Assembly: GCF_004353525.1 (NCBI RefSeq)
Contig: NZ_CP085524.1
Location: forward strand, 1,522,142-1,586,141
Length of the DNA: 64,000 nucleotides
Direction of reading: 5' to 3'
Source: Zhaonella formicivorans
Lineage (GTDB): Bacteria; Bacillota; DUOV01; Zhaonellaceae
Each line of letters opens with the position of its first letter. The first letter of the stretch is position 1. Of the stretch, positions 1 through 64,000 are shown piece by piece. The notes below the pieces were generated by a model. That model saw nothing but the letters and a program-made list of their open reading frames with translations, had not been told where the DNA came from and searched no databases. The position numbers were made by a program, and so were the translations under genes.

Positions 1-527
1 AGCTCTCCTTCATGCAATGCATTATTACAAAAAACACAGTTTTCCAGTTGGGGCTGATAGCCTGTGAGACTCAGCAAGCGGACCTCAAACTGTCTGGCAA
101 TCAGTTCTATGTCCCCGCTACCGGGTGAATCTGAAGCAGAAAGCGCTCTCGAATGGGCAAGTAAATGGAAAGTAGTTAAAAGCAGCACGTAGATTTCTTC
201 GTTTCTTTCCCGCTCCGGCAGCATCAAATCGGTCAATTCCGCCAGATAACCAGCATAGGCAAGGAGGTCTAAATCATTTCTCAGGCCCGGAAAGCCCTCC
301 AGCAAGTCACACTGGGTAACGGTATCCAGATTTTTGCCTTTGTACAACATGATACTGCTGCGGGAAAAAGGTTGTACGGATCCCCGGTTTTTGCTCTTGA
401 TTTTACGCACACCTCTGGCAACAGCTTCCACTTTGCCATGCTCCCTGGTAAACAATGTCAAAATTTTATCGGCTTCTCCAAAATTACGGGCTTTAAGTAT
501 TATAGCCTCTACCCTATAGAGAGACAT
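1..527 (-). CDS. recO: DNA repair protein RecO (partial, C-terminus outside window)
   Basis: RecO promotes annealing and RecA loading in RecFOR recombinational repair. The minus-strand frame is open from an ATG at 525-527 to the window edge. It starts MSLYRVEAIILKARNFGEAD, the typical RecO OB-fold start, and continues through a helical domain (FEVRLLSLTGYQP) to CVFC, the first half of the family's Cys cluster. An AGGAGA ribosome binding site lies just upstream. About 175 residues are visible, against roughly 250 for full proteins. It follows yqzL by 13 bases, the usual era-yqzL-recO order. Confidence 0.93.
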   Translation of the reverse strand, partial: MSLYRVEAIILKARNFGEADKILTLFTREHGKVEAVARGVRKIKSKNRGSVQPFSRSSIMLYKGKNLDTVTQCDLLEGFPGLRNDLDLLAYAGYLAELTDLMLPERERNEEIYVLLLTTFHLLAHSRALSASDSPGSGDIELIARQFEVRLLSLTGYQPQLENCVFCNNALHEGE

Positions 528-540
528 GCTTCTCCTTTCC

Positions 541-669
541 TCACAAAATCTCAGCAGTAGGTTGATCCGACTGCTCACTTTCAGCAGCGAGCAAGTCTTT
601 GTAATATAAATAGGCATCAATGTAACCGGTAACACTAAAAATTTTCCACATTACATTACTATCCTTCAT
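541..669 (-). CDS. yqzL: YqzL family small protein
   Basis: A 42-codon gene between era and recO. The translation begins MKDSNVMWKIFSVTGYIDA and continues with YLYYKDLL. This WxxFxxTGxIxAYLxYK pattern and the position match the short YqzL proteins of Firmicutes; their function is unknown. The ATG is at 667-669 and is preceded by an AAAGGAT-type ribosome binding site. The stop at 541-543 is 13 bases before the recO start, so the two are probably co-transcribed. A terminator between era and yqzL suggests a separate promoter for yqzL-recO. Confidence 0.85.
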   Translation of the reverse strand: MKDSNVMWKIFSVTGYIDAYLYYKDLLAAESEQSDQPTAEIL

Positions 670-793
670 GGGTTCAAATCCTTTCTGCTTATCGATTTTG
701 TCAGTATTAGATTGAGCTTATTCGGGAACCCGTATCCGTTACATACGCTGGAAAATAATTAATGACTTACAATCCTTATCCTGTTGGCCGGTT

Positions 794-828
794 ATACTAA
801 AATAGCCTTCAGCTACCCTGAAGGCTAT
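794..828 (-). terminator. Rho-independent terminator after era
   Basis: An 11-bp perfect stem, ATAGCCTTCAG (802-812) with its complement at 818-828, has a 5-base loop and is followed on the minus strand by TTTTAGT. It lies 55 bases past the era stop codon. Confidence 0.8.
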
Positions 829-882
829 ACACTCTTTACTTTTAATCTAACAATATTTTATCTCTATGTCAACTACAACAGG

Positions 883-1782
883 TTATTCCTGGGGCGTATA
901 ACCAAAATTGCGCAAATCTGCTTCCCTTCTGCGCCAGTCCGGCCTGACCTTGACCCAAAGTTCCAAATAGGTTTTGCTGCCCAACAAAGCCTCGATGTCC
1001 TCCCTGGCCAGCTGCCCTATACTTTTTAGCATTTGGCCCTTTTTACCGATTATTATTCCCTTTTGGGAATCCCTTTCCACATAGATTACTGCCCCCACGT
1101 AAATGCCCCCGGTGCCCCGCTGCTCAATAGTCTCAATCTGTACTGCCACGGAATGAGGCACTTCCTCTCTGGTCAGGTGTAAAACTTTTTCCCTGATGAG
1201 TTCGGCAATCACCAGCCGTTCAGGTTGATCCGTCACCATCTCCGGCGGATAATATTGGGGCCCTTCCGGCAAATATTGCGCTAAAACTTGCAGCAGGCGC
1301 TCCACATTTTCTCCGCTGGCTGCGGAAACCGGTACAATTGCGGCAAAGTCAAAACGATGGCTGTACTCGGCTATAAGGGCCAAAAGTTTGTTTTTATCCA
1401 ATAAATCAATCTTGTTCAAAGCCAGAATAACCGGAGTGTCAACCTGGGATAAAGCTTTTAAAACATACTCTTCTCCCGCCCCGTATTCAGCGGTAACATC
1501 AACCACATATAAGACAGCATCCACTTCCCGCAAGGTGTGGAGAGCAGTCTCTACCATGTACTCCCCCAGTTTGTGCTTGGGTTTATGGATGCCGGGGGTA
1601 TCGAGAAAGACAATCTGTACATTTTCCGCTGTGTATACACCCCGAATCTTATTGCGGGTGGTTTGGGGCTTATCAGACATTATGGCCACTTTTTGCCCCA
1701 ACACCCGGTTTAAGAGTGTTGACTTGCCCACATTGGGGCGACCGATTATGGCCACGAACCCAGAGCGAAAATTTTCGGTCAC
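883..1782 (-). CDS. era: GTPase Era, 16S rRNA maturation
   Basis: Essential GTPase that binds the 3' end of 16S rRNA during 30S assembly. G1 motif GRPNVGKS, G3 DTPGIHKP and G4 NKIDLL are visible, followed by a C-terminal KH domain (IIIGKKGQMLKSIG). The start is taken as the GTG at 1780-1782, giving VTENFRSGFVAIIGRPN and 299 residues, the normal Era length, because a strong AAGGGAGGAGG lies 8 bases upstream. The frame stays open to 1824, but that extension reads into an intergenic repeat. Downstream of the DUF502 gene; in Bacillus cdd usually occupies that upstream place. Confidence 0.96.
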   Translation of the reverse strand: MTENFRSGFVAIIGRPNVGKSTLLNRVLGQKVAIMSDKPQTTRNKIRGVYTAENVQIVFLDTPGIHKPKHKLGEYMVETALHTLREVDAVLYVVDVTAEYGAGEEYVLKALSQVDTPVILALNKIDLLDKNKLLALIAEYSHRFDFAAIVPVSAASGENVERLLQVLAQYLPEGPQYYPPEMVTDQPERLVIAELIREKVLHLTREEVPHSVAVQIETIEQRGTGGIYVGAVIYVERDSQKGIIIGKKGQMLKSIGQLAREDIEALLGSKTYLELWVKVRPDWRRREADLRNFGYTPQE

Positions 1783-1800
1783 TTCTATGCCTCCTCCCTT

Positions 1801-2040
1801 ATCGGCCTTTGGCCGAGTCCTCAATCCTCAGCAGGCTAACGCCGTCGTTAGTCATTAGCTATCAGCCATCAGCTAGCAGCTGGCAGCTTTCAGCCTTCAG
1901 CTATCACCTGGCGGCCATAATTGCTGATGACTAGTAACTAATGGTTCCACAAGTCTACGGAAAAATACATGCAACCAAGGACTAACGACTAAGGACTAAG
2001 GACGCGGCTTTGGCCGGTGCTGGTGACTGATGGCCGGGTA
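1801..2040. repeat. Heptamer-array composite element (type I)
   Basis: Most of the 334-base gap between era and the DUF502 gene is this repeat. Left part: GGCCGAGTCC boundary, then period-7 units passing without a phase break from CGTTAGT/CATTAGC into TATCAGC/CATCAGC. Then a spacer containing ATACATGCAAC. Right part: an inverted array of ACTAACG/ACTAAGG units ending GGACGCGGC. The two ends are complementary, so the element is a long imperfect inverted repeat. The same arrangement recurs at 27.3, 29.3 and 48.4 kb. Confidence 0.8.
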
Positions 2041-2116
2041 TTAATAAGCTACCTTCTTCTCCGGCGCGAGTTTCCCGTCTACTCTAAAATGCACCAGATC
2101 TCCTCCTTAGATTTCG

Positions 2117-2755
2117 TTAATTACCATCATTATTTATTTCCAGAGACTTTTTATTCCTCCCGACACAGTATTCCGGGGTGATAACACCACCGGAAATGAT
2201 CATCTTAATGCCTTCTTCGACAGTCATTTCCAGAGGTATAACATCGCTCTCGGGGACCAACAGCAAAAAACCTGAAGTAGGGTTAGGCGTCGTTGGTACA
2301 AAAATATTTAAAACCCGCTGTTCAGTTTTTAACTGCACTTCACCTTCGGCAACACCGGTTACAAAACCCAGCCCGTAAATTCCCTTCCTGGGATATTCGA
2401 TCATTACGACCCTTTGAAAAGCTTGCTTATCTTTATGCAAAAAAGCATCCACGATTTGTTTTACTGTGATGTAAATGGAGTTTACCACAGGGATCCGGGA
2501 TAAAATCTGGTGGCTGAAGTTAATAATGCTGCGGCCTAAAATATTGGTTGCTAAAAAGCCTACCAACAAAATAATGCTCACAGTCAGCAGCAACCCTAAG
2601 CCAGGTATGCTCCGACGCAAAAACAATGTTACAAGACTGGCGGTAAAACTATCAGCCAGTTTGAACAGCCAGGTCAAAATGTAGATAGTTGCACCAATGG
2701 GCAAAAGCACAATTAAACCTGTGACAAAATATTTTTTCAACCTGCGCACACTCAT
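2117..2755 (-). CDS. DUF502 family membrane protein
   Basis: A 212-residue protein of the DUF502 family, whose function is unknown. Two hydrophobic segments are visible near residues 9-31 and 50-74, the first starting FVTGLIVLLPIGATIYI, as typical of this family. A soluble C-terminal part follows (VVMIEYPRKGIYGLGFVTG and a later NPTSGFLLLVPESDV). Predicted to sit in the cytoplasmic membrane. Position between dgkA and era, where Bacillus has cytidine deaminase. Family assignment is by recognition of the N-terminal and NPTSG patterns. Confidence 0.85.
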   Translation of the reverse strand: MSVRRLKKYFVTGLIVLLPIGATIYILTWLFKLADSFTASLVTLFLRRSIPGLGLLLTVSIILLVGFLATNILGRSIINFSHQILSRIPVVNSIYITVKQIVDAFLHKDKQAFQRVVMIEYPRKGIYGLGFVTGVAEGEVQLKTEQRVLNIFVPTTPNPTSGFLLLVPESDVIPLEMTVEEGIKMIISGGVITPEYCVGRNKKSLEINNDGN

Positions 2756-2902
2756 TCTCCCTTACATCATAAACTCAATAAATTGCGTTTTGTATCCAAT
2801 AAAGCGTGCCAATTAAGTTCAACAGTTTTTAGCCCCAACATTAACAGTCCCCAGTCGCCAGGTAATTGAAGATTCAACCATGGCTAAGGACTCTGGTATG
2901 AG

Positions 2903-3277
2903 CTACATCAGTTTGGTCAGCACTTGCCAAATGAATCTGCGGAAAATAAAAAGCCCTACAATAACTGCATTTACTGAAGCCACTAAAACAGCTCCGGCCG
3001 CCACGTCCTTAGCGACTTGAGCCAGAGGGTGAAAGTCTTGCATAAAAAGATCCACCGCATTTTCGATAGCGGTATTCACGAGCTCACAGACCAGCACCAG
3101 TGTAATGGCGAAGAAAAGCATAGCCCATTCCAGAGGCTGAAGCTTGGCAGTCACGGCAATAATTAAGACCAGCACGACAGCAGCGCTGTGGATGCGAAAG
3201 TTACGTTCCGTTCGCCAAGTATGGCCAACTCCTTTAATGGCATTAGTCAAGCTTTCCGAAAATCTTTGTTCTTTCAT
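2903..3277 (-). CDS. dgkA: Diacylglycerol/undecaprenol kinase
   Basis: Small integral-membrane lipid kinase of the DgkA family. In Gram-positives it usually phosphorylates undecaprenol and so feeds the lipid carrier pool for wall synthesis. The signature ELVNTAIENAVDL is intact, with three membrane segments around it. I place the start at the ATG at 3275-3277 (MKEQRFSESL, 124 residues), 4 bases after the ybeY stop. The longer open frame to 3418 overlaps ybeY, and its extra 47 residues are basic and unlike the family. Confidence 0.92.
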   Translation of the reverse strand: MKEQRFSESLTNAIKGVGHTWRTERNFRIHSAAVVLVLIIAVTAKLQPLEWAMLFFAITLVLVCELVNTAIENAVDLFMQDFHPLAQVAKDVAAGAVLVASVNAVIVGLFIFRRFIWQVLTKLM

Positions 3278-3281
3278 GGCA

Positions 3282-3752
3282 CTATCTGGTCTGTCCAACC
3301 ATCTCCAATATTTTTTCCTCTTTTTCCCGCATTCTCCTCTTCTCTTCTTCCGTCTCATGATCGTAGCCCAAAAGATGCAGGCAACCATGAACCGCCAGAT
3401 ACGCCATTTCCCTGTCAAGGGAATGGCCGTATTCTATCGCTTGCCTGGCAGCAGTCTCCAGGGAAATAATAATATCCCCTAATAAGTTGTCCTCCGGTAC
3501 AGGCAGATAATGCGGCTCCTCGCCAGTTTCTTCACGCAAAGCAAAGGAGAGGACATCGGTTGGCCTGTCAATTCCCCGATATTCCCGATTCAGTTGGTGA
3601 ATATAAGCATCATCAACCAGCAGCAGCGACACCTCCAAAGCAGGATTTTCCCCTTCCGCTTCCAGTGTCAGTTGCACCACCCGGGTCAGCATCTCTTCCA
3701 TCGAACGGGTAAACTCCACTTTATCTTGCTGGTTACTTACGAGCAGCTGCAT
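3282..3752 (-). CDS. ybeY: Endoribonuclease YbeY, rRNA maturation
   Basis: Metal-dependent endoribonuclease involved in 16S rRNA 3' processing and ribosome quality control. The zinc-binding motif HxxxHxxxxxH is present as [11 protein letters not shown]. The start is the ATG at 3750-3752 (MQLLVSNQQ, 156 residues), preceded by AGGAGAAAGG. It overlaps the end of the upstream yqfF homologue by 20 bases, so the two are translationally close. Order yqfF-ybeY-dgkA-era is conserved in Firmicutes. Confidence 0.95.
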
Positions 3753-5883
3753 CTTTAGCCTTTCTCCTTTCAATTTCTTTCAGCACTTGATCAGGGTACT
3801 CTATACGGGAATGGAAAATCCCGCTCAATATCCTGACAAAGGCCTGGGCAATAGTGTCCAATTCCCTAAAAGTCAGTTCGCATTCTTCTAACTGCCCGTC
3901 TTCCAATTTTTCTTTAATTACTTTACGGACAAATCCTTCCATTCTGCCAGGAGTAGGATTTTTCAGCGACCTGACACCGGCCTCTACCGCGTCGGCCAGC
4001 ATCACTATGGCTGCCTCTTTGCTCTTTGGCTTAGGCCCTTCATAACGGAAATCAGCCTCAGAAATAGTTTCAGCTTTTTCATTCTCCAGAGCTTTGTGAT
4101 AAAAGAAACTAATCAGACTGGTCCCGTGGTGCTGGGCTATGAAATCAGCAATAACCTTGGGAAGCCTGTTTTCCTTGGCCAACTCCAGACCGTCTTTAAC
4201 ATGAGAGGTAATAATCAAAGTGCTTAGCGTCGGAGCCAGCTTATCATGGGGATTTTCGCTGTTATGGATCTGGTTTTCGATAAAGAAGTAAGGGCGGCGA
4301 ATCTTGCCGATATCGTGATAATATGCCCCTACCCTGGCAAGCAAAGAATCAGCGCCTACAGCATCAGCGGCACTCTCCGCCAAATTGCCAACCAGTATGG
4401 AATGATGGTAAGTGCCGGGAGCCTCCATCAGTAACCGCTTTAAAATAGGCTGGTTTGGGTTGGAAAGCTCCAGCAGTTTAACCGAAGTAGTGATGCCAAA
4501 AGCCGTCTCCAGAAAAGGAAGAGTGCCGATTGTAGCCACCGATGAAAGCAAACCGTTGGCAATCCCCAGTGACAGAGCAATGGCCAACCTGTACAAAGTG
4601 TAATTGAGCATCATCCCCAAGGCAAGGATGGTCAAGACATTAACAAGCATCACATAGAGAGCTGCCCGCATGAGGTCGCCCCTTTGGCTTAACTTGGATA
4701 CGCTGTAAACGCCGGTCACGCCGCCTACTACAGCAACCGCAGCAAACTGAAACTGATAACCGTTGACAACGCCGGTAAACAGACCTAAAATAACAGCGAT
4801 GAAAATTGCCAGCTTAGTGTCCAGTAAAATAGCAATCAACATGGTAACGGCAGCTGTTGGCGCCAGGTAACCCAAAATCATGGAGGTATCCGTAGTACCG
4901 TTAAAACTTGATAAAATCCTGGCCATAACTAGACCCAGGATTAACAGCAAACCCAGCAGCACAATGTAAGGTTCGTTAGCGAGAAACTCCTTGCGATACT
5001 GGTAGAGAAAGAAGGCAATCAACACAAATGCCACCAGCACAAAGATGGATAATCCCAAAAAGTTGGCATAGGTTGTCCGCGCTTTAAGCAGCCCTAAGCG
5101 CTGCAAGGCTTCAATCTTGGCAGCTGTCAAAATATCGCCCTTACCTGCTATCTTTTCGCCCTTTTGAATTTTAACTTGTACAGGTCCTACCTGGGCTCTG
5201 GCTTCTTGTCTTTTTTGGGCTGTACCGGCCAGATCATAGACCAGCGTTTCCTGAAAGTTAACGCCTTCGTAGATCGCTTTCAGCACTTCTTGATAACTTT
5301 TATCAATAGCTAAAAGCTCCACTTCACTCACTATGTTCTGCCGGGCAGTAGGCAGTGCTGCCTGCTGCACTCCGGGCTCCATATACCTGCGCATAATTTG
5401 TACAGCTTGTTTCTCCAGATGTTCCAAGGTATTATCGTCAGCCGTAAGCAGGGCTTTGATCGTGCTGCCCGGCAACACCAGGCCAACTTTTTCTTTAATC
5501 CAAATAATTTTCTCAGCTTCATTTAAAGTTTTATCCGCCCGGACGTTTTTAATCTGGTTGAAATAGCTGCGAATCTCGCCTTCCATCTGGGTTAAAACAG
5601 CCTTATCCACTTTTAAAGCCGGCTCAACATCCCTTGCGGCCTGCTCCCGGGCCTGTTCAGTCAAAACTTCGCTCTCGTAGACAATACTTTGCTGGGCTTC
5701 AAAGTCCCTGGGGCTGGGCTGGCCTTCTTCCAACTGTAACCTTCCGGGAAGTAAACTGATACCCAGAATGCCGGTGGCAACGGTATAAAATAGGAGCACC
5801 CAGAGGAGCCTGCGGGCTGTGAAATTTTTAAAGATACTTACTATAAAAGTGTCCGCGTATTTGCGCCAGAAATTAACATTCAA
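3733..5883 (-). CDS. 7TM-HD family c-di-AMP phosphodiesterase (YqfF/PgpH-like)
   Basis: A 716-residue membrane phosphohydrolase. Order: N-terminal membrane anchor, large extracellular 7TMR-HDED region (about residues 50-270), seven transmembrane segments (about 275-470), then a cytoplasmic HD domain with [11 protein letters not shown] and YYHDIGK. In this family (PgpH in Listeria) the HD domain hydrolyses cyclic di-AMP. The start is a TTG with AAAGGAG upstream. Catalytic His-Asp pairs appear intact. Assignment is by architecture and by the conserved phoH-yqfF-ybeY context. Confidence 0.92.
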
Positions 5884-5921
5884 AACAACAAAACTCCTTT
5901 CGGGAGTGATAGATTACCTGG

Positions 5922-6935
5922 TTAATGCTTATTCTGATATTCTTCATAAGCCTGAATAATTTTTTGCACCAAAGGATGGCGCACTACATCAGCTTCAGTT
6001 AAGTATTGAAAAGCAATACCATTAACATCACGTAAAATTTTCTGCACTTCCACCAAACCGGAAAAATTCCCTTTGGGCAAATCTACCTGGGTAACATCCC
6101 CGGTGATCACCGCTTTGGAACCAAACCCAATCCTGGTTAAAAACATCTTCATTTGCTCGGGAGTGGTATTTTGAGCTTCATCCAGAATAATAAAAGAATC
6201 GTCCAGGGTCCGACCCCGCATATAGGCCAGTGGCGCCACCTCAATTATTGTGCGCTCCATGTATTTTTGCGCCGTGTCCATTCCCAATACATCGTACAGG
6301 CCATCATATAGGGGCCGAAGGTAAGGATTAACCTTATCCTGTAAATCTCCGGGCAAAAAGCCCAGTTTTTCTCCTGCCTCCACAGCAGGACGGGCCAGAA
6401 CAATCCGGCTGACTTCCTTATTTTTCAGTGCCAAAACAGCCATCACCACGGCCAGGTAGGTTTTCCCGGTACCTGCCGGGCCAATGCCGAAAACAATGTC
6501 ATGCTCTCGTATGGCCCGGACATATCTCCGTTGGCCTATAGTTTTTGGTTTGATCTGCCTGCCTCTGGGTGTTACGTAAATAACCTCGGAAAGGGTTTTG
6601 GCGAGCTCAGGATTGTCTCCTCCGGTATCCACCTGGCTAAGTACATAGTTCACAGTAGGAACAGTTATATTGACGCCCGCTGCAATTAAATCCATAAGTT
6701 CTGCAAAAACCTTTTGCGTCTTTTGCACATGTTCTTTCGCACCGGAAATCAGAATTTCATTCCCCCTGGCCACCACTTTGGTATGACAGCTGCCTTCGAT
6801 AAGGCGCAAATGCTCATCATGTTTACCAAACAGGACCGCGGCCTCCCCATTGCTGCCCACGGTCAGTCGTGCTTCAACGTGTTCAGTCAAACTTGCTAAA
6901 ACCCCTTTTCTTGAATTTTGAGTTACATTCCGCAC
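5922..6935 (-). CDS. phoH: PhoH-like ATPase
   Basis: Cytoplasmic P-loop ATPase of the PhoH family, linked to RNA metabolism. Walker A GPAGTGKT, Walker B FIILDEAQN and the sensor segment GDVTQVDLP are clear. An N-terminal region of about 110 residues resembles the KH-like part seen in bacterial PhoH (ILISGAKEHVQKTQKVFAEL). Length 337 is usual. The first codon is a GTG without a strong ribosome binding site, so the start is uncertain by some residues. Between yqfD and yqfF, the standard sporulation-era cluster. Confidence 0.94.
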   Translation of the reverse strand: MRNVTQNSRKGVLASLTEHVEARLTVGSNGEAAVLFGKHDEHLRLIEGSCHTKVVARGNEILISGAKEHVQKTQKVFAELMDLIAAGVNITVPTVNYVLSQVDTGGDNPELAKTLSEVIYVTPRGRQIKPKTIGQRRYVRAIREHDIVFGIGPAGTGKTYLAVVMAVLALKNKEVSRIVLARPAVEAGEKLGFLPGDLQDKVNPYLRPLYDGLYDVLGMDTAQKYMERTIIEVAPLAYMRGRTLDDSFIILDEAQNTTPEQMKMFLTRIGFGSKAVITGDVTQVDLPKGNFSGLVEVQKILRDVNGIAFQYLTEADVVRHPLVQKIIQAYEEYQNKH

Positions 6936-7000
6936 TTTACACTGGTGAAAAATTTTAAACTCCTTATAGTTTTGCCTAAACCAATTAATTCCAAACTTTT

Positions 7001-8251
7001 CTAGTCGGCAGCCGGGAATTCCTGGGCAATTCCTATCTCCTCCAAGGTCTCAACCCAAACCCTGACCTTGACCATCCCCTGCTCAGCCTTGAGTAGCTCA
7101 ACCTTTTGATCCAGCACCCTAGCATGCTGAGGGATTTCCCGGTTTAAAGCGGCTATAGCTGTTTCCTTTGCTTTCCGCAGGGCGCCTTCTGTGCCCAGTT
7201 CATGCCGGTAAAACTCCATTTCATAATAGGTAGCTTGTATTACTTCGACAGGTTGCTTTAAAATCCTCCAATTGTTTATATTCCGTGACACTATCTCGGT
7301 GTCATAGAGCCGGTAGGGTGCCTCTTTTGGTCCTTTGAGCACGATTTGTTTATCCCCAACCTTAAGGGAAAGCTGCCTAACTTTTCGTCCTGTAGGATTT
7401 TCTCCTGTTTCCACCACTGCTGCCTGGGCAATTTTTTCATACCATACCCTGGCTCGGACTATACCTCTGGCTCTGACTATTTGAGGGGCTTGGTTGATTG
7501 GCAGAACTTCCCCAGGATTTGCAGCCGGGTTATCAGCAGGAGCCCGGGGAGGGACAATACCCGAGATGAGGACCTGTCCTTCCTGCACTGTATCCCCTTC
7601 TGCGACACGGGGTTCACCTAGTAATACCAGGATTTCCTCAATTACCCCGTCTTTCGTGGCCACGATATGGGCCGGTCTCCTGTCCTTATCATCTTTAATC
7701 ACTTTTTTTTCTACAACTTCAATCCTGGCCAGAGTGCCTTGCAGTTCGATGCTGATAAATGTTATGGCGGGAAGCCTTAGCACCAGCTCTTTTTCCAATT
7801 TGGCCAGATCGAGACTACTTTTTAACACGCCCGGCTTAAGACCTGCTCTGGCCGCTTCAGTTAAAATCTCCTCCTTGCTTAAAGTTTCCATGGGTTTGGC
7901 GAAGCGGACTTCCACAAACCAAACGTAAGAAGATAACCAATAAAGGGCTATGGAAAAAAGCAGGGCCCCAACAACCAGTCCCTTTCTCTTTTCTGCCCTG
8001 GACAGTACAAAAGGCAATCCATTTTTAGCCATAATTTTATAACGGCACCTGCTGAGCCTGGCAATATGCCGGAGGGGCTTGATGCCGTTCACTGCTACTT
8101 TACCCCAAAGCCTGGAATCGCCTTCATGAGCTATGTCCCATAAGTCAATCCCTCTGGTAGCAGCAAGATTGATAAACCTTTCTTTGCGGGGTCCCTCCAC
8201 CATAATCACACAGTACCCCAGAAAATAGGACCATAACCTTTTGAACAGCAT
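7001..8251 (-). CDS. yqfD: Sporulation protein YqfD
   Basis: A 416-residue protein of the YqfD family, expressed in the mother cell under sigma-E in Bacillus; biochemical role unknown. The N-terminal 90 residues form a basic domain (NGIKPLRHIARLSRCRYKI), then one membrane segment near residues 94-112 (GLVVGALLFSIALYWLSS), then a large outer domain with a POTRA-like start. ATG preceded by AAGGGGG. It follows yqfC after 14 bases, as a pair. Confidence 0.93.
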   Translation of the reverse strand: MLFKRLWSYFLGYCVIMVEGPRKERFINLAATRGIDLWDIAHEGDSRLWGKVAVNGIKPLRHIARLSRCRYKIMAKNGLPFVLSRAEKRKGLVVGALLFSIALYWLSSYVWFVEVRFAKPMETLSKEEILTEAARAGLKPGVLKSSLDLAKLEKELVLRLPAITFISIELQGTLARIEVVEKKVIKDDKDRRPAHIVATKDGVIEEILVLLGEPRVAEGDTVQEGQVLISGIVPPRAPADNPAANPGEVLPINQAPQIVRARGIVRARVWYEKIAQAAVVETGENPTGRKVRQLSLKVGDKQIVLKGPKEAPYRLYDTEIVSRNINNWRILKQPVEVIQATYYEMEFYRHELGTEGALRKAKETAIAALNREIPQHARVLDQKVELLKAEQGMVKVRVWVETLEEIGIAQEFPAAD

Positions 8252-8265
8252 ACCCTCAAGCCCCC

Positions 8266-8565
8266 TTACCTGTTAAAAGCAAGCGTATCTATCCTGCCTT
8301 CCACTGCTATTTCGTCAGGTTTAATATTTTTCAAAGCCAGGTTCTGGCCTGTTATCTCCAACTGGCCGCCAGACACGCTTACCCGGATTTTTTCGGAGGT
8401 GTATTCGATAATCCCCCGGTGGTTCTCCAAAAAGAGCCGGAGGTCACCGATAATAGTAATTCTTGGTAAGTCCAACAAGGCATCTTGAGGAATCTCCAAA
8501 AAATCGGCAAATTGGTTTTGCATTTGTTTGGCCTTGTCCAGTAACAGCCTTTTGGCCCTTAGCAT
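8266..8565 (-). CDS. yqfC: Sporulation protein YqfC
   Basis: A 99-residue protein of the YqfC/YabP-like family, expressed from sigma-E promoters in Bacillus; function unclear. The family pattern of short beta strands is visible: LPRITIIGDLRLFLENHRGI, then IRVSVSGGQLEITGQNL. The start is the ATG at 8563-8565 because a GGAGGGG site lies 6 bases upstream; an in-frame GTG at 8580 is part of that ribosome binding site. Partner of the adjacent yqfD. Confidence 0.9.
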   Translation of the reverse strand: MLRAKRLLLDKAKQMQNQFADFLEIPQDALLDLPRITIIGDLRLFLENHRGIIEYTSEKIRVSVSGGQLEITGQNLALKNIKPDEIAVEGRIDTLAFNR

Positions 8566-8635
8566 ATTACCCCTCCTCACCCCTTCTACCTAATTTATGC
8601 AATTAGAGTGTTACTTTAGACCGCATTTCAGCTTA

Positions 8636-8672
8636 ACAAAAAAAGAAACACCTACCTGTTTCTAGGAAGGTG
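8636..8672 (-). terminator. Rho-independent terminator
   Basis: On the minus strand ACACCTTCCT pairs with AGGTAGGTGT, followed by TTCTTTTTTT. It would end transcripts coming from the thiamine pyrophosphokinase gene. Its hairpin sequence is partly repeated at 8936-8955, on the far side of the MITE-like element. Confidence 0.65.
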
Positions 8673-8685
8673 TCGTAGCACTCAA

Positions 8686-8904
8686 AATGTTAACACTTGT
8701 GTCCGCTGCTCCGGGATGACTTCGCCAAGAGCGCTGCTCCTGCTCATCGTTTGACTTCCAGCGGCACGCGGCTCTCGCTCTGTCCATGCCGCTCCAGCGC
8801 TCATCTCAGTCCATGCTGCTCGGCCGCTTACAGTCAAACTCTTCACAGAGCGCTCTATGGCTTGTCATATGTCGCAGCTACGCCACAATGGGTTACAATT
8901 TTTC
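8686..8904. mobile_element. MITE-like element, family C1, copy 1
   Basis: About 215 bp filling most of the 417-base gap between yqfC and the thiamine pyrophosphokinase gene. It is about 80% or more alike by eye to the reverse complement of 61938-62154. Ends are inverted: GTTAACACTTGT on the left and ACAATGGGTTAC on the right. The core contains CAGCGGCACGCGG and later CCATGCCGCTC, which can pair. No protein is encoded. An 18/20 matching 20-bp direct repeat flanks it at some distance (8655-8674 and 8936-8955). Confidence 0.7.
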
Positions 8905-8982
8905 ATTCCTGGCTTTGTCTACACGCTTATACTTTCCTGTTGCCAGGAAGGTGTCAGACTGTCTTAAAAATAAATGAAACGT

Positions 8983-9627
8983 CTATGTCACATTCGCGGT
9001 ATGTACTACCAGCAATAACCCTTCGCGCAAAGAAATTTGCCCGCTGTCCCCCGACAACTCATTGCTGATTCCCCTTGAACTGCCTAAAAATAATTCATCA
9101 TTCTCCAGGGGATACTTAAAACCACGTAAAGTTATGCCTGTAACTGTGGGCGACAGGGGGATAGTGGAAACTAAATCCCCGGGCTTACCATGAACAACGG
9201 TATTTCCCCTGCAGACCCAGGCTGCAAAATTATTGCCGATCATTTTGATCCCGGGGTTTTGCAAAGTAAAGGGGATAAGCAAGAGCACATTGGCTAGCGT
9301 ATGGTCCAGACGGTCTCCGGTAGCAGCAAAAAGGTATATCTCTTCCGGCTGATGGGCCAGAGCCAACTGCAGGGCCAATTCGGTATCGGTATAGTCTTTT
9401 TCCACCGGGTAAGTTTCAACCGGGCAGCCTTTTGCACTGTATGCTTCCAGCACGGCTTTGTCCACTGAATCAAAATCGCCCACAATCAGATCGGGCACGT
9501 ATCCTAAGTCATAGGCGTGGTTGGCACCGCTGTCGGCACAAATCAAATAGTCTGCTTGAGCAAGAAATTTTAAGGGAAGATGGCCTTCAGGTTTTGCCCC
9601 TCCGGCAATAATTGCGCATTTTCGCAT
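8983..9627 (-). CDS. Thiamine pyrophosphokinase
   Basis: Transfers pyrophosphate from ATP to thiamine to make the cofactor TPP. Family motifs seen: CADSGANHAYDLG, DLIVGDFDSVD, and EKDYTDTELAL, which carries the acidic metal ligands, then AATGDRLDHTLANV. 214 residues, usual length. The C-terminal end and stop (TAG, 8983-8985) lie where the sequence turns into a motif, ACGTCTATGTC, also found at the left end of family C2 elements. Replaces the yqfB position between floA's neighbour and yqfC. Confidence 0.93.
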   Translation of the reverse strand: MRKCAIIAGGAKPEGHLPLKFLAQADYLICADSGANHAYDLGYVPDLIVGDFDSVDKAVLEAYSAKGCPVETYPVEKDYTDTELALQLALAHQPEEIYLFAATGDRLDHTLANVLLLIPFTLQNPGIKMIGNNFAAWVCRGNTVVHGKPGDLVSTIPLSPTVTGITLRGFKYPLENDELFLGSSRGISNELSGDSGQISLREGLLLVVHTANVT

Positions 9628-9689
9628 GTGTAGTCACCCGACCCTCTTGAAGGTACTTCACTGCCAAGTCCCAGGTATCACTCCCTAGT

Positions 9690-9787
9690 CCCCCTTTGGC
9701 CGAGTCTTAGTCCCTGGCAGTTGGTCCTCAGTCTATGCACAGACCTACGTCTACTCGTTAGTCAACAGCTAATCGCCAGTAACTATC
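9690..9787. repeat. Heptamer-array element, left half
   Basis: Starts GGCCGAGTC, continues with TTAGTCC-type units, a unique block containing TATGCACAGACCTACG, and CTCGTTAGTCAACAGC. The unique block recurs in reverse complement at 38.7 kb. The array stops where the C2 element begins and resumes at 10058, so the C2 element seems to have split it. Together with the C2 copy and the right half, this accounts for the 494-base gap 9628-10121. Confidence 0.7.
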
Positions 9788-9796
9788 CTGAAAATA

Positions 9797-10010
9797 AAGT
9801 GTAACGTCTATGTCCTGTCGCTCCCACTGTCTGAATCAAGAGCACCAACTGCTCACCACGGACTTTCAGCGGCACGCGCTGACGCGGCGTCCTGCCGCTC
9901 CAGCGCTCTCACAGCGTCCATGCTGCTCGTCCGCTTTCAGTCCTTTGCCATCGCAGGGTGCTCTAAGGATTCAGACAAAGGTCGCTTCCACGGACATAAA
10001 GTATATAATA
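9797..10010. mobile_element. MITE-like element, family C2, fullest copy
   Basis: About 210 bp with imperfect inverted ends. Left: TATGTCCTGTCG then TGTCTGAATCAAGAGCACC. Right, read on the other strand: TATGTCCGTGG then TGTCTGAATCCTTAGAGCACC. The centre (CAGCGGCACGCG, CCGCTCCAGCGCTC, CCATGCTGCTC) is the same core as family C1, but the ends differ. No coding potential is apparent. Truncated copies lie at 13949 and 60045. Confidence 0.7.
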
Positions 10011-10057
10011 ATTTTCATTATACTACTGGTGCTGCGAAACAGCATGGGGGTCTAACT

Positions 10058-10133
10058 ACTGATAGCTGATAGCTGAAGGCTAATAGCTGAGGGCTGACAG
10101 CTGATAGCTGAAAACTAACGACTAAGGACAAGG
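10058..10133. repeat. Heptamer-array element, right half
   Basis: Ten uninterrupted 7-bp units in phase: TGATAGC-type units (with variants TGAAGGC, TAATAGC, TGAGGGC, TGACAGC) turning into TAACGAC and TAAGGAC. It overlaps the last codons of the TEG-repeat gene, whose TAG stop comes from a unit. Confidence 0.85.
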
Positions 10134-10718
10134 TCGCCCGCCGCAGGCTCGCCTCTTGGAGATGGGGGGCTGTAAAATTTCTGCCCAGACAAATCCCCGG
10201 ATCACTTCAGCCGGTTCCATAGGAAGTCCTGCCTTAAAAGAAGGTATGGGAGCTGCTGCCTTGCTCTGCTCTTTCTCTCCGGCGCTTTCTATGCTCCATC
10301 CCTCAATGTTCGTAGAATCTGCACCTTCGGTGCCGTATCCCTCCGTACTAACCTCAGCCAAAACACTGCCTTCCGTAGCAACCCCTTCAGTCCCAAATCC
10401 TTCAGTACTGGCCCCTTCTGTGGCATAGCCTTCACCCAGAGTGTTGGAATTCCAGACAGGAGCTTCCTTTGTCTGCTTGGCAGGCTGCATCTCTTCGGTA
10501 ACTTCTTCCTTGTCTTCCCAGGGAAAAGACAGGACAGGGGGAAAGGCTTCTTCCCAAGGCCTGGCTACAGGCGGGGGACTCATGGGATTTGGCCTGGCGA
10601 TTTCACGTGTTTCGTTCTTGCGGCGGTACACCTGCTTTTGCCTGTTTGATTCCGCCAGCGCTTTGAAGACGACAAAGATTATAAAGGCTATTATGCCTAT
10701 GACATCTATGGAGATCAC
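10122..10718 (-). CDS. Membrane-anchored protein with TEG repeats (unknown function)
   Basis: One N-terminal membrane segment (IGIIAFIIFVVFKAL) is followed by a cytosolic, low-complexity tail of about 170 residues. Residues near 98-130 hold a run of five-residue repeats ending TEG (ATEG, STEG, GTEG). No known domain recognised. The first in-frame GTG lies inside the AGGAGGTGATC ribosome binding site, so true initiation may be at the AUA at 10707-10709, 7 bases past AGGAGG; no ATG, GTG or TTG is suitably placed. The last residues (CGGRPCP) and the stop are encoded by repeat DNA. It follows floA in the place of yqfB. Confidence 0.65.
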   Translation of the reverse strand: MISIDVIGIIAFIIFVVFKALAESNRQKQVYRRKNETREIARPNPMSPPPVARPWEEAFPPVLSFPWEDKEEVTEEMQPAKQTKEAPVWNSNTLGEGYATEGASTEGFGTEGVATEGSVLAEVSTEGYGTEGADSTNIEGWSIESAGEKEQSKAAAPIPSFKAGLPMEPAEVIRGFVWAEILQPPISKRRACGGRPCP

Positions 10719-10753
10719 CTCCTAATGACAACAACGAAAAACCCAACTAACAA

Positions 10754-11755
10754 CTATTTTTTAGAGTCGCTTTGACTTCCCGGTGTTTCGGGGTTTAGCT
10801 TGGCAATGGCATCCCGCATCTGGGTATCAGCCAGCAAATTTTGCATGTTGTAATAATCCATGACTCCCAGTTTCCCGTCCAGCAGAGCTTTAGCCATTGC
10901 TTTCGGCACTTCGGCTTCGGCTTCCACAACTTTCGCCCTCATTTCCTGAACAGCTGCCTTCATTTCCTGTTCTTTGGCCACGGCCATGGCCCGGCGCTCC
11001 TCAGCTTTAGCCTGGGCAATGCGCTTATCGGCTTCAGCTTGGTCAGTCTGCAGTTGGGCGCCGATATTTCTACCCACATCCACGTCTGCAATGTCAATGG
11101 ACAGAATCTCAAAAGCCGTTCCGGCATCCAGCCCTTTGTTTAAAACAGTCTGAGAGATGCGGTCGGGGTTTTCCAACACCTCTTTATGGCTTTCCGAGGA
11201 ACCTACTGTGGTTACTATACCCTCACCAACCCGGGCAATGATTGTCTCCTGCCCGGCGCCGCCAACCAACCGGTCAATATTTGCCCGGACTGTAACCCTT
11301 GCTTTGACCCGCACTTCGATCCCATCCTTGGCTACTGCTGCCACAATAGGTGTTTCAATAACCTTGGGGTTAACACTCATCTGCACGGCTTCCAGGACGT
11401 TGCGGCCAGCCAGGTCAATAGCTGCAGCGCGCTCAAAGGGTAAAGGTATATTGGCCCTTTCCGCAGCAATTAAAGCATCTACCACTTTGTCCACATTACC
11501 GCCCGCCAAGTAGTGGGCCTCCAACTGGTTACCGCTGACATTGATGCCTGCTTTGTCCGCTTTAATGAGAGGGTTGACGATTTTAGCAGGCGGAACTCTT
11601 CTCAGCCTCATCCCGATTAAGGTAAAAATCCCTACCCTTACGCCTGCTGCTAAAGCGGAAATCCATAAACCGACAGGGATAAAGCTGAAAATAAAGATGA
11701 CACCTAAAAGAATAATCACAAACAAAATCAAACTGCTGATAAACGCTAACTCCAC
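10754..11755 (-). CDS. floA: Flotillin-like protein FloA
   Basis: Scaffold protein of functional membrane microdomains, affecting membrane fluidity and signalling-protein clustering. 333 residues: N-terminal membrane hairpin ([20 protein letters not shown]), SPFH/band-7-like region ([19 protein letters not shown]) and a charged Ala/Glu-rich coiled coil ([20 protein letters not shown]). GTG start with AGGAGG 7 bases upstream. It is 25 bases downstream of nfeD; the nfeD-floA pair is conserved in Firmicutes. Confidence 0.96.
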
Positions 11756-11780
11756 GGTGCTACCTCCTAATCAAAAAAAT

Positions 11781-13106
11781 TTATTCGTGCTTACTGACTA
11801 CTACCCTTGTCCCTTCGACCTTAATTACTTTAATCGGGGTCTGGGGAGGAATGAAAGCACCATCTGTTACCACATCAACCCTTTCACCTCCGATTTCAGC
11901 GGCCCCTGCAGGCCTTAGCGGCGTAATTGTGACCCCAACCTTTCCTTCCAAATCGGCCAGGGACTTGCGAGGCGCTACATAACCTGTAGTTTTCTCCTGC
12001 CTTGTACCCAGGACCAGGCGGTTCCAAACTTTTCTGGTGGGCAAAAATTTCACGCTGAGGGCCAGCAAAAAGACAGTACCTATGATCGCGATCACAAGAG
12101 AGATAACTGCCTGGTCATTAGAGGGAGCAGCCAGGAAAATGCTGACAATGATAGCCACTAAACCCCCGGCCCCTGTTAAGCCAAAACCTGGAATTACCAG
12201 CACTTCCACCAGCAGCAGGATGAGGCCCAGTAAAAAGAGCAGCACAGCTTCCCAACCGGACAATCCGGCCAGAATGCTGCCCCCGAAGTAGAGAGCTAAA
12301 GCGGTAAGACCCACTACCCCTGCCACACCAAAACCCAAGGTAAATATTTCAATTACCAGTCCGGCAATTCCGATTGTCAAAAGCAGTGAACTTATGTAAG
12401 GTCTAGTGATCCACCTGGAGAAATTTTCCGCAGGACTGGAGGCAAACTCCACTACTTTGCTTTCACCCAGGTTATATTTTTGTAAAACTTCGGCCCGGGT
12501 GGGAATGATATCGTCAGCCATTCCATACTCTTTTGCCTGCTTTGCCGTGAGAGTCAAAAGCTTCCCTTTTTCCACCAGGCCCGGGATGGCAAGGTCCGCA
12601 TCAGCCATTGCCCTGGCAATATCAGCCCTTCGCCCGTTTTTTTCGGCAGCGCCTGCCAGCTCAGAAGCCCAATAAGAAACGATCTTTTCATCGGCTTTTT
12701 GCGTGCCAATGCGGGGCTCAGCCGCCCCCATGGTAGTGCCCGGCGCCATAACCAAGTCGGGCGCCGTCAATGCCAGCAGGGCTCCCGCCGAAATGGCTCC
12801 GCCTGTCACATAAGCTATAGTGGGCGTTTTAGCCTGCTCGATAGTTTCCTTAATTTTGATTGCCTGCTCGATGAAACCCCCCGGGGTATTTATTTCTAAC
12901 AATACCCGCTTTGCCCCGCTTAATTCAGCTTCCTCGTAGGCCCTTGCAATAAAATTAGCCAGTCCTGCATCAATTGTACCCGTAACAGGTACAACATAAA
13001 CCACGTCGTCAGGCAACGCCGGTGAAGTAACAGCCGTACCTAAAAGCACAAGCAGCGTTATAAAGCTAATTAAAAGCCTAATTCTCTTTTTTGCCAGAGA
13101 ACTCAC
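11781..13106 (-). CDS. NfeD family membrane serine protease-like protein
   Basis: Partner of flotillin (YqeZ in Bacillus, involved in sublancin resistance and membrane organisation). N-terminal signal/anchor (LLISFITLLVLLG), ClpP-like domain with catalytic-type Ser in GGAISAGALLAL, then four to five membrane segments and a C-terminal OB-fold (LEGKVGVTITPLRPAGAAEI). The frame is open to 13205, but the ribosome binding site GGGGAGG at about 13107-13113 points to a start near 13106 (GTG, overlapping the site) or CTG at 13095-13097, 8 bases away. Start therefore uncertain. Downstream of rpsU; yqeY, usually between them, is absent. Confidence 0.92.
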   Translation of the reverse strand: MSSLAKKRIRLLISFITLLVLLGTAVTSPALPDDVVYVVPVTGTIDAGLANFIARAYEEAELSGAKRVLLEINTPGGFIEQAIKIKETIEQAKTPTIAYVTGGAISAGALLALTAPDLVMAPGTTMGAAEPRIGTQKADEKIVSYWASELAGAAEKNGRRADIARAMADADLAIPGLVEKGKLLTLTAKQAKEYGMADDIIPTRAEVLQKYNLGESKVVEFASSPAENFSRWITRPYISSLLLTIGIAGLVIEIFTLGFGVAGVVGLTALALYFGGSILAGLSGWEAVLLFLLGLILLLVEVLVIPGFGLTGAGGLVAIIVSIFLAAPSNDQAVISLVIAIIGTVFLLALSVKFLPTRKVWNRLVLGTRQEKTTGYVAPRKSLADLEGKVGVTITPLRPAGAAEIGGERVDVVTDGAFIPPQTPIKVIKVEGTRVVVSKHE

Positions 13107-13274
13107 CTCCCCATTCTTCGATTTGCTTACAGTGCCTTGCCTTATAGACGTATTTAAACAGCAAAAAGTTCTTAGCCGTGAATAATCAAAAGTCTGGTAT
13201 TCCATGCATACCAGACTCCTTAAGTGCGTTGTTTATTTTATTAAAACTTTTTAGTGTGAGGAAGGTAAGAGAAT

Positions 13275-13451
13275 CTAGTTCCACTTGCGCTTCCTTGCTG
13301 CTTCTGACTTTTTCTTCCGCCTTACACTGGGTTTTTCATAATGTTCTCTTTTTCTGACCTCAGATAATACACCGGCTTTTTGGCAAGACCTTTTGAACCG
13401 GCGCAGTGCAGCATCAAGAGATTCATTTTTACCAACTTTGACTTCACTCAA
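13275..13451 (-). CDS. rpsU: 30S ribosomal protein S21
   Basis: 58 residues, [20 protein letters not shown] and a very basic C-terminus ([13 protein letters not shown]), as usual for S21. The start is a TTG at 13449-13451 with GGAGGGAGGGAG just upstream; longer in-frame starts have no family support. It has its own strong promoter in the gap after the HIT gene. Confidence 0.96.
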
Positions 13452-13537
13452 ACTCGATCTCCCTCCCTCCACTAACAACCATAAGCCTATCACGTGTGGT
13501 GCCAGGAATGATAGGAAAACGCAAAAATACACCTTAG

Positions 13538-13566
13538 ATTATACTATAGTACCGATAGTCAGTCAA
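13538..13566 (-). promoter_or_regulatory. Sigma-A type promoter of rpsU
   Basis: On the minus strand TTGACT (13561-13566), a 17-base spacer and a perfect TATAAT (13538-13543). It begins three bases past the HIT stop codon and leaves an untranslated leader of about 80 bases before rpsU. Confidence 0.85.
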
Positions 13567-13568
13567 CC

Positions 13569-13910
13569 TTAACATAAGTGTGTTAATTTGCGCCCGCCTA
13601 TGAGATGGAAATGTAAATGGTAAATAACCTGGCCTCCGTCTTCTTTGCAGTTATTGAGCAGTCGAAAACCGCTCTCGGCCACCCCTTGCTCCTCGGCTAT
13701 TTGCTTGGCTACCAAATGCAAATGCCCGATTACCTCTGCGTCTACCGGTTCCAAGGCTGTCAGGTCAGGAATATGTTTCTTGGGAATCAGCAAAATATGT
13801 ACCGGAGCTGCAGGATTAATATCTTTGAATGCCATTATTTTGTCATCTTCGTACACGATTTGGGCTGGAATTTCCTTTTTCACTATTTTACAAAACAAGC
13901 AGTCGTCCAT
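13569..13910 (-). CDS. HIT family nucleotide hydrolase
   Basis: Histidine-triad protein of 113 residues, a purine nucleotide phosphoramidase/hydrolase of the HinT branch. It has the N-terminal CLFCKI zinc-type Cys pair, FKDINPAAPVHILLIPKKH, and the active-site triad HLHFHLIGG near the C-terminus. ATG preceded by AGGAGG. Between mtaB and rpsU, a frequent neighbourhood in Clostridia. Confidence 0.94.
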   Translation of the reverse strand: MDDCLFCKIVKKEIPAQIVYEDDKIMAFKDINPAAPVHILLIPKKHIPDLTALEPVDAEVIGHLHLVAKQIAEEQGVAESGFRLLNNCKEDGGQVIYHLHFHLIGGRKLTHLC

Positions 13911-13948
13911 TTTTTCACCTCCTATCTTGCTTTAATACCCTGAAAATA

Positions 13949-14100
13949 ACTGTAACGTTTATGTCCTGTCGCTCCCACTGTCTGAATCAAGAGCACCAAC
14001 TGCTCGGGGCAGAGGTCAGGGGACACACCTCTATGCAGGCATTATATTTGTTCGAGGAATGTCCCCAACTAATTTCAGCGGCACGCGCCTCGTGTTGTCC
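13949..14100. mobile_element. MITE-like element, family C2, truncated copy with inserted D module
   Basis: The left end matches 9797-9850 almost base for base (TGTCCTGTCGCTCCCACTG). At about 14007-14072 a 66-bp module replaces a few bases of the core; it contains GGGGACA and TGTCCCC as inverted repeats. The core resumes as CAGCGGCACGCGCC and then breaks off. This and the following heptamer array account for the 303-base gap 13911-14213. Confidence 0.65.
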
Positions 14101-14129
14101 CCAATCATCAGTCACCAGTGGCAACCTGC

Positions 14130-14223
14130 GATCTCGTCCTTAGTCCTTAGTCGTTAGTCCCTAGTTGTGTCATTCTCATTATACTCGAATATTTTATTAC
14201 TAACGACGAATGACTAGCGACTA
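14130..14223. repeat. Heptamer arrays flanking mtaB 3' end
   Basis: Units CCTTAGT, CGTTAGT and CCCTAGT run left to right (14136-14166), followed about 35 bases later by the inverted ACTAACG, ACTAGCG and ACTAACG units. The second array encodes the last residues (VVSR) and the TAG stop of mtaB. Confidence 0.75.
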
Positions 14224-15536
14224 ACGACGGCACAGCCTTGTAATTGCCCTAACAAAGAATCCTTCGCCAACTCCTTTAAGTTTACCTGCACCAATTCCCC
14301 TCTCAGTTCTTGTTCCGAGGCAAATTTTACTTTTAAATAATTGCCGGTATGGCCTTCCCACAAGCCGTTTCCATCCCGCTGCTCCACCAGCACCTCCATG
14401 CTTTTTCCCAAAAACTTCCGGGCAAAACTTTGGGCCATCTTTTCCCCCAAGGCAATCATTTCTTTGCTTCTTTGTTCTTTCACTTCGGGGGCTACCTGGT
14501 TACGGTATGTGGCCGCCTTAGTCCCTGCCCTGGGCGAATACTTAAAGACATGCAACCCGGAAAAACCTATTTCCTCCACGAATTTTAAAGAATTCCGGTG
14601 TTGCTCACCGGTTTCTCCCGGAAAACCAACCATTACGTCGGTGGTTAAACCCAGGTCAGGAATCCTGGCCCTTAGCCGGCTGACTAAATCCCGGTATTCA
14701 TCCGTTGTGTACCGTCGCCGCATTCTATCCAGGATGTCATCGTCACCGCTTTGCAGCGAAATGTGGAAATGAGGACAAACAATTTCGGTAGTAGTGATGG
14801 TTTCAATAAATTCCGGGGTAAATTCGTTGGGATCCAAGGAACTGATCCTTAGGCGTTTCAATCCCCGGATCTTGGACAGCTGTCTCACCAGCCAGCCCAG
14901 ATCTACCTCGTCGTCCAGGTCTTGGCCGTAAGCGCCTGTATGGATCCCTGTCAGCACTATTTCCTTATAGCCATGCTCCACCAGACGCCTTACTTCTTGC
15001 AGCGTTTTCTCCGGGTCCCTGCTGCGCACCGGACCCCGGGCAAAAGGAATAATGCAGTAGCTGCAAAACTGCTGGCAACCTTCCTGGATCTTCAGAAAAG
15101 CGCGGACCCTGCCCGAGTGTTCAAGAGGCAGTTCTTCAAAATCCCTGGTATGCAGGATATCCCGCACCGCGTTCATAGGAGTTTTCTCCCGTTCGACCCT
15201 TTCCACCAATTCCAGGATACGGCTCCTGTCCTGGGTGCCAATAACCAGATCTACTCCCGGGATTTCCAGCACTTCCTCAGGAGATACCTGGGCATAGCAC
15301 CCGGAAACCACTACTGTCGCCGCCGGATTTTTTTTCACGGCCCGGCGAATCACCTGGCGCGATTTGCGGTCCCCTAAGTGGGTTACGGTGCAGGTGTGGA
15401 TAAGGTAAACATCGGCCACCTGGTCAAAATCAACCACTTCATAACCATGGTGACGAAAAATATTTAGCAAAGCTGCCGCTTCATTTTGATTTACTTTGCA
15501 ACCCAGCGAATGCAGTGCTACTTTTTTAGCTGCCAA
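14214..15536 (-). CDS. mtaB: tRNA ms2t6A methylthiotransferase MtaB
   Basis: Radical-SAM enzyme that methylthiolates t6A37 of tRNAs to ms2t6A. Three Cys of the N-terminal UPF0004 domain are seen (SLGCKVNQ, HTCTVT, SGCYAQ). The radical-SAM cluster CQQFCSYC and a C-terminal TRAM region (EVLVEQRDGNGLWEGHTGNY) follow. 440 residues, normal. The start overlaps the end of rsmE by 11 bases. Its final residues come from heptamer repeat DNA. Confidence 0.95.
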   Translation of the reverse strand: MAAKKVALHSLGCKVNQNEAAALLNIFRHHGYEVVDFDQVADVYLIHTCTVTHLGDRKSRQVIRRAVKKNPAATVVVSGCYAQVSPEEVLEIPGVDLVIGTQDRSRILELVERVEREKTPMNAVRDILHTRDFEELPLEHSGRVRAFLKIQEGCQQFCSYCIIPFARGPVRSRDPEKTLQEVRRLVEHGYKEIVLTGIHTGAYGQDLDDEVDLGWLVRQLSKIRGLKRLRISSLDPNEFTPEFIETITTTEIVCPHFHISLQSGDDDILDRMRRRYTTDEYRDLVSRLRARIPDLGLTTDVMVGFPGETGEQHRNSLKFVEEIGFSGLHVFKYSPRAGTKAATYRNQVAPEVKEQRSKEMIALGEKMAQSFARKFLGKSMEVLVEQRDGNGLWEGHTGNYLKVKFASEQELRGELVQVNLKELAKDSLLGQLQGCAVVSR

Positions 15537-16284
15537 CCTTAGTACCTCCCAGGTCCCCCAATTCGTATAAAATCATGGTTAAAGCCGCCCAGCCCGCGGT
15601 TTCTGTCCGTAGAATGCGGGGACCAAGAGTTACAGGGACGGCATTTTGGGACATGGCCAACTCTACTTCACTGGCCTCCAGTCCACCTTCCGGGCCGATT
15701 AACAGGGTAACATCTTTAGCTTGTCCATGCTGCTGCAATACTTCTTTCATGGTTCTTGACCTTTCTTCTTCCCAGGGGACGAGCATCAGTCCCTGACCAA
15801 ACTTGCTAATTGCAGCTTCCACAGTTCGGACTTCCTCAACGCGGGGAATGATGGCGCGCTGGCTTTGTTTGGCAGCCTCCTCGGCAACTCTTTGCCAGCG
15901 CTCCACTCTGTTTCTGGCCTTTTCCGGGCTGAGCTGCACAATAGTCCTGGCAGCTGCCACCGGAACAATCCTGAATATGCCCAATTCAGTACACTTTTGG
16001 ACAATGAGTTCCATTTTATCACCTTTGGGGATGCCCTGCAGCAACGTCACCTTTACGGGGGGTTCACTGGCGGCAAACGCTTTTCTCTCTACTTTGACCG
16101 TAACGCGCTCTTTTTTTGCAGCAGCCAACTTCCCATAATATTCTTGCCCGGTCCCGTCGGCAATAATAACCTCATCACCATTTTTCAACCGCAGCACCTT
16201 GACTATATGACGTACGTCCTCCCCGGTTATTTCAATCGTATCTCCCTCAATTTTCTCAGGAGCAACAAAAAAACGATGCGCCAT
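15526..16284 (-). CDS. rsmE: 16S rRNA m3U1498 methyltransferase RsmE
   Basis: SPOUT-class methyltransferase modifying U1498 of 16S rRNA. N-terminal PUA-like domain starting MAHRFFVAPEKIEG, then the knotted SPOUT core with LLIGPEGGLEASEVELA and LGPRILRTETA, which form the SAM site. The start at 16282-16284 gives 252 residues; the frame is open further but overlaps prmA. Lies between prmA and mtaB as in most Clostridia. Confidence 0.95.
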   Translation of the reverse strand: MAHRFFVAPEKIEGDTIEITGEDVRHIVKVLRLKNGDEVIIADGTGQEYYGKLAAAKKERVTVKVERKAFAASEPPVKVTLLQGIPKGDKMELIVQKCTELGIFRIVPVAAARTIVQLSPEKARNRVERWQRVAEEAAKQSQRAIIPRVEEVRTVEAAISKFGQGLMLVPWEEERSRTMKEVLQQHGQAKDVTLLIGPEGGLEASEVELAMSQNAVPVTLGPRILRTETAGWAALTMILYELGDLGGTKVGS

Positions 16285-16286
16285 TT

Positions 16287-17228
16287 TTAGTCCCCGGCTT
16301 TCCTGCTGATTGCAGCAACCCATTCGTTGTGTTCCCTATGCTCCACAATTTGGAACCCAGCTTCCGTAAGCGCCCGCTCCACTTCCGGCCAGCGGTCTTT
16401 GATAATTCCGGATACTAAAAAACAGCCATCCTTAACCAGATGACTTTTGGCTTGAGAAATTAAATCCAAAATCACATCAGCAATAATGTTGGCCACAATA
16501 AAATCGGATTTTCCCTGTATTCCGGCCAACAAGTCGTTATACCTGGCTTCCGCCACTCCTGCTACCTGGTTCTCCACAATATTCTGCTGGGCAATTTGCA
16601 CGGCCAAAGGGTCCACATCCAGGGCAAGAACTCCCACAGCCCCTAATTTGGCTGCAGCAATGGCCAGCACTCCGGAGCCGGTACCGACATCAAAGACAAC
16701 GCTTTCCGGGCGCAGGTATTTTTCCATCAGCTGGATACTCATAGCGGTAGTAGGGTGGTTTCCAGTGCCGAAAGCCATGCCTGGATCCAGCTTTACAACC
16801 ACTTCGTTAGCTGCCGGGTGGTATTCTTCCCAGCTAGGCACCACAACAACCCTGGCCCCAATCTTTTCCGGCTTATAATAGGTCTTCCAGGAGGAAGACC
16901 AGTCTTCCTCAGCAATTTCCGCCAGTGACACTTCAGCCAGGTACTGGGTAAAATACTTCTCCAGGCTTTGCAGCCTGGAACTGAACTGCTTTAATCTTTC
17001 CTCCAAAGCATCATCCATAGGTAAGTAGCCCTTGATGACCACATTTTCCGCTTCGGTAAGCTCGGCAGGCAGTTCGTATGCGTCCCAGTTCGCTTCTGCT
17101 ATATATCTTGCCAATACTTTGGGATCTTGAATTACCACACCCGCCGCCCCCAGCTCGTAAAACAGGTTGGCTACAGCTTCTGCAGCCTCTTCGGTAGTTG
17201 TAACGGTAATCTCCTGCCATTTGTTCAT
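16287..17228 (-). CDS. prmA: Ribosomal protein L11 methyltransferase
   Basis: Class I SAM methyltransferase that trimethylates ribosomal protein L11. SAM motif DVGTGSGVLAIAAAKLG, acidic motif DVDPLAVQIAQQN, and FIVANIIADVI are visible, with the N-terminal L11-recognition domain before them. The ATG at 17226-17228 is preferred (AAGGAG 7 bases upstream); another ATG two codons earlier is too close to that site. Follows dnaJ in the heat-shock/modification cluster. Confidence 0.95.
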   Translation of the reverse strand: MNKWQEITVTTTEEAAEAVANLFYELGAAGVVIQDPKVLARYIAEANWDAYELPAELTEAENVVIKGYLPMDDALEERLKQFSSRLQSLEKYFTQYLAEVSLAEIAEEDWSSSWKTYYKPEKIGARVVVVPSWEEYHPAANEVVVKLDPGMAFGTGNHPTTAMSIQLMEKYLRPESVVFDVGTGSGVLAIAAAKLGAVGVLALDVDPLAVQIAQQNIVENQVAGVAEARYNDLLAGIQGKSDFIVANIIADVILDLISQAKSHLVKDGCFLVSGIIKDRWPEVERALTEAGFQIVEHREHNEWVAAISRKAGD

Positions 17229-17277
17229 AATCATGCTCCTTACCTACAGATTTTAATGAACGAGATATGCATGTTAG

Positions 17278-17438
17278 CTTTCAGCCGGCAGCCATCAGCT
17301 TTTAGCCTTAATTTATCAGCTTAAAGTTAAGTTTTTAAATTAACAGCCGTGTAGGTAAGCTTGCAAAGATAATAGCAAATTGTTATCAAAGCTAATATCC
17401 AAGCTGACAGCTGATAGCTGAGGGCTGATAGCTACTTA
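17278..17438. repeat. Heptamer-array composite element (type II)
   Basis: Left array of TTTCAGC/CATCAGC units, a spacer of about 85 bases rich in A/T, and a right inverted array with TGACAGC, TGATAGC and TGAGGGC units. The ends are complementary. It fills the prmA-dnaJ gap and runs into the dnaJ stop codon. Confidence 0.75.
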
Positions 17439-18571
17439 AATGCTTCTTTCACTTTATCGAAAAAACCTTTTTCCTTAGCTTTCTGGTTATCCTGGGTTAG
17501 TGTTTTACCGAACTCCCGCAGCGCCTCTTTCTGCTTCTCGGTCAAATTGGTCGGCGTGACAACCACAATCTTGACATGATGATCGCCCCGACCGGTGCTC
17601 CTGAGCCGTGAGATGCCCCTGCCCTTGAGACGGAATGAAGTCCCAGTCTGAGTACCCTCGGGAATTTTTAACTTGATCATGCCGTCCAAAGTGGGGACCT
17701 GGATCTCATCACCCAGAGCTGCCTGCACAAAATTAATCTCGGCTTCTGAAATTACATCGTAACCCTTACGCTTAAACAGCTTATGAGGCTTGACGCTGAT
17801 AAACACATAGAGATCACCGGGAGGTCCTCCTAAAGAGCCGGCCTCGCCTTCGCCCGGCACCCGCAGCTTGGAATCGTTATCCACACCGGCAGGAATAGTG
17901 ATATGGATCTTCCTGAACCGCCGGACTTTGCCGCGTCCCTTACATTCGTGACAAGGTGTGCTTATAATGCGCCCGGTGCCGTGGCACTGGGTACACGTTT
18001 TAATAGTCTGGAAGCGTCCCAAAGGCGTGGACTGGGTAATCCTGACCTGGCCGGTACCTCCGCAAACGCTGCAAGCAGTCGGGTGGGTGCCTGGTTCGGC
18101 CCCCGACCCGTTGCACGTCGGACATTCCTCGGTCCTGGGGATTTCTATATCTTTTTCAACTCCAAAAGCTGCTTCCTCAAAAGTGATATCCAAATCATAG
18201 CGCAGGTCATCGCCTTTTTGCGGCCCTTGACGCTTTGCACTTCCGCCAAAACCGCCGAAGAACATGTCAAAAATGTCGCCAAAGCCTCCGAAATCGGCGC
18301 CTCCGCCAAAACCGCCAAAATCGCCGAATCCCCCAAAGCCCTGGTCTGAGGTGCCGGCGTGACCAAACTGGTCATAGCGGGCCCGCTTGTCGGGGTCGCT
18401 TAGCACATCGTAGGCTTCTTTAACTTCTTTAAATTTTTCTTCGGCCTCTTTGTCATTTGGATTCACGTCCGGGTGGTATTTTCTTGCCAGGGTGCGGTAA
18501 GCCTTCTTGATCTGCTCCGGGGTTGCATCCCGCCCAACACCTAATATGTCATAATAATCCCGTTTTGCCAA
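17432..18571 (-). CDS. dnaJ: Chaperone DnaJ
   Basis: Hsp40 co-chaperone that stimulates DnaK ATPase. J domain with HPD at residues about 33-35, a Gly/Phe-rich linker, four CxxCxGxG zinc motifs ([32 protein letters not shown]) and the C-terminal substrate domains. 379 residues. The TAG stop is provided by a heptamer unit. Last gene of the hrcA operon. Confidence 0.97.
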
Positions 18572-18631
18572 TTTCTCACCTTCTTACTGAAAAGTGGGAG
18601 TCACCTCCCACTGCAGACAAGTTGTTAGTGC

Positions 18632-20464
18632 TTATTTCTTATCATCATCCATCACTTCGTAATCTGCATCCACTACGTTGTCGTCCTTAGCAGTTCCCTG
18701 TCCGGTTGCCCCCGGATTTCCTTGCTGGGCTCCGGCCTGCTGGTATATCTTGGTAGTCACCGCGTAAATGGCTTGGGAAAGGGCTTCTGATTTTTGTTTT
18801 ATTGTCTCCACATCGTCTCCCTTAACAGCTTCTTCCAGCTCACTCTTGGCTTTTTTAATGTTTTCCACATCAGCGCTGCCCAGTTTCCCTTCAAATTCTT
18901 TCAGTGTTTTTTCCGTCTGATAAATCAGGGAATCAGCCTGGTTTTTGGCTTCTACTTTTTCTTTGCGTTTCCTGTCTTCCTCGGCGTATTTTTCAGCGTT
19001 TTTAACCATTTCTTCGATTTCTTTTTCACTCAACCCGCTCGAGGATGTGATGGTGATCTGCTGCTGTTTGCCGGTGCCCAAATCCTTGGCTGAGACATGC
19101 ACAATGCCGTTAGCATCAATGTCGAACTTAACCTCAATTTGCGGTATTCCCCTGGGCGCCGGCGGAATGCCCGACAAAGTAAATCTGCCAAGGGTTTTGT
19201 TATCGGCCGCCATCTGCCGTTCGCCCTGCAGCACATGGATCTCCACGCTGGTTTGGTTATCAGCGGCAGTGGAGAAAATCTGGCTTTTAGATGTCGGGAT
19301 AGTGGTATTGCGCTCGATGAGCTTGGTAAACACCCCTCCCAGAGTCTCAATACCTAAGGAAAGCGGAGTGACATCCAAAAGCAGGACATCTTTAACTTCG
19401 CCGGTCAAAACTCCAGCCTGGATGGCTGCTCCCAGGGCCACACACTCATCGGGGTTAATACCCTTGTGGGGCTCTTTACCGATTAAGTTCTTGATTGCCG
19501 CCTGCACTGCAGGAACCCTGGTTGAACCTCCCACTAAAATAACTTTGTCAATGTCCTGGGGTTTAAGTCCCGCATCTGCCAAAGCCTGCCTGGTAGGCCC
19601 TAAAGTCTTATCCACCAGGTCAGCAATCAACTCTTCAAACTTGGCCCTGGTCAAAGTGATGTCCAAATGCTGCGGACCATCTTCAGTAGCAGTAATAAAA
19701 GGCAAATTGATATTAGTAGTTGTAACGCTGGAGAGCTCATGCTTTGCCTTTTCAGCCGCCTCTTTTAAGCGCTGCATGGCCATTTTATCTTTGCTCAAAT
19801 CAACACCGTTAGTTCTCTTAAATTCAGAGACCAGGTAATTCATAATCCTTTCATCGAAATCATCGCCGCCCAGACGGTTATTGCCGCTGGTAGCTTTAAC
19901 CTCAAATACGCCGTCGCCCAGCTCCAAAATAGATACGTCAAAAGTACCGCCACCCAGGTCGTAGACTAAGATGGTCTGGTCTTCTCCCTTATCCAAGCCG
20001 TAGGCGAGGGCAGCTGCAGTTGGCTCGTTAATAATCCGTAGTACTTCCAGGCCTGCAATCTTTCCGGCATCCTTGGTAGCCTGGCGCTGGCTGTCCGTAA
20101 AATAAGCGGGAACGGTGATTACAGCTTTCGTCACCGGTTCGCCCAGATAGCTTTCCGCATCGGCCTTTAGTTTTTGCAGGATAATGGCTGAGATCTCCTG
20201 GGGAGTGTATGATTTATCATCGATAGTTACTTTGTAATCAGTACCCATGTGTCTCTTGATGGAGATAATGGTGCGATCGGGGTTGGTAATAGCCTGGCGT
20301 TTTGCTACCTGCCCGACTAAGCGCTCGCCGTTTTTGGCAAAACCAACTACCGAGGGAGTGGTTCTGTTTCCTTCAGCGTTAGGAATGACTACAGCCTCGC
20401 CGCCTTCCATTACGGCGACGCAGGAGTTGGTTGTTCCAAGGTCAATCCCTATGACTTTGCTCAT
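18632..20464 (-). CDS. dnaK: Chaperone DnaK (Hsp70)
   Basis: ATP-driven chaperone. It begins [19 protein letters not shown], has the ATPase signatures [14 protein letters not shown] and [13 protein letters not shown], the substrate-binding domain ([14 protein letters not shown]) and a C-terminal disordered tail ending [12 protein letters not shown]. The start at 20462-20464 is preceded by GGAGGAAATGACA; seven in-frame residues upstream are not part of the family. 610 residues. Confidence 0.98.
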
Positions 20465-20597
20465 TGTCATTTCCTCCTTCTTCATTATATAGCAATGGGA
20501 TTAAGATGTTATTAGTAGCAAAATATTTAATTCAACAGTTATCCAGAGAGTTACTGTCGCTGGTTATTAGTTGTTGGCAACTATCAAATCATGCATA

Positions 20598-21221
20598 CTA
20601 CCCGTTATATTTAGCCACTTTAACCATGCTGGGCCTCAGCAACCTGTCATGCAGGGTATATCCTGTCTGCAGTTCTTCGGTAACTAAATTATCCTGCTCC
20701 GGATTTTCAGTCTCCACTTGCATTACCGCTTCGTGCTTTTCCGGATTGAAAGGCTGACCTACAGCTTCAATAGCCTGTAATCCTTCCTTTTCCAGGACTT
20801 CTTTTAACTGGCGGTAAATCATTTCCATGCCCGCCATAAAAGTGGCACCTTCGCCTCCTTTTGCGGAGGCAGAAAGCGCCCGGTTGAAATTATCCATTAC
20901 CGGCAAGAGGCTCACAATTAAACGCTCAATCCCGAATCTGGCCATATCCTCCAGTTCTTTACGGGACCTGCGCTTGAAGTTTTCGAAATCTGCTTGCAGC
21001 CTCTGCAAGCGGCTGAAAAGTTCTTCCGCTTCCTTTTCTTTGGATGCTAAACGGGCAGCTAAATCAAGCTGTTCACCTGCTGTCTCCTCTGGCTGCTTTG
21101 CTGCATCATCCTTTTGCTCTTCATTTACCTGGTCAATTGTCTCTCCTTCGTGGTTTGCTGCTGAAAAATCTTCTTGACCTGTTTCTTCTTTATGTAAATT
21201 TTCCTCCGGCACTCTGTTCAC
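20598..21221 (-). CDS. grpE: Nucleotide exchange factor GrpE
   Basis: Releases ADP from DnaK. Acidic disordered N-terminus, long coiled coil (ELFSRLQRLQADFENFKRRS) and the C-terminal beta domain (FNPEKHEAVMQVET, LQTGYTLHDRLLRPSMVKVAK). GTG starts at 21221 or, better spaced from GAGGGAAGG, at 21212. Only 6 bases after the chaperonin gene, so co-translated with it. Confidence 0.96.
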   Translation of the reverse strand: MNRVPEENLHKEETGQEDFSAANHEGETIDQVNEEQKDDAAKQPEETAGEQLDLAARLASKEKEAEELFSRLQRLQADFENFKRRSRKELEDMARFGIERLIVSLLPVMDNFNRALSASAKGGEGATFMAGMEMIYRQLKEVLEKEGLQAIEAVGQPFNPEKHEAVMQVETENPEQDNLVTEELQTGYTLHDRLLRPSMVKVAKYNG

Positions 21222-21227
21222 CTTCCC

Positions 21228-22796
21228 TCACTCTTCAAAGTCATCTTTTTCCTGCCCTTTCGATTTATATTCCTTCATTTTAATAATGGTATCGATCCTT
21301 AAAATTGCCTCAGCAACTTCGCCGGCAGCTTTCAAAGCATGAATTTTAACCAGAGCAGGGTCAATCACGCCCAACTCCAGCATATCAGCTATTTCCCCTG
21401 TATCGCAGTTCAAGGCATAAGCAATGCTGCCTTTTTCTGTTTGGGCAGCCAGCACATCAGCCATTTTTTCCAGCGGGTTAAAACCGGCATTGGAGACAAT
21501 TTGCGCGAACGGACGGCGCAAAGCCTCAACCACACAATCGATGCCGAAGGCAGCCATACCTTTTACTTCCTGGCGTCCCCTCTCCACATGCTGAGCGGCG
21601 GCAAGCTCGATGGCTCCCCCGCCGGGTACCACCCCGCCTTTAACTGCAGCCTGAACTGAACTGGCAGCATCCTTGGCAATGCGTTCCCTTTCTCCTACAA
21701 CCTCTTCGGTTGCAGCCCCAACCAGAATTGTAGCCATAGGTTTGCCATAACCCCCCAGGATACGGACCTGCTCCAGTTTTTCATCTTCGTAAATCTGTGC
21801 AGCTTTGCCTAAATACTTTTCCAACTCCTCCGGGTCTTTTTTTAAACCGGTCCTTTTGATCAAACGGGCCCCGCAGTGTTCCATGGCCTTACGCAGTTCC
21901 TTGTAGGCTACCCTTTGGACCACCATCACCCCGGCATCGGTTAAAATTTCTTCCGCCAGGGGAGACACTCCGCGGTCAACTAAAACCAGTTTAACCCCCA
22001 AATGAATAATTTTATGCAGGTTGTTTTTAAACTCGTTTTGCAGTTCGAGATAACGTCTAACACCTGCCTCGGTGGCAAGGGCCTCCTCCTCAATTTCCTC
22101 CGGTTCCAAAGCATCGTCAACAACTAATACCTTGGCTTCCTCAAATTTCAATGGCATTTGGGGGTTCATTCGCTCTTTGTTAATGATAATGCCCTCAAAC
22201 ACCTCATTCTCGGCCCCAACCTGGGCAGTCACCGTATCAGCCAGTTTAAAATTAGGTTCTTGGAGCTTTTCAAGTCCGATTAAAGCAGCCGCCCTGATGG
22301 TTAAGTCGGCGATATCCTGGTGTTCCCTGCCCGCCACCAACGCTACTTGCTTTAAAAGGGGACTGTTCAAATCATCAAGGTGCATGGCTTGTTCCTTAAA
22401 AAAGGCCAGTGCCCTGTTGACACCGACCCGCAGACCTTCAATCACCTTGGCTACAGGAACACCTTTAATTACTTGCTCCATTCCGGCGTTAACCAGACTT
22501 CCTGCCATAATGGTAGCAGTGGTAGTGCCATCCCCTATTTCTTCTTGCTGTGCTTTAGCGATGTTAATCAGCATCCTTGCTGCCGGATGGTTGACTTCCA
22601 TTAGATTTAAAATAGTTACACCATCGTTGGTAATAACCACACCGCCAAATTTGTCCACTAACATGGTATCCAGGCCTTTTGGCCCCAGAGTACCTTCCAC
22701 TGCGGAGGCAATGGCCCTGATAGCATTGGCATTAGTGGACAAAGCGGCCAAGCGCTCATCCACCTCAGCATTATTGCTAACCTGTTTTACACTCAT
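21228..22796 (-). CDS. Thermosome-like (group III) chaperonin
   Basis: A 522-residue TCP-1/Cpn60-fold chaperonin closer to archaeal thermosomes than to GroEL. Seen: LGPKGLDTML (residues 37-46), NDGVTIL (57-63), the ATP-loop GDGTTTATI (88-96), the likely catalytic Asp in ERIAKDAASSV (D376) and VVPGGGAIELA. The apical region (about 200-310) contains a long polar insert (EPEEIEEEALATEAGVRRYL) like the built-in lid of group II proteins, so no GroES would be needed. The C-terminus lacks the GGM tail of GroEL. Such proteins are known from Carboxydothermus and relatives, encoded in the dnaK operon, exactly as here. ATG with AGGAGAA upstream. Confidence 0.93.
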   Translation of the reverse strand: MSVKQVSNNAEVDERLAALSTNANAIRAIASAVEGTLGPKGLDTMLVDKFGGVVITNDGVTILNLMEVNHPAARMLINIAKAQQEEIGDGTTTATIMAGSLVNAGMEQVIKGVPVAKVIEGLRVGVNRALAFFKEQAMHLDDLNSPLLKQVALVAGREHQDIADLTIRAAALIGLEKLQEPNFKLADTVTAQVGAENEVFEGIIINKERMNPQMPLKFEEAKVLVVDDALEPEEIEEEALATEAGVRRYLELQNEFKNNLHKIIHLGVKLVLVDRGVSPLAEEILTDAGVMVVQRVAYKELRKAMEHCGARLIKRTGLKKDPEELEKYLGKAAQIYEDEKLEQVRILGGYGKPMATILVGAATEEVVGERERIAKDAASSVQAAVKGGVVPGGGAIELAAAQHVERGRQEVKGMAAFGIDCVVEALRRPFAQIVSNAGFNPLEKMADVLAAQTEKGSIAYALNCDTGEIADMLELGVIDPALVKIHALKAAGEVAEAILRIDTIIKMKEYKSKGQEKDDFEE

Positions 22797-22804
22797 CTAC
22801 AGTT

Positions 22805-22936
22805 CTCCTTCTTGCAACCTTCGGTCGAGTCCTTAGTCATTAGTCCTTAGTATTTAAACGTAAAAGAACAGGGAAAAGTCTCAAAAGGCAACTAAAAACT
22901 AACGGCTAAAGACTGACGACTAACGACTTGGCCGAA
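22805..22936. repeat. Heptamer-array element (type I, short spacer)
   Basis: Left: GGTCGAGTCCTTAGTC with CATTAGT and CCTTAGT units. Right: inverted CTAACGG, CTAAAGA, CTGACGA and CTAACGA units ending TTGGCCGAAGGCC. The boundary GGCCG motif matches the other type I copies. It lies inside the heat-shock operon, between hrcA and the chaperonin gene. Confidence 0.75.
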
Positions 22937-22941
22937 GGCCA

Positions 22942-23973
22942 TTATTTTAGCAGCTTAGCTAAAACCTGCGAAAGATTCTCCGTCACGCACTCCACCAGAC
23001 TAACCGCTTTGGAATAAGCCATTCGGGTCGGGCCCAAAATACCCAAGGTACCCAAAACGACCCCGTCAACCTGGTAGGTGGCGGTTATAAGGCTGCAACC
23101 ATTAATTTCCTCGTATTTATTTTCCCCACCAATTCTAATAGTTAATCCCAGTTCCGGCTTCACTTCCATAAGGTCTTTTAAGACGCTTTCCTTTTCCAAC
23201 ACGCCGAGCAAACTTTTTAGTTTATCAATATCCTTAAATTCAGGCTGGTTAAAAATGTTTAGCGTCCCACCCAGGTAAACCTTATCGTTTAATTTGGAAC
23301 AGGCAAGCTGTTCTATCACGTCTAAGACATGACTTACAAGGTTTTTATAGCTGGCAAGTTCACCGTAAATGTCATACAGCGTGTCCCTTTTTACTTGCTC
23401 CAGCGCAAACCCCTGCAGCCTGTCGTTTAAGACAAGACTTATTCTTTCCAAGTCGGCCGGAGTGATACTTTCCGGAATATCTAAAATACGGTGCTGCACC
23501 AGCCGGGAGTTGCTAACCACAATCATCAGAGCACTTCCAGGACTTAACGGCATAAGCCGGATCTGACTGAACGTGCGTCTCCCTAACTGAGGCCCCAAAA
23601 TCAAAGCGGTGTAATTGGTCATTTCAGACAAAACCTCGCTGGCCTGCCTGATGACCGCTTCGATTTCCTCCATCTTTTGCGAGAAGCGGTACCTGATATA
23701 TTCTTCTTCCGCCTGGTTCAGATTTTCTTTTTCCATTAGGCAGTCCACATAGTACCTATATCCTAAATCCGAAGGGATCCTTCCTGCCGAAGTATGGGGC
23801 TGCTCAATATACCCCAGCTCCTCCAAATCGGCCATTTCATTGCGAATAGTTGCCGGACTCACGCCCAAATCGTATTTGCGGGCAATAGTTCTGGATCCAA
23901 CGGGTTCTGCGGTAGCAATATAGTCTTGAATGATGGCCTGTAGCACCTTCTTTTTCCGCTCGTCCATCGGCAT
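22942..23973 (-). CDS. hrcA: Heat-inducible transcription repressor HrcA
   Basis: Repressor that binds CIRCE; activity depends on a chaperonin (GroEL in most bacteria). N-terminal winged helix: SRTIARKYDLGVSPATIRNE, then LEELGYIEQPHTSAGRIPSD. A GAF-like domain and dimerisation region follow. Start at the ATG 23971-23973 (AAAGGGTG upstream), 343 residues. A CIRCE site sits 16 bases before the start, so the operon is autoregulated. Confidence 0.97.
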   Translation of the reverse strand: MPMDERKKKVLQAIIQDYIATAEPVGSRTIARKYDLGVSPATIRNEMADLEELGYIEQPHTSAGRIPSDLGYRYYVDCLMEKENLNQAEEEYIRYRFSQKMEEIEAVIRQASEVLSEMTNYTALILGPQLGRRTFSQIRLMPLSPGSALMIVVSNSRLVQHRILDIPESITPADLERISLVLNDRLQGFALEQVKRDTLYDIYGELASYKNLVSHVLDVIEQLACSKLNDKVYLGGTLNIFNQPEFKDIDKLKSLLGVLEKESVLKDLMEVKPELGLTIRIGGENKYEEINGCSLITATYQVDGVVLGTLGILGPTRMAYSKAVSLVECVTENLSQVLAKLLK

Positions 23974-23989
23974 GCCAATCACCCTTTTG

Positions 23990-24016
23990 TTAGCACTCTG
24001 AACCGTTGAGTGCTAA
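23990..24016. promoter_or_regulatory. CIRCE operator
   Basis: Perfect TTAGCACTC-N9-GAGTGCTAA inverted repeat, the HrcA binding site. It lies just downstream of the promoter elements and upstream of hrcA, controlling hrcA, the chaperonin, grpE, dnaK and dnaJ. Confidence 0.97.
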
Positions 24017-24030
24017 GATTTTATACTTAA

Positions 24031-24059
24031 AACGTATCATGCCCCTTGCCATTTGTCAA
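24031..24059 (-). promoter_or_regulatory. Promoter of the hrcA operon
   Basis: Minus strand TTGACA (24054-24059), 17-base spacer, TACGTT (24031-24036) as the -10. The CIRCE repeat starts about 15 bases further, covering the initial transcribed region. Confidence 0.75.
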
Positions 24060-24075
24060 GATTTACTCCCGCCTC

Positions 24076-25221
24076 CTAAACAAAATAAGTGAAGACATGA
24101 TTAGCAACGGGCAGCCCTTGAGCAGTTAAACGTATGCTGTTATCCTGCTCTTCCAGCAAACCAAGCTGCAGAAGATGCTCGATTTCCGCTTTAAAAGCCT
24201 CTTGTGGCCTTATTCCATAGCGCAGGTAAAAAGCTTCAGAGTCTAAGCCCGCCAAAAGTCTTAACCCCAGGAAAGCGGTTTCACCCATGCGCTGTTTCCA
24301 GGTCAGCAATTCTTCTTCTGCTATCGGCAGCTGCCCCGATTCCAGCAAACGGGAATAGGAGGATAAACTCGAAATGTTCACGAACCTCCTGTTCAACAGA
24401 TGAGAGCTGGCGCCCAACCCCACCCCCAAGTATTCCTTGTTGTGCCAATAACGCAGGTTATGCCTTGCTTCAAAGCCCGGTCGCGCATAGTTGGAAATTT
24501 CGTACTGCCGGTACCCGCGGGCTTTCAACTTTTCATTGGCAACGGCCCGCATTTTAAGCACAGTTTCTTCCGGAGGCAGCGGCAGTAGCCCCCTTTCATC
24601 TTCTTCTCCCCACGGAGTTCCCGGCTCAATTTTCAGACCGTAGAGGGAAAGATGTTCGACTTCAAGTTTTAGGGCTTCATCCAAGGTTTGTTCCCACATC
24701 CCCATGGTTTGCCCAGGCAACCCGAAAATCAGGTCCAGGTTAAGGTTAAAAAAACCAGCCTTCCTGGCCAAGGCTATACTTTCTACAGCCAGAGCAGCAC
24801 TGTGGACCCTGCCCATAGCCCGGAGCAAGCTGTCATCAAAAGATTGCACACCAAAGGAGATTCGATTGACCCCGGCCATTTTCAGTTGTTCAAGTTTGAG
24901 GAGGTCAACCGTACCGGGATTGGCTTCCACCGTCACCTCTGTATCCGCGGACCAAGCAAAAAGGTCCCGGCACTTTATCAGCACCCGGACCAATTGCTCG
25001 CCGGCCAAGAGAGTTGGTGTGCCGCCTCCAATATAGACGGTATCTACTGAACAAGCAGCATCAGGCCGAGCAAGCAGCCGGCCGTAAATTTCCAGTTCTT
25101 TTGCCAAGGCCAGGAGATAGTTCTCAATCTCCCCCGGCGCCGCTGGAGGCGCAGAGGTGAAGTCGCAATAATTGCACTTGCCAATGCAAAAAGGAATATG
25201 GATATATAAGCCCATGGACAA
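24076..25221 (-). CDS. hemW: HemW, radical SAM heme chaperone family
   Basis: Coproporphyrinogen-dehydrogenase-like radical-SAM protein; this branch is thought to be a heme chaperone, not the oxidase itself. It starts GLYIHIPFCIGKCNYCDF with the CxxxCxxC cluster and has YIGGGTPTLL, EANPGTVD and ISFGVQSFDDSLLRAMGR. 381 residues. The start is either a TTG at 25221, 9 bases after GGAGG, or the ATG two codons on. Standard neighbour of lepA and hrcA. Confidence 0.93.
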   Translation of the reverse strand: MSMGLYIHIPFCIGKCNYCDFTSAPPAAPGEIENYLLALAKELEIYGRLLARPDAACSVDTVYIGGGTPTLLAGEQLVRVLIKCRDLFAWSADTEVTVEANPGTVDLLKLEQLKMAGVNRISFGVQSFDDSLLRAMGRVHSAALAVESIALARKAGFFNLNLDLIFGLPGQTMGMWEQTLDEALKLEVEHLSLYGLKIEPGTPWGEEDERGLLPLPPEETVLKMRAVANEKLKARGYRQYEISNYARPGFEARHNLRYWHNKEYLGVGLGASSHLLNRRFVNISSLSSYSRLLESGQLPIAEEELLTWKQRMGETAFLGLRLLAGLDSEAFYLRYGIRPQEAFKAEIEHLLQLGLLEEQDNSIRLTAQGLPVANHVFTYFV

Positions 25222-25239
25222 GGCTGTTTGCCTCCTTTC

Positions 25240-25442
25240 GGGTCAGCTAACAGCTATCAGCTGTCAGTTCTCAGCTGTTAGCATAAAGATTATCTTTGAT
25301 ACAATGTTTATTTTTTCTAATACAAGCTTTCCGCCTGGCTGTTAATTTTGTAGTTTAACCTCTGTGGTTAATAGCTGAAAGCTGATGGCTGCAGGCTACT
25401 AGCTGAAGGCTGAAAGCGTGATGGCTATGGCTGCAAGCTGCT
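25240..25442. repeat. Heptamer-array composite element (type II)
   Basis: Left array CTAACAGC, TATCAGC, TGTCAG; an A/T-rich spacer of about 100 bases; right inverted array with TGAAAGC, TGATGGC, TGCAGGC and TGAAGGC units running to the lepA stop. Fills the hemW-lepA gap. Confidence 0.75.
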
Positions 25443-25444
25443 TG

Positions 25445-27253
25445 CTATTCGTCTATGCTCAGTACTGCCATAAAAGCTTCCTGGGGTATCTCCACGGAAC
25501 CAACCTGTTTCATCCGCTTCTTGCCCTCTTTTTGCTTCTCAAGAAGTTTTCGTTTCCGCGAAACATCGCCGCCGTAACATTTTTCCAGGACATCCTTGCG
25601 CAGTGCTTTAACTGTTTCCCTGGCAATGATTTTATTGCCGATAGCAGCCTGGATTGGCACCTCGAAAAGCTGCCTGGGAATCAGCTGACGTAATTTTTCG
25701 GCCAAAGCCCTGCCCCGGTAATAGGCCCGCTCACGGTGAACAATGCAGGACAAAGCGTCAACCACTTCGCCGTTTAGCAGGATATCCAGTTTAACAAGGT
25801 CCGACTCCCGGTAGCCAATCAGCTCATAATCAAGGGAAGCATAGCCCCTGGTCCGTGATTTGAGCTGGTCAAAGAAATCATAAATAATCTCGCTTAAAGG
25901 CAGGGAGTAAGTAAGCATGACCCTGGTAGGAGTCATATACTCCATGGTGCCGAAAGTCCCCCGTTTTTCCTGGCACAACTCCATGACCGAGCCGACGTAT
26001 TCGCTGGGCACCATAATAGTTGCTTTCACGTAAGGCTCCTCGATCTTTTCGATATAGTTGGGCGCGGGCAAATTAGTGGGGTTGTCGACAGTTATGACCT
26101 GCCCGTCAGTCTTGGTGACCCGGTAAATTACGCTGGGAGCTGTAGTAATCAGCTGCAGCCCGTACTCTCTTTCCAATCGTTCCTGGATGATCTCCATGTG
26201 CAGAAGGCCCAGGAAACCGGTGCGGAAACCAAAACCCAGGGCTGTGGAAGTTTCAGGTTCATAGATTAACGAGGCATCGTTTAATTGCAGCTTATCCAGT
26301 GCATCCCGCAGGTCCTCATACTGATTGGTTTCAATAGGATACAGGCCGCAAAACACCATAGGAGTGGCTTTTTTGTAACCGGGCAGAGGCTCTTTGGCCG
26401 GATTCTCCGCTCCCGTTACAGTATCTCCGACCCGGGTATCTTTCACATTTTTTATGCTGGCTGTGATAAAGCCCACCTCGCCCGCCGACAGGCTCTCGAC
26501 GATCTTGAGGGAGGGAGTAAAAACTCCCACCTCATTAACCTCGAAAGTCCTGCCTGTAGCCATCATCTTGATCTTCATCCCTTTTTCCACTTTACCTTCG
26601 ACTATGCGGACATAGGGTACCGCACCTTTATAGGAGTCAAAATGGGAATCGAAAATCAAAGCCCGCAGCGGAGCATCCACCTCGCCTTTGGGATATGGTA
26701 TTCTTTGGACAATCGCTTCCAAAATCTCCCGAGTACCTTCCCCTGTTTTAGCCGAGGCCAGAATTGCCTGGCTGGCATCCAAGCCGATGACGTCCTCAAT
26801 CTCTTTTTTTACCCTTTCCGGGTCGGCACTGGGCAAATCTATCTTATTAATAACCGGAATGATTTCCAGATCATGTTCCAAAGCTAAATACACATTAGCC
26901 AACGTTTGAGCTTCAATACCCTGGGCAGCATCAACCACTAAGAGAGCCCCTTCACAGGCAGCCAAGCTGCGGGATACTTCGTAGGTAAAATCCACATGAC
27001 CGGGTGTATCAATAAGATTTAACAGATAAATCTGCCCGTCTTGGGCCTGGTAATTCATACGAACCGCCTGCAGCTTAATGGTAATGCCCCGCTCCCGTTC
27101 AAGCTCCATCTGATCCAGGACCTGATCAGCCATTTCTCTTTCAGTCAAAGCACCTGTATATTCCAGCAGCCGGTCGGCCAAAGTGGATTTCCCATGATCA
27201 ATATGAGCAATAATGCAGAAATTGCGAATCCTTTTTTGCCAGTCTTGTATCAT
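25445..27253 (-). CDS. lepA: Elongation factor 4 (LepA)
   Basis: Ribosome-associated GTPase proposed to back-translocate or assist 30S biogenesis. G1 [17 protein letters not shown]3 DTPGHVDF and G4 [10 protein letters not shown] are intact, followed by EF-G-like domains II, III and V and the LepA-specific C-terminal domain ([17 protein letters not shown]). 602 residues, typical. ATG preceded by GGAGGG. Confidence 0.97.
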
Positions 27254-27307
27254 GTCCGGCCCTCCAGTACATTGAAAATATACTATAACGTCAGTCCCCA
27301 GGAGGTT

Positions 27308-27500
27308 AAAAGCCGCGTTCTTAGTCCTTGCTCGTAAGTCGCTAGCTGTCAGCCATCAGCTATCAGCAATTAGCCGTTGGCTTTTTCCGCAAAAACCATA
27401 CATGCAACTAAGGACTAACGACTAAAGACTAAGGACTCGGCCAAAGGCCGATGCTGGCAACTGAGGACTGGTGACTGAGGACTGATGACTAAAGTTGTCC
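27308..27500. repeat. Heptamer-array composite element (type I)
   Basis: Left: CGCGTTCTTAGTCC, then units into CAGCTATCAGC. Spacer includes ATACATGCAAC as in the copies at 1.8, 29.3 and 48.4 kb. Right: ACTAAGG/ACTAACG units ending ACTCGGCCAAAGGCC, then a second run of ACTGAGG and ACTGATG units. Occupies the lepA-murJ gap. Confidence 0.8.
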
Positions 27501-27539
27501 CCCGACCGATTATACCATCCTGCTATCTGCCTAGCAATA

Positions 27540-29117
27540 TTAGCTGTTTTGTGTGCAGCCAGCTCTTTTAAAGCGCCTGGCCAGCAATTCTGCCACCATC
27601 CGGGCTTCCTCCATCCTGAAGAGCCAGGCGATTCCAATGTAGATCGCCGCGCCCAACCCTACGCCAAGCATAACTTCTATCCCCTGGTTGATTTTGCTGT
27701 TGACATCTAAAAATTCCTCCAGCCACTGACTGAAGAGGTATACAGTGACCCCCATCACTACTGAAGCTGCTAAACTTTTTAAGAAAGACAGCAACATATT
27801 CCGCCCATCAATGGAACCGATCTTTTTACGCAGTATCCAGAGCAGGATTAGCATATTAAAAATGCCGGCTATGGAATAGGCGAATGCCAAGCCCCCATGG
27901 GCCATGGGCTTAATCAGCAGCAAGTTTAATACCAGGTTTAAGAGCATTGCCAAGGAGCCCATAGTCACTGGGGTAGTGGTGTCCTTTAAAGCATAAAAAG
28001 CCCTGCTCAAAACATGGATGGCAGAATAGGCGAAAATGCCTATACTATAAAAAAACAAAGCAACAGCTGTAGCCTGGGTGGCCTCCGGCGTAAATTTGCC
28101 CTGCTCAAAAATCAAACGAATCAAAGGGACTGCCAGGGCAATCAACCCTGCTGAAGCGGGCAAGGTGATAAAAATGACCGTTCTAACTCCTAGAGACATG
28201 GAACGCTTAAAACTGTGCAGTTCCTTTTTCGCGGCATGTTCCGTCAAAGTAGGAAAAACCGCGACGGCGATAGCTATGGCAAAAACCCCGATGGGCAGCT
28301 GCATGAGTCGCTGCCCGGAACGCAAAGCGGAAACTATTCCGTTAGGCAGCCCGGAAGCAAGGTTCTGGTTCACAAAAAGGTTGAATTGAGTAATAGACAA
28401 ACCAATCAGTACCGGCAGGATCAGCCCGGCAAGCTGCTTGACTCCGGGATGCCGCAAGTTTAAAGTCCAGCGGTAGCGCAGACCAATCTTTAAAAGCATA
28501 GGTACCTGAGCAGCAAAGTTTAAAAAAGCTCCCACAACTACCCCAATGGAAAAAGCTGCAATGCCAAGCCTTGGCGAAAAAAGATATCCCACTACAATGA
28601 TACCTAGATTATAAAGCACCGAACCTATGGCAGGAGCAACAAAATGCTTGTGGGAATTAAGTATACCCATGGAAATTCCGCTGAAAGCCATGAAGATAAC
28701 CTGAATAAACATAATCCTGGTAAGAAAAACCGTAAGTTCCATGGTTTGGGCGTCAAAACCGGGAACCAATAACCTGATCAACTGGGGCGAAAAAGTAACA
28801 CCAATTAAGATGCCTAAAGCCATGAGTAACATGATCACATTGAAGGTAACACTGGCTACTTCCCAAGCGTCTTCCTCCTGCCCTGTGGCTATGTAACTGG
28901 AAAAGACAGGTATAAAAGCCGAGCTGAGGGCTCCCCCAACCAGCAGCATATACAGAAAATCAGGTATGGAGAAAGCGGCGTTGTATGCATCGGTAATCCT
29001 GTTCTGCCCGTAGTGGGCATAAATAATGATGTCCCGGATATAGCCCAAAACCCGGGACACGATCATAGCTAACATGATAAATCCGGCAGCTTTGGCCACC
29101 TTTTTACCTTGCCCCAC
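27540..29117 (-). CDS. murJ: Lipid II flippase MurJ
   Basis: MATE-like MOP-superfamily exporter that flips lipid II across the membrane for peptidoglycan synthesis. 525 residues, about 14 hydrophobic segments. The MurJ start MLAMIVSRVLGYIRDIII is clear, with further family features GGALSSAFIPVFS and RAFYALKDTTTPV. GTG start preceded by GGGGGAGG. Confidence 0.94.
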   Translation of the reverse strand: MGQGKKVAKAAGFIMLAMIVSRVLGYIRDIIIYAHYGQNRITDAYNAAFSIPDFLYMLLVGGALSSAFIPVFSSYIATGQEEDAWEVASVTFNVIMLLMALGILIGVTFSPQLIRLLVPGFDAQTMELTVFLTRIMFIQVIFMAFSGISMGILNSHKHFVAPAIGSVLYNLGIIVVGYLFSPRLGIAAFSIGVVVGAFLNFAAQVPMLLKIGLRYRWTLNLRHPGVKQLAGLILPVLIGLSITQFNLFVNQNLASGLPNGIVSALRSGQRLMQLPIGVFAIAIAVAVFPTLTEHAAKKELHSFKRSMSLGVRTVIFITLPASAGLIALAVPLIRLIFEQGKFTPEATQATAVALFFYSIGIFAYSAIHVLSRAFYALKDTTTPVTMGSLAMLLNLVLNLLLIKPMAHGGLAFAYSIAGIFNMLILLWILRKKIGSIDGRNMLLSFLKSLAASVVMGVTVYLFSQWLEEFLDVNSKINQGIEVMLGVGLGAAIYIGIAWLFRMEEARMVAELLARRFKRAGCTQNS

Positions 29118-29149
29118 GAAAATTTGACCTCCCCCACAACATGCATATG

Positions 29150-29455
29150 GAATGCATGCTAGCCATCAGCCTGCAGCTATCAGCCGTCAGCAGCCAGCTA
29201 TCAGATAGTTTACTGCTGCGTAACCCTCTGCGTCTTAATCATCAGTCCTTAGTCCCGGTAAGCTGCGCCGACGTTAGTCATTAGTTTTCAGCTTTCAGCC
29301 ATCAGCTCTCAGCAATCAGCAATTGGCTTCATAATTACTAATGACTACGTGGCTAATAGTTTTATAGGCCGACAATAGCCATACATGCAACTGAGGACTA
29401 ACGGCTAACGACGCGGCTGCAAGCATTGCCGGAGTGCCTGGAAACTATATGCAGC
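29150..29455. repeat. Two adjacent heptamer-array elements
   Basis: The 391-base gap 29118-29508 is almost all repeat. 29150-29260: AGCCATCAGC/CAGCTATCAGC arrays and CATCAGTCCTTAGTCC. 29262-29435: a type I element starting GCCGACGTTAGTCATTAG, then AGC arrays, the shared spacer (TTCATAATTACTAATGAC and ATACATGCAAC) and an inverted array ending CTAACGACGCGGC. The spacer is nearly identical to that at 48.4 kb. Confidence 0.8.
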
Positions 29456-29508
29456 CGACTTCGTCCATATAAAGACATTATAGCACTTAAAAAGTTACGT
29501 ACAAGAGG

Positions 29509-29871
29509 TTATTCGCCGGTAAAACGGGCAACTTTTTCTTGAGTGTTTTCCCATATTGTCAGAGCTGCAACTTTGCCTTTGTGCAAGAGGACAGCGCTTT
29601 GCTGTTTCAACTCCTCTAACCATTCTGCCGCTTTTGGCATCATTTCGTTTTTTACCGCTTGCAAACTTTGCCTCGTAACCTCTTTTAAGGGCCCGTAATC
29701 AAAGTGGTAATCCCGGCCAAAAACCGTAAACTCTATGCCATTTTGCACCAACTTGTAATTTAAGGCTTGCCAGGGGCCCTCTCCTACCACACCCTGTATT
29801 CCTTGTCCTGCTAAATTTAGTCCAACCAACAGAATAATTGCAGAAATAAATACAAACCTTTCCAGCTTCAT
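29509..29871 (-). CDS. Small membrane-anchored protein, possible YqxA position equivalent
   Basis: 120 residues: an N-terminal hydrophobic segment (FVFISAIILLVGLNLAG), then a polar domain outside the membrane (FTVFGRDYHFDYGPL) and a helical tail. No family recognised with confidence. In Bacillus, yqxA (DUF3679) sits between spoIIP and lepA; this gene has the same position, which suggests but does not prove equivalence. ATG preceded by AAGGGGAG. Its promoter region is framed by an inverted repeat. Confidence 0.65.
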   Translation of the reverse strand: MKLERFVFISAIILLVGLNLAGQGIQGVVGEGPWQALNYKLVQNGIEFTVFGRDYHFDYGPLKEVTRQSLQAVKNEMMPKAAEWLEELKQQSAVLLHKGKVAALTIWENTQEKVARFTGE

Positions 29872-29889
29872 TTTAGACTCCCCTTTGTA

Positions 29890-29950
29890 GTCCGGATAAT
29901 ACTTTATTAATAGCTTTTTCCATTTATATAAGCAAAAATACTATCCGGAC
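29890..29950. promoter_or_regulatory. Inverted repeat flanking a putative promoter
   Basis: GTCCGGATA (29890-29898) and TATCCGGAC (29942-29950) form a perfect 9-bp dyad 43 bases apart. Between them, on the minus strand, TTGCTT-N17-TATTAA could be a promoter for the downstream membrane protein gene. The dyad may be an operator or a stem. Confidence 0.4.
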
Positions 29951-29965
29951 AAAACAGGCTGACGG

Positions 29966-29996
29966 AAAAAAGAAAAAGCGCCTAAAATAGCGCTTA
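29966..29996 (-). terminator. Rho-independent terminator after spoIIP
   Basis: Minus strand AAGCGC, 8-base loop, GCGCTT, then TTTCTTTTTT. The stem overlaps the spoIIP stop codon. Confidence 0.75.
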
Positions 29997-31139
29997 CAGC
30001 TTCTCCTTTTGCATATCAGCCAGAACATGGATTATCACATCAGCAAACAGTGTTACCGCCCTTTCCGCCTCTTCCTGAGAATTCTTTGCACTGCCCACTT
30101 CAATTAGAATTGCATTGGGGTGCAAATGCTGGTTGTACCGCCCGCTTTGCACCCGATAGCCTTTAGATAAGCCCGGATAAATCTGCTCCATTTTTTTTAC
30201 CACTTTTTCCGCAAAAGCCTTGTTCTTTTCCCAATCGGAGTGTTCCAGGCGGGCATTGCTACCCACAATTAACATGATCTTGGCTGTATCCTTGCCATTT
30301 ATTTTGACCGTCTCCTTGCTTTTTAGCCCGGCATCCCGATGTACGTCGATTACTATTTGAATCGAAGGATTTCCGGCAAGCATCGCCCGGACAGTTTTTT
30401 CCGAATTGCCATAGGATTTAGGGAAACTGGGGTAGTCATGGATAGTGGTGGAACGAACGGTCTTGACTCCTTTGGCTTCCAAAGCTTCAGCCAGCCTCCC
30501 TGCTACTTTGGCAATGCCGCCATTTTTCCCTTCCAACTTTTCTTTGCCATCGGTAGGCACATAGGTTTCAGCGTTATGGGTGTTGTAAATGGCCACGACA
30601 GGTTTATCGCTTTTGATTAATTTAGGCTCGGGCAGCGGGTTTTCCGTAGGCTCCTCCAGCTCCGGAATATATTCTTCCATAATCTCCTCTTCTTCAACCT
30701 CACCTTCTAAAGTTGTTAAAGAAGGAAGATCATTTCCGGCAGCTACCATTTTAAATATTGTCAGCTGGGAACCTAAAAAACTTTTGGGGTCCTGCAAGTC
30801 AATATCAACTACCGCCGACAAGGCGCTTTCAACCAGCCCCGATTTTTGCACCTTCTGCCCTGCCATAGCCTGGGTATCTGCCGTAGTAGCCAGCACCGGC
30901 ATTGTCTCTAGCAAGATGCCGAGGCAATTTGCTTTTTCCACTGCCAGCAAACGATAAGCCTTGTCCATTAAAAGATAAGGGCTGATCTCTCCTCCTCCGC
31001 TTTGCAGCCAATGCCCGCCTAAAAAAGACAATTCCCGCCCTCCTAACCAGGCGCCGCACAGCAACAGTACAAGCAACAATGTTGTTTTAAATTTCTTTTT
31101 CAGACGTGGTGAAATGCGAAAAAAAATTACAGAGCGCAA
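29994..31139 (-). CDS. spoIIP: Stage II sporulation protein P
   Basis: Peptidoglycan amidase/endopeptidase that works with SpoIID and SpoIIM in engulfment. N-terminal anchor (KTTLLLVLLLCGAWLGG), an acidic linker (EGEVEEEEIMEEYIPELEEP) and the amidase domain with VAIYNTHNAETYVPT, IQIVIDVHRDAG and ILIEVGSAKNSQEEAERA. The TTG at 31137-31139 is 7 bases after GGGGGG and gives 381 residues. gpr, usually between spoIIP and rpsT in Bacillus, is not here. Confidence 0.93.
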   Translation of the reverse strand: MRSVIFFRISPRLKKKFKTTLLLVLLLCGAWLGGRELSFLGGHWLQSGGGEISPYLLMDKAYRLLAVEKANCLGILLETMPVLATTADTQAMAGQKVQKSGLVESALSAVVDIDLQDPKSFLGSQLTIFKMVAAGNDLPSLTTLEGEVEEEEIMEEYIPELEEPTENPLPEPKLIKSDKPVVAIYNTHNAETYVPTDGKEKLEGKNGGIAKVAGRLAEALEAKGVKTVRSTTIHDYPSFPKSYGNSEKTVRAMLAGNPSIQIVIDVHRDAGLKSKETVKINGKDTAKIMLIVGSNARLEHSDWEKNKAFAEKVVKKMEQIYPGLSKGYRVQSGRYNQHLHPNAILIEVGSAKNSQEEAERAVTLFADVIIHVLADMQKEKL

Positions 31140-31223
31140 GGTATGTCCCCCCAAATAAGTTACATACCCTAACTTATGCGTGCTACAACCTGTTTAGTAC
31201 AAAAAGCATTCCCAATTTTACCC

Positions 31224-31256
31224 CGAAAAAAGCAAAGCGCGAAATACATTTCGCGC
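31224..31256 (-). terminator. Rho-independent terminator after holin-like gene
   Basis: Perfect stem GCGCGAAAT (31237-31245) and ATTTCGCGC (31248-31256), followed on the minus strand by TTTGCTTTTTTC. It lies 18 bases past the stop codon of the holin-like gene. Confidence 0.85.
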
Positions 31257-31274
31257 CCTGCTCCCAAACCTTAA

Positions 31275-31613
31275 TTAACGTAATTCTGTTGGTACAAACG
31301 CATCAATAATACCGACCACCAGAGCCGAGAGCAGCGCTCCTAAGATATTAACTCTTAAAAAGCTGGGGACAATAAACTGGGCTAAATAGATTACCACAGC
31401 AGCACTGATAAAGCCTACTATTCCCCTACCCTGGGGCGAGAGGGATTTACCAAAAAGACTCTCCGCAATGTAACCTAAAATTGCGATTACGACTGCAGCC
31501 AAAAGCGCTCCAGTAAATCCTGCAACAGTAATACCCGGTAATAACCAACCTACCAACATTAGAACCAAAGCGGAAACAATAAACCTGATGATGGTTCCGA
31601 AAATCCTTTTCAT
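31275..31613 (-). CDS. Phage_holin_4_2 (YvlD-like) membrane protein
   Basis: 112 residues with four hydrophobic segments; GWLLPGITVAGFTGALLAA and IIDAFVPTELR match the YvlD/phage-holin-4-2 family. These are chromosomal proteins of unknown role and not evidence of a prophage. The ATG at 31611-31613 is preferred, since the GTG four codons upstream overlaps the AGGAGG site. Confidence 0.85.
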   Translation of the reverse strand: MKRIFGTIIRFIVSALVLMLVGWLLPGITVAGFTGALLAAVVIAILGYIAESLFGKSLSPQGRGIVGFISAAVVIYLAQFIVPSFLRVNILGALLSALVVGIIDAFVPTELR

Positions 31614-31681
31614 CGATAACTTCACCTCCTTTTTTTAAATTTTTTCCTTTTCCCGGTGAAAATATACAAGAATTTAATTAC

Positions 31682-31710
31682 TTGCTTTAAAAAGCCATTC
31701 GTGATAGAAT
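31682..31710 (+). promoter_or_regulatory. Promoter of rpsT
   Basis: TTGCTT (31682-31687), 17-base spacer, TAGAAT (31705-31710), about 55 bases before the rpsT start. A TATAAT overlaps directly after the -10. Confidence 0.65.
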
Positions 31711-31765
31711 ATAATCTGTTAATTATTGCATATTTGCTCTTGCGGTTTAAGGAGGTGACAGGACA

Positions 31766-32032
31766 GTGCCTAATATCAAATCTGCCAAAAAAAGAGTAGA
31801 AATTACTCGCCAACGTACATTAAGAAATGCAGCTTTGAAATCTAACCTGAAAACTGCCATCAAACGGTTTGAAGAAGCAGCTGCAGGCGGCGATTTAGAT
31901 AAAGCTAAGGACACTTTAGTGCGCGCTATTCGTACTATTGACAAAGCAGTGACTAAAGGTTTAATCCATAAAAATAAAGCTGCCAGGAAAAAATCCCGTT
32001 TACAGAAACTATTCAACGCCTCCGCCAGCTAA
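31766..32032 (+). CDS. rpsT: 30S ribosomal protein S20
   Basis: 88 residues: PNIKSAKKRVEITRQRTLRN and RLQKLFNASAS are typical for the helical bundle protein S20. GTG start at 31766 with GGAGG 10 bases upstream. One of only a few plus-strand genes, divergent from the holin-like gene, and with its own promoter and terminator. Confidence 0.97.
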   Translation: MPNIKSAKKRVEITRQRTLRNAALKSNLKTAIKRFEEAAAGGDLDKAKDTLVRAIRTIDKAVTKGLIHKNKAARKKSRLQKLFNASAS

Positions 32033-32047
32033 GAGAGAAATAAGTAG

Positions 32048-32086
32048 AAAAGACCTGCGTGCAAAGCAGGTCTTTTGTTTTAATTT
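32048..32086 (+). terminator. Rho-independent terminator after rpsT
   Basis: Perfect stem AAAAGACCTGC (32048-32058) and GCAGGTCTTTT (32066-32076), 7-base loop, followed by GTTTTAATTTT. The convergent holA ends 55 bases beyond it. Confidence 0.9.
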
Positions 32087-32140
32087 TACAACTAGACAAA
32101 AACCCGGTATTTGTTAGTGCCGCTACAGCGGTACGAAAAT

Positions 32141-33169
32141 CTATTTACAAAAATCAGCGATGAGCAGTTCCAGCAGGAGTGCAGGTCTTCCCTGCCCAGT
32201 CTTGATAGCTACATCCAACTCCAGCAGCTTCTCCAAAACATCGACCACTTGTGCCACACTAAACCTCTGTCCTTGTTTGACTGCCTTATTTGCTGCAAAA
32301 GCCGGCACTTGTAAAACTTGAGGCAACTCTCCCTGCATATAACCTTGTTCCAGAAGCAATTTGGCTTCTAATATTAAGCGGAATTGCCTGGCCAGCATAT
32401 ACACAATCAACACTTCGGGCTCACCCGTTTTCAGCAGATCCCGGCAGTACTGGACCGCAGCAGACCCCCGGCGCTCAGCAAAAGCATCGACTAAGTTGAA
32501 AATGGTGGTTTGGGCGGTTTTGCTTACTAATTCATGTACTACTTCCATGGATACCTGACCCGGCTCTTCCCCCAGGTAGAGGCAAATCTTTTCTATTTCT
32601 TGTTCCAGTGCAGTCAAATCGTTACCAATGCTGGCCACCAGGTAATCCAGAGCAGCGAAGTCAATCTGCTTGTGGCGCTGCGCGAAACGCCCTTTTACCC
32701 AGTCCAGCAGTTCTTTTCCTTTTAACTGTCCGAACTCAACTGCACAGCCCCGTTTTATAAGGAGTTGCACAACTTTTTTCCTGCTGTCAGCTTTGCCTTT
32801 AGCCACAAAAACCACATGACTTAAAGGCGACGGATTGTCCAAATAAGAGTTTAACTCTTCTTCTTCCGAAGCGGGGGGTTCTTTTTGTTTTCCCTGAGCC
32901 TTTTTCGCCTGGAACAATTGGCAGTTTTGCACAACAATCAATTTGTTGTGGCTAAAGAGGGGCAGAGTATTGGCAATTTCCAAAACCTCTTCCAGCGTAT
33001 AAGCCTCTTCCAGTATTTCAATGGTCAAGTTACCTGAATGCTTTTGCAGGAGATTATTTTTTAGGTACTCCACCGCCTCCGCCTTTAAGAAATCATCATC
33101 ACCATGAAAAAGATAAACGGGCGCAATTTGGGACTTAGCGACCAGTTCTTTAAATTCCTGATAATTCAT
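32141..33169 (-). CDS. holA: DNA polymerase III subunit delta
   Basis: Clamp-loader wrench subunit that opens the beta sliding clamp. Starts MNYQEFKELVAKSQIAPVYL followed by FHGDDDFLKAEAVEYL; the degenerate ATPase fold is followed by YLVASIGNDLTALEQEIEKI and the C-terminal helical collar. 342 residues. In Bacillus it is between comEC and rpsT (yqeN); here mreB, cstA and lytS/lytTR genes separate it from comEC. Confidence 0.94.
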   Translation of the reverse strand: MNYQEFKELVAKSQIAPVYLFHGDDDFLKAEAVEYLKNNLLQKHSGNLTIEILEEAYTLEEVLEIANTLPLFSHNKLIVVQNCQLFQAKKAQGKQKEPPASEEEELNSYLDNPSPLSHVVFVAKGKADSRKKVVQLLIKRGCAVEFGQLKGKELLDWVKGRFAQRHKQIDFAALDYLVASIGNDLTALEQEIEKICLYLGEEPGQVSMEVVHELVSKTAQTTIFNLVDAFAERRGSAAVQYCRDLLKTGEPEVLIVYMLARQFRLILEAKLLLEQGYMQGELPQVLQVPAFAANKAVKQGQRFSVAQVVDVLEKLLELDVAIKTGQGRPALLLELLIADFCK

Positions 33170-33336
33170 TGGCGCTCCACTCCGAACCTAATTGCAAGTC
33201 TTGAGTCTTTTTTATTCTATCACAGCCTAACTAGAAACTTAACCTTGCAAAGAAAAATTTTAAAATCTTTCCATGTATTCCATAGACTAAAAAACAGATA
33301 CTAAAAATACTGAACGGTAACTAGAGGACGTGATCT

Positions 33337-34380
33337 ATGTTGGGCCTAAAAATAAAAGCTCCCTGGAATTTCGGTCCGGTGCGGGACTTAGGGATCGATC
33401 TGGGCACTGCTAATACGCTGGTTTACGCTAAAGGCAAAGGCATTGTATTACGGGAACCTTCGGTAGTAGCAGTGGATTTAAATACCAACACCATCCTGGC
33501 TGTTGGTTCTGATGCCAGGGATATGCTGGGGCGCACTCCCAGCAATATTGTAGCAATCCGCCCATTACGGGAAGGTGCTATTGCAGATTTTGAAACTACC
33601 CGCAAAATGATCAACTACTTTATCGAAAAAGTCTTGGGTAAAAATCGGGTTTTAAAACCCCGGGTAATTATAAGTGTTCCTTACGGCACCACTCAGGTGG
33701 AAAAAAGGGCCGTAATTGAAGCTGCACGACAAGGAGGCGCAAAAGAGGTTTTTTTGGTAGAAGAGCCTTTGGCAGCAGCCATTGGGGCAGGACTCCCCGT
33801 TGAGGAACCGGTGGGCAGCATGATCGTTAATATCGGAGGCGGCACTACCGAAATCGCGGTCATTGCCCTGGGCGGAATTGTCAGGGGAGTTTCCGTCAGA
33901 AGCGGCGGCGACGCCCTAAACAGATCCATAGTGGAATATATGCGCAAAAATTACAGAATTGAAATAGGAGAACGGACCGGGGAGAACATCAAAATTCAAA
34001 TCGGGTATGCTACCGACCCCGACCCGGCTGCTATAATGGAGGTTAAAGGCATCAATTTAAGAACAGGTCTACCCGCTGCTATCGAAATTAAAGCGGAAGA
34101 GGTTTCCCAGGCCATGGAAGAGCCGCTAAGCAACATGCTTACCGGCATCAAACGCATCTATGAAAAAACCCCTCCCCAACTGGCTTCTGACATTATCGAT
34201 ACGGGTATTACCTTAACAGGGGGAGGAGCGTTGCTGAAAAACATAGACCAACTTATCAGCCAAGAAATGAATTTACCGGTTACCATAGCTGAGGACCCCA
34301 TGGCCTGCGTGGCTATCGGTACCGGTAAGATAATCAGTCAAATGAATAATTTAACCAGGCTGGCTCTGTATCATGCCTGA
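33337..34380 (+). CDS. MreB-family actin-like cell-shape protein
   Basis: 347-residue actin homologue. Phosphate-1 DLGIDLGTANTLVYAKG, connect/phosphate-2 VNIGGGTTEIAVIALGG and adenosine motif LTGGGALLKNID are intact. The N-terminal extension MLGLKIKAPWNFGPVRD resembles MreB/Mbl membrane-binding ends. No mreC or mreD follows, so it is probably a paralogue (Mbl- or MreBH-like) or a solitary MreB. ATG preceded by AGAGGACG. Plus strand, isolated, with its own terminator. Confidence 0.93.
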   Translation: MLGLKIKAPWNFGPVRDLGIDLGTANTLVYAKGKGIVLREPSVVAVDLNTNTILAVGSDARDMLGRTPSNIVAIRPLREGAIADFETTRKMINYFIEKVLGKNRVLKPRVIISVPYGTTQVEKRAVIEAARQGGAKEVFLVEEPLAAAIGAGLPVEEPVGSMIVNIGGGTTEIAVIALGGIVRGVSVRSGGDALNRSIVEYMRKNYRIEIGERTGENIKIQIGYATDPDPAAIMEVKGINLRTGLPAAIEIKAEEVSQAMEEPLSNMLTGIKRIYEKTPPQLASDIIDTGITLTGGGALLKNIDQLISQEMNLPVTIAEDPMACVAIGTGKIISQMNNLTRLALYHA

Positions 34381-34469
34381 GAGCAGTTGTTAGTTGTTGG
34401 TTGTAAGCGCTCTTGGCGATAGTCTTTGGAGCAGTGGACACATGGGATATAATTTTAAGTAAGACAGCC

Positions 34470-34507
34470 TAAAGCGGTGGGTAACACCACCGCTTTAATT
34501 TTTACAT
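34470..34507 (+). terminator. Rho-independent terminator after mreB homologue
   Basis: Stem AAAGCGGTGG (34471-34480) with CCACCGCTTT (34487-34496), then AATTTTT. It touches the stop of the convergent cstA and may serve both directions. Confidence 0.8.
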
Positions 34508-35938
34508 TGATTCATTCTCTGCCAGAACAGGTCCTTTGGCATATTTGGCCGTTTTAAACATGAACAGCAATAATGCTAAAGCCGCTGCCACCAGGCCTAC
34601 CGGGTAGGAAATGCCGGTTGGCAATGCAAATCCTTCAGGAGCCTGGAAGATATAGGTGATGGAAACAGCCGTCATAAAGGTAGCGGGGACAGTGGCAATC
34701 CAATGGTTACGACCATGCTTAGCCAGGTAAACCGCCCCGGTCCAGAGGGCAATCATTGCCAGGGTCTGGTTAGACCAAGCAAAGTAGCGCCATACAATGG
34801 TGAAGTCAATTTGGCTTAACCCGAAACCGATAGCAAAAAGCGGGATTGCTATAGCGTACCTGTTTAGGATCTTAGCCTGGCTTAGGTTAAAGTATTCGGC
34901 AAGCGTCAGCCGGGCTGCCCTAAAGGCAGTATCCCCGGAAGTAATGGGTAACACTATAACTCCGAGCACAGCTAAAGTGCCGCCTATGGCTCCTAACAGA
35001 GTCATAGAAATCTTATTAACTACCCCTGCCGGGCCTCCAAGCTCAGCCAGGCCACCGGCTAAACCGCCGGTACCATTAAAGAAGGTCATAGCGGCAGCAG
35101 CCCAGATTAAAGCAATAATTGACTCAGCAATCATAGCGCCGTAGAACACCCTGCGGCCATGGCGCTCATTTTCGAGACATCTGGCAATGAGCGGTGACTG
35201 AGTGGCATGGAAGCCGCTAATAGCGCCGCAGGCAATGGTGATAAATAACAATGGCCAAATGGGTGCGCCTTTTGGATGCAAGTTAGCCAGCGTCAGTTCC
35301 GGGATCTGATACCCTTCTATGAACAATCCTCCGATAATTCCTACAGCCATGATAATCAGCACAGCACCAAACACAGGATAGAGCCGTCCAATTATTTTAT
35401 CTATGGGTAGAATAGTTGCCAGGAAATAATATACCAGCACAATTCCCAACCATACATTGACAGTCATCCAGTTGGGGGTCAGTTTAGCCAGCAGCTGGGC
35501 CGGGCCGGTCATGAACACGGTACCAACCAATACCAACACCACAACAGTAAAGAGGTTAACAAACTGCTTCATCCCGTTGCCCAGATATTTGCCAGCCATA
35601 GCCGGCAAGTTGGCGCCATTGTTTCTTACCGAAATCATTCCGGATAAATAGTCGTGGACCGCACCGGCAAAAATGCCTCCTAAAACAATCCACAGGAAAG
35701 CTGCCGGGCCCCATAAGGCTCCTTGAATGGCGCCAAAAATTGGCCCAAGGCCGGCAATGTTTAAGAGCTGGATCAAGAAATCTTTTTTCCAGTTCATGGG
35801 GACATAGTCTACGCCGTCAGAAAGTTTAACGGCTGGTGTGGGCCTGTTTTCTTCCGGGCGAAAGATCCGTTCCACAATCGCGCCGTAAACCATGTAGCCA
35901 AGGATCAACAGTGCAATGGAAGCTAAAAAAGTGAACAT
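34502..35938 (-). CDS. cstA: CstA-family transporter (peptide/pyruvate)
   Basis: Integral membrane transporter of the carbon-starvation family, about 13 hydrophobic segments, 478 residues, shorter than the roughly 700 of E. coli CstA. Family signatures: GAIQGALWGPAAFLWIVLGG, GAVHDYLSGMISVRNNG and GAISGFHATQSPL. E. coli relatives take up peptides or, for BtsT, pyruvate. Upstream LytS/LytTR genes point to induction by a metabolite such as pyruvate. A TATAAT at 35972-35977 without a good -35 fits an activated promoter. Confidence 0.92.
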   Translation of the reverse strand: MFTFLASIALLILGYMVYGAIVERIFRPEENRPTPAVKLSDGVDYVPMNWKKDFLIQLLNIAGLGPIFGAIQGALWGPAAFLWIVLGGIFAGAVHDYLSGMISVRNNGANLPAMAGKYLGNGMKQFVNLFTVVVLVLVGTVFMTGPAQLLAKLTPNWMTVNVWLGIVLVYYFLATILPIDKIIGRLYPVFGAVLIIMAVGIIGGLFIEGYQIPELTLANLHPKGAPIWPLLFITIACGAISGFHATQSPLIARCLENERHGRRVFYGAMIAESIIALIWAAAAMTFFNGTGGLAGGLAELGGPAGVVNKISMTLLGAIGGTLAVLGVIVLPITSGDTAFRAARLTLAEYFNLSQAKILNRYAIAIPLFAIGFGLSQIDFTIVWRYFAWSNQTLAMIALWTGAVYLAKHGRNHWIATVPATFMTAVSITYIFQAPEGFALPTGISYPVGLVAAALALLLFMFKTAKYAKGPVLAENESM

Positions 35939-35971
35939 CTTTTTTCGACCTCCTCTAGTCTTTCTGTTTTA

Positions 35972-35977
35972 ATTATA
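35972..35977 (-). promoter_or_regulatory. Putative -10 box of cstA
   Basis: TATAAT on the minus strand, 34 bases before the cstA start, with no recognisable -35. This is compatible with activation by the adjacent LytTR regulator; no clear LytTR direct repeats were identified. Confidence 0.45.
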
Positions 35978-36012
35978 GAAAAAGCGAAAACGCAAAAATA
36001 TAAAACGGGGAT

Positions 36013-36046
36013 GAAAAGCAAAAAACCACGTCCGAACGACGTGATT
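36013..36046 (-). terminator. Rho-independent terminator after LytTR regulator
   Basis: Minus strand CACGTC, GTTCG loop, GACGTG, then GTTTTTTGCTTTT. It separates the regulator operon from cstA. Confidence 0.85.
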
Positions 36047-36063
36047 TTGACGCTGAATGTTTT

Positions 36064-36849
36064 TTAAAAATTAAGTATTTCCCGAAGTTCTTTCAGGTGG
36101 GTTCTCCCTACCGGAATCTCCGTTTCTTCTTTATCCCGCATCACCACTTTATAAGTGTTATGGAACCAGGGCAAAATCTCCTTGATCATATCTAAATTGA
36201 TTAGATAGCCCCTGTGCACGCGTAAAAAACCGTACTCAGCCAGCCTGTCTTCCAACTCCTGCAGCGTAAAATCGGAAACATAGTCCTTGGTAGCTGTTCG
36301 CAGCACCACAGCTTTACCATCAGTAAAGGCAAATATGATATCCTTGGGGTTAAGCACCAGCAGCCTGTCATTTTCCCAGACTGTCAATTTTGTGTTAATT
36401 TTTGATTTCCGGAAATTAAGTTCTTGTAGCATTTTTTCCAGGTTGAGAGTGAATTTTTCCTTACCTGGCTTGCCAGTACCTGCCTTTAGGACACTATCCA
36501 CTCTTTCAACAGTTTTTTTCACTCGTTCAATCGTAAAAGGCTTCAACAAATAATCCACTGCATTCACCTCAAAAGCTTTAACCGCATACTCATCGTAAGC
36601 AGTGGCAAAAACAATCAAAGGCATTTTGGGCCCTTCCAGAATTTGCTGGGCAACGGAAAAGCCGTTCATGTCCTGCAAGTGAATATCCAGGAAGACTACG
36701 TCCGGCTGCAGCTCTTTGATTAGCTCCACTGCTTCCTGGCCATTGTCGGCTTCCCCCAAGATCTTCCATGTACTTGCTTGTTCCAGCAGATAGCGCAATT
36801 CCTCCCGGGCCGGAATCTCATCGTCAACTATGACTACTTTGGCCGGCAT
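36064..36849 (-). CDS. LytTR-family response regulator
   Basis: 261 residues. Receiver domain with acidic pocket VDDE, phosphoacceptor Asp in VVFLDIHLQD and Lys in DYLLKPF, then a linker and a LytTR DNA-binding domain (GFLRVHRGYLINLDMIKEI and EIPVGRTHLKELREIL). Follows the LytS kinase gene after 3 bases. Likely regulator of the adjacent cstA, as LytSR/BtsSR-type systems control pyruvate transporters in other bacteria. Confidence 0.94.
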   Translation of the reverse strand: MPAKVVIVDDEIPAREELRYLLEQASTWKILGEADNGQEAVELIKELQPDVVFLDIHLQDMNGFSVAQQILEGPKMPLIVFATAYDEYAVKAFEVNAVDYLLKPFTIERVKKTVERVDSVLKAGTGKPGKEKFTLNLEKMLQELNFRKSKINTKLTVWENDRLLVLNPKDIIFAFTDGKAVVLRTATKDYVSDFTLQELEDRLAEYGFLRVHRGYLINLDMIKEILPWFHNTYKVVMRDKEETEIPVGRTHLKELREILNF

Positions 36850-36852
36850 GTT

Positions 36853-38544
36853 TTAACCCTCCCTTAGCTTGGGAATCCGTACTTCGACTTTTGTTCCTAC
36901 GCCTGGCTTACTGGTTACCTGCAGGCTTGACTTGGGCCCATAAATGCTTTTGAAACGCTGGTTAACATTGCTGAAGCCAATACCAATACCTGAAGCCGAC
37001 GAGCCCTTTGTGGTAAAAAGCTGCTCTACCTGCGCCGCTTCCATACCTACCCCGTTATCTTCCACGGTAACCACTAGTTCATCACCAAGTACCTGAGCCT
37101 GGATCAGAACGCAGCCTCCGTTCTTTTTGGGCAGTAATCCGTGCTTAATGGCATTTTCCACCAGGGGCTGCAGAGTCAATGCCGGCAGCTGCCATTCCTT
37201 GGCCTCAGGGGGTATCCGGTATTCTACCTGCAGTTTGGGTCCGAAACGGGCTTGCTCCAATGCCAGATAGGATTTAATATGTTCCAATTCCCGTTCGAGG
37301 CTGACATAATCATCAACATGGCTTAAATTCATGCGAAAAAAGTTAGCCAGGCTAGCCAGCAGATCCCTGGCCTTTTCAGGGCTGGTGCGGCAAAAGGCCA
37401 TAATAGTGTTTAAAGAGTTGAATAGAAAATGGGGATTGATCTGGGCTTGTAATGCCTTGATTTCAGCTTTGGCCAGGAGTTGGGACTGTATTTCCAGGTC
37501 AGCCAGCTCCAGCTGGGTGGAAAAGAGATGGCCCAGTCCTGTCGCCAGCTCCATCTCCAACTGCCCAATGGCGTTCTGCTTGCTCTGGTATATTTTTAAA
37601 GCCCCTACCACCTGTTTGCGCTTTTTTAAAGGCACAATTACCGCCGACTGCAGCGGGCAGCCTTCCTGTTCGCAGATTATTTCCTGCTGATTTTTAGCTA
37701 TGGCCGGCTCACCGGTGGCCAGCACATTTTTGGTGGCAGCTGTCATCACCGGCTGTCCGGGCAAATGATGATCAGCCCCCAAGCCTACGTGGGCTAAGAA
37801 CTGCTCGTGATCGGTAATAGCCACTGCCTGCACATCGGTCATGTCAAAAATAATTTGGGCCGCATTCCGCGCCGAGGAAAAGCTCAGGCCCTGCCTTAAG
37901 TAAGGAAGGGTCTTATCAGCAATCCTCAACGCTTTCTGTGCTTGCACCGCCCCCGCCCGCTCTTGCTCCAAAAAGACATTGCGGATGATTAAAATGAAAA
38001 TTGCGATACCGGCAGCATTAACCACAATCATTGGCACTGCAATCAACCTGACTAATTCCCAGGCCTCCTGCAGGGGCCTGGAAATGAGCATGATGATCGC
38101 CATCTGGCCCATTTCAGCAAAAAAACCGGTCCAAAAAGCTGTTTGCCAGGATAATTCCCCAATTTTACGCCGCTGGCCAACAATGCCGCCCAGCAAACCT
38201 TCGAGAGTGGTGGAAATGCCGCAGGACAGGGCAGTAAAACCCCCGAGCAAATACCGGTGCGTCCCGGCAATTAAGCCGGCTGTGAGCCCTACAAAAGGGC
38301 CTCCCAAGAGACCGCCCACCAAAGGCGCCACTACCCTGGAATTAGCTAAGGCTCCCTCGACGGGAATGCCGATATAAGTGCCCAGAATGCCTAAAATCCC
38401 GAAGACCAGAGTGAGAGTCAGTTTTTGACGCCAATTGGCCTGGCGCTGAATTAACTGCCGGACAATATTAAATCTGGTCATTAAAAAAGCCAGGGTAACA
38501 ATCATGCTCATTCTTTCCAGCAGGGTAAACAGCAGTTCAAACAT
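36853..38544 (-). CDS. LytS-family sensor histidine kinase
   Basis: 563 residues. Six or so membrane segments of the 5TM-5TMR_LYT type (GGLLGGPFVGLTAGLIAGTH), a GAF domain (VTDV to ALKIYQS region), the His-kinase motif INPHFLFNSLNT and the ATPase motif VEDNGVGMEAAQVEQLF. This class senses cell-envelope state or extracellular pyruvate. Translationally linked with the LytTR regulator. Confidence 0.93.
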   Translation of the reverse strand: MFELLFTLLERMSMIVTLAFLMTRFNIVRQLIQRQANWRQKLTLTLVFGILGILGTYIGIPVEGALANSRVVAPLVGGLLGGPFVGLTAGLIAGTHRYLLGGFTALSCGISTTLEGLLGGIVGQRRKIGELSWQTAFWTGFFAEMGQMAIIMLISRPLQEAWELVRLIAVPMIVVNAAGIAIFILIIRNVFLEQERAGAVQAQKALRIADKTLPYLRQGLSFSSARNAAQIIFDMTDVQAVAITDHEQFLAHVGLGADHHLPGQPVMTAATKNVLATGEPAIAKNQQEIICEQEGCPLQSAVIVPLKKRKQVVGALKIYQSKQNAIGQLEMELATGLGHLFSTQLELADLEIQSQLLAKAEIKALQAQINPHFLFNSLNTIMAFCRTSPEKARDLLASLANFFRMNLSHVDDYVSLERELEHIKSYLALEQARFGPKLQVEYRIPPEAKEWQLPALTLQPLVENAIKHGLLPKKNGGCVLIQAQVLGDELVVTVEDNGVGMEAAQVEQLFTTKGSSASGIGIGFSNVNQRFKSIYGPKSSLQVTSKPGVGTKVEVRIPKLREG

Positions 38545-38631
38545 GGCAACCCCTCTTTTTAGCGGAAAAGTAGTCTGTACCTTAAGTTTATCACATCTTC
38601 AGAGCTAAATCTGCCTAGCGTAAATATCGTT

Positions 38632-38768
38632 ATTAATCATTAGTCGTTAGTTTTCAGCTTTTCAGCTGTCAGCCATCAGCGGCTAGTTACCGGCGACTGG
38701 CTGTTGACTAACGAGTAGCCGTAGGTCTGTGCATAAACTAAGGACCAACTACCAAGGACTAAGGACGA
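38632..38768. repeat. Heptamer-array composite element (type I)
   Basis: Left CATTAGTCGTTAGTTTTCAGC units; centre contains CGAGTAGCCGTAGGTCTGTGCATA, which recurs reversed at 9.7 kb; right inverted ACTAAGG and ACCAAGG units ending AAGGAC. The last unit supplies the comEC stop codon. Confidence 0.8.
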
Positions 38769-41101
38769 ACCTCCCTGCCCATAGTATTGACCGTCAGGCT
38801 TTGGCCATCAGTTAAAAAAGTGATAGCTCCATCCCAGTCGGTGCGGTAAATATTTACCTGCTCTTGTTCCCAATAGCCTGTAATTTCCGGGGCAGGATGT
38901 CCAAAATTATTTTTGCCAACTGAAAAAACTACTACTCTCGGGGAGACCTTCTGATAAAAAGCCTCATCATAGCCATATCTGCTGCCGTGATGGGGAATCT
39001 TTAAAACGGTTGCAGCCAAGTTCACACCCTGAGACATCAGCTCTGCCATACCTTCCGCTTCCAAATCGCCGGTTAAGAGAAAACTCACCTTGCCATAGGT
39101 TAAACGGATCACCAGGGAATTATTATTGTCGGGGCTTTTATCCGTTGGCAGTGGCCTATCTCCCGGATGCAGCACTTCCATTACAACTTTTTCCCCATCT
39201 AGTTTAAGTTTGTCCCCCCTGTTCAACTCCTGGTGCTTGTAGCCAAGTTTTTCAGCCAGGTTTAAAAATTCATCATATCCGGCAGCAAAATGCGCTGCCG
39301 GGGGTGTGATAATGAAATTAGTTTTAACCCGCTTCAATACCGGGAACAATCCATCCAGATGGTCCCCGTCAGGATGGGAGTTGACCACTGCATCCAGCGT
39401 AAAAACGCCCCTCCTGGTCAGGTAAGGCTCTACCACCCTCTCCCCGGCGTTATACGTACCCGCAAAATTCTCCCCGCCACCGTCCAGCAGGATTTTCTTC
39501 CCTCCCGGCGTTTGGATAAAAACCGCATCCCCCTGCCCCACGTCCAGAAAAGTCACTTCCAGTTTTCCATGTCCCGGCAAGGGCAAAAGATAGACCGCAA
39601 ATATCAAGGCAGCAAAAACCAGTGTCAGTTTAAACCAGCGTGTGCTGATATCCTTGTTTTTACGCAGTTCCACCACAGCCACAAGGCACAGATAACTTGA
39701 AAGTATAAGCAGCATACTTGGGGTAGCTGTTTTTAAAGCAACCCAAGGATACTGTCCTGCCCATTCCAAAAATCGTACCAGAATGGAGATTAAAAAGCCG
39801 GCACTGTAAATGAAAGGCGCCGCCAGGGGAGCCCACAGGAGTGCCAGGAGGAAAACAGCCATCCCCAAAATCACAGTAATGCCGATTACCGGGACAACCA
39901 GCAAATTCATTAACAGGGCGGCCAGGGAGATGATATTAAAATAATAAGCAGTCAGTGGCAGTGCCGCCACTTGGGAAGCTAAAGAAACCGTTAAATAAGT
40001 GCGCCAAGGGGGCAAAAAGGAAAGCGCTTCCTCCAGTAGAGGCGTCAAATAAACCAATCCCCAGGTAACTACAAAGGAGAGCTGAAAGCCGCTGTCAAAG
40101 AGCATTAGGGGGTTCCAGAGCAAAAGAAAAAGCGCAGCCCCGGCCAAACCGGCATAAAAGTCCCACTGCCGCAGAGTCCATTGGGCTAAGAGCACCCCCA
40201 AAGCCATTACAGTAGACCTAAGTACCGAAGGGGTAAAACCGGTTACCGCAGCATAGAAGAGTAGGCCTGCTACAAACATGCTGTTCCTGGCTAAAGGCGC
40301 AAGCTTGAAAAGAATTGCCAGTCCCAGCAGCACCAAAAGCACAACAGCCACGTTAGAACCTGAAACTGCAAAAACATGCATAATACCTAATGCCGAAAAC
40401 ATTTCTTTTTGCTCCGCTGTCAACAGTCCCTTATCCCCGAAAAAAATGGAGTTAAACAAGTCCGCCTCTTTTTTGGGCAGAATTGATTTGACTGATTGTT
40501 CTACTCTGTTTTTAGCCGACAGCGCTGCGTTAAGGAATGGATTCCCCGAAGCTTTTTTAAGTAAAACCACCTGGTCTGGACGAACATTGAGCTGCACCAG
40601 TACCCCTTGCCTCTCCAGATAACGGCGGTAGTCGAATTCACCCGGGTTTTTTGCCCTTTTGGGCAGTTCCAGCTTACCTGAAATCCTGAGGTAATCCCCG
40701 TAGCGGTAGGGCAGCGGCTCCGGGGTCAAAATGTTAAGCAGCGCTTTGAAATCTGACTCATGGTCCCCTAAAGTTTTTATCCTGACAAAATAAGCTGTCC
40801 GCTCCCCGTAAACTTGAGGCTCCGCATAAATTTGTCCAAGCATGACCGTTTCTTGGCCTAACTCCGGCGGCAAATTGTTTATCTTTTGGTGTACAATGGC
40901 GGTTCTAATTAACCCGGCGCTAAAAAAGAGCACAATTATGAGTACAGTGCTCACAGGTTTGTAAGGGCTTAACGATAAAAATACAAGGACATAATAAATC
41001 AACCCTCCCACAAAGAGGAGGGTGAAAAGCAGCAAGTTATACCGGACAGCCAGGATGCCTAAAATATAAGCACAAACGGCTAATACTAGAATACGGTGCA
41101 T
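38759..41101 (-). CDS. comEC: DNA uptake channel ComEC
   Basis: Forms the transmembrane channel for single-stranded DNA in transformation. 780 residues: N-terminal DUF4131/OB region, about ten membrane segments of the competence domain (FAVSGSNVAVVLLVLLGLA), and a C-terminal metallo-beta-lactamase domain (FLDVGQGDAVFIQTPGG, NSHPDGDHLDG, IPHHGSRYG) thought to degrade the non-transforming strand. The start at 41099-41101 follows GGAGG by 7 bases. The C-terminal VRP-stop comes from repeat DNA. Confidence 0.95.
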   Translation of the reverse strand: MHRILVLAVCAYILGILAVRYNLLLFTLLFVGGLIYYVLVFLSLSPYKPVSTVLIIVLFFSAGLIRTAIVHQKINNLPPELGQETVMLGQIYAEPQVYGERTAYFVRIKTLGDHESDFKALLNILTPEPLPYRYGDYLRISGKLELPKRAKNPGEFDYRRYLERQGVLVQLNVRPDQVVLLKKASGNPFLNAALSAKNRVEQSVKSILPKKEADLFNSIFFGDKGLLTAEQKEMFSALGIMHVFAVSGSNVAVVLLVLLGLAILFKLAPLARNSMFVAGLLFYAAVTGFTPSVLRSTVMALGVLLAQWTLRQWDFYAGLAGAALFLLLWNPLMLFDSGFQLSFVVTWGLVYLTPLLEEALSFLPPWRTYLTVSLASQVAALPLTAYYFNIISLAALLMNLLVVPVIGITVILGMAVFLLALLWAPLAAPFIYSAGFLISILVRFLEWAGQYPWVALKTATPSMLLILSSYLCLVAVVELRKNKDISTRWFKLTLVFAALIFAVYLLPLPGHGKLEVTFLDVGQGDAVFIQTPGGKKILLDGGGENFAGTYNAGERVVEPYLTRRGVFTLDAVVNSHPDGDHLDGLFPVLKRVKTNFIITPPAAHFAAGYDEFLNLAEKLGYKHQELNRGDKLKLDGEKVVMEVLHPGDRPLPTDKSPDNNNSLVIRLTYGKVSFLLTGDLEAEGMAELMSQGVNLAATVLKIPHHGSRYGYDEAFYQKVSPRVVVFSVGKNNFGHPAPEITGYWEQEQVNIYRTDWDGAITFLTDGQSLTVNTMGREVRP

Positions 41102-41105
41102 GTTA

Positions 41106-41204
41106 CGACCTCCGGTCGAATCTTTAATCGTTAGCAACAGCTTTTAGGCCAGTCAGCCGACGGGCAATTGCTGACGGCTGAAGGCTAACGACTAACGACT
41201 AATA
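41106..41204. repeat. Heptamer-array hairpin between comEC and comEA
   Basis: GGTCGAATCTTTAATCGTTAGC on the left; on the right TGACGGC, TGAAGGC, TAACGAC and TAACGAC units. The two sides are imperfect complements, so a single long RNA hairpin is possible in the comEA-comEC transcript. It overlaps the comEA stop and the comEC ribosome binding site. Confidence 0.7.
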
Positions 41205-41816
41205 TATCGTTACCAGCTCTTTCAGTTCCTCCAGCTTCTTTGCCCCGATGCCCGAAACCTGATCCAGCTCCTCTACGCTTTTAAAGCCCCCGTGCTGGGT
41301 GCGATAATCGATGATTTTTTGCGCCGTAGCGGGACCAATGCCCGGCAAGCTGTCCAGTTCCGCCAAGCCGGCAGTATTTATATTGACTTTTCCCGTACCG
41401 CTGCCGGAGGATATGCCCTGCGCGCCGGCAATTTGCGGCGGAGCTTCCCCTTTTTTCGGCACTGGTATCTTTTGACCGTCAACCAGGGGCGCTGCCAGGT
41501 TAAGAGCATCCAGATCAGCTTCAGCCAGGGGGACAGCCAGGAATACAGCATCATTCACCCGCGAACCGGACTTGAGGCTATACACTCCCGGCTTCTCCAC
41601 CGCCCCGCTTATGTGAACCAGGATTTCTTTCACTCCCTCCGGCTCTTTTAAACCTTTTTCTTCCACTGCCGCAGGCGCTTGTTCAAGAGCAATCTCAGCC
41701 TCTGCCTTAGGTACAGGATGCAGTACCTTGGCCAAGAGCATTCCGGAACCGAAAATCAAAGCTGCCAGGAGTATTAAAAACAGGGATTTAACTTGTCTGG
41801 GCAATTGCTCCCACAT
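41199..41816 (-). CDS. comEA: Competence DNA receptor ComEA
   Basis: Membrane-anchored DNA-binding protein that delivers double-stranded DNA to ComEC. One anchor (LFLILLAALIFGSGMLLA), an SLBB domain (VHISGAVEKPGVYSLKSGSR) and two helix-hairpin-helix motifs (LDSLPGIGPATAQKI, LDQVSGIGAKKLEEL). The ATG at 41814-41816 gives 205 residues; the longer frame to 41924 runs through the leuS terminator. Stop codon TAG from a heptamer unit. Confidence 0.93.
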   Translation of the reverse strand: MWEQLPRQVKSLFLILLAALIFGSGMLLAKVLHPVPKAEAEIALEQAPAAVEEKGLKEPEGVKEILVHISGAVEKPGVYSLKSGSRVNDAVFLAVPLAEADLDALNLAAPLVDGQKIPVPKKGEAPPQIAGAQGISSGSGTGKVNINTAGLAELDSLPGIGPATAQKIIDYRTQHGGFKSVEELDQVSGIGAKKLEELKELVTIY

Positions 41817-41895
41817 TATTTTTCGCCCCTTATTTCCTTTTTTCCGGTAATTACGACGTGATGCTGTCTTTTTCCTCCTATTTAACCATAATTTC

Positions 41896-41922
41896 CAAAA
41901 AGAAAAACCCCCGTGCGGGGGC
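41896..41922 (-). terminator. Rho-independent terminator after leuS
   Basis: Minus strand CCCCCG, CA loop region, CGGGGG, then TTTTTCTTTTT. It starts a few bases past the leuS stop. Confidence 0.9.
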
Positions 41923-41928
41923 ATGAAA

Positions 41929-44406
41929 CTACTTCACAACGATATTAATCAGTTTGTCAGGCACGCTAATCACTTTGACAATCTGCTTGCCTTCAATGTG
42001 CTTGGCGATCTTAGGCTCAGAAAGCACTTTAGCTTTCAGTTCCTCTTCGCTTATGCCGCGAAGCACATCCAGTTTATCCCTCACTTTGCCGTTCACCTGT
42101 ACCACAATATTTACCTCATCCATTTCCAGGGCGGAAGGGTCAAATTTTGGCCAAGACTCCAGATGGACGCTGCCGGTACCACCCAGCGCTTCCCAGAGCT
42201 CTTCGGCGATATGGGGCGCGAAGGGCGCCAACAACAGCACCAAATGCTTCAAACCGTTTTTCACTAAAGGCAGATTCTGCTCCGCTTCGCTGATGTTATC
42301 CCGGTACTGGTACAACCCGTTGACCATTTCCATGATAGCACTGATTGCGGTGTTAAAGTTGAACCGCTGGCCCACATCCTCTGTAACTTTTTTAACGGTG
42401 GCATGAATCAGGCGGCGCAGTTCTTTATCTGCTTTGGTTGAGACCTGGTTACCCTCCTCAACCCGGGCTAATCTATCGGCATAGCTATACACCAATCTCC
42501 AGACGCGGTTTAAGAAACGGAAACAGCCTTCCACCCCCTGGTCGCTCCACTCCAGATCCCGCTCAGGCGGAGCAGCGAAAAGGATAAACAGCCGGGCAGT
42601 GTCAGCACCGTACTGGTTGATAATTTCCTCGGGGCTTACCACGTTGCCCTTGGATTTGGACATCTTGCTGCCGTCTTTTAACACCATCCCCTGGGTCAAA
42701 AGGTTTTGGAAGGGCTCCTCCGAAGATACCATGCCCATATCGTAGAGCACTTTAGTAAAGAAGCGGGCATACATCAGGTGTAAAATAGCATGCTCCACAC
42801 CCCCAATATACTGGTCCACGTTCATCCAGTAGTCAGCCTTGTCCTTGGCAAAAGGGGCGCTTTCATTTTTCGGATCGCAGTACCTGAGAAAATACCAGGA
42901 AGAATCCACAAAGGTATCCATGGTATCTGTCTCCCTGGTGGCAGGGCCGCCGCACTCAGGACAGGTAGTATTCATAAAAGAGGAACTGGTGGTTAGGGGC
43001 GAATCCCCGCCAGGCCTGAATTCTACATCAGTAGGCAAGAGTACCGGCAAATCCTTTTCCGGTACAGGTATAACGCCGCACTTATCACAGTAAACAAAAG
43101 GTATGGGAGCTCCCCAGTAACGCTGCCTGGAAATAAGCCAGTCCCGCAGGCGGAAGTTGACCTGTCTTCTGCCGATGCCTTTTTCCTCCATATAGTCGAT
43201 GATCTTTTCAAGGGCTTCGTCGCTGTTCATTCCATTGAATTGCCCGGAATTAACCATTATTCCCTCTGCAGGAAAAGCTTGCTCCATGGTAGCACCGTCC
43301 AAAAGTTCCCCTTCCGGCTGGACTACCACTTTGACCGGCAAATCATATTTCCGGGCAAACTCAAAGTCCCGCTGGTCGTGGGCAGGGACACCCATTACGA
43401 TACCGGTACCATATTCCATCAATACATAATTGGCTACAAAAATCGGGACCCGTTCCTGGTTCAAAGGGTTAATGGCATAAGCGCCGGTAAACATGCCCTC
43501 TTTTTCCATGTCGGTAGCCATGCGGTCAATGTTCGACATCTGCCGTACTTTTTTAGCAAATTCTTTGATCCTCTCAGCCTCAGCAGTCCCTTTGGTCAAC
43601 TCTTCCACCAATGGATGCTCAGGCGCAATCACCATATAGGTAACCCCGAAAATCGTATCAGGCCGGGTAGTAAATACAGTCAGATCATGGCCCGCCTCAG
43701 TTTTAAAAGTAACCTCGGCGCCGGTGCTTTTACCGATCCAGTTGTGCTGCATGATTTTAACTTTGTCGGGCCAACCGGGCAGCTTTTCCAGGTCCTCAAG
43801 CAAGCGGTCCGCATAAGCGGTAATTTTAAAGAACCACTGCTCCAGGTCTTTTTTTTCCACAACGCTCTCACAGCGCTCGCATCTTCCTTCAACCACCTGC
43901 TCATTGGCCAAAACTGTGGCACAAGACGGACACCAGTTAACAGGAGCCTTTTTCTTGTAAACTAGACCATGCTTGTAAAATTGGATAAACAGCCACTGAG
44001 TCCATTTGTAGTAATCAGGATGACAGGTAGCCACTTCCCGCTCCCAGTCATAGCTGATACCCATGGATTTGAGCTGTCTTTTCATGTTGGCTATGTTGCT
44101 CCAGGTCCAATCGGCAGGGTGGATACCCCTCTGGATGGCAGCATTTTCAGCCGGCAGTCCAAAGGCATCCCAACCCATGGGATGAATCACATTGTAGCCC
44201 TGCATTACTTTAAATCTGGCTACCACATCGCCGATAGAATAGTTGCGCACGTGGCCCATATGCAAATTGCCTGATGGGTAAGGAAACATCTCCAGGACAT
44301 AATATTTCTGCTTGCCGGAATCCTCCCTGGTCTTATAGATATCCTGCTCATCCCATTTTTTCTGCCACTTTGGCTCAATTTCTGAAAACAAATAACGTTC
44401 TTCCAA
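41929..44406 (-). CDS. leuS: Leucyl-tRNA synthetase
   Basis: Class I synthetase charging tRNA-Leu. HIGH-type motif [12 protein letters not shown], editing (CP1) domain with [19 protein letters not shown], and KMSKSKGN. I favour the TTG at 44404-44406 ([20 protein letters not shown], 825 residues) because GGGGAG lies 9 bases upstream and the family begins there; the frame continues 15 codons to an ATG at 44451 without a ribosome binding site. A leucine T-box precedes it. Confidence 0.96.
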
Positions 44407-44493
44407 CTGCTTCAACTCCCCAATATCGTATTTTGTGCAAAGTAAATTCATATGTAAAAACTTTACGTTTAAGAAAAACTAACGTCACTTAAG

Positions 44494-44571
44494 TTCGTTG
44501 TTAGTTGTTGGTTGTTAGTTGCTAGTTGAATCATTTTTCAAAACAACAACTAACAACTAAAAACTTATAGC
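44494..44571. repeat. GTTGTTA heptamer inverted arrays (type III) in the leuS leader
   Basis: GTTGTTA, GTTGTTG, GTTGTTA and GTTGCTA units, a 13-base A/T loop, then the inverted AACAACAACTAACAAC. A hairpin of about 20 pairs would form between the T-box terminator and the leuS start codon. Confidence 0.8.
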
Positions 44572-44592
44572 TGCTTTTTTTACTACATGCAT

Positions 44593-44836
44593 ATAAAAAA
44601 CCTCCCATCCCGTTCGGGACGAGAGGGTAACTCCCGTGGTACCACCCGTATTGACTAAAAAAGCCCACTTTACCTCCGGTAACGGCGGATTGCCGGTGCG
44701 ACTACTTGTTTTCACCGCACAGCTCCCAGGCGAGTTCAATTCCTGATTTGGCTGTTTTGCACCGTCCAACAGCTCTCTGCACAAATCAAGGCAATTTACT
44801 GCTCCTGTTCATTGCTATAAGCTTTGTTCCCTACGC
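44593..44836 (-). ncRNA. T-box leader (leucine) of leuS
   Basis: Minus-strand leader containing the conserved T-box GGGTGGTACCACGGGA (about 44631-44648), which pairs with the tRNA acceptor end, and a terminator stem CCTCTCGTCCCG / CGGGATGGGAGG followed by TTTTTT (44595-44627). Stem I features GAACAGGAGCAGTA near the 5' end. A GAACTC at about 44734 offers CTC as the leucine specifier codon. Uncharged tRNA-Leu would stabilise the antiterminator and allow leuS expression. The leader and the type III repeat account for the 468-base gap before rsfS. Confidence 0.92.
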
Positions 44837-44840
44837 GGAT

Positions 44841-44869
44841 ATTATAATGTACCAGGCAAAAAAAGTCAA
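44841..44869 (-). promoter_or_regulatory. Promoter of the leuS T-box transcript
   Basis: TTGACT (44864-44869), 17-base spacer, perfect TATAAT (44841-44846). It lies directly after the rsfS stop codon. Confidence 0.88.
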
Positions 44870-44874
44870 TTATA

Positions 44875-45237
44875 CTAGATTTCTGCAGTTTCTTCCCCAT
44901 ATTCGATGCGCTTGGCATCGCCCCAAAGGCGTTCCAGGTCGTAAAACCTGCGCTCTTCTTCCTGGAAAATGTGCACCACCACATCCCCATAATCCACCAG
45001 CACCCACCGGGCCTCCCGTAATCCTTCTACTCGAAGTTCTTTCAAACCGGCTTTGGCTAACTCCTCTAAAACGTTGTCAGCCAGGGACTGGACCTGAATG
45101 CCTGACTTGCCGGTAGCAAGCACAAAGTAATCTGCTACCAGGGTCAGCCCCTGAAGATTAAGAATTACGATGTCCTGTCCTTTTTTATCGCTTAAAGCTT
45201 TAGCAACGAGTAGCGCTTTATCTTTTGCCTCTAACAA
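44875..45237 (-). CDS. rsfS: Ribosomal silencing factor RsfS
   Basis: Binds L14 and blocks subunit joining when nutrients are scarce. 120 residues with DIVILNLQGLTLVADYFVLA and RWVLVDYGDVVVHIFQEEER, the RsfS/DUF143 signatures. TTG start with GGGAGAGG at the end of yqeK. Order yqeK-rsfS-leuS is the usual one. Confidence 0.94.
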   Translation of the reverse strand: MLEAKDKALLVAKALSDKKGQDIVILNLQGLTLVADYFVLATGKSGIQVQSLADNVLEELAKAGLKELRVEGLREARWVLVDYGDVVVHIFQEEERRFYDLERLWGDAKRIEYGEETAEI

Positions 45238-45238
45238 A

Positions 45239-45826
45239 TTAACCTCTCCCTAATTTTAGTTTTTCGGCCAGAAGTTCGTTTCTTGCCTCTACTGTCAAAG
45301 GATGCAGCATTTGACCTTGATTGATAACGTAGAATATTGTATGCTCCAAACACTTGAGCAGTGCCTGATCCAAATCTTCATAAGCCAATGGTCGTAACTT
45401 TTCTACCCCGGGAAACTTGCGGCCCGGCTCCAACATATCTGCCAAATAAACAATTTTTGCCAGCTTATCCATACCGGCACAGCCCGTGGTATGAAATTTA
45501 ATGGCTTCCAGAACGCCTTTATCCGAAATGTTAAAATCAAGGGCAGCCAGAAAGGCTCCTACGGGACCATGCAATAATAAAGGGGTCACCCTTTCTACGG
45601 CATTCACCGGCCAACCTGCCTGTACAGCCAGGTTCAACAGCTCTGCTTCCTTCAATTCCCGGGCATAGTCATGGAGCAAAGCCGCTTCTACAGCTGCTTC
45701 AGCGTTAACTTTATAGGTCAAAGCCATTCTGCCTGCCTCTTTAGCTACATTAATTGTATGGGTAAACCGATGTTCTGATAATTTAATCTTTAAAGCCTGC
45801 AATAAATGAATTTTTGCTTCTATCAA
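45239..45826 (-). CDS. yqeK: HD-domain Ap4A hydrolase YqeK
   Basis: 195-residue HD phosphohydrolase of the YqeK family, which cleaves diadenosine tetraphosphate symmetrically. HD ligands in HTINVAKEA and AALLHDYAREL, then LLHGPVGAFLA and IKFHTTGCAGMDKLAKIVYLADMLEPGR. Upstream of rsfS by one base. An RRM protein gene lies between it and nadD, where they are usually adjacent. Confidence 0.92.
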   Translation of the reverse strand: MIEAKIHLLQALKIKLSEHRFTHTINVAKEAGRMALTYKVNAEAAVEAALLHDYARELKEAELLNLAVQAGWPVNAVERVTPLLLHGPVGAFLAALDFNISDKGVLEAIKFHTTGCAGMDKLAKIVYLADMLEPGRKFPGVEKLRPLAYEDLDQALLKCLEHTIFYVINQGQMLHPLTVEARNELLAEKLKLGRG

Positions 45827-45849
45827 TTGCTGAACACTAGCAGTGATCT

Positions 45850-45886
45850 AAAAAACCTCCTCGCCCGAGCCCGACGTAGGAGGTTA
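45850..45886 (-). terminator. Rho-independent terminator after RRM gene
   Basis: Stem AACCTCCT (45854-45861) and AGGAGGTT (45878-45885), followed by TTTTTTAG on the minus strand. Confidence 0.85.
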
Positions 45887-45898
45887 TTTTTCAAGCAA

Positions 45899-46147
45899 TT
45901 ACTCCCTTGGTTTAGCTTCATTAACCGTTAAAGCGCGGTTGCCGAGCTCTGCACCGTTCATTGCTGCAATCATTTTTTCTGCATCTGCGTCAGCAACTTC
46001 CACAAAACCGAAACCGCGGGAACGACCAGTTTGCTTGTCAGTTATGATCCTACTGCTGATTACTTCTCCATGCTGCCTGAATGCTTCAGCCAGTTGTTCC
46101 TCAGTAGTAGCCCAAGGCAAATTTCCTACGTAGAGCGTACGGGTCAA
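45899..46147 (-). CDS. RNA-recognition-motif (RRM) protein
   Basis: Single RRM, about 82 residues. RNP2 LYVGNLPW and RNP1 RGFGFVEV with the aromatic residues are intact, so RNA binding is likely. Such short RRM proteins are common in cyanobacteria and scattered in Firmicutes; targets unknown. The TTG at 46145-46147 gives TRTLYVGNLPW and is 6 bases from GAGGTG; a GTG three codons upstream is less well placed. Monocistronic, with its own terminator. Confidence 0.9.
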   Translation of the reverse strand: MTRTLYVGNLPWATTEEQLAEAFRQHGEVISSRIITDKQTGRSRGFGFVEVADADAEKMIAAMNGAELGNRALTVNEAKPRE

Positions 46148-46240
46148 AATTTTCACCTCACCGTGGAAAAATTAAATCACTTCTATTATGTACTACAGAT
46201 TCAAATCTATACACGGTGAGTGAGACAAATAAATCCAAAA

Positions 46241-46915
46241 CTATGGGCGGTACAAATTATTTTTCGCGATATATTGTTCAACTGATTCGGGTAAAAGGTA
46301 TTTAATAGTACGGCCTTGTGCCACCCGCTTGCGGATATCGGTAGAAGAAATAGCCAGGGCCGGTACCTCCATGAGATGAATCCTGCGGCGCAGGTTTTCC
46401 GGTAGTTTATCAAGAAAGCCATGCAATACATCCAAATTAGTGCCAGGCCTGGTGGCAGCAATAAACTGGCAGAGTTCCATGAGTCTCTCCACGTTTTTCC
46501 ATGTTAATATTTCTAAAATGGCATCGGCTCCGGTAATAAAGTAGATCTCAGTATCCGGCCCATATATTTTGTGGAACTCGGCAACCGTATCTATTGCATA
46601 GGAATATCCTGGCCGGTCCATTTCAACGGTGGACACCTCAAAATGGGGATTGGTGGCCACTGCCAAGATGGTCATCAAATAGCGATGCCTGGCTTCAGTA
46701 ACAGGGTACTCTTTTTTATGGGGTGGATTGCCGGAGGGCACAAAAAGCACCTGTTCCAGGCTGAAGCTATCGAGGGCGGCCTCCGCAGCTACCAAATGGC
46801 CGTAATGGATAGGATCAAAAGTCCCCCCCATAATGGCAAAACGACGGATTTTACGTTTACCGGGACCTTGCATTGACTTTTCCTCTACAAGTTTTTGCAG
46901 TTGTTCCTCAGTCAT
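46241..46915 (-). CDS. nadD: Nicotinate-mononucleotide adenylyltransferase
   Basis: Makes deamido-NAD from NaMN and ATP. Nucleotidyltransferase motif [25 protein letters not shown] and [14 protein letters not shown] are intact. The start at 46913-46915 follows GGGG with modest spacing; it leaves about 25 residues before the core, so a start at the downstream ATG (MQGPGKRK) is also possible. Next to proA. Confidence 0.93.
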
Positions 46916-47029
46916 AAAAATACCCCGGTTAAGAAGATTTTCCCAAACAACAGCAGAAAACTGCAGTACCGCTTGACTGCTTTGAACCATATTTTAGCAA
47001 AAGAAGCTGCTCTTTGCAATTATCCGTCC

Positions 47030-48283
47030 TTATGTTCTAATCTGTCCGTCACCGTAAATGATGTACTTAAAAGTTGTCAGCTCAACAGGTCCCATAGGGC
47101 CGCGGGCGTGAAGCTTTTGGGTGCTGATGCCTATCTCCGCACCGAACCCGAACTGGTAGCCGTCAGTAAACCTGGTGGAAGCATTGACATAAACCGCCGC
47201 AGCGTCCACTTGCTGCACAAACTGTCTGGCCCGGGCATAATCTTTGGTGATAATTGCTTCCGAGTGTTTGGTGCCGTATTTGGCAATATGCTCAATTGCT
47301 TCTTCCATGCTGTCCACTATCCTGATTGCTAAAATCAAATCTAAAAATTCCGTGTACCAGTCGTCTTCCGTGGCTTCCAAAGCTTCAGCAATCAAAGCTT
47401 TTGTCCTGGGGCAGCCCCGCAGTTCTACCCCACGTTCCAGGAGTTCTTTAGCCAGTGCAGGTAAAAATTTGTCTGCCTCCTCCGCATGCACCAGCAAAGT
47501 TTCCATAGCATTACATACACCGGGACGCTGGGTTTTGGCGTTGATCACAATCTCTTTAGCCATTTCCAAATCCGCGCCCTGGTCAACATAGACATGACAA
47601 TTGCCCACCCCGGTTTCAATTACCGGAACAGTGGCGTTTTGGACCACATTTTGAATCAGACCGGCGCCGCCCCGGGGAATCAGAACATCCAGATACTGGT
47701 TCATTTTTAACATTACGTCCACAGCTTCCCTATCGGTAGTCTCCACCAGCTGCACGGCATTTTCCGGCAAGCCCACCGCAGCCACCGCTTCCCTTAGAAT
47801 GGACGCAATAGCTTTATTGGAACGGAAAGCCTCAGAGCCTCCCCGCAGAATGACCGCATTGCCGGTCTTTAAGCATAAACCTGCTGCGTCCACAGTAACA
47901 TTGGGCCTTGATTCATAAATTATGCCAATTACGCCTAAAGGCACCCGCATTTTGCCAATCTGCAGCCCGTTTGGCCGGGTCCACATGGAAACCACTTCAC
48001 CCACCGGGTCTGGCAAAGCGGCAATTGCCTCCAGCCCCTGGGCCATTTCAGCAATTCTTTTGCTGTTTAAAAGCAGCCGGTCTAACAGCGCCTTACTGAG
48101 GCCTTTTTTCTCTCCTTCTGCTAAATCCTGTTGGTTAGCGTCCACAATCAGTCTTTCCTTTTCCCGCAGGGCCTTAGCCATAGCTAACAGCGCCTCGTTC
48201 TTTTTACCTTCCGGAGCAGTGGCCAGCACTCTGGCCGCCTCTTTCGCCTTTTTTCCCTGCGCGTAGATAAGCTCCTTGATCAT
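47030..48283 (-). CDS. proA: Gamma-glutamyl phosphate reductase
   Basis: Second step of proline synthesis, NADPH reduction of glutamyl-5-phosphate. Aldehyde-dehydrogenase fold, 417 residues, catalytic Cys in RPGVCNAMETLL, signature region YVNASTRFTDGYQFGFGAEIGISTQ. ATG after GGGAGGGG. Downstream of proB, but a 287-base repeat-bearing gap separates them. Confidence 0.96.
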   Translation of the reverse strand: MIKELIYAQGKKAKEAARVLATAPEGKKNEALLAMAKALREKERLIVDANQQDLAEGEKKGLSKALLDRLLLNSKRIAEMAQGLEAIAALPDPVGEVVSMWTRPNGLQIGKMRVPLGVIGIIYESRPNVTVDAAGLCLKTGNAVILRGGSEAFRSNKAIASILREAVAAVGLPENAVQLVETTDREAVDVMLKMNQYLDVLIPRGGAGLIQNVVQNATVPVIETGVGNCHVYVDQGADLEMAKEIVINAKTQRPGVCNAMETLLVHAEEADKFLPALAKELLERGVELRGCPRTKALIAEALEATEDDWYTEFLDLILAIRIVDSMEEAIEHIAKYGTKHSEAIITKDYARARQFVQQVDAAAVYVNASTRFTDGYQFGFGAEIGISTQKLHARGPMGPVELTTFKYIIYGDGQIRT

Positions 48284-48299
48284 TTGTTCCCCTCCCTTT

Positions 48300-48548
48300 C
48301 CTAGTCACCATTCCCCAGTCCCCAGCACCGGCCTGCGGCGCCGAGTCCATAGAGCTTGGCGCCGGCTTGTGCCGAGTCATTAGTCGTTGATTTTCAGCTT
48401 TCAGCTGTCAGCCATCAGCTCTCAGCTATTATCCATTGGCTTCATAATTACTAATGACCAGTGGCTAATGATTTTATAAGTCCATAAAAGCCATACATGC
48501 AACTAAGGACTAAGGACGCGGTTGCAAGTGGATGCTGGCTACCGGTGA
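48300..48548. repeat. Heptamer-array composite element (type I)
   Basis: Boundary GCCGAGTC appears twice, then CATTAGT/CGTTGAT and AGC arrays, the shared spacer TTCATAATTACTAATGAC with ATACATGCAAC, and right array ACTAAGG, ACTAAGG ending ACGCGGTTGC. Nearly identical in plan to 29262-29435. Fills the proB-proA gap. Confidence 0.8.
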
Positions 48549-48570
48549 CTAACTTAGACGAGCGAATTAT

Positions 48571-49716
48571 TTATAACTTTATTGCCAGATTATCCCGGTG
48601 GATGACTTCATCGTAGTCCTTATGTCCCAGAATCCCCAGAATTTCCGAGGTATTTTTACCCTTGATCTTTTCAATTTCCCAGGATGCATAGTTAACAATG
48701 CCCCGGGCAAATTCCCCGCCCGAAGGTCCATGGATGCTGACTACGTTGCCCACCTCAAAATTGCCTTCCACTGCGGTAATACCGATAGGCAAAAGACTTT
48801 TGCCGTCATCTACCACCGCTTTCTGGGCTCCGGCATCTACGGTGATTTTCCCCTGAATGCCGGAGCCAAATGCAATCCAGCGCTTCTTGGTATGCAAGCG
48901 TGCCTCTCTGGGGACAAATAAAGTTCCTGTAAACTCTCCTGTAACTATCTGCTGTAAAATTCCCGGCTTAGCCCCATGGGCAATCACCATGGGAATTCCT
49001 GAGTTCATAGCAATTTTGGCTGCCTGTAATTTGGTGCCCATTCCCCCGGTACCAAGGCTTGTACCGGCTCCCCCGGCCAAAGCCTCAACCTCAGGCGTGA
49101 TTTCTTCGATAACCGGAATGAGACATGCTTCAGGGTTCGTCTTGGGATTTCCGTTATACAAACCTTCTATATCCGATAATAAGACAAGCAAATCGGCATC
49201 CACCAAACCTGCTACCAAAGCAGACAGGGTGTCATTATCTCCCAGCCGGATTTCTTCTACAGCGACCGTATCGTTTTCGTTGACAATGGGCAGTACCCCG
49301 TACTGCAATAGCGCCATCAAAGTATGCCGGGCGTTCAGGTATCTCTTGCGATCAGCCAGATCCTCCCTGGTTAAGAGTACCTGTCCTACCACCTGGCCGT
49401 ATTCTGCAAAAATCTTCTCGTACATATGCAGCAGCACACCTTGGCCCACTGCGGCAGCTGCCTGCTTTTCCGGCATGGTTTTAGGCTTGCATTTTAACCC
49501 CAGCTTGCCAACGCCGGCTCCCACTGCCCCGGAAGTCACTAAGATCACCTGTTTGCCTTGGTTGCGCAAATCGGCCAATTCCCGGACCAGCTTTTCCAAC
49601 TGCAATAGGTTTAACTTTCCCGTATTATGGGCCAAGGAACTGGTCCCTACTTTAACCACAATCCTTGCGGCATTTTTAAAAATCTCATGGTGCTGTACAC
49701 TATTCAATGCTCTCAC
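48571..49716 (-). CDS. proB: Glutamate 5-kinase
   Basis: First step of proline synthesis. Amino-acid-kinase domain with RIVVKVGTSSL, VTSGAVGAGVGKLG, FNENDT-like NENDTVAVEEIRLGDNDTLSA and GTGGMGTKLQAAK, followed by a C-terminal PUA domain (GKITVDAGAQKAVVDDGKSLLPIG). 381 residues. GTG start without a strong ribosome binding site, just after yhbY, so the exact start is uncertain. Confidence 0.95.
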   Translation of the reverse strand: MRALNSVQHHEIFKNAARIVVKVGTSSLAHNTGKLNLLQLEKLVRELADLRNQGKQVILVTSGAVGAGVGKLGLKCKPKTMPEKQAAAAVGQGVLLHMYEKIFAEYGQVVGQVLLTREDLADRKRYLNARHTLMALLQYGVLPIVNENDTVAVEEIRLGDNDTLSALVAGLVDADLLVLLSDIEGLYNGNPKTNPEACLIPVIEEITPEVEALAGGAGTSLGTGGMGTKLQAAKIAMNSGIPMVIAHGAKPGILQQIVTGEFTGTLFVPREARLHTKKRWIAFGSGIQGKITVDAGAQKAVVDDGKSLLPIGITAVEGNFEVGNVVSIHGPSGGEFARGIVNYASWEIEKIKGKNTSEILGILGHKDYDEVIHRDNLAIKL

Positions 49717-49722
49717 TCGCTT

Positions 49723-50013
49723 TTATGGCAACTCAATTCTTGGTTTTTCGCTGGACTCCCTGTAAAGGAGCATATTCCTGCCTATAACCTGTACCAACTC
49801 AGCTTTAGTCTCTTCAGCCAGGGCTTCTGCAACATCTTCCGGTTCCTCCAGGCAATTTTGCAGCACGCGGACTTTGATTAGCTCCCTGGCCTCCAGAGCT
49901 TCATCCACCTGCTTGACCACATTATCGTTAACGCCACCCTTGCCTACCTGGATAATAGGCTCAATTTCATTGCCCATGGCTCTTAAAAACCTTTTTTGTT
50001 TTCCTGTCAGCAT
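49723..50013 (-). CDS. yhbY: YhbY-family RNA-binding protein
   Basis: CRM-domain protein associated with the large ribosomal subunit precursor. MLTGKQKRFLRAMGNEIEPI, QVGKGGVNDNVVKQVDEALE and ELIKVRVLQN are typical. 96 residues from the ATG at 50011-50013. Its promoter and start codon lie in a segment duplicated 1.1 kb away. Confidence 0.93.
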   Translation of the reverse strand: MLTGKQKRFLRAMGNEIEPIIQVGKGGVNDNVVKQVDEALEARELIKVRVLQNCLEEPEDVAEALAEETKAELVQVIGRNMLLYRESSEKPRIELP

Positions 50014-50110
50014 CAAATCACCGGCCCCTACAAAGGCCAGTGTCACCTCCTCAAATTAACCGGATATTAGCATCTATTATAGCATACAATTGGTCCGTTC
50101 CATAATTTGG
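50008..50110. repeat. Direct repeat, copy 1 (yhbY promoter and start)
   Basis: 103 bp, matching 51108-51211 at roughly 85-90% by eye. It holds a TATAAT (50076-50081, minus strand), a GAGGAGGTGACAC ribosome-binding-like site and the yhbY start codon. With copy 2 it brackets 997 bp holding the HEPN/MNT genes. Confidence 0.9.
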
Positions 50111-50121
50111 ACTCCGGAAAT

Positions 50122-50418
50122 CTATTCTCGCCGGTAAATTTCCACACCCTGCTCCTCGATCCTTTGGCGAAAATTTTCCTCCAAAGGGCTGTTCATATCG
50201 ATGACATCAATTTTATATATTCCTGCCGCCCCATCCAGGTCAAGCCATAGCCCGGAAGGCAATCTCCCCTCACAGTAGATAGCAAGGTCGATATCAGAAT
50301 TGTATTTATAATCTCCCCGGGCACGGGAACCGAAAATGACCGCCCGGACTACCGCCGGATTTCTCGATAAAACATCCTTGATGGATTCTATTATTTGTTC
50401 TTTCAATCCAAACATCAT
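50122..50418 (-). CDS. MNT-type nucleotidyltransferase (antitoxin-like)
   Basis: 98-residue minimal nucleotidyltransferase. Motif GSRARGDYKYNSDIDLAI gives the GS (30-31) and two metal Asp residues (42 and 44); a third Asp is likely in YKIDVIDM (D71). Overlaps the end of the HEPN gene by 4 bases (ATGA), so the pair is co-translated. In HEPN/MNT modules this protein neutralises the HEPN partner, in studied cases by adenylylating it. Similar to HI0073. Confidence 0.9.
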   Translation of the reverse strand: MMFGLKEQIIESIKDVLSRNPAVVRAVIFGSRARGDYKYNSDIDLAIYCEGRLPSGLWLDLDGAAGIYKIDVIDMNSPLEENFRQRIEEQGVEIYRRE

Positions 50419-50816
50419 TTGCCAAGTTCTCCCTCAATAGTTTCCGCCAGCCGGATTAATTCAGCTAAATATCTATTTTTGACCCGACCAAAAATCTCCA
50501 ATGCCCTTTCCTGGTTATACGTGTGGCTGGAGAGATTCCTGTCATTAAGCATATCCAGCCAAATTTCTCCGTTTTCAAGCACCCCTTTAGAATAAGCCTC
50601 TTTAAATATATCCCTTGGGAAACGCACATCCTCTCCACCTTTATATTCAATTAAAACTTTCAATAGTTTCCAAGCCAGTTCATAAGTAAACTCAAACCTC
50701 TTAATTGCAGCATCGTGTACAAACTGGTCCGGCTCATTTACTGCCAAAGCTTCCTCAAGTCTTGCCAAAGCCTGCTTATAATTTCTCAACTTTTCTATTA
50801 CCTGCTCCATGGTCAT
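50415..50816 (-). CDS. HEPN-family protein, HI0074-like (toxin-like partner)
   Basis: 133 residues, all-helical, of the nucleotidyltransferase-substrate-binding HI0074 family. KRFEFTYELAWKLLKVLIE and DRNLSSHTYN are characteristic; R93 and H98 form the Rx4H motif of HEPN RNases, so it may be an RNase toxin. ATG 8 bases after GAGGAGG. Located upstream of its MNT partner, inside the directly repeated cassette. Confidence 0.88.
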   Translation of the reverse strand: MTMEQVIEKLRNYKQALARLEEALAVNEPDQFVHDAAIKRFEFTYELAWKLLKVLIEYKGGEDVRFPRDIFKEAYSKGVLENGEIWLDMLNDRNLSSHTYNQERALEIFGRVKNRYLAELIRLAETIEGELGK

Positions 50817-50869
50817 AATAATTACCTCCTCGTATAGACCACTACCACCTATTATCCCATGGTACCGGC

Positions 50870-51103
50870 TTACAAACCCCCACCAATGCTTACCATAGTT
50901 TCTCCGCCCATTCTATTAAGTCTAAAGTTTTGCCATTGGTTCAGATCATCAATCCCGATATCCAAAATAAAAGGAAACAATTCTTTCAATTTGTGTATGT
51001 TAGTATAACTGTGATACAGTTTATCACTAGTCTTAAATGCCGCCTCCAGCAGCAAGCAGGCGACATCCTTCTGCTTAATTTCCCGCTTAACCGCTTTATA
51101 CAC
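50870..51103 (-). CDS. Hypothetical protein in the HEPN/MNT cassette
   Basis: A 77-residue frame from a GTG at 51101-51103, immediately after copy 2 of the yhbY promoter repeat. KDVACLLLEAAFKTSDKLYH and IHKLKELFPFILDIG look helical and faintly HEPN-like, but no motif is conserved. It could be the truncated remnant of a larger gene fused to the duplicated promoter. Function unknown. Confidence 0.5.
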   Translation of the reverse strand: MYKAVKREIKQKDVACLLLEAAFKTSDKLYHSYTNIHKLKELFPFILDIGIDDLNQWQNFRLNRMGGETMVSIGGGL

Positions 51104-51107
51104 CCCT

Positions 51108-51211
51108 CAGCATCAAATCACCAGCCTGTAGAAAAGGCCGGTGTCACCTCCTCAAATTAGCCGGATATTAGCATCTATTATAGCATAAGATACGGCTGTT
51201 CCATAATTTGG
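51108..51211. repeat. Direct repeat, copy 2 (yhbY promoter relic)
   Basis: 104-bp partner of 50008-50110 in the same orientation. It keeps the TATAAT (51177-51182), the GAGGAGGTGACAC site and a relic of the yhbY start, which here opens only a five-codon frame before a stop. It could drive the cassette genes. Confidence 0.9.
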
Positions 51212-51243
51212 CGAGAGGAATTGTTAAAAATTAATTCCGCTTG

Positions 51244-51270
51244 TAAAGAAAAAGAAGTCCCGAAGGACTT
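51244..51270 (-). terminator. Rho-independent terminator
   Basis: Minus strand AAGTCC-TTCG-GGACTT, a UUCG tetraloop hairpin, then CTTTTTCTTT. It lies 30 bases past the decayed TRAP gene and probably belonged to it. Confidence 0.75.
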
Positions 51271-51300
51271 TATCAGATGCTCTTTCTGAACCAAAAGCTA

Positions 51301-51465
51301 TTAGGGATTCTTGAATACAGCATTAGGTATCCAAGTAGAAATTTGAGGAAAGAAAATTACTAATAATAATGCTGCGGTGTGATAATACCCAATAGATATT
51401 TCAGCTGTCGCTCCTAAAATAACCATAACTACACTAGGAGGAATAATTGGTCCTAAAACTTCACG
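51301..51465 (-). pseudogene. TRAP transporter large permease (DctM-like) remnant
   Basis: A 54-codon frame reads LGPIIPPSVVMVILGATAEI then SIGYYHTAALLLVIFFPQIS and TWIPNAVFKNP-stop. This resembles the C-terminal end of TRAP-type dicarboxylate permeases (PPxG-like loop, PQxSxWxPN ending). It lacks the other 350-400 residues, has an in-frame TAG directly upstream (51466-51468) and no start. More A/T-rich than its neighbours. Clearly a fossil of a larger gene. Confidence 0.7.
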
Positions 51466-51588
51466 CTAGCAGCTTTCCTTATCCAATTGGTCTGCCTGAC
51501 CTTGCAAGAAGCTCTTTTTTTGCATCAAGTTGTTAAGCTTTTTTTTTAAGTTTTTTTGTACTGGATGCATTTTATTATGAAACTACAT
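51466..51588. other. Intergenic, A/T-rich, no confident feature
   Basis: Part of the 528-base gap 51104-51631. On the minus strand an 18-codon frame (MQKKSFLQGQADQLDKES) precedes the TRAP remnant without homology that I recognise. A run of nine T and one of seven T are present. Nothing else seen. Confidence 0.4.
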
Positions 51589-51618
51589 TAAAAAGCAGCC
51601 CATTGGCACAGGCTGCTG
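51589..51618 (-). terminator. Rho-independent terminator after Cys-rich gene
   Basis: Minus strand AGCAGCC, 10-base loop, GGCTGCT, then TTTTA. 14 bases past the stop of the small Cys-rich protein. Confidence 0.75.
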
Positions 51619-51631
51619 TACTTAGCTCAAC

Positions 51632-51838
51632 TTACACTATTTTCTTTAAATCTCCCCGCTCTTGGCGGACTTTTCTGCGGCGCTTTTCGTAGTTGGGGTC
51701 GCCTTTTTTCCAACCGCTGTTGGTGCGGTCTTTTTCCACCACCATACTCTTCTCTGGAATTATAAATTCATTTCGCGCGGTACAGTAATACATAGTGCCG
51801 TTTTGCTGGCAGTTTCCGCAGTGAAAACATTGACTCAT
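51632..51838 (-). CDS. Small Cys-rich protein, unknown function
   Basis: 68 residues. N-terminal CFHCGNCQQNGTMYYC (C4, C7, C10, C19) could bind zinc; the C-terminus is very basic (YEKRRRKVRQERGDLKKIV), suggesting nucleic-acid or ribosome contact. Own terminator; sits upstream of the accessory patch and downstream of obgE by 42 bases. Family not recognised. Confidence 0.7.
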   Translation of the reverse strand: MSQCFHCGNCQQNGTMYYCTARNEFIIPEKSMVVEKDRTNSGWKKGDPNYEKRRRKVRQERGDLKKIV

Positions 51839-51880
51839 GGTGTCCCTTCATAAACCTCCCACAAATTTTAAGTTAAAAGT

Positions 51881-53146
51881 TTAATCCACGAAGTCAAATT
51901 CCAGATCTTTTATCCGCACCACATCACCGGCCTTGGCTCCTTTCTCCCGTAATGCATCTACTACACCCATTTTATTCATGATATTTTGAAAACGCCTTAA
52001 AGATTCCTCGTTTTCAAAATTTGTCATGGCAAAATGTTTTTCCAATTCCTTGCCTGAAAGGATAAAAACACCATCTTCCATATCAATCCTAAAGCGTTCC
52101 TTTGGTTCAGCCTTGACGACTCTTTCCGGCTCTAAAGAAATACAGGGTTCTGCTTCCCCAACTTCTTCCAGCAATTGCACAACCCGCCGCATGAGAGGTT
52201 CAATCCCTTGTCCGGTAACAGCCGAAATAGGGAATACCTCGTAGCCCTCCACTTTAGCCTGAAAATCCTTCAGATTTTCTTCCGCCCCGGAAAGGTCAAT
52301 CTTATTGGCTGCAATTACCTGGGGCCTTTTAGCCAAAGCCGGATTATACAGTTCCAGTTCTTTATTGATTGCTACAAAATCTGCATAGGGATCCCGCTCA
52401 AAGACATTACCTACGTCAACCACATGGATCAAAACCCGGGTCCTTTCAATATGCTTCAAAAAGTCATGGCCAAGACCTGCTCCGGCATGGGCTCCTTCAA
52501 TGAGACCGGGGATATCGGCCACCACAAAGCTATTGTCGTCAATTTTGACTACTCCTAAATTAGGCGTCAAAGTAGTGAAAGGATAATCGGCGATTTTGGG
52601 TTTGGCTGCAGATATTTGGGAAATTAGCGTCGACTTGCCCGCGTTTGGCAGCCCCACCAAGCCCACATCGGCCAGGAGTTTCAATTCCAATGTCAACCAA
52701 AGCTCTTCTCCCGGCTCCCCTTTTTCAGCCAGCCTGGGCGCCTTGTTCTGGTTGCTCAGAAAGCGGGCATTACCCCTGCCTCCCCGACCACCCCTAGCCA
52801 CTATAACCTGCTGGCCTGCTTCAACCAGATCGGCAATAATTTCACCGGTGTCATCATTTTTCACAATTGTTCCCACCGGGATATGCAAAACCAGGTCCTG
52901 GCCTCCCCGGCCATGCATATTTTTACCCTGGCCGTGTTCACCCCGCTCCGCTTTATAATGCCTGCGGTATTTAAAATCAACCAGCGTTCTAAGGCCCGGA
53001 TCCGCTGCCAAGACTACATCCCCGCCCCGGCCGCCGTCACCGCCGTTAGGGCCGCCTTCCGGAACATACTTTTCACGGCGGAATGAAACTGCTCCGTTTC
53101 CACCGTCTCCTGCTTTAACATAGATTTTTGCGCTGTCGTAAAACAT
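51881..53146 (-). CDS. obgE: GTPase ObgE/CgtA
   Basis: Essential GTPase for 50S assembly, stress response and sporulation entry. Gly-rich Obg fold ([20 protein letters not shown]), GTPase domain ([39 protein letters not shown]) and a C-terminal OCT domain ([20 protein letters not shown]). 421 residues. Follows spo0B, as in Bacillus. Confidence 0.97.
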
Positions 53147-53257
53147 CTCATCACCTGGTAATTCAAATTATATAGCATGCCGCTCGTTTTGAACATCCTT
53201 TTCAGAGCAGGATCAATACGAAAAAGGCTTATAATTGTTGGGTAAATTTTGGTACTG

Positions 53258-53833
53258 CTAGAAGTTTAACCGTTTCTTGCAAAGGTTAGTCGGAATGAGG
53301 AGCTTTAGAGCAAACTTTTGTTCATTACTTGACCATGTAGCAGTAATTCCCCCAGCCAAACGGGCTAAGCAAGGCTCCAAACAACCCGGCCAGGGATTGT
53401 CTTGCAAAATCGGAAGGTTAAAGACAATTTCATAAGGACCGCTCCCATCAAAGCAAATCTCCCAGCCCTGAGCTTCTACAGGCAGGCTGTTTAACTTTAA
53501 GGAAATAACATCTTCGACAGCTTTAAACCACTCCAGCAATTCCTCATCCATACACTCCAGTGCGGCAAAGTCAGTCTCATTTTGCAAGGTCAGGGTTATT
53601 CCCCGTTCTTCCAGCTGCATTCGTTTTAAAAGCAGCCAAATTGTAAGCTTTGGCAACCCCAAGCGCATAATTGTCCCGTTTTCCTGAATTTCCTCTATGG
53701 CTTCCCGCGCATAGTCCAGGGCCAGTTCCGGTTTCTTAAGCTGGAGGTAGCCCAAAAGCACCTGCAAATGATTTAAATAGTCATGTTTGTATACCCTTAA
53801 AAGCTGCACAAAATCCTTAGCGGTACCAGTCAT
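53258..53833 (-). CDS. spo0B: Spo0B-like phosphotransferase
   Basis: Sporulation phosphorelay protein. 191 residues from the ATG at 53831-53833 (AAGGAG 7 bases upstream). The helical hairpin carries HDYLNHLQVLLGYLQL, with H17 as the likely phosphorylated residue, and a C-terminal degenerate kinase-like domain lacks ATP-binding motifs. In Bacillus it passes phosphate from Spo0F to Spo0A; many Clostridia lack the full relay. Position between rpmA and obgE supports the call. Confidence 0.85.
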   Translation of the reverse strand: MTGTAKDFVQLLRVYKHDYLNHLQVLLGYLQLKKPELALDYAREAIEEIQENGTIMRLGLPKLTIWLLLKRMQLEERGITLTLQNETDFAALECMDEELLEWFKAVEDVISLKLNSLPVEAQGWEICFDGSGPYEIVFNLPILQDNPWPGCLEPCLARLAGGITATWSSNEQKFALKLLIPTNLCKKRLNF

Positions 53834-53940
53834 GGAAACTCTCCTTACAAAATAACTTGCAAGTATCCTATTCGCCCTTTTATTTCTTTTTCCTCTTTGT
53901 AGACAGATATTCATGCTGCTGTCGCAACACCATCAGATAA

Positions 53941-54116
53941 ATGAAAATCGTAACCCATTGTATAGTAGCTGCTCCTTTTGACGAGCCGTAGAGCGCTCTG
54001 TGAAGAGTATTAATTGGGGACATTCCCCGAGCAAATATTAATCTTGCATAGGGGTGTGTCCCCTGACCTCTGTCCAACCGAGCAGCATGGACTGAGAAAA
54101 GCGCTGGAGCGGCAGC
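53941..54116. mobile_element. MITE-like element, family C1, degenerate copy with D module
   Basis: Begins ATCGTAACCCATTGT like the C1 ends, keeps GAGCGCTCTGTGAAGAG and GCAGCATGGACTGAG of the core, and lacks the other end. At 54009-54075 a 67-bp module, about 85% like 14007-14072 reversed, is inserted; it is bounded by GGGGACA/TGTCCCC. It occupies most of the 326-base gap between spo0B and rpmA. Confidence 0.65.
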
Positions 54117-54159
54117 AAGTAGACAAACAAAAATCCCCTGTGTAAAACAGGGGACGGGG

Positions 54160-54438
54160 CTACATAGCCAGTTCCGAATAAATGCTTACTTGCTTTTTAT
54201 CTTTACCCTTACGCTCGAATTTAACATAACCGTCAATCAAAGCGTACAAGGTATCATCTTTGCCAATTCCGACGTTAACTCCCGGATGGATTTTGGTGCC
54301 CCTTTGACGGACCAAAATGTTGCCGGCTTTAACCAACATGCCGTCATGTCTTTTTACGCCCAGTCTTTTGGCTTCACTGTCACGACCGTTACGGGAGCTA
54401 CCCACACCTTTTTTATGTGCAAAAAGCTGTAGATCCAT
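54160..54438 (-). CDS. rpmA: 50S ribosomal protein L27
   Basis: L27 near the peptidyl-transferase centre. Starts [20 protein letters not shown]: the LQLF/AHKKG junction is the extension cleaved by Prp in Firmicutes before L27 becomes functional. 92 residues from the ATG at 54436-54438, which overlaps the prp stop (TAATG). The frame extends six codons further, inside prp. Confidence 0.96.
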
Positions 54439-54782
54439 TACAAACACTCCGTCCACCTCCTCTTGTAGATTCGTATATACTTCCGGTAATTTTGCTCAGT
54501 TGCTTCCAAACCCAGTAACATTGTCTGCAAAATAACTTGTGCCAATTCCATTTCCTTTTCCGGGAGATTTACCGGCAAAAGACACCTTAACAGTCCCGCT
54601 TCCTTTTCCACCCGCGGTGCGGCAGTCAGGTACTTATATAGTCCCATGACTGCTGTCTGTGCCAGGATCGAAACCCCTGCACAGACAATATCGCTGCCAT
54701 GGGGCGCAAAGCCTGCATGGCCTTGCAAAGTAAACTCTCTAATTCGCCCGGAATCATCAAGGAATATTTCGACCTCAATCAT
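54438..54782 (-). CDS. prp: Ribosomal-processing cysteine protease Prp
   Basis: Removes the N-terminal extension of L27. 114 residues; catalytic His and Cys in [20 protein letters not shown] (H22, C34). Between rplU and rpmA with a one-base overlap to rpmA, the standard order. Confidence 0.94.
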
Positions 54783-54784
54783 TT

Positions 54785-55096
54785 TTAGGCTTCAATTTTC
54801 TCTACAACCACTTGAGTATATGGCTGACGGTGACCTTTTTTCCTGCGGTAATTTTTCTTAGGCTTGTACTTGAAGACAATAATCTTCTCGCCTTTGCCAT
54901 GAGCCTGAACTTTTAAACTCACCTTAGCCCCGTCAACTACCGGGGTTCCTACTTTCAGACCACTTTCGCTGCCCACAGCCAGAACCTTGTCGGCTAAAAC
55001 CGTTTCACCTTCAGCTGCTGCCAGCTTTTCAACCTTTAAAACATCTCCTTCGGAAACCCTGTACTGTTTTCCACCTGTTTCAATAATTGCGTACAC
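54785..55096 (-). CDS. rplU: 50S ribosomal protein L21
   Basis: 103 residues: [40 protein letters not shown] and [20 protein letters not shown] are typical. GTG start. First gene of the rplU-prp-rpmA operon, preceded by a leader and a good promoter. Confidence 0.97.
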
Positions 55097-55222
55097 TGTC
55101 CGTGCACCCCCTCATTCAAGACTCGCCGGCTGAGGTAACCAAAAGGTTTTAATACCATGGCCGAGCGGTTTCAGTGCCGGGATTCGCCTTAACTTAAGCC
55201 CCATCCCGTTAGCACACTTACA
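55097..55222 (-). ncRNA. Probable L21 leader
   Basis: The transcribed region upstream of rplU ends CTTGAATGAGGGGGTGCAC, as do known Firmicute L21 leader RNAs, thought to mediate autoregulation by L21. Other parts can fold (CCGGCGAG, CCAAAAGG). Assigned by position and 3' end only; no covariance check. Confidence 0.6.
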
Positions 55223-55229
55223 ATAACGA

Positions 55230-55258
55230 ATTTTATCATACCTTAAAAGCTAAGTCAA
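55230..55258 (-). promoter_or_regulatory. Promoter of rplU-prp-rpmA
   Basis: TTGACT (55253-55258), 17-base spacer, TAAAAT (55230-55235), minus strand. Confidence 0.85.
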
Positions 55259-55259
55259 T

Positions 55260-55508
55260 AAAGCTGGCAGCTATCGCAGCTATCAGCTTGTAGCCGTCAG
55301 CTTACAGCAAACAATTATCTTTAACTTGCCGAGATAAAGCATACTTACAAAAAATACCGATATGCCTGATGGCTGGTAGAAACTATTACTTACAACTACA
55401 GCTGATGGCTAATCACTGACGACTAAGGACTAACGACTTAACCATAAGTGTACTTGCGGCTTACGCCGCGTTAGCCTGCCGGTGGCTGGGGACTAATAAG
55501 GACTAAGA
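55260..55508. repeat. Heptamer-array elements between rplU leader and rng
   Basis: Left AGCTATC/AGCCGTC arrays, an A/T-rich spacer sharing ATTATCTTTAACTTG-like sequence with 25.3 kb, right arrays TGATGGC, TAATCAC, TGACGAC, TAAGGAC and TAACGAC, then GCGGCTTACGCCGCG and GGACTAATAAGGACTAAG. Its last unit is the rng stop codon. With leader and promoter this fills 55097-55502. Confidence 0.75.
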
Positions 55509-57209
55509 GTTTACCAGCCTGGCCTTGGCCGAAGTCCTGTTAACTCTGGTAATTTCCACGGGAATTTCCACCCCGATATAGGCGCCACCTCCGGTAACAT
55601 TGATTATATAGCCGTCTATCCGGGCAATGCCGTCCCGGGGGTTTGCGGCCAGCGGCTCCTCAACTTTGACTTGTAAAATTTCACCTACCTTAACCGGACT
55701 GGCCAGTTCCCCCAGCTGCTCCTCGTTTTGTACTTGCGTAAGCTTAACTTCCTCCAGATGAATAGAACTTAAACCCCTAACCAAAATCTTTTTACCGGTC
55801 TGCTGTTCCAGCTGGTTCAGTAATTCGCCTCCGCTGCCTACCAAAAGGGCGGCTACCTTGGGATGAGCTTCAACCAGTAAAATTGGTGCTTGAGTATATT
55901 CGGCAGTAGCCAGAATCTGCCGCTTTGCTTTAAGACTGACTGTCTCTTCCGACAGCACTTTGCCTTTACCCTGGCAGTAGGGGCAGTCTTTTTGCAGCAT
56001 GCTGCCTAAACCCTGGCAGGATTTTTTCCTGGTCAGTTCCACCAGCCCTAATTGAGTAATGCCCAAGACATTGGTCTTGGTCCTATCTTTTTTTAACTCT
56101 TGTTCAAGAGTTTCCAGCACCAGCTCCCGATGCCCGTTATCATTCATATCAATAAAATCGATAATTACAATTCCGCCAATGTTCCTTAAACGCAGTTGCC
56201 GGGCAATTTCCCGGGCAGCCTCCAAGTTGGTCTTGAGCACCGTGTCAGCTAAAGTAGTACCGCCCACATATTTCCCGGTATTAACATCGATTACCGTCAA
56301 CGCTTCAACCTGATCGATCACGATATAACCGCCGCAGTCCAGCCAAACTTTGCGTTTTAAGGCCTGCTCGATCTGGGCAGGAATGTTGTACTCCTTTAAA
56401 AGGTCAGCTTCCTTCAGGACTATTTTATATTTCAGGTAAGGGGCGAAAATCTCTGCGAATTCCTGGGTTTTCTGGTAAGCCTCTTTGGAATTGACCAAAA
56501 TTCTGTTGATATCTTCCGCTAAAATATCCCTTAATACGCGCTCCAGGAGCTCTAAATCCCGGTGAATGAGGGCGGGGGTGGCTCCCGTTGGCCGGTTTTT
56601 AATCTTCTGCCAGAGTTTATATAATGAATTAAAATCCTCTTTTAGTTCATCCGCATTGGCTCCTGCAGCCACAGTCCGGACTATGGCTCCAATGCCGTCC
56701 CGGCAAAGCTCCCCGGCAATTGCCTTGAGCCTGTTGCGTTCGCTTTCCCCTTCGATTCTGCGGGACACTCCTATATAATTCAAGGTGGGCATTAAAACCA
56801 GATACCTGCCTGGCAGTGTAATGTTGGTGGTAACGCGGGCCCCTTTGGTGCCAAAGGGTTCTTTAATCACTTGTACCGTGATGGTTTGGCCCTCTCTCAG
56901 CAAATCGCCGATATTAGGCCGCACTTGCTGCGGCTCATCCACTTCCTCTTCCGAACCGGTCACCCTGCCAGGAAAAGCATCCTCCACATAGAGAAACGCA
57001 TTTTTCTCCAGGCCAATATCAATAAAAGCTGCCTGCATGCCCGGCAAAACGTTAGCTACCTTGCCGCGGTAAATATTGCCCACAAGCCGCTGATTTAAAG
57101 ACCTTTCAATGTAAATTTCCACCAACTTATGTTCTTCCAAAACTGCTACCACAGTTTCCTCCGGGGTAATATGAACAACAATTTCCTTAAACAAAAGCAT
57201 CAACTCCAA
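55503..57209 (-). CDS. rng: Ribonuclease G/E family endoribonuclease
   Basis: Rne/Rng-type 5'-end-sensing RNase. S1 domain (GNIYRGKVANVLPGMQAAFIDIGLEKNAFL), RNase-H-like and DNase-I-like parts with catalytic Asp in LTVIDVNTGKYVGG and VIIDFIDM, Zn-link CPYCQGKG. The C-terminal 60 residues (GIARIDGYIINVTGGGAYIGV) form a TRAM domain, seen in Clostridial members. 568 residues. The first codon is a TTG next to a weak GGAG; the ATG at 57200 is an alternative. TAG stop from repeat DNA. Confidence 0.95.
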   Translation of the reverse strand: MELMLLFKEIVVHITPEETVVAVLEEHKLVEIYIERSLNQRLVGNIYRGKVANVLPGMQAAFIDIGLEKNAFLYVEDAFPGRVTGSEEEVDEPQQVRPNIGDLLREGQTITVQVIKEPFGTKGARVTTNITLPGRYLVLMPTLNYIGVSRRIEGESERNRLKAIAGELCRDGIGAIVRTVAAGANADELKEDFNSLYKLWQKIKNRPTGATPALIHRDLELLERVLRDILAEDINRILVNSKEAYQKTQEFAEIFAPYLKYKIVLKEADLLKEYNIPAQIEQALKRKVWLDCGGYIVIDQVEALTVIDVNTGKYVGGTTLADTVLKTNLEAAREIARQLRLRNIGGIVIIDFIDMNDNGHRELVLETLEQELKKDRTKTNVLGITQLGLVELTRKKSCQGLGSMLQKDCPYCQGKGKVLSEETVSLKAKRQILATAEYTQAPILLVEAHPKVAALLVGSGGELLNQLEQQTGKKILVRGLSSIHLEEVKLTQVQNEEQLGELASPVKVGEILQVKVEEPLAANPRDGIARIDGYIINVTGGGAYIGVEIPVEITRVNRTSAKARLVNS

Positions 57210-57218
57210 GCCAAAGGA

Positions 57219-57914
57219 TTACTGCATAGGAGAAACTAATTGCCCCTTTCTGTTCACAAATAAACCGGTACGGTGTATAACCGCCAGTTCCGGCTCAAAA
57301 GAGAGGAGCGCTAATTCTTGCAAAGCTTTAAGCACTTCTTCCGGGCGAATATTGCCCCTGCTGCCCGATTTAACCCGCATCAATAAATGGGCCCAGCCTT
57401 CCTCCACCGCAGTACATCTCAGCTCATAAATCCCCTCTTTCAATTCCTTATTTTCCGGCCCCTTCTTACCCTCTTTCACCACAACGATCGAGTCCCGCTC
57501 CAGAAGCTTTGCAATCGCGTCATCTATTTCTGCTTTTGTAAGTTTATCAGTCAGTTTAAGCCTTGCCTCATATTCCGCAGCCTCAATCTCCGCCATCAAT
57601 GCCGGAACTTTGGGCGGGATTTTGCGGCAGGATACCACCGACAGCCCGGGAGGCAAAGTGTTACGCAGCTTCTCCAACACCTGGTCAGCTTCCAGTTCCT
57701 CCCGCAGTTCAAGGTCCAGATATTCCCTGGCGCTGGTTACTCCCACTGCTACAGCCGAAGCAAAAGACATCTTGGGGCGAGGGTTAAATCCTTCCGAAAA
57801 AGCCATGGGCAAACCTGCCCGCCGCAGTGCCCGCTCAAAAGCTTTCATCAACTCCAGATGGGAAAGAAAGCGGGCCCCACTCTCCTTGCCGAATTCAATT
57901 CTATAACGCCCCAC
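57219..57914 (-). CDS. DUF2344 radical-SAM-linked protein
   Basis: 231 residues of the TIGR03936/DUF2344 family, always next to or fused with the radical-SAM protein TIGR03960. YRIEFGKESGARFLSHLELM and AGLPMAFSEGFNPRPKMSFA are diagnostic. Function unknown; co-occurrence with rng, rplU and rpmA suggests RNA or ribosome modification. GTG start overlapping the radical-SAM gene by 14 bases. Confidence 0.93.
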   Translation of the reverse strand: MGRYRIEFGKESGARFLSHLELMKAFERALRRAGLPMAFSEGFNPRPKMSFASAVAVGVTSAREYLDLELREELEADQVLEKLRNTLPPGLSVVSCRKIPPKVPALMAEIEAAEYEARLKLTDKLTKAEIDDAIAKLLERDSIVVVKEGKKGPENKELKEGIYELRCTAVEEGWAHLLMRVKSGSRGNIRPEEVLKALQELALLSFEPELAVIHRTGLFVNRKGQLVSPMQ

Positions 57915-59784
57915 CTTTGCCCCTCCTCTGCAGCAGCAATTTTACATTTAAATCGCCGCAAACCCCGCAGCCGGGGCAGCGGTCGAGCCGACAGTCCTTA
58001 GTCAGTTCCGCTTGCAAGGCCTTTTGGTATTCCTCAAACAAGTATTTTTTGCTGACACCGGTATGCAGGTGCTCCCAAGGGAACGTTTCCTCAAAACCGG
58101 GCCGGCGGTACGCATAGAATTCGGGGTCAATCCCGCACTCCCGGAAAGCCTCCAGCCAGGTCTCGTATTTAAAATACTCGGACCAACTGTCGAATTTACA
58201 GCCTTTAGCCCAGGCGGTCTCCAGCACCTGCCCCAGCTTCCTGTCTCCTTTGGCAAAAACCGCTTCCAAGAAGCTGAGCCTGGCATCGTGGTAATTGTAG
58301 GTGATGTGCCTGTCTTTCAGCAAGCTTTTCAAATACTGCTGTTTTTCTTGCAACATAACAACGGGGTCCTGGGCTACCCATTGGAAAGGCGTATGAGATT
58401 TAGGCACAAAAGAAGAAACACTTACTGTTACTTTTAAGGATTTTTTGCTCTTCTGTTCTTTTAAAATCTCTTTCCCTTTTTTTAAGACCTTATAAGCCAA
58501 TTCGGCGATACCGGCTACATCCTCTTTAGTTTCGGTAGGAAGCCCGATCATGAAATAGAGCTTGATAGTGGTCCATCCGGCCGCGAAAGCCCCCGCTACA
58601 GCTTCCATCAGGTTTTCTTCCGTTACTCCCTTGTTGATTACATCCCGCAGCCGCTGGGTACCCGCCTCTGGAGCAAAGGTGAGTCCTGTTTTGCGGACTT
58701 TCTGGATCTCCTTAGCCAGGTCAACGGAAAAAGCATCCACCCGCAAAGAAGGCAAAGAGATACCAACCATTTCATTCTTGAATTCTTCCATGAGCGAAGT
58801 GATCAGCGGCTGCACGCAGCTGTAATCAGCGGTACTGAGTGAAGTCAGTGAAATCTCCTCATGTCCTGTATTCCTGACCAGTTCTTTCGCTTGTTTCAAC
58901 AACGTTTCCTGGTCTCTCTCCCGCACAGGGCGGTAAATCATCCCCGCCTGGCAGAAGCGGCAGGTCCTGGTGCAGCCCCTGAGCACTTCCAGCATCACCC
59001 GGTCATGAACCGTATCAGCAAAGGGTACGATGGGTTTGGTAGGAAAATAGGCGGTATTCAGATCTTTCACTACCCTTTTTACCACTTTGGCTGGAACCCG
59101 GGGGTTGACAGGTTCGATTTTTTCAATTCCGCCACTAGCATTATAGCTAACCTCATAAAATTTGGGAACGTATATTCCCCTGACGCGGCTGATTTCGGCC
59201 AGGAAATCTCCCTTGGCTATTCTGCCGGAGGGGCCCTGCTTAAAAGCCTTAGCTGTGTCCATGATTTCCAACAGCACTTCTTCCGCATCACCAATGACAA
59301 AAAAATCAAAGAAATCTGCTAAAGGCTCCGGATTATATGCACAAGGTCCTCCCCCCACCACCAGCGGGAAGCTGTCGCTTCTTTCAGCAGCTCGGAGCGG
59401 AATGCCGGCTAAATCCAGCATATTCAGGATATTGGTAAAGCTCATCTCGTACTGCAGGGTAAAACCTAAAATGTCAAAGTCCCTTAGGGGGCGGTAAGAC
59501 TCCAGGCTGAAAAGGGGAAGATTATGCCGGCGCAGCAAATCCTCCATGTCTGTCCAAGGGGCAAAGACACGCTCCAAAAGCAGGTCCTCCCGGTCGTTGA
59601 CCAGTCCGTAAAGTATCTGCAGACCCAAATGGGACATGCCCACTTCATATAAGTCAGGAAAGGCAAAAGCCATTCTGACCTGCGCTTTGCCCCAGTCCTT
59701 GTGAACAGAATTAAATTCGTTGCCTTGGTATCTGATGGGTTTTGTAACCCTGGGTAAAATTTGTTGTTCAATCAGTTGTCGCAA
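57901..59784 (-). CDS. B12-binding-domain/radical SAM protein (TIGR03960 family)
   Basis: 627 residues. N-terminal cobalamin-binding-like region (FPDLYEVGMSHLGLQILY), radical-SAM cluster CTRTCRFCQAG, FAPEAGTQRLRDVINKG, and C-terminal Cys set CRLDRCPGCGVCG. Substrate unknown. TTG start 8 bases after GGGAGG. Partner of the adjacent DUF2344 gene. Confidence 0.93.
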   Translation of the reverse strand: MRQLIEQQILPRVTKPIRYQGNEFNSVHKDWGKAQVRMAFAFPDLYEVGMSHLGLQILYGLVNDREDLLLERVFAPWTDMEDLLRRHNLPLFSLESYRPLRDFDILGFTLQYEMSFTNILNMLDLAGIPLRAAERSDSFPLVVGGGPCAYNPEPLADFFDFFVIGDAEEVLLEIMDTAKAFKQGPSGRIAKGDFLAEISRVRGIYVPKFYEVSYNASGGIEKIEPVNPRVPAKVVKRVVKDLNTAYFPTKPIVPFADTVHDRVMLEVLRGCTRTCRFCQAGMIYRPVRERDQETLLKQAKELVRNTGHEEISLTSLSTADYSCVQPLITSLMEEFKNEMVGISLPSLRVDAFSVDLAKEIQKVRKTGLTFAPEAGTQRLRDVINKGVTEENLMEAVAGAFAAGWTTIKLYFMIGLPTETKEDVAGIAELAYKVLKKGKEILKEQKSKKSLKVTVSVSSFVPKSHTPFQWVAQDPVVMLQEKQQYLKSLLKDRHITYNYHDARLSFLEAVFAKGDRKLGQVLETAWAKGCKFDSWSEYFKYETWLEAFRECGIDPEFYAYRRPGFEETFPWEHLHTGVSKKYLFEEYQKALQAELTKDCRLDRCPGCGVCGDLNVKLLLQRRGKGGAL

Positions 59785-60044
59785 TCCATTATCCTCCCAA
59801 AATATGCATGAGGCTGTCAGCCATCAGCTAGCAGTTTTTTTATTAAGGTCATTTTTTCCTAGCATCAGTCCAATTTCTAACTTGATTTTCGGTCTTAAAC
59901 TGTGACTAGGGACAAGGGACTCTATAACATATTCTTTCCCTAAAACATAGACTTTTTCTACATATTAATTAATTTCCCTTTTATTTTCTGTAAATGTTAC
60001 TCATTTTTTGCTTGGAAGCTAATATATACCCCAATTGCAACCGG
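59785..60044. other. Intergenic, A/T-rich, with a short heptamer remnant
   Basis: Part of the 334-base gap 59785-60118. 59812-59832 holds CTGTCAGCCATCAGCTAGCAG and 59911-59925 ACTAGGGACAAGGG units. The rest is A/T-rich with several A and T runs; a promoter for the radical-SAM gene is likely here but none could be chosen. Confidence 0.5.
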
Positions 60045-60112
60045 CTATGTCCTGTCGTTTCCGCTGTCTGAATCGAGAGCACCAACTGCTCGCGCAGAGG
60101 TCAGGGGGATAC
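60045..60112. mobile_element. MITE-like element, family C2, end fragment
   Basis: CTATGTCCTGTCG and TGTCTGAATCGAGAGCACC match the C2 left end; CAGAGGTCAGGGGG follows as in the D module. It stops 7 bases before the spoIVFB stop codon. Confidence 0.6.
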
Positions 60113-60118
60113 GCCAAC

Positions 60119-60994
60119 CTATACATCTAGCAGCTTGCCAAGCCGGCAGGAACTGCCTTGTTCGAAGAGAGCTGCAATTAACTGGTGCTCTGACAGCTGT
60201 CCTTGAAACTTCCCCTCCTGGTCTAAAATAATTATCAGGTGATAGTTGCCCGGAGTGAATTTTGGCAGCACTTCTTTAATCGTTGATTTGGGCGTCGCTG
60301 CCAGCTGTCTTACGGGCAGCACACCAAGTTGTGCCAACTCCCGGCTTTTGCGCATCAGGTAACGCAAAAAAATATAAATTGTTCCCTCCTGGTACTTGGC
60401 TGCTGCTAAATAAATAAAAACTGCGCAAACTACCACATTGAGATCATTCCAGTGCATGAGCACACCGACACTTCCGACAGCACCGATTAAAACTGCCCAG
60501 TACTTTCCCCAAAGCGAAGTTTTCCAGGTAGCTTCCGCCAGCCCGATTCTACTTGACCAAAAGGAGCGTAAAATTCTGCCACCGTCCAGCGGCAGGGCAG
60601 GCAGGAGATTAAAAAGCCCCATGGATAAATTGGCATGTTGAAACAACAGGTAATAAGCGCCGTTCCAGTTATAATTATAGTGTAAGAAAAACCCCAGGCC
60701 GAGCATAAAAAAGTTGCTCATCGGACCTGCCAGAGCAACTTTAGCTTCCAATCCAGGGTTAACCTCCAAAATATCGCCCAGCCGCGCTACCCCGCCAAAA
60801 GGGTAAAGTTCGATCTCTTTTACTTTTATTCCCCCGCGCCTGGCCACAAAAACATGGGCTGATTCGTGGACCAAAACCAGGGTAAAAATAAGCATTGCCT
60901 GGTAGAACACTCCCAGCATGCCATAGGCCATGATTAAAAGGAGGAAGAAATCATTTACCCTAAATTCAATTCCCTTAATTGTTCCAACCCTCAT
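60119..60994 (-). CDS. spoIVFB: Site-2 protease, SpoIVFB-like
   Basis: M50 intramembrane metalloprotease, 291 residues. Zinc motif HESAH in FTLVLVHESAHVFVARRGG and the second ligand in ALPLDGGRILRSF, in six membrane segments, then a CBS-like C-terminus (LGVLPVRQLAATPKSTIKEVL). In Bacillus it cleaves pro-sigma-K in the mother cell. Directly downstream of the SpoIVFA-like gene. Confidence 0.92.
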   Translation of the reverse strand: MRVGTIKGIEFRVNDFFLLLIMAYGMLGVFYQAMLIFTLVLVHESAHVFVARRGGIKVKEIELYPFGGVARLGDILEVNPGLEAKVALAGPMSNFFMLGLGFFLHYNYNWNGAYYLLFQHANLSMGLFNLLPALPLDGGRILRSFWSSRIGLAEATWKTSLWGKYWAVLIGAVGSVGVLMHWNDLNVVVCAVFIYLAAAKYQEGTIYIFLRYLMRKSRELAQLGVLPVRQLAATPKSTIKEVLPKFTPGNYHLIIILDQEGKFQGQLSEHQLIAALFEQGSSCRLGKLLDV

Positions 60995-61002
60995 AGCCGC
61001 TC

Positions 61003-61767
61003 CTAAATGCTGGTACGCACATCGGTAATTTTAGTGAGAGGATCCACAGCTTTGCCTTTTTCCCTTATCTCAAAGTGCAGCTGTCCTTTTTTGCTTTTAA
61101 TAATCGTTCCGGTTTTAGCTATGATTTCTCCCTGCTTGACCTGTTGTTTTTCCGCTACCAATATCTCCCCCAATGTGCCGTATACGGTGGTCAGCCCGTT
61201 GCCATGATCTATTTCTACAACTCTTCCCAGTTGACGTGTTTCTTCTACCTTCAGCACAGTACCATCAAGAGCGGCCCTGACAGGAGCACCCAGTTCAGTT
61301 TCGATATCTATACCTGCATGGAAAGTTTTTTTACCCGTGACCGAACTTTCAACCCAACCGAAATGCCTGGCAAACTTACCCGAAACGGGGATAGACATGG
61401 GAGACTTTTCCCGGGTTACTTGTTTGACCTCTTTTTCATATACTTCCCGGTCGTAAGTATCCAGCCATAACCCGTCCTTAACCATAGCTTCCAGCACAGG
61501 CGTGAAATCACTTTGTTCCTCGACCAGCAAATACCTTATATTCTGCTGCAAGCTGGCAGCTTTAGGGCTATCCCAGGTAAAAAATACCAAAAAGACAAAA
61601 AACAAAACAATGGCAACGGCTGCCTGTCTTAGCCAGCGAAATTCTAAGAAAGGCCCTCCTATTTTCTTATTGCCATATGCCTCTCCTAAGGTAAGCGGCT
61701 TGTACCTGTCCAGGTCCCAGCTATCCTTCCAGTTATCCTTGTCAAAATCTTTCCATGGATCCTTCAA
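61003..61767 (-). CDS. spoIVFA: M23-domain protein, SpoIVFA-like
   Basis: 254 residues: N-terminal cytosolic part (DPWKDFDKDNWKDSWDLDRY), one membrane segment (AAVAIVLFFVFLVFF) and an outer LytM domain. HAGID supplies His and Asp ligands, but the usual HxH is QLHFE, missing one His, so it is probably not an active peptidase; SpoIVFA in Bacillus is a regulator holding SpoIVFB inactive. TTG start after GGGGGG, 8 bases before spoIVFB ends upstream spacing. Confidence 0.87.
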   Translation of the reverse strand: MKDPWKDFDKDNWKDSWDLDRYKPLTLGEAYGNKKIGGPFLEFRWLRQAAVAIVLFFVFLVFFTWDSPKAASLQQNIRYLLVEEQSDFTPVLEAMVKDGLWLDTYDREVYEKEVKQVTREKSPMSIPVSGKFARHFGWVESSVTGKKTFHAGIDIETELGAPVRAALDGTVLKVEETRQLGRVVEIDHGNGLTTVYGTLGEILVAEKQQVKQGEIIAKTGTIIKSKKGQLHFEIREKGKAVDPLTKITDVRTSI

Positions 61768-61789
61768 AGCAATCCCCCCAGGCCTAGAT

Positions 61790-61833
61790 GTAGTTGTTAG
61801 CTGTTAGTTGTTGGTTGTTAGTTAAAGAGGCGG
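61790..61833. repeat. GTTGTTA heptamer array (type III), single orientation
   Basis: GTTGTTA, GCTGTTA, GTTGTTG and GTTGTTA units in phase, just upstream of spoIVFA. Similar short runs occur at 34386-34408. Confidence 0.75.
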
Positions 61834-61889
61834 CGTTACTTGTAATATATGCGGCAAATGGAATAATATGACATGTGGCAAGCATTCGG

Positions 61890-61922
61890 GCAAAATAAAA
61901 GACTGCTCTTTTAGCAGTCTCA
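61890..61922 (-). terminator. Rho-independent terminator
   Basis: Minus strand AGACTGCT, AAAAG loop, AGCAGTCT, then TTTATTTTG. Downstream of rodA beyond the C1 element. Confidence 0.75.
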
Positions 61923-61937
61923 GATTGTTGGCAAATG

Positions 61938-62154
61938 AAAAATGGTAACCCATTGTATGTAGCTGCGACATATGACAAGGCATAGAGCGCTCTGCGAAGG
62001 GTTGGACCGGAAGCGGCCGAGCGGCACGGACGCCGCGAGAGCGGTGGAGCGATAGGACGTCGCGTCACCGCGTGCCGCTGGAAGTCAAACGCTGAGCAGC
62101 ACCAGCGCTCTTGGCGAAGTCATTCCGGAGCAGCGGTACAAGGGTTACAATTTT
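61938..62154. mobile_element. MITE-like element, family C1, fullest copy
   Basis: 217 bp with inverted ends: AATGGTAACCCATTGT on the left, ACAAGGGTTACAATTTT on the right. Matches 8686-8904 in reverse orientation along its whole length. The GC-rich core (GCGTGCCGCTGG and GAGCGGCACGG) can pair internally. With the terminator and heptamer array it accounts for the 450-base gap 61768-62217. Confidence 0.75.
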
Positions 62155-62217
62155 GAGAGGGCTAATAATAGTTTGCCGGCAGCCCGAAACTCTCTTTTGG
62201 CAGTCTTCTTAAGAATA

Positions 62218-63363
62218 TTAAAAAGGAATGACCTGCCTCCTTAAGTTTACGCTTAAAATAATACCCAAGGCAAGCAAATTAGCCCACATGTTGCTGCCGC
62301 CGTAACTGAAGAGCGGGAGCGGAATGCCTGTAATCGGCATCATGCCGATTGCCATTCCAATGTTCTCCAGAATATGAAAAGTAAGCATAGAAACCACACC
62401 GGTCACCAGAAGTACTCCGTATAAATCCTTAGCCTGCATGGCAATGCGCAAGGCCCGGTACAGGAGGATAAAATAGAGGATCAACAACAACATTCCACCT
62501 ACAAATCCAAGTTCCTCGCCAATTATGGAGAAAATAAAATCGGTATGGTGATATGGCAAAAAGTTATACTGCCCCTGAGTGCCTTTAAACAATCCTTTAC
62601 CCCAAAAACCGCCGGAACCCACTGCCACTAAAGATTGGATGATGTTGTATCCGGCACCAAGGCCGTTTTTACCGTCGGCATAAGGGTCGAGAAAGACCAC
62701 AAGCCGCATGATCTGGTAATCCTCCAGAGGAATGGGCACTTTCAAATGAAAATGCAGCCAGAGAACAGCAACAATCAGGAATATCCCACCGAAAAAAAGC
62801 AGGGCCAGTATCTTAGGATTTGCTCCGGCTACCAGCATCATGCCAAACATAATAGCAATGAAGACCAGCGAAGTACCCAAATCAGGCTGAGCAAAGATCA
62901 GTACCAACGGACCGGCAACATATAAAAAGCACGGGATTAAATCTTTAAATGTATTTAACCGGCCTTGCCGGCTGACCAAAAACTGGGCAAATGTAATAAT
63001 TAAAAACACTTTGGCAAATTCAGAAGGCTGCAGGGTAAAGCTGCCAATTCCAATCCAGCTTTGCGCTCCATTGGAAACCTTGCCAACACCCGGAACAAGC
63101 ACAGCTCCTAGAAACAGCAGGTTTAAAACATATAAAAAACGCTGCATGCGAGCCAATTGCACGTAATTAAAGCCGGCTGCAAAAAACATCAGCCCTAAGC
63201 CGGTAGCTATATAGAGCAGGTGTTTCCTGGCATAATAATAGGGGTCATCAGGTACTACACTGGAAGAAGCGCTGGCCAAAACCAATGCACTCATAATTAA
63301 GATAGCAATTACAGCCAATAAAAAAACCCAGTCAAGATTCTTTAACAGCTTCTTTTCTATCAT
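62218..63363 (-). CDS. rodA: Peptidoglycan polymerase RodA (SEDS family)
   Basis: Glycosyltransferase polymerising lipid II during elongation. 381 residues, about ten membrane segments. ARKHLLYIATGLGLM, AQPDLGTSLVFIAI, AVGSGGFWGKGLFKGTQ and GMMPITGIPLPLFSYGGS are SEDS signatures. ATG after GGGGGGAAG. Usually encoded between minD and spoIVFA in Clostridia, consistent with this place. Confidence 0.95.
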   Translation of the reverse strand: MIEKKLLKNLDWVFLLAVIAILIMSALVLASASSSVVPDDPYYYARKHLLYIATGLGLMFFAAGFNYVQLARMQRFLYVLNLLFLGAVLVPGVGKVSNGAQSWIGIGSFTLQPSEFAKVFLIITFAQFLVSRQGRLNTFKDLIPCFLYVAGPLVLIFAQPDLGTSLVFIAIMFGMMLVAGANPKILALLFFGGIFLIVAVLWLHFHLKVPIPLEDYQIMRLVVFLDPYADGKNGLGAGYNIIQSLVAVGSGGFWGKGLFKGTQGQYNFLPYHHTDFIFSIIGEELGFVGGMLLLILYFILLYRALRIAMQAKDLYGVLLVTGVVSMLTFHILENIGMAIGMMPITGIPLPLFSYGGSNMWANLLALGIILSVNLRRQVIPF

Positions 63364-63389
63364 ACTCTTCCCCCCTTATCCTTCTAAAG

Positions 63390-63418
63390 ATTATATCCTA
63401 TCAGGGAGGAACTTGCCA
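63390..63418 (-). promoter_or_regulatory. Promoter of rodA
   Basis: TGGCAA (63413-63418), 17-base spacer, TATAAT (63390-63395), about 27 bases before the start codon. Confidence 0.65.
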
Positions 63419-63430
63419 GAGGGAAATCAT

Positions 63431-63545
63431 TGTAGCTAACAGCTATCAGCCATCAGCTGGCAGCTATCAGCTATTAGCTGTCAGCTATCAGCCTTCAGCT
63501 TTTAGCTTTAAGCTATTGGCTATTAGCCTGAAATCCTTAGCTTTT
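63431..63545. repeat. Long AGCTATC heptamer array
   Basis: About fifteen in-phase 7-bp units, TATCAGC, CATCAGC, TGGCAGC, TATTAGC, TGTCAGC, TTTTAGC and variants, in one orientation only. With the IS66 left end it fills the 302-base gap before tnpA. Confidence 0.88.
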
Positions 63546-63665
63546 GGCTTAGCAGAGTTGCTGATTGTCACTTGAAAAGTAAGCGTCAAATAGCCCCCAC
63601 ATAGCCCACCATCCTTCTTTATGAGATACTCTATCAAAATAGAGTCGATAAAGGAGGATTTTTTC

Positions 63666-63974
63666 ATGACTAAAGAAGAACTACGAGACTTTTGGGCAGC
63701 CAGGGTAAAGGAATTTAAAGAGAGCGGCCAGAGTGCACCGGCATGGTGTGTGGCCAACAACGTAAAGCTCCATCAATTAAGGTACTGGCTTAGAAAAGAG
63801 AAACACACATCCACTGTGACTACATTATCGTGGCTGCCACTCAATCTTAGCGATGCAGGCTTTCAAACTTCTTTGTTAGTAAGGGTAGGCCAGGTCGCTG
63901 TAGAAGTCAAGCCAGGGTTTGATCCAAAATTACTAGTAGACGTTGTGAAAGCGTTAATTGACAATGATAGGTGA
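63666..63974 (+). CDS. tnpA: IS66 accessory protein TnpA
   Basis: 102 residues, helix-turn-helix protein of the IS66 orf1 family: WAARVKEFKESGQSAPAWCVANNVKLHQLRYWLRK is diagnostic (positions 63693-63798). ATG at 63666 with AAGGAGGA upstream; 15 in-frame residues before it are not part of the family. Overlaps tnpB. Confidence 0.92.
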   Translation: MTKEELRDFWAARVKEFKESGQSAPAWCVANNVKLHQLRYWLRKEKHTSTVTTLSWLPLNLSDAGFQTSLLVRVGQVAVEVKPGFDPKLLVDVVKALIDNDR

Positions 63975-64000
63975 ATCAAGCTTAGAACGGGTTTATCTGG
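63964..64000 (+). CDS. tnpB: IS66 Orf2 TnpB (partial)
   Basis: ATG at 63964 opens MIGESSLERVYL, the usual beginning of IS66 TnpB, overlapping the tnpA end by 11 bases in the other frame. Cut by the window edge after 12 codons. Confidence 0.8.
   Translation, partial: MIGESSLERVYL

Follow-up and report, generated by a model that had tools for sequence, protein, structure and literature searches.

The window, a stretch of 64,000 nucleotides from Zhaonella formicivorans, carries a gene (cpn) whose product classes as a Group III chaperonin on almost all of the features examined. The gene very probably belongs to an HrcA-repressed operon and is induced together with GroEL, beside which its product would form a second folding chamber independent of GroES. 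The identity of the protein, its predicted fold, the operon, the operators and the co-occurrence with GroEL were established in this analysis; earlier publications already cover the class itself, its crystal structures, its dnaK-operon position and its HrcA control. Techtmann and Robb reportedly described the arrangement of a lidded chaperonin in the HrcA/dnaK operon in 2010. The arrangement is real and common in related bacteria, and the finding is an ordinary and well-explained one.

The window sequence and profile matches gave the gene order hrcA-cpn-grpE-dnaK-dnaJ on the minus strand, with hemW before hrcA. The features of the region are as follows.

24054..24059, minus strand: candidate -35 box TTGACA
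24031-24036, minus strand: candidate weak -10 box TACGTT, 17 bases downstream of TTGACA
23990..24016: CIRCE operator TTAGCACTC-N9-GAGTGCTAA, a perfect 9-9-9 repeat just before hrcA
22942..23982, minus strand: hrcA, heat-inducible repressor (TIGR00331, 360 bits against a cut-off of 197; PF01628)
22797..22941, minus strand: hrcA-cpn spacer of 145 bases, containing an inverted repeat with 33-nt arms made of heptad (TTAGTCN) repeats
21228..22796, minus strand: cpn, Group III chaperonin of 522 aa (ATG start, AGGAG-type Shine-Dalgarno, PF00118; predicted lid helices within residues 237-265)
20598..21221, minus strand: grpE, nucleotide exchange factor (NCBIfam NF010738, above cut-off)
18632..20485, minus strand: dnaK (TIGR02350, 969 bits)
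17432..18571, minus strand: dnaJ (TIGR02349, 482 bits)

The cpn stop is separated from the grpE start by 6 bases, and location inside the dnaK operon is a feature of Group III genes. The initial annotation had placed a 522-residue chaperonin at 21228-22796 between hrcA and grpE and had read a GDGTTTATI loop in it; the coordinates agree with the sequence and the loop is exact, the motif in the cpn product being GDGTTTATIMAG. The putative promoter was read directly from the sequence; the TTGACA/TACGTT pair was missed by a consensus scan that needs four of six positions in each hexamer.

A perfect CIRCE upstream and an encoded, TIGR00331-positive HrcA place the operon in the HrcA/CIRCE regulon, so that the control of the chaperonin by CIRCE, claimed earlier, appears sound at the level of sequence. 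A passage of PMC5904260, citing Techtmann and Robb 2010, describes HrcA repression, relieved on heat shock, for the genes of Type III chaperonins. When up to two mismatches were allowed, three CIRCE sites were found in the entire genome of 3,314,304 bases, one ahead of each chaperonin operon, and a reversed CIRCE control pattern gave no sites in the same genome (3.31 Mb). The search of the full genome for groEL and groES that had been suggested revealed two complete groESL operons (L002 and L003, at G000:C1 ~3,069,300 and ~14,800), each preceded by CIRCE. Among the sites listed for a sample of 25 carriers of the Group III gene, CIRCE stands ahead of hrcA-cpn and of every groESL. The two GroELs of the window's genome are not each other's nearest relatives among the GroELs sampled in the tree.

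Identity and predicted fold of the chaperonin

Among solved structures, the sequence search matched the cpn product best with 9RWQ (683 bits) and then with 5X9U, the chaperonin Ch-CPN of Carboxydothermus hydrogenoformans. The search output tags 9RWQ as ACII; according to PMC12696368 it is ACIII, the reconstructed ancestor of Group III. ACIII has the same domain make-up as the window protein and is a laboratory reconstruction, not a natural protein.

To place the protein we calculated a maximum-likelihood tree of 46 rows, comprising 20 Group III, 15 archaeal and 11 GroEL sequences. Desulforamulus aquiferis (L054) was excluded from the tree and from the structural model owing to draft frameshifts in hrcA, cpn and dnaJ. 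The three groups separated with supports of 100/98, 99/98 and 100/100. The window protein lies well inside the Group III clade with Ch-CPN (100/98), a split present in 100% of 200 bootstrap trees, and this clade falls on the side of Group II, far from GroEL. As the branches between groups are long and drew a program warning, we draw on group membership only and leave aside the order in which the groups branch. The phylogeny proposed in the initial annotation thus assigned the chaperonin to Group III and not to GroEL.

The published marks of Group III are a missing nucleotide-sensing loop, Arg155, the catalytic aspartates and a lid that falls short of the Group II length (PMC5635000). In the alignment the window protein has a 6-residue gap at the nucleotide-sensing loop relative to all 15 Group II rows, R157 at the position of Ch-CPN Arg155, and D58 and D376 at those of Asp56 and Asp373; its lid columns hold 51 residues, compared with 55 in Group II and 38 in GroEL. 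Four lid residues of Ch-CPN (Leu237, Phe243, Tyr246 and Phe253) were reported to be strictly conserved in Group III (PMC5635000). Three of the four are kept in the window protein, Phe243 being replaced by Val246, and a valine is also found there in one family relative. Only Leu237 is invariant in our set of 20 Group III sequences, and therefore these residues are no firm defining mark of the class.

An AlphaFold model based on the window protein together with nine relatives reached a pLDDT of 88.5 and a pTM of 0.83. It predicts a helical protrusion, with helices at residues 237-241 and 243-265, which bears out in the model the group II-like lid region noticed earlier. The best structural matches were 5X9V and 5X9U (TM 0.86-0.87, 48% identity), with thermosomes and CCT scoring lower; together with the tree, this upheld the match to the group III chaperonins of Carboxydothermus.

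Comparison with the named systems gives the same assignment. The window protein resembles Ch-CPN (5X9U/5X9V) in fold, lid, missing nucleotide-sensing loop, Arg and Asp catalytic residues and place in the dnaK operon, and differs from it in sequence (~48% identity) and in the valine that replaces phenylalanine at one lid residue. For groESL the comparison covers the window's genome, which has two such operons. With the archaeal thermosome of Group II the protein shares the overall fold and a built-in helical lid, but identity is ~30% and the thermosome has a nucleotide-sensing loop, a lid about 4 residues longer and a clade of its own; lacking that loop and standing outside that clade, the window protein is no Group II member. 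GroEL, of Group I, is likewise a Cpn60-family protein with the catalytic aspartates and under HrcA/CIRCE control, but it depends on GroES, has no built-in lid and forms a separate clade, whereas the window protein carries the lid insert and lies outside the GroEL clade.

Distribution of the gene and its GroEL company

Among 399 species of the phylum, a Group III profile search found the gene in 126; for good genomes the figure is 112 out of 356. The hrcA gene lies directly upstream of cpn in 79 of the 80 carriers examined for it. In the one exception (G161), cpn, grpE and dnaK are on one contig and hrcA is on another, and the 572 bases that remain ahead of cpn gave no HrcA match. The same gene order with a perfect CIRCE was seen at loci of Peptococcaceae, Syntrophomonadaceae, a Bacillaceae draft and two Paenibacillus species. 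In an Armatimonadetes draft the cpn-grpE pair is likewise preserved; its locus starts just before cpn, so that the position of hrcA falls beyond its edge.

GroEL is present in 123 of the 126 Group III carriers, and the three in which it was not found (G260, G312 and G320) are all drafts. A carrier free of GroEL would have served as a natural test of feedback between Group III and HrcA, but none of the three is convincing. G260 was rejected as a GroEL-free carrier since its genome is 63% complete, and G312 since groES and the first 28 groEL codons run off a contig edge. In the G320 draft neither GroEL nor GroES was found and the Group III protein is the sole chaperonin detected. This case is unconvincing: in the roughly half of the draft that was read (0.90 Mb), guaA is truncated by a contig end, and in a relative, G274, guaA lies just past groESL, which indicates that the draft probably lacks the groESL neighbourhood. 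Overall, incompleteness of the drafts accounts, or probably accounts, for the three gaps. In G320 (L154, L190) CIRCE also stands ahead of an Hsp20-type small heat-shock operon.

Apparent in-frame stops in the cpn genes of G312 and G375 were dismissed, as they fall at or past the natural gene end. G017 (2,936,195 bases) has a broken gene: near the apical-intermediate junction it is split by nine AT units (L030, 3820-3960), a run four bases longer than in the intact gene of a member of the same genus (L186, G134), which puts the remainder out of frame. The gene may have decayed, or the run may act as a switch prone to slippage. The same genome keeps hrcA, CIRCE and groESL intact.

The count of Group III members stood at 195 in 2017 (PMC5635000). 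The present analysis adds a well-supported member to this published class and supplies counts for its spread (about one third of the sampled species of the phylum), its fixity beside hrcA and the regularity of its GroEL company. The class offers many genomes in which to ask why a lidded chaperonin linked to DnaK persists in a bacterium that also has GroEL.

Origin, proposed working and the partner of HrcA

Two other origins of the gene were considered. A divergent GroEL paralogue would share the PF00118 family, as the window protein does, and the protein is 25% identical to GroEL from the same genome; this origin is refuted by the tree placement, the lid segment absent from GroEL and the fold match. 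The lineage might instead have recently acquired an archaeal thermosome gene by transfer into its dnaK operon. This would agree with the higher scores of thermosome profiles over GroEL profiles, but it is very improbable: the protein is nested in a bacterial Group III clade that is deep and supported apart from Group II, and many families of the phylum have Group III genes at the same operon position. Group III as a whole may still stem from an ancient transfer at its base.

Ch-CPN is known to be a 16-mer of two eight-membered rings that closes and refolds proteins independently of GroES (PMC5635000). By analogy with such relatives, the window protein would assemble into a 16-mer with ATPase and refolding activity. 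This double ring, driven by ATP, would close without GroES, each subunit bringing a helical lid of its own. HrcA bound at CIRCE would repress a single operon producing HrcA, the Group III chaperonin, GrpE, DnaK and DnaJ. GroEL keeps HrcA active in the GroE titration model reviewed in PMC6032397. As in relatives, heat or another stress would raise misfolded protein and draw GroEL off HrcA, HrcA activity would be lost, and the three chaperonin operons (the dnaK-type operon and two groESL) would be derepressed jointly. The Group III ring would then serve as the second, GroES-independent folding chamber beside GroEL. It probably receives clients from DnaK and DnaJ, which is the least certain step; sharing of clients with DnaK is a published suggestion, and no demonstration of a hand-over from DnaK to Group III was found in the literature.

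It had also been suggested that the chaperonin could be the feedback partner of HrcA. In a rival reading along this line, Group III would take the folding or feedback role towards HrcA, replacing GroEL or adding to it, and the adjacency of the genes would reflect the partnership. In one form of this idea it would bind and mature HrcA, giving the dnaK operon a chaperonin-repressor loop of its own, parallel to that of GroEL. The near-constant adjacency of hrcA and cpn (79/80), kept also in Paenibacillus members, speaks for such a partnership. Against it, the known partner of HrcA is GroEL, which the same regulon encodes in two CIRCE-controlled groESL operons, so that feedback through Group III is unnecessary. 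GroEL also accompanies Group III in 123/126 carriers, the exceptions being drafts with gaps at groESL sites or of low completeness, and 273 of the 399 species do without Group III. In Bacillus subtilis, HrcA with GroEL functions without Group III. The two groESL operons and the persistence of HrcA and CIRCE in G017 beside a broken cpn mean that nothing requires Group III as the partner of HrcA. We consider the general partnership improbable, and the maturation loop equally so. The tree, lid and operator thus sustain one half of the earlier interpretation, a Group III chaperonin under HrcA/CIRCE, and the HrcA feedback role is unsupported.

The spacer between hrcA and cpn

The hairpin in the hrcA-cpn spacer could partially uncouple cpn from hrcA, a point against the reading proposed here. 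A conserved hairpin at this position was rejected: the spacers of relatives lack the inverted repeat and are mostly short and unstructured, indicating that the hairpin in the window stems from a local repeat and is not a shared feature.

This hairpin is one copy of a dispersed heptad repeat. The (TTAGTCN)n motif and its inverted form have 18 matches in the window, compared with 0.01 expected, and none of these lies within a long open frame. The repeats are located at window positions 1973-1999, 14133-14224, 22826-22938, 27406-27492, 29235-29254, 38633-38652, 41183-41202 and 55414-55440. They are similar to the short heptamer repeats that occur in tandem in cyanobacteria. In the genome, BLAST placed the heptad repeat at 61 sites.
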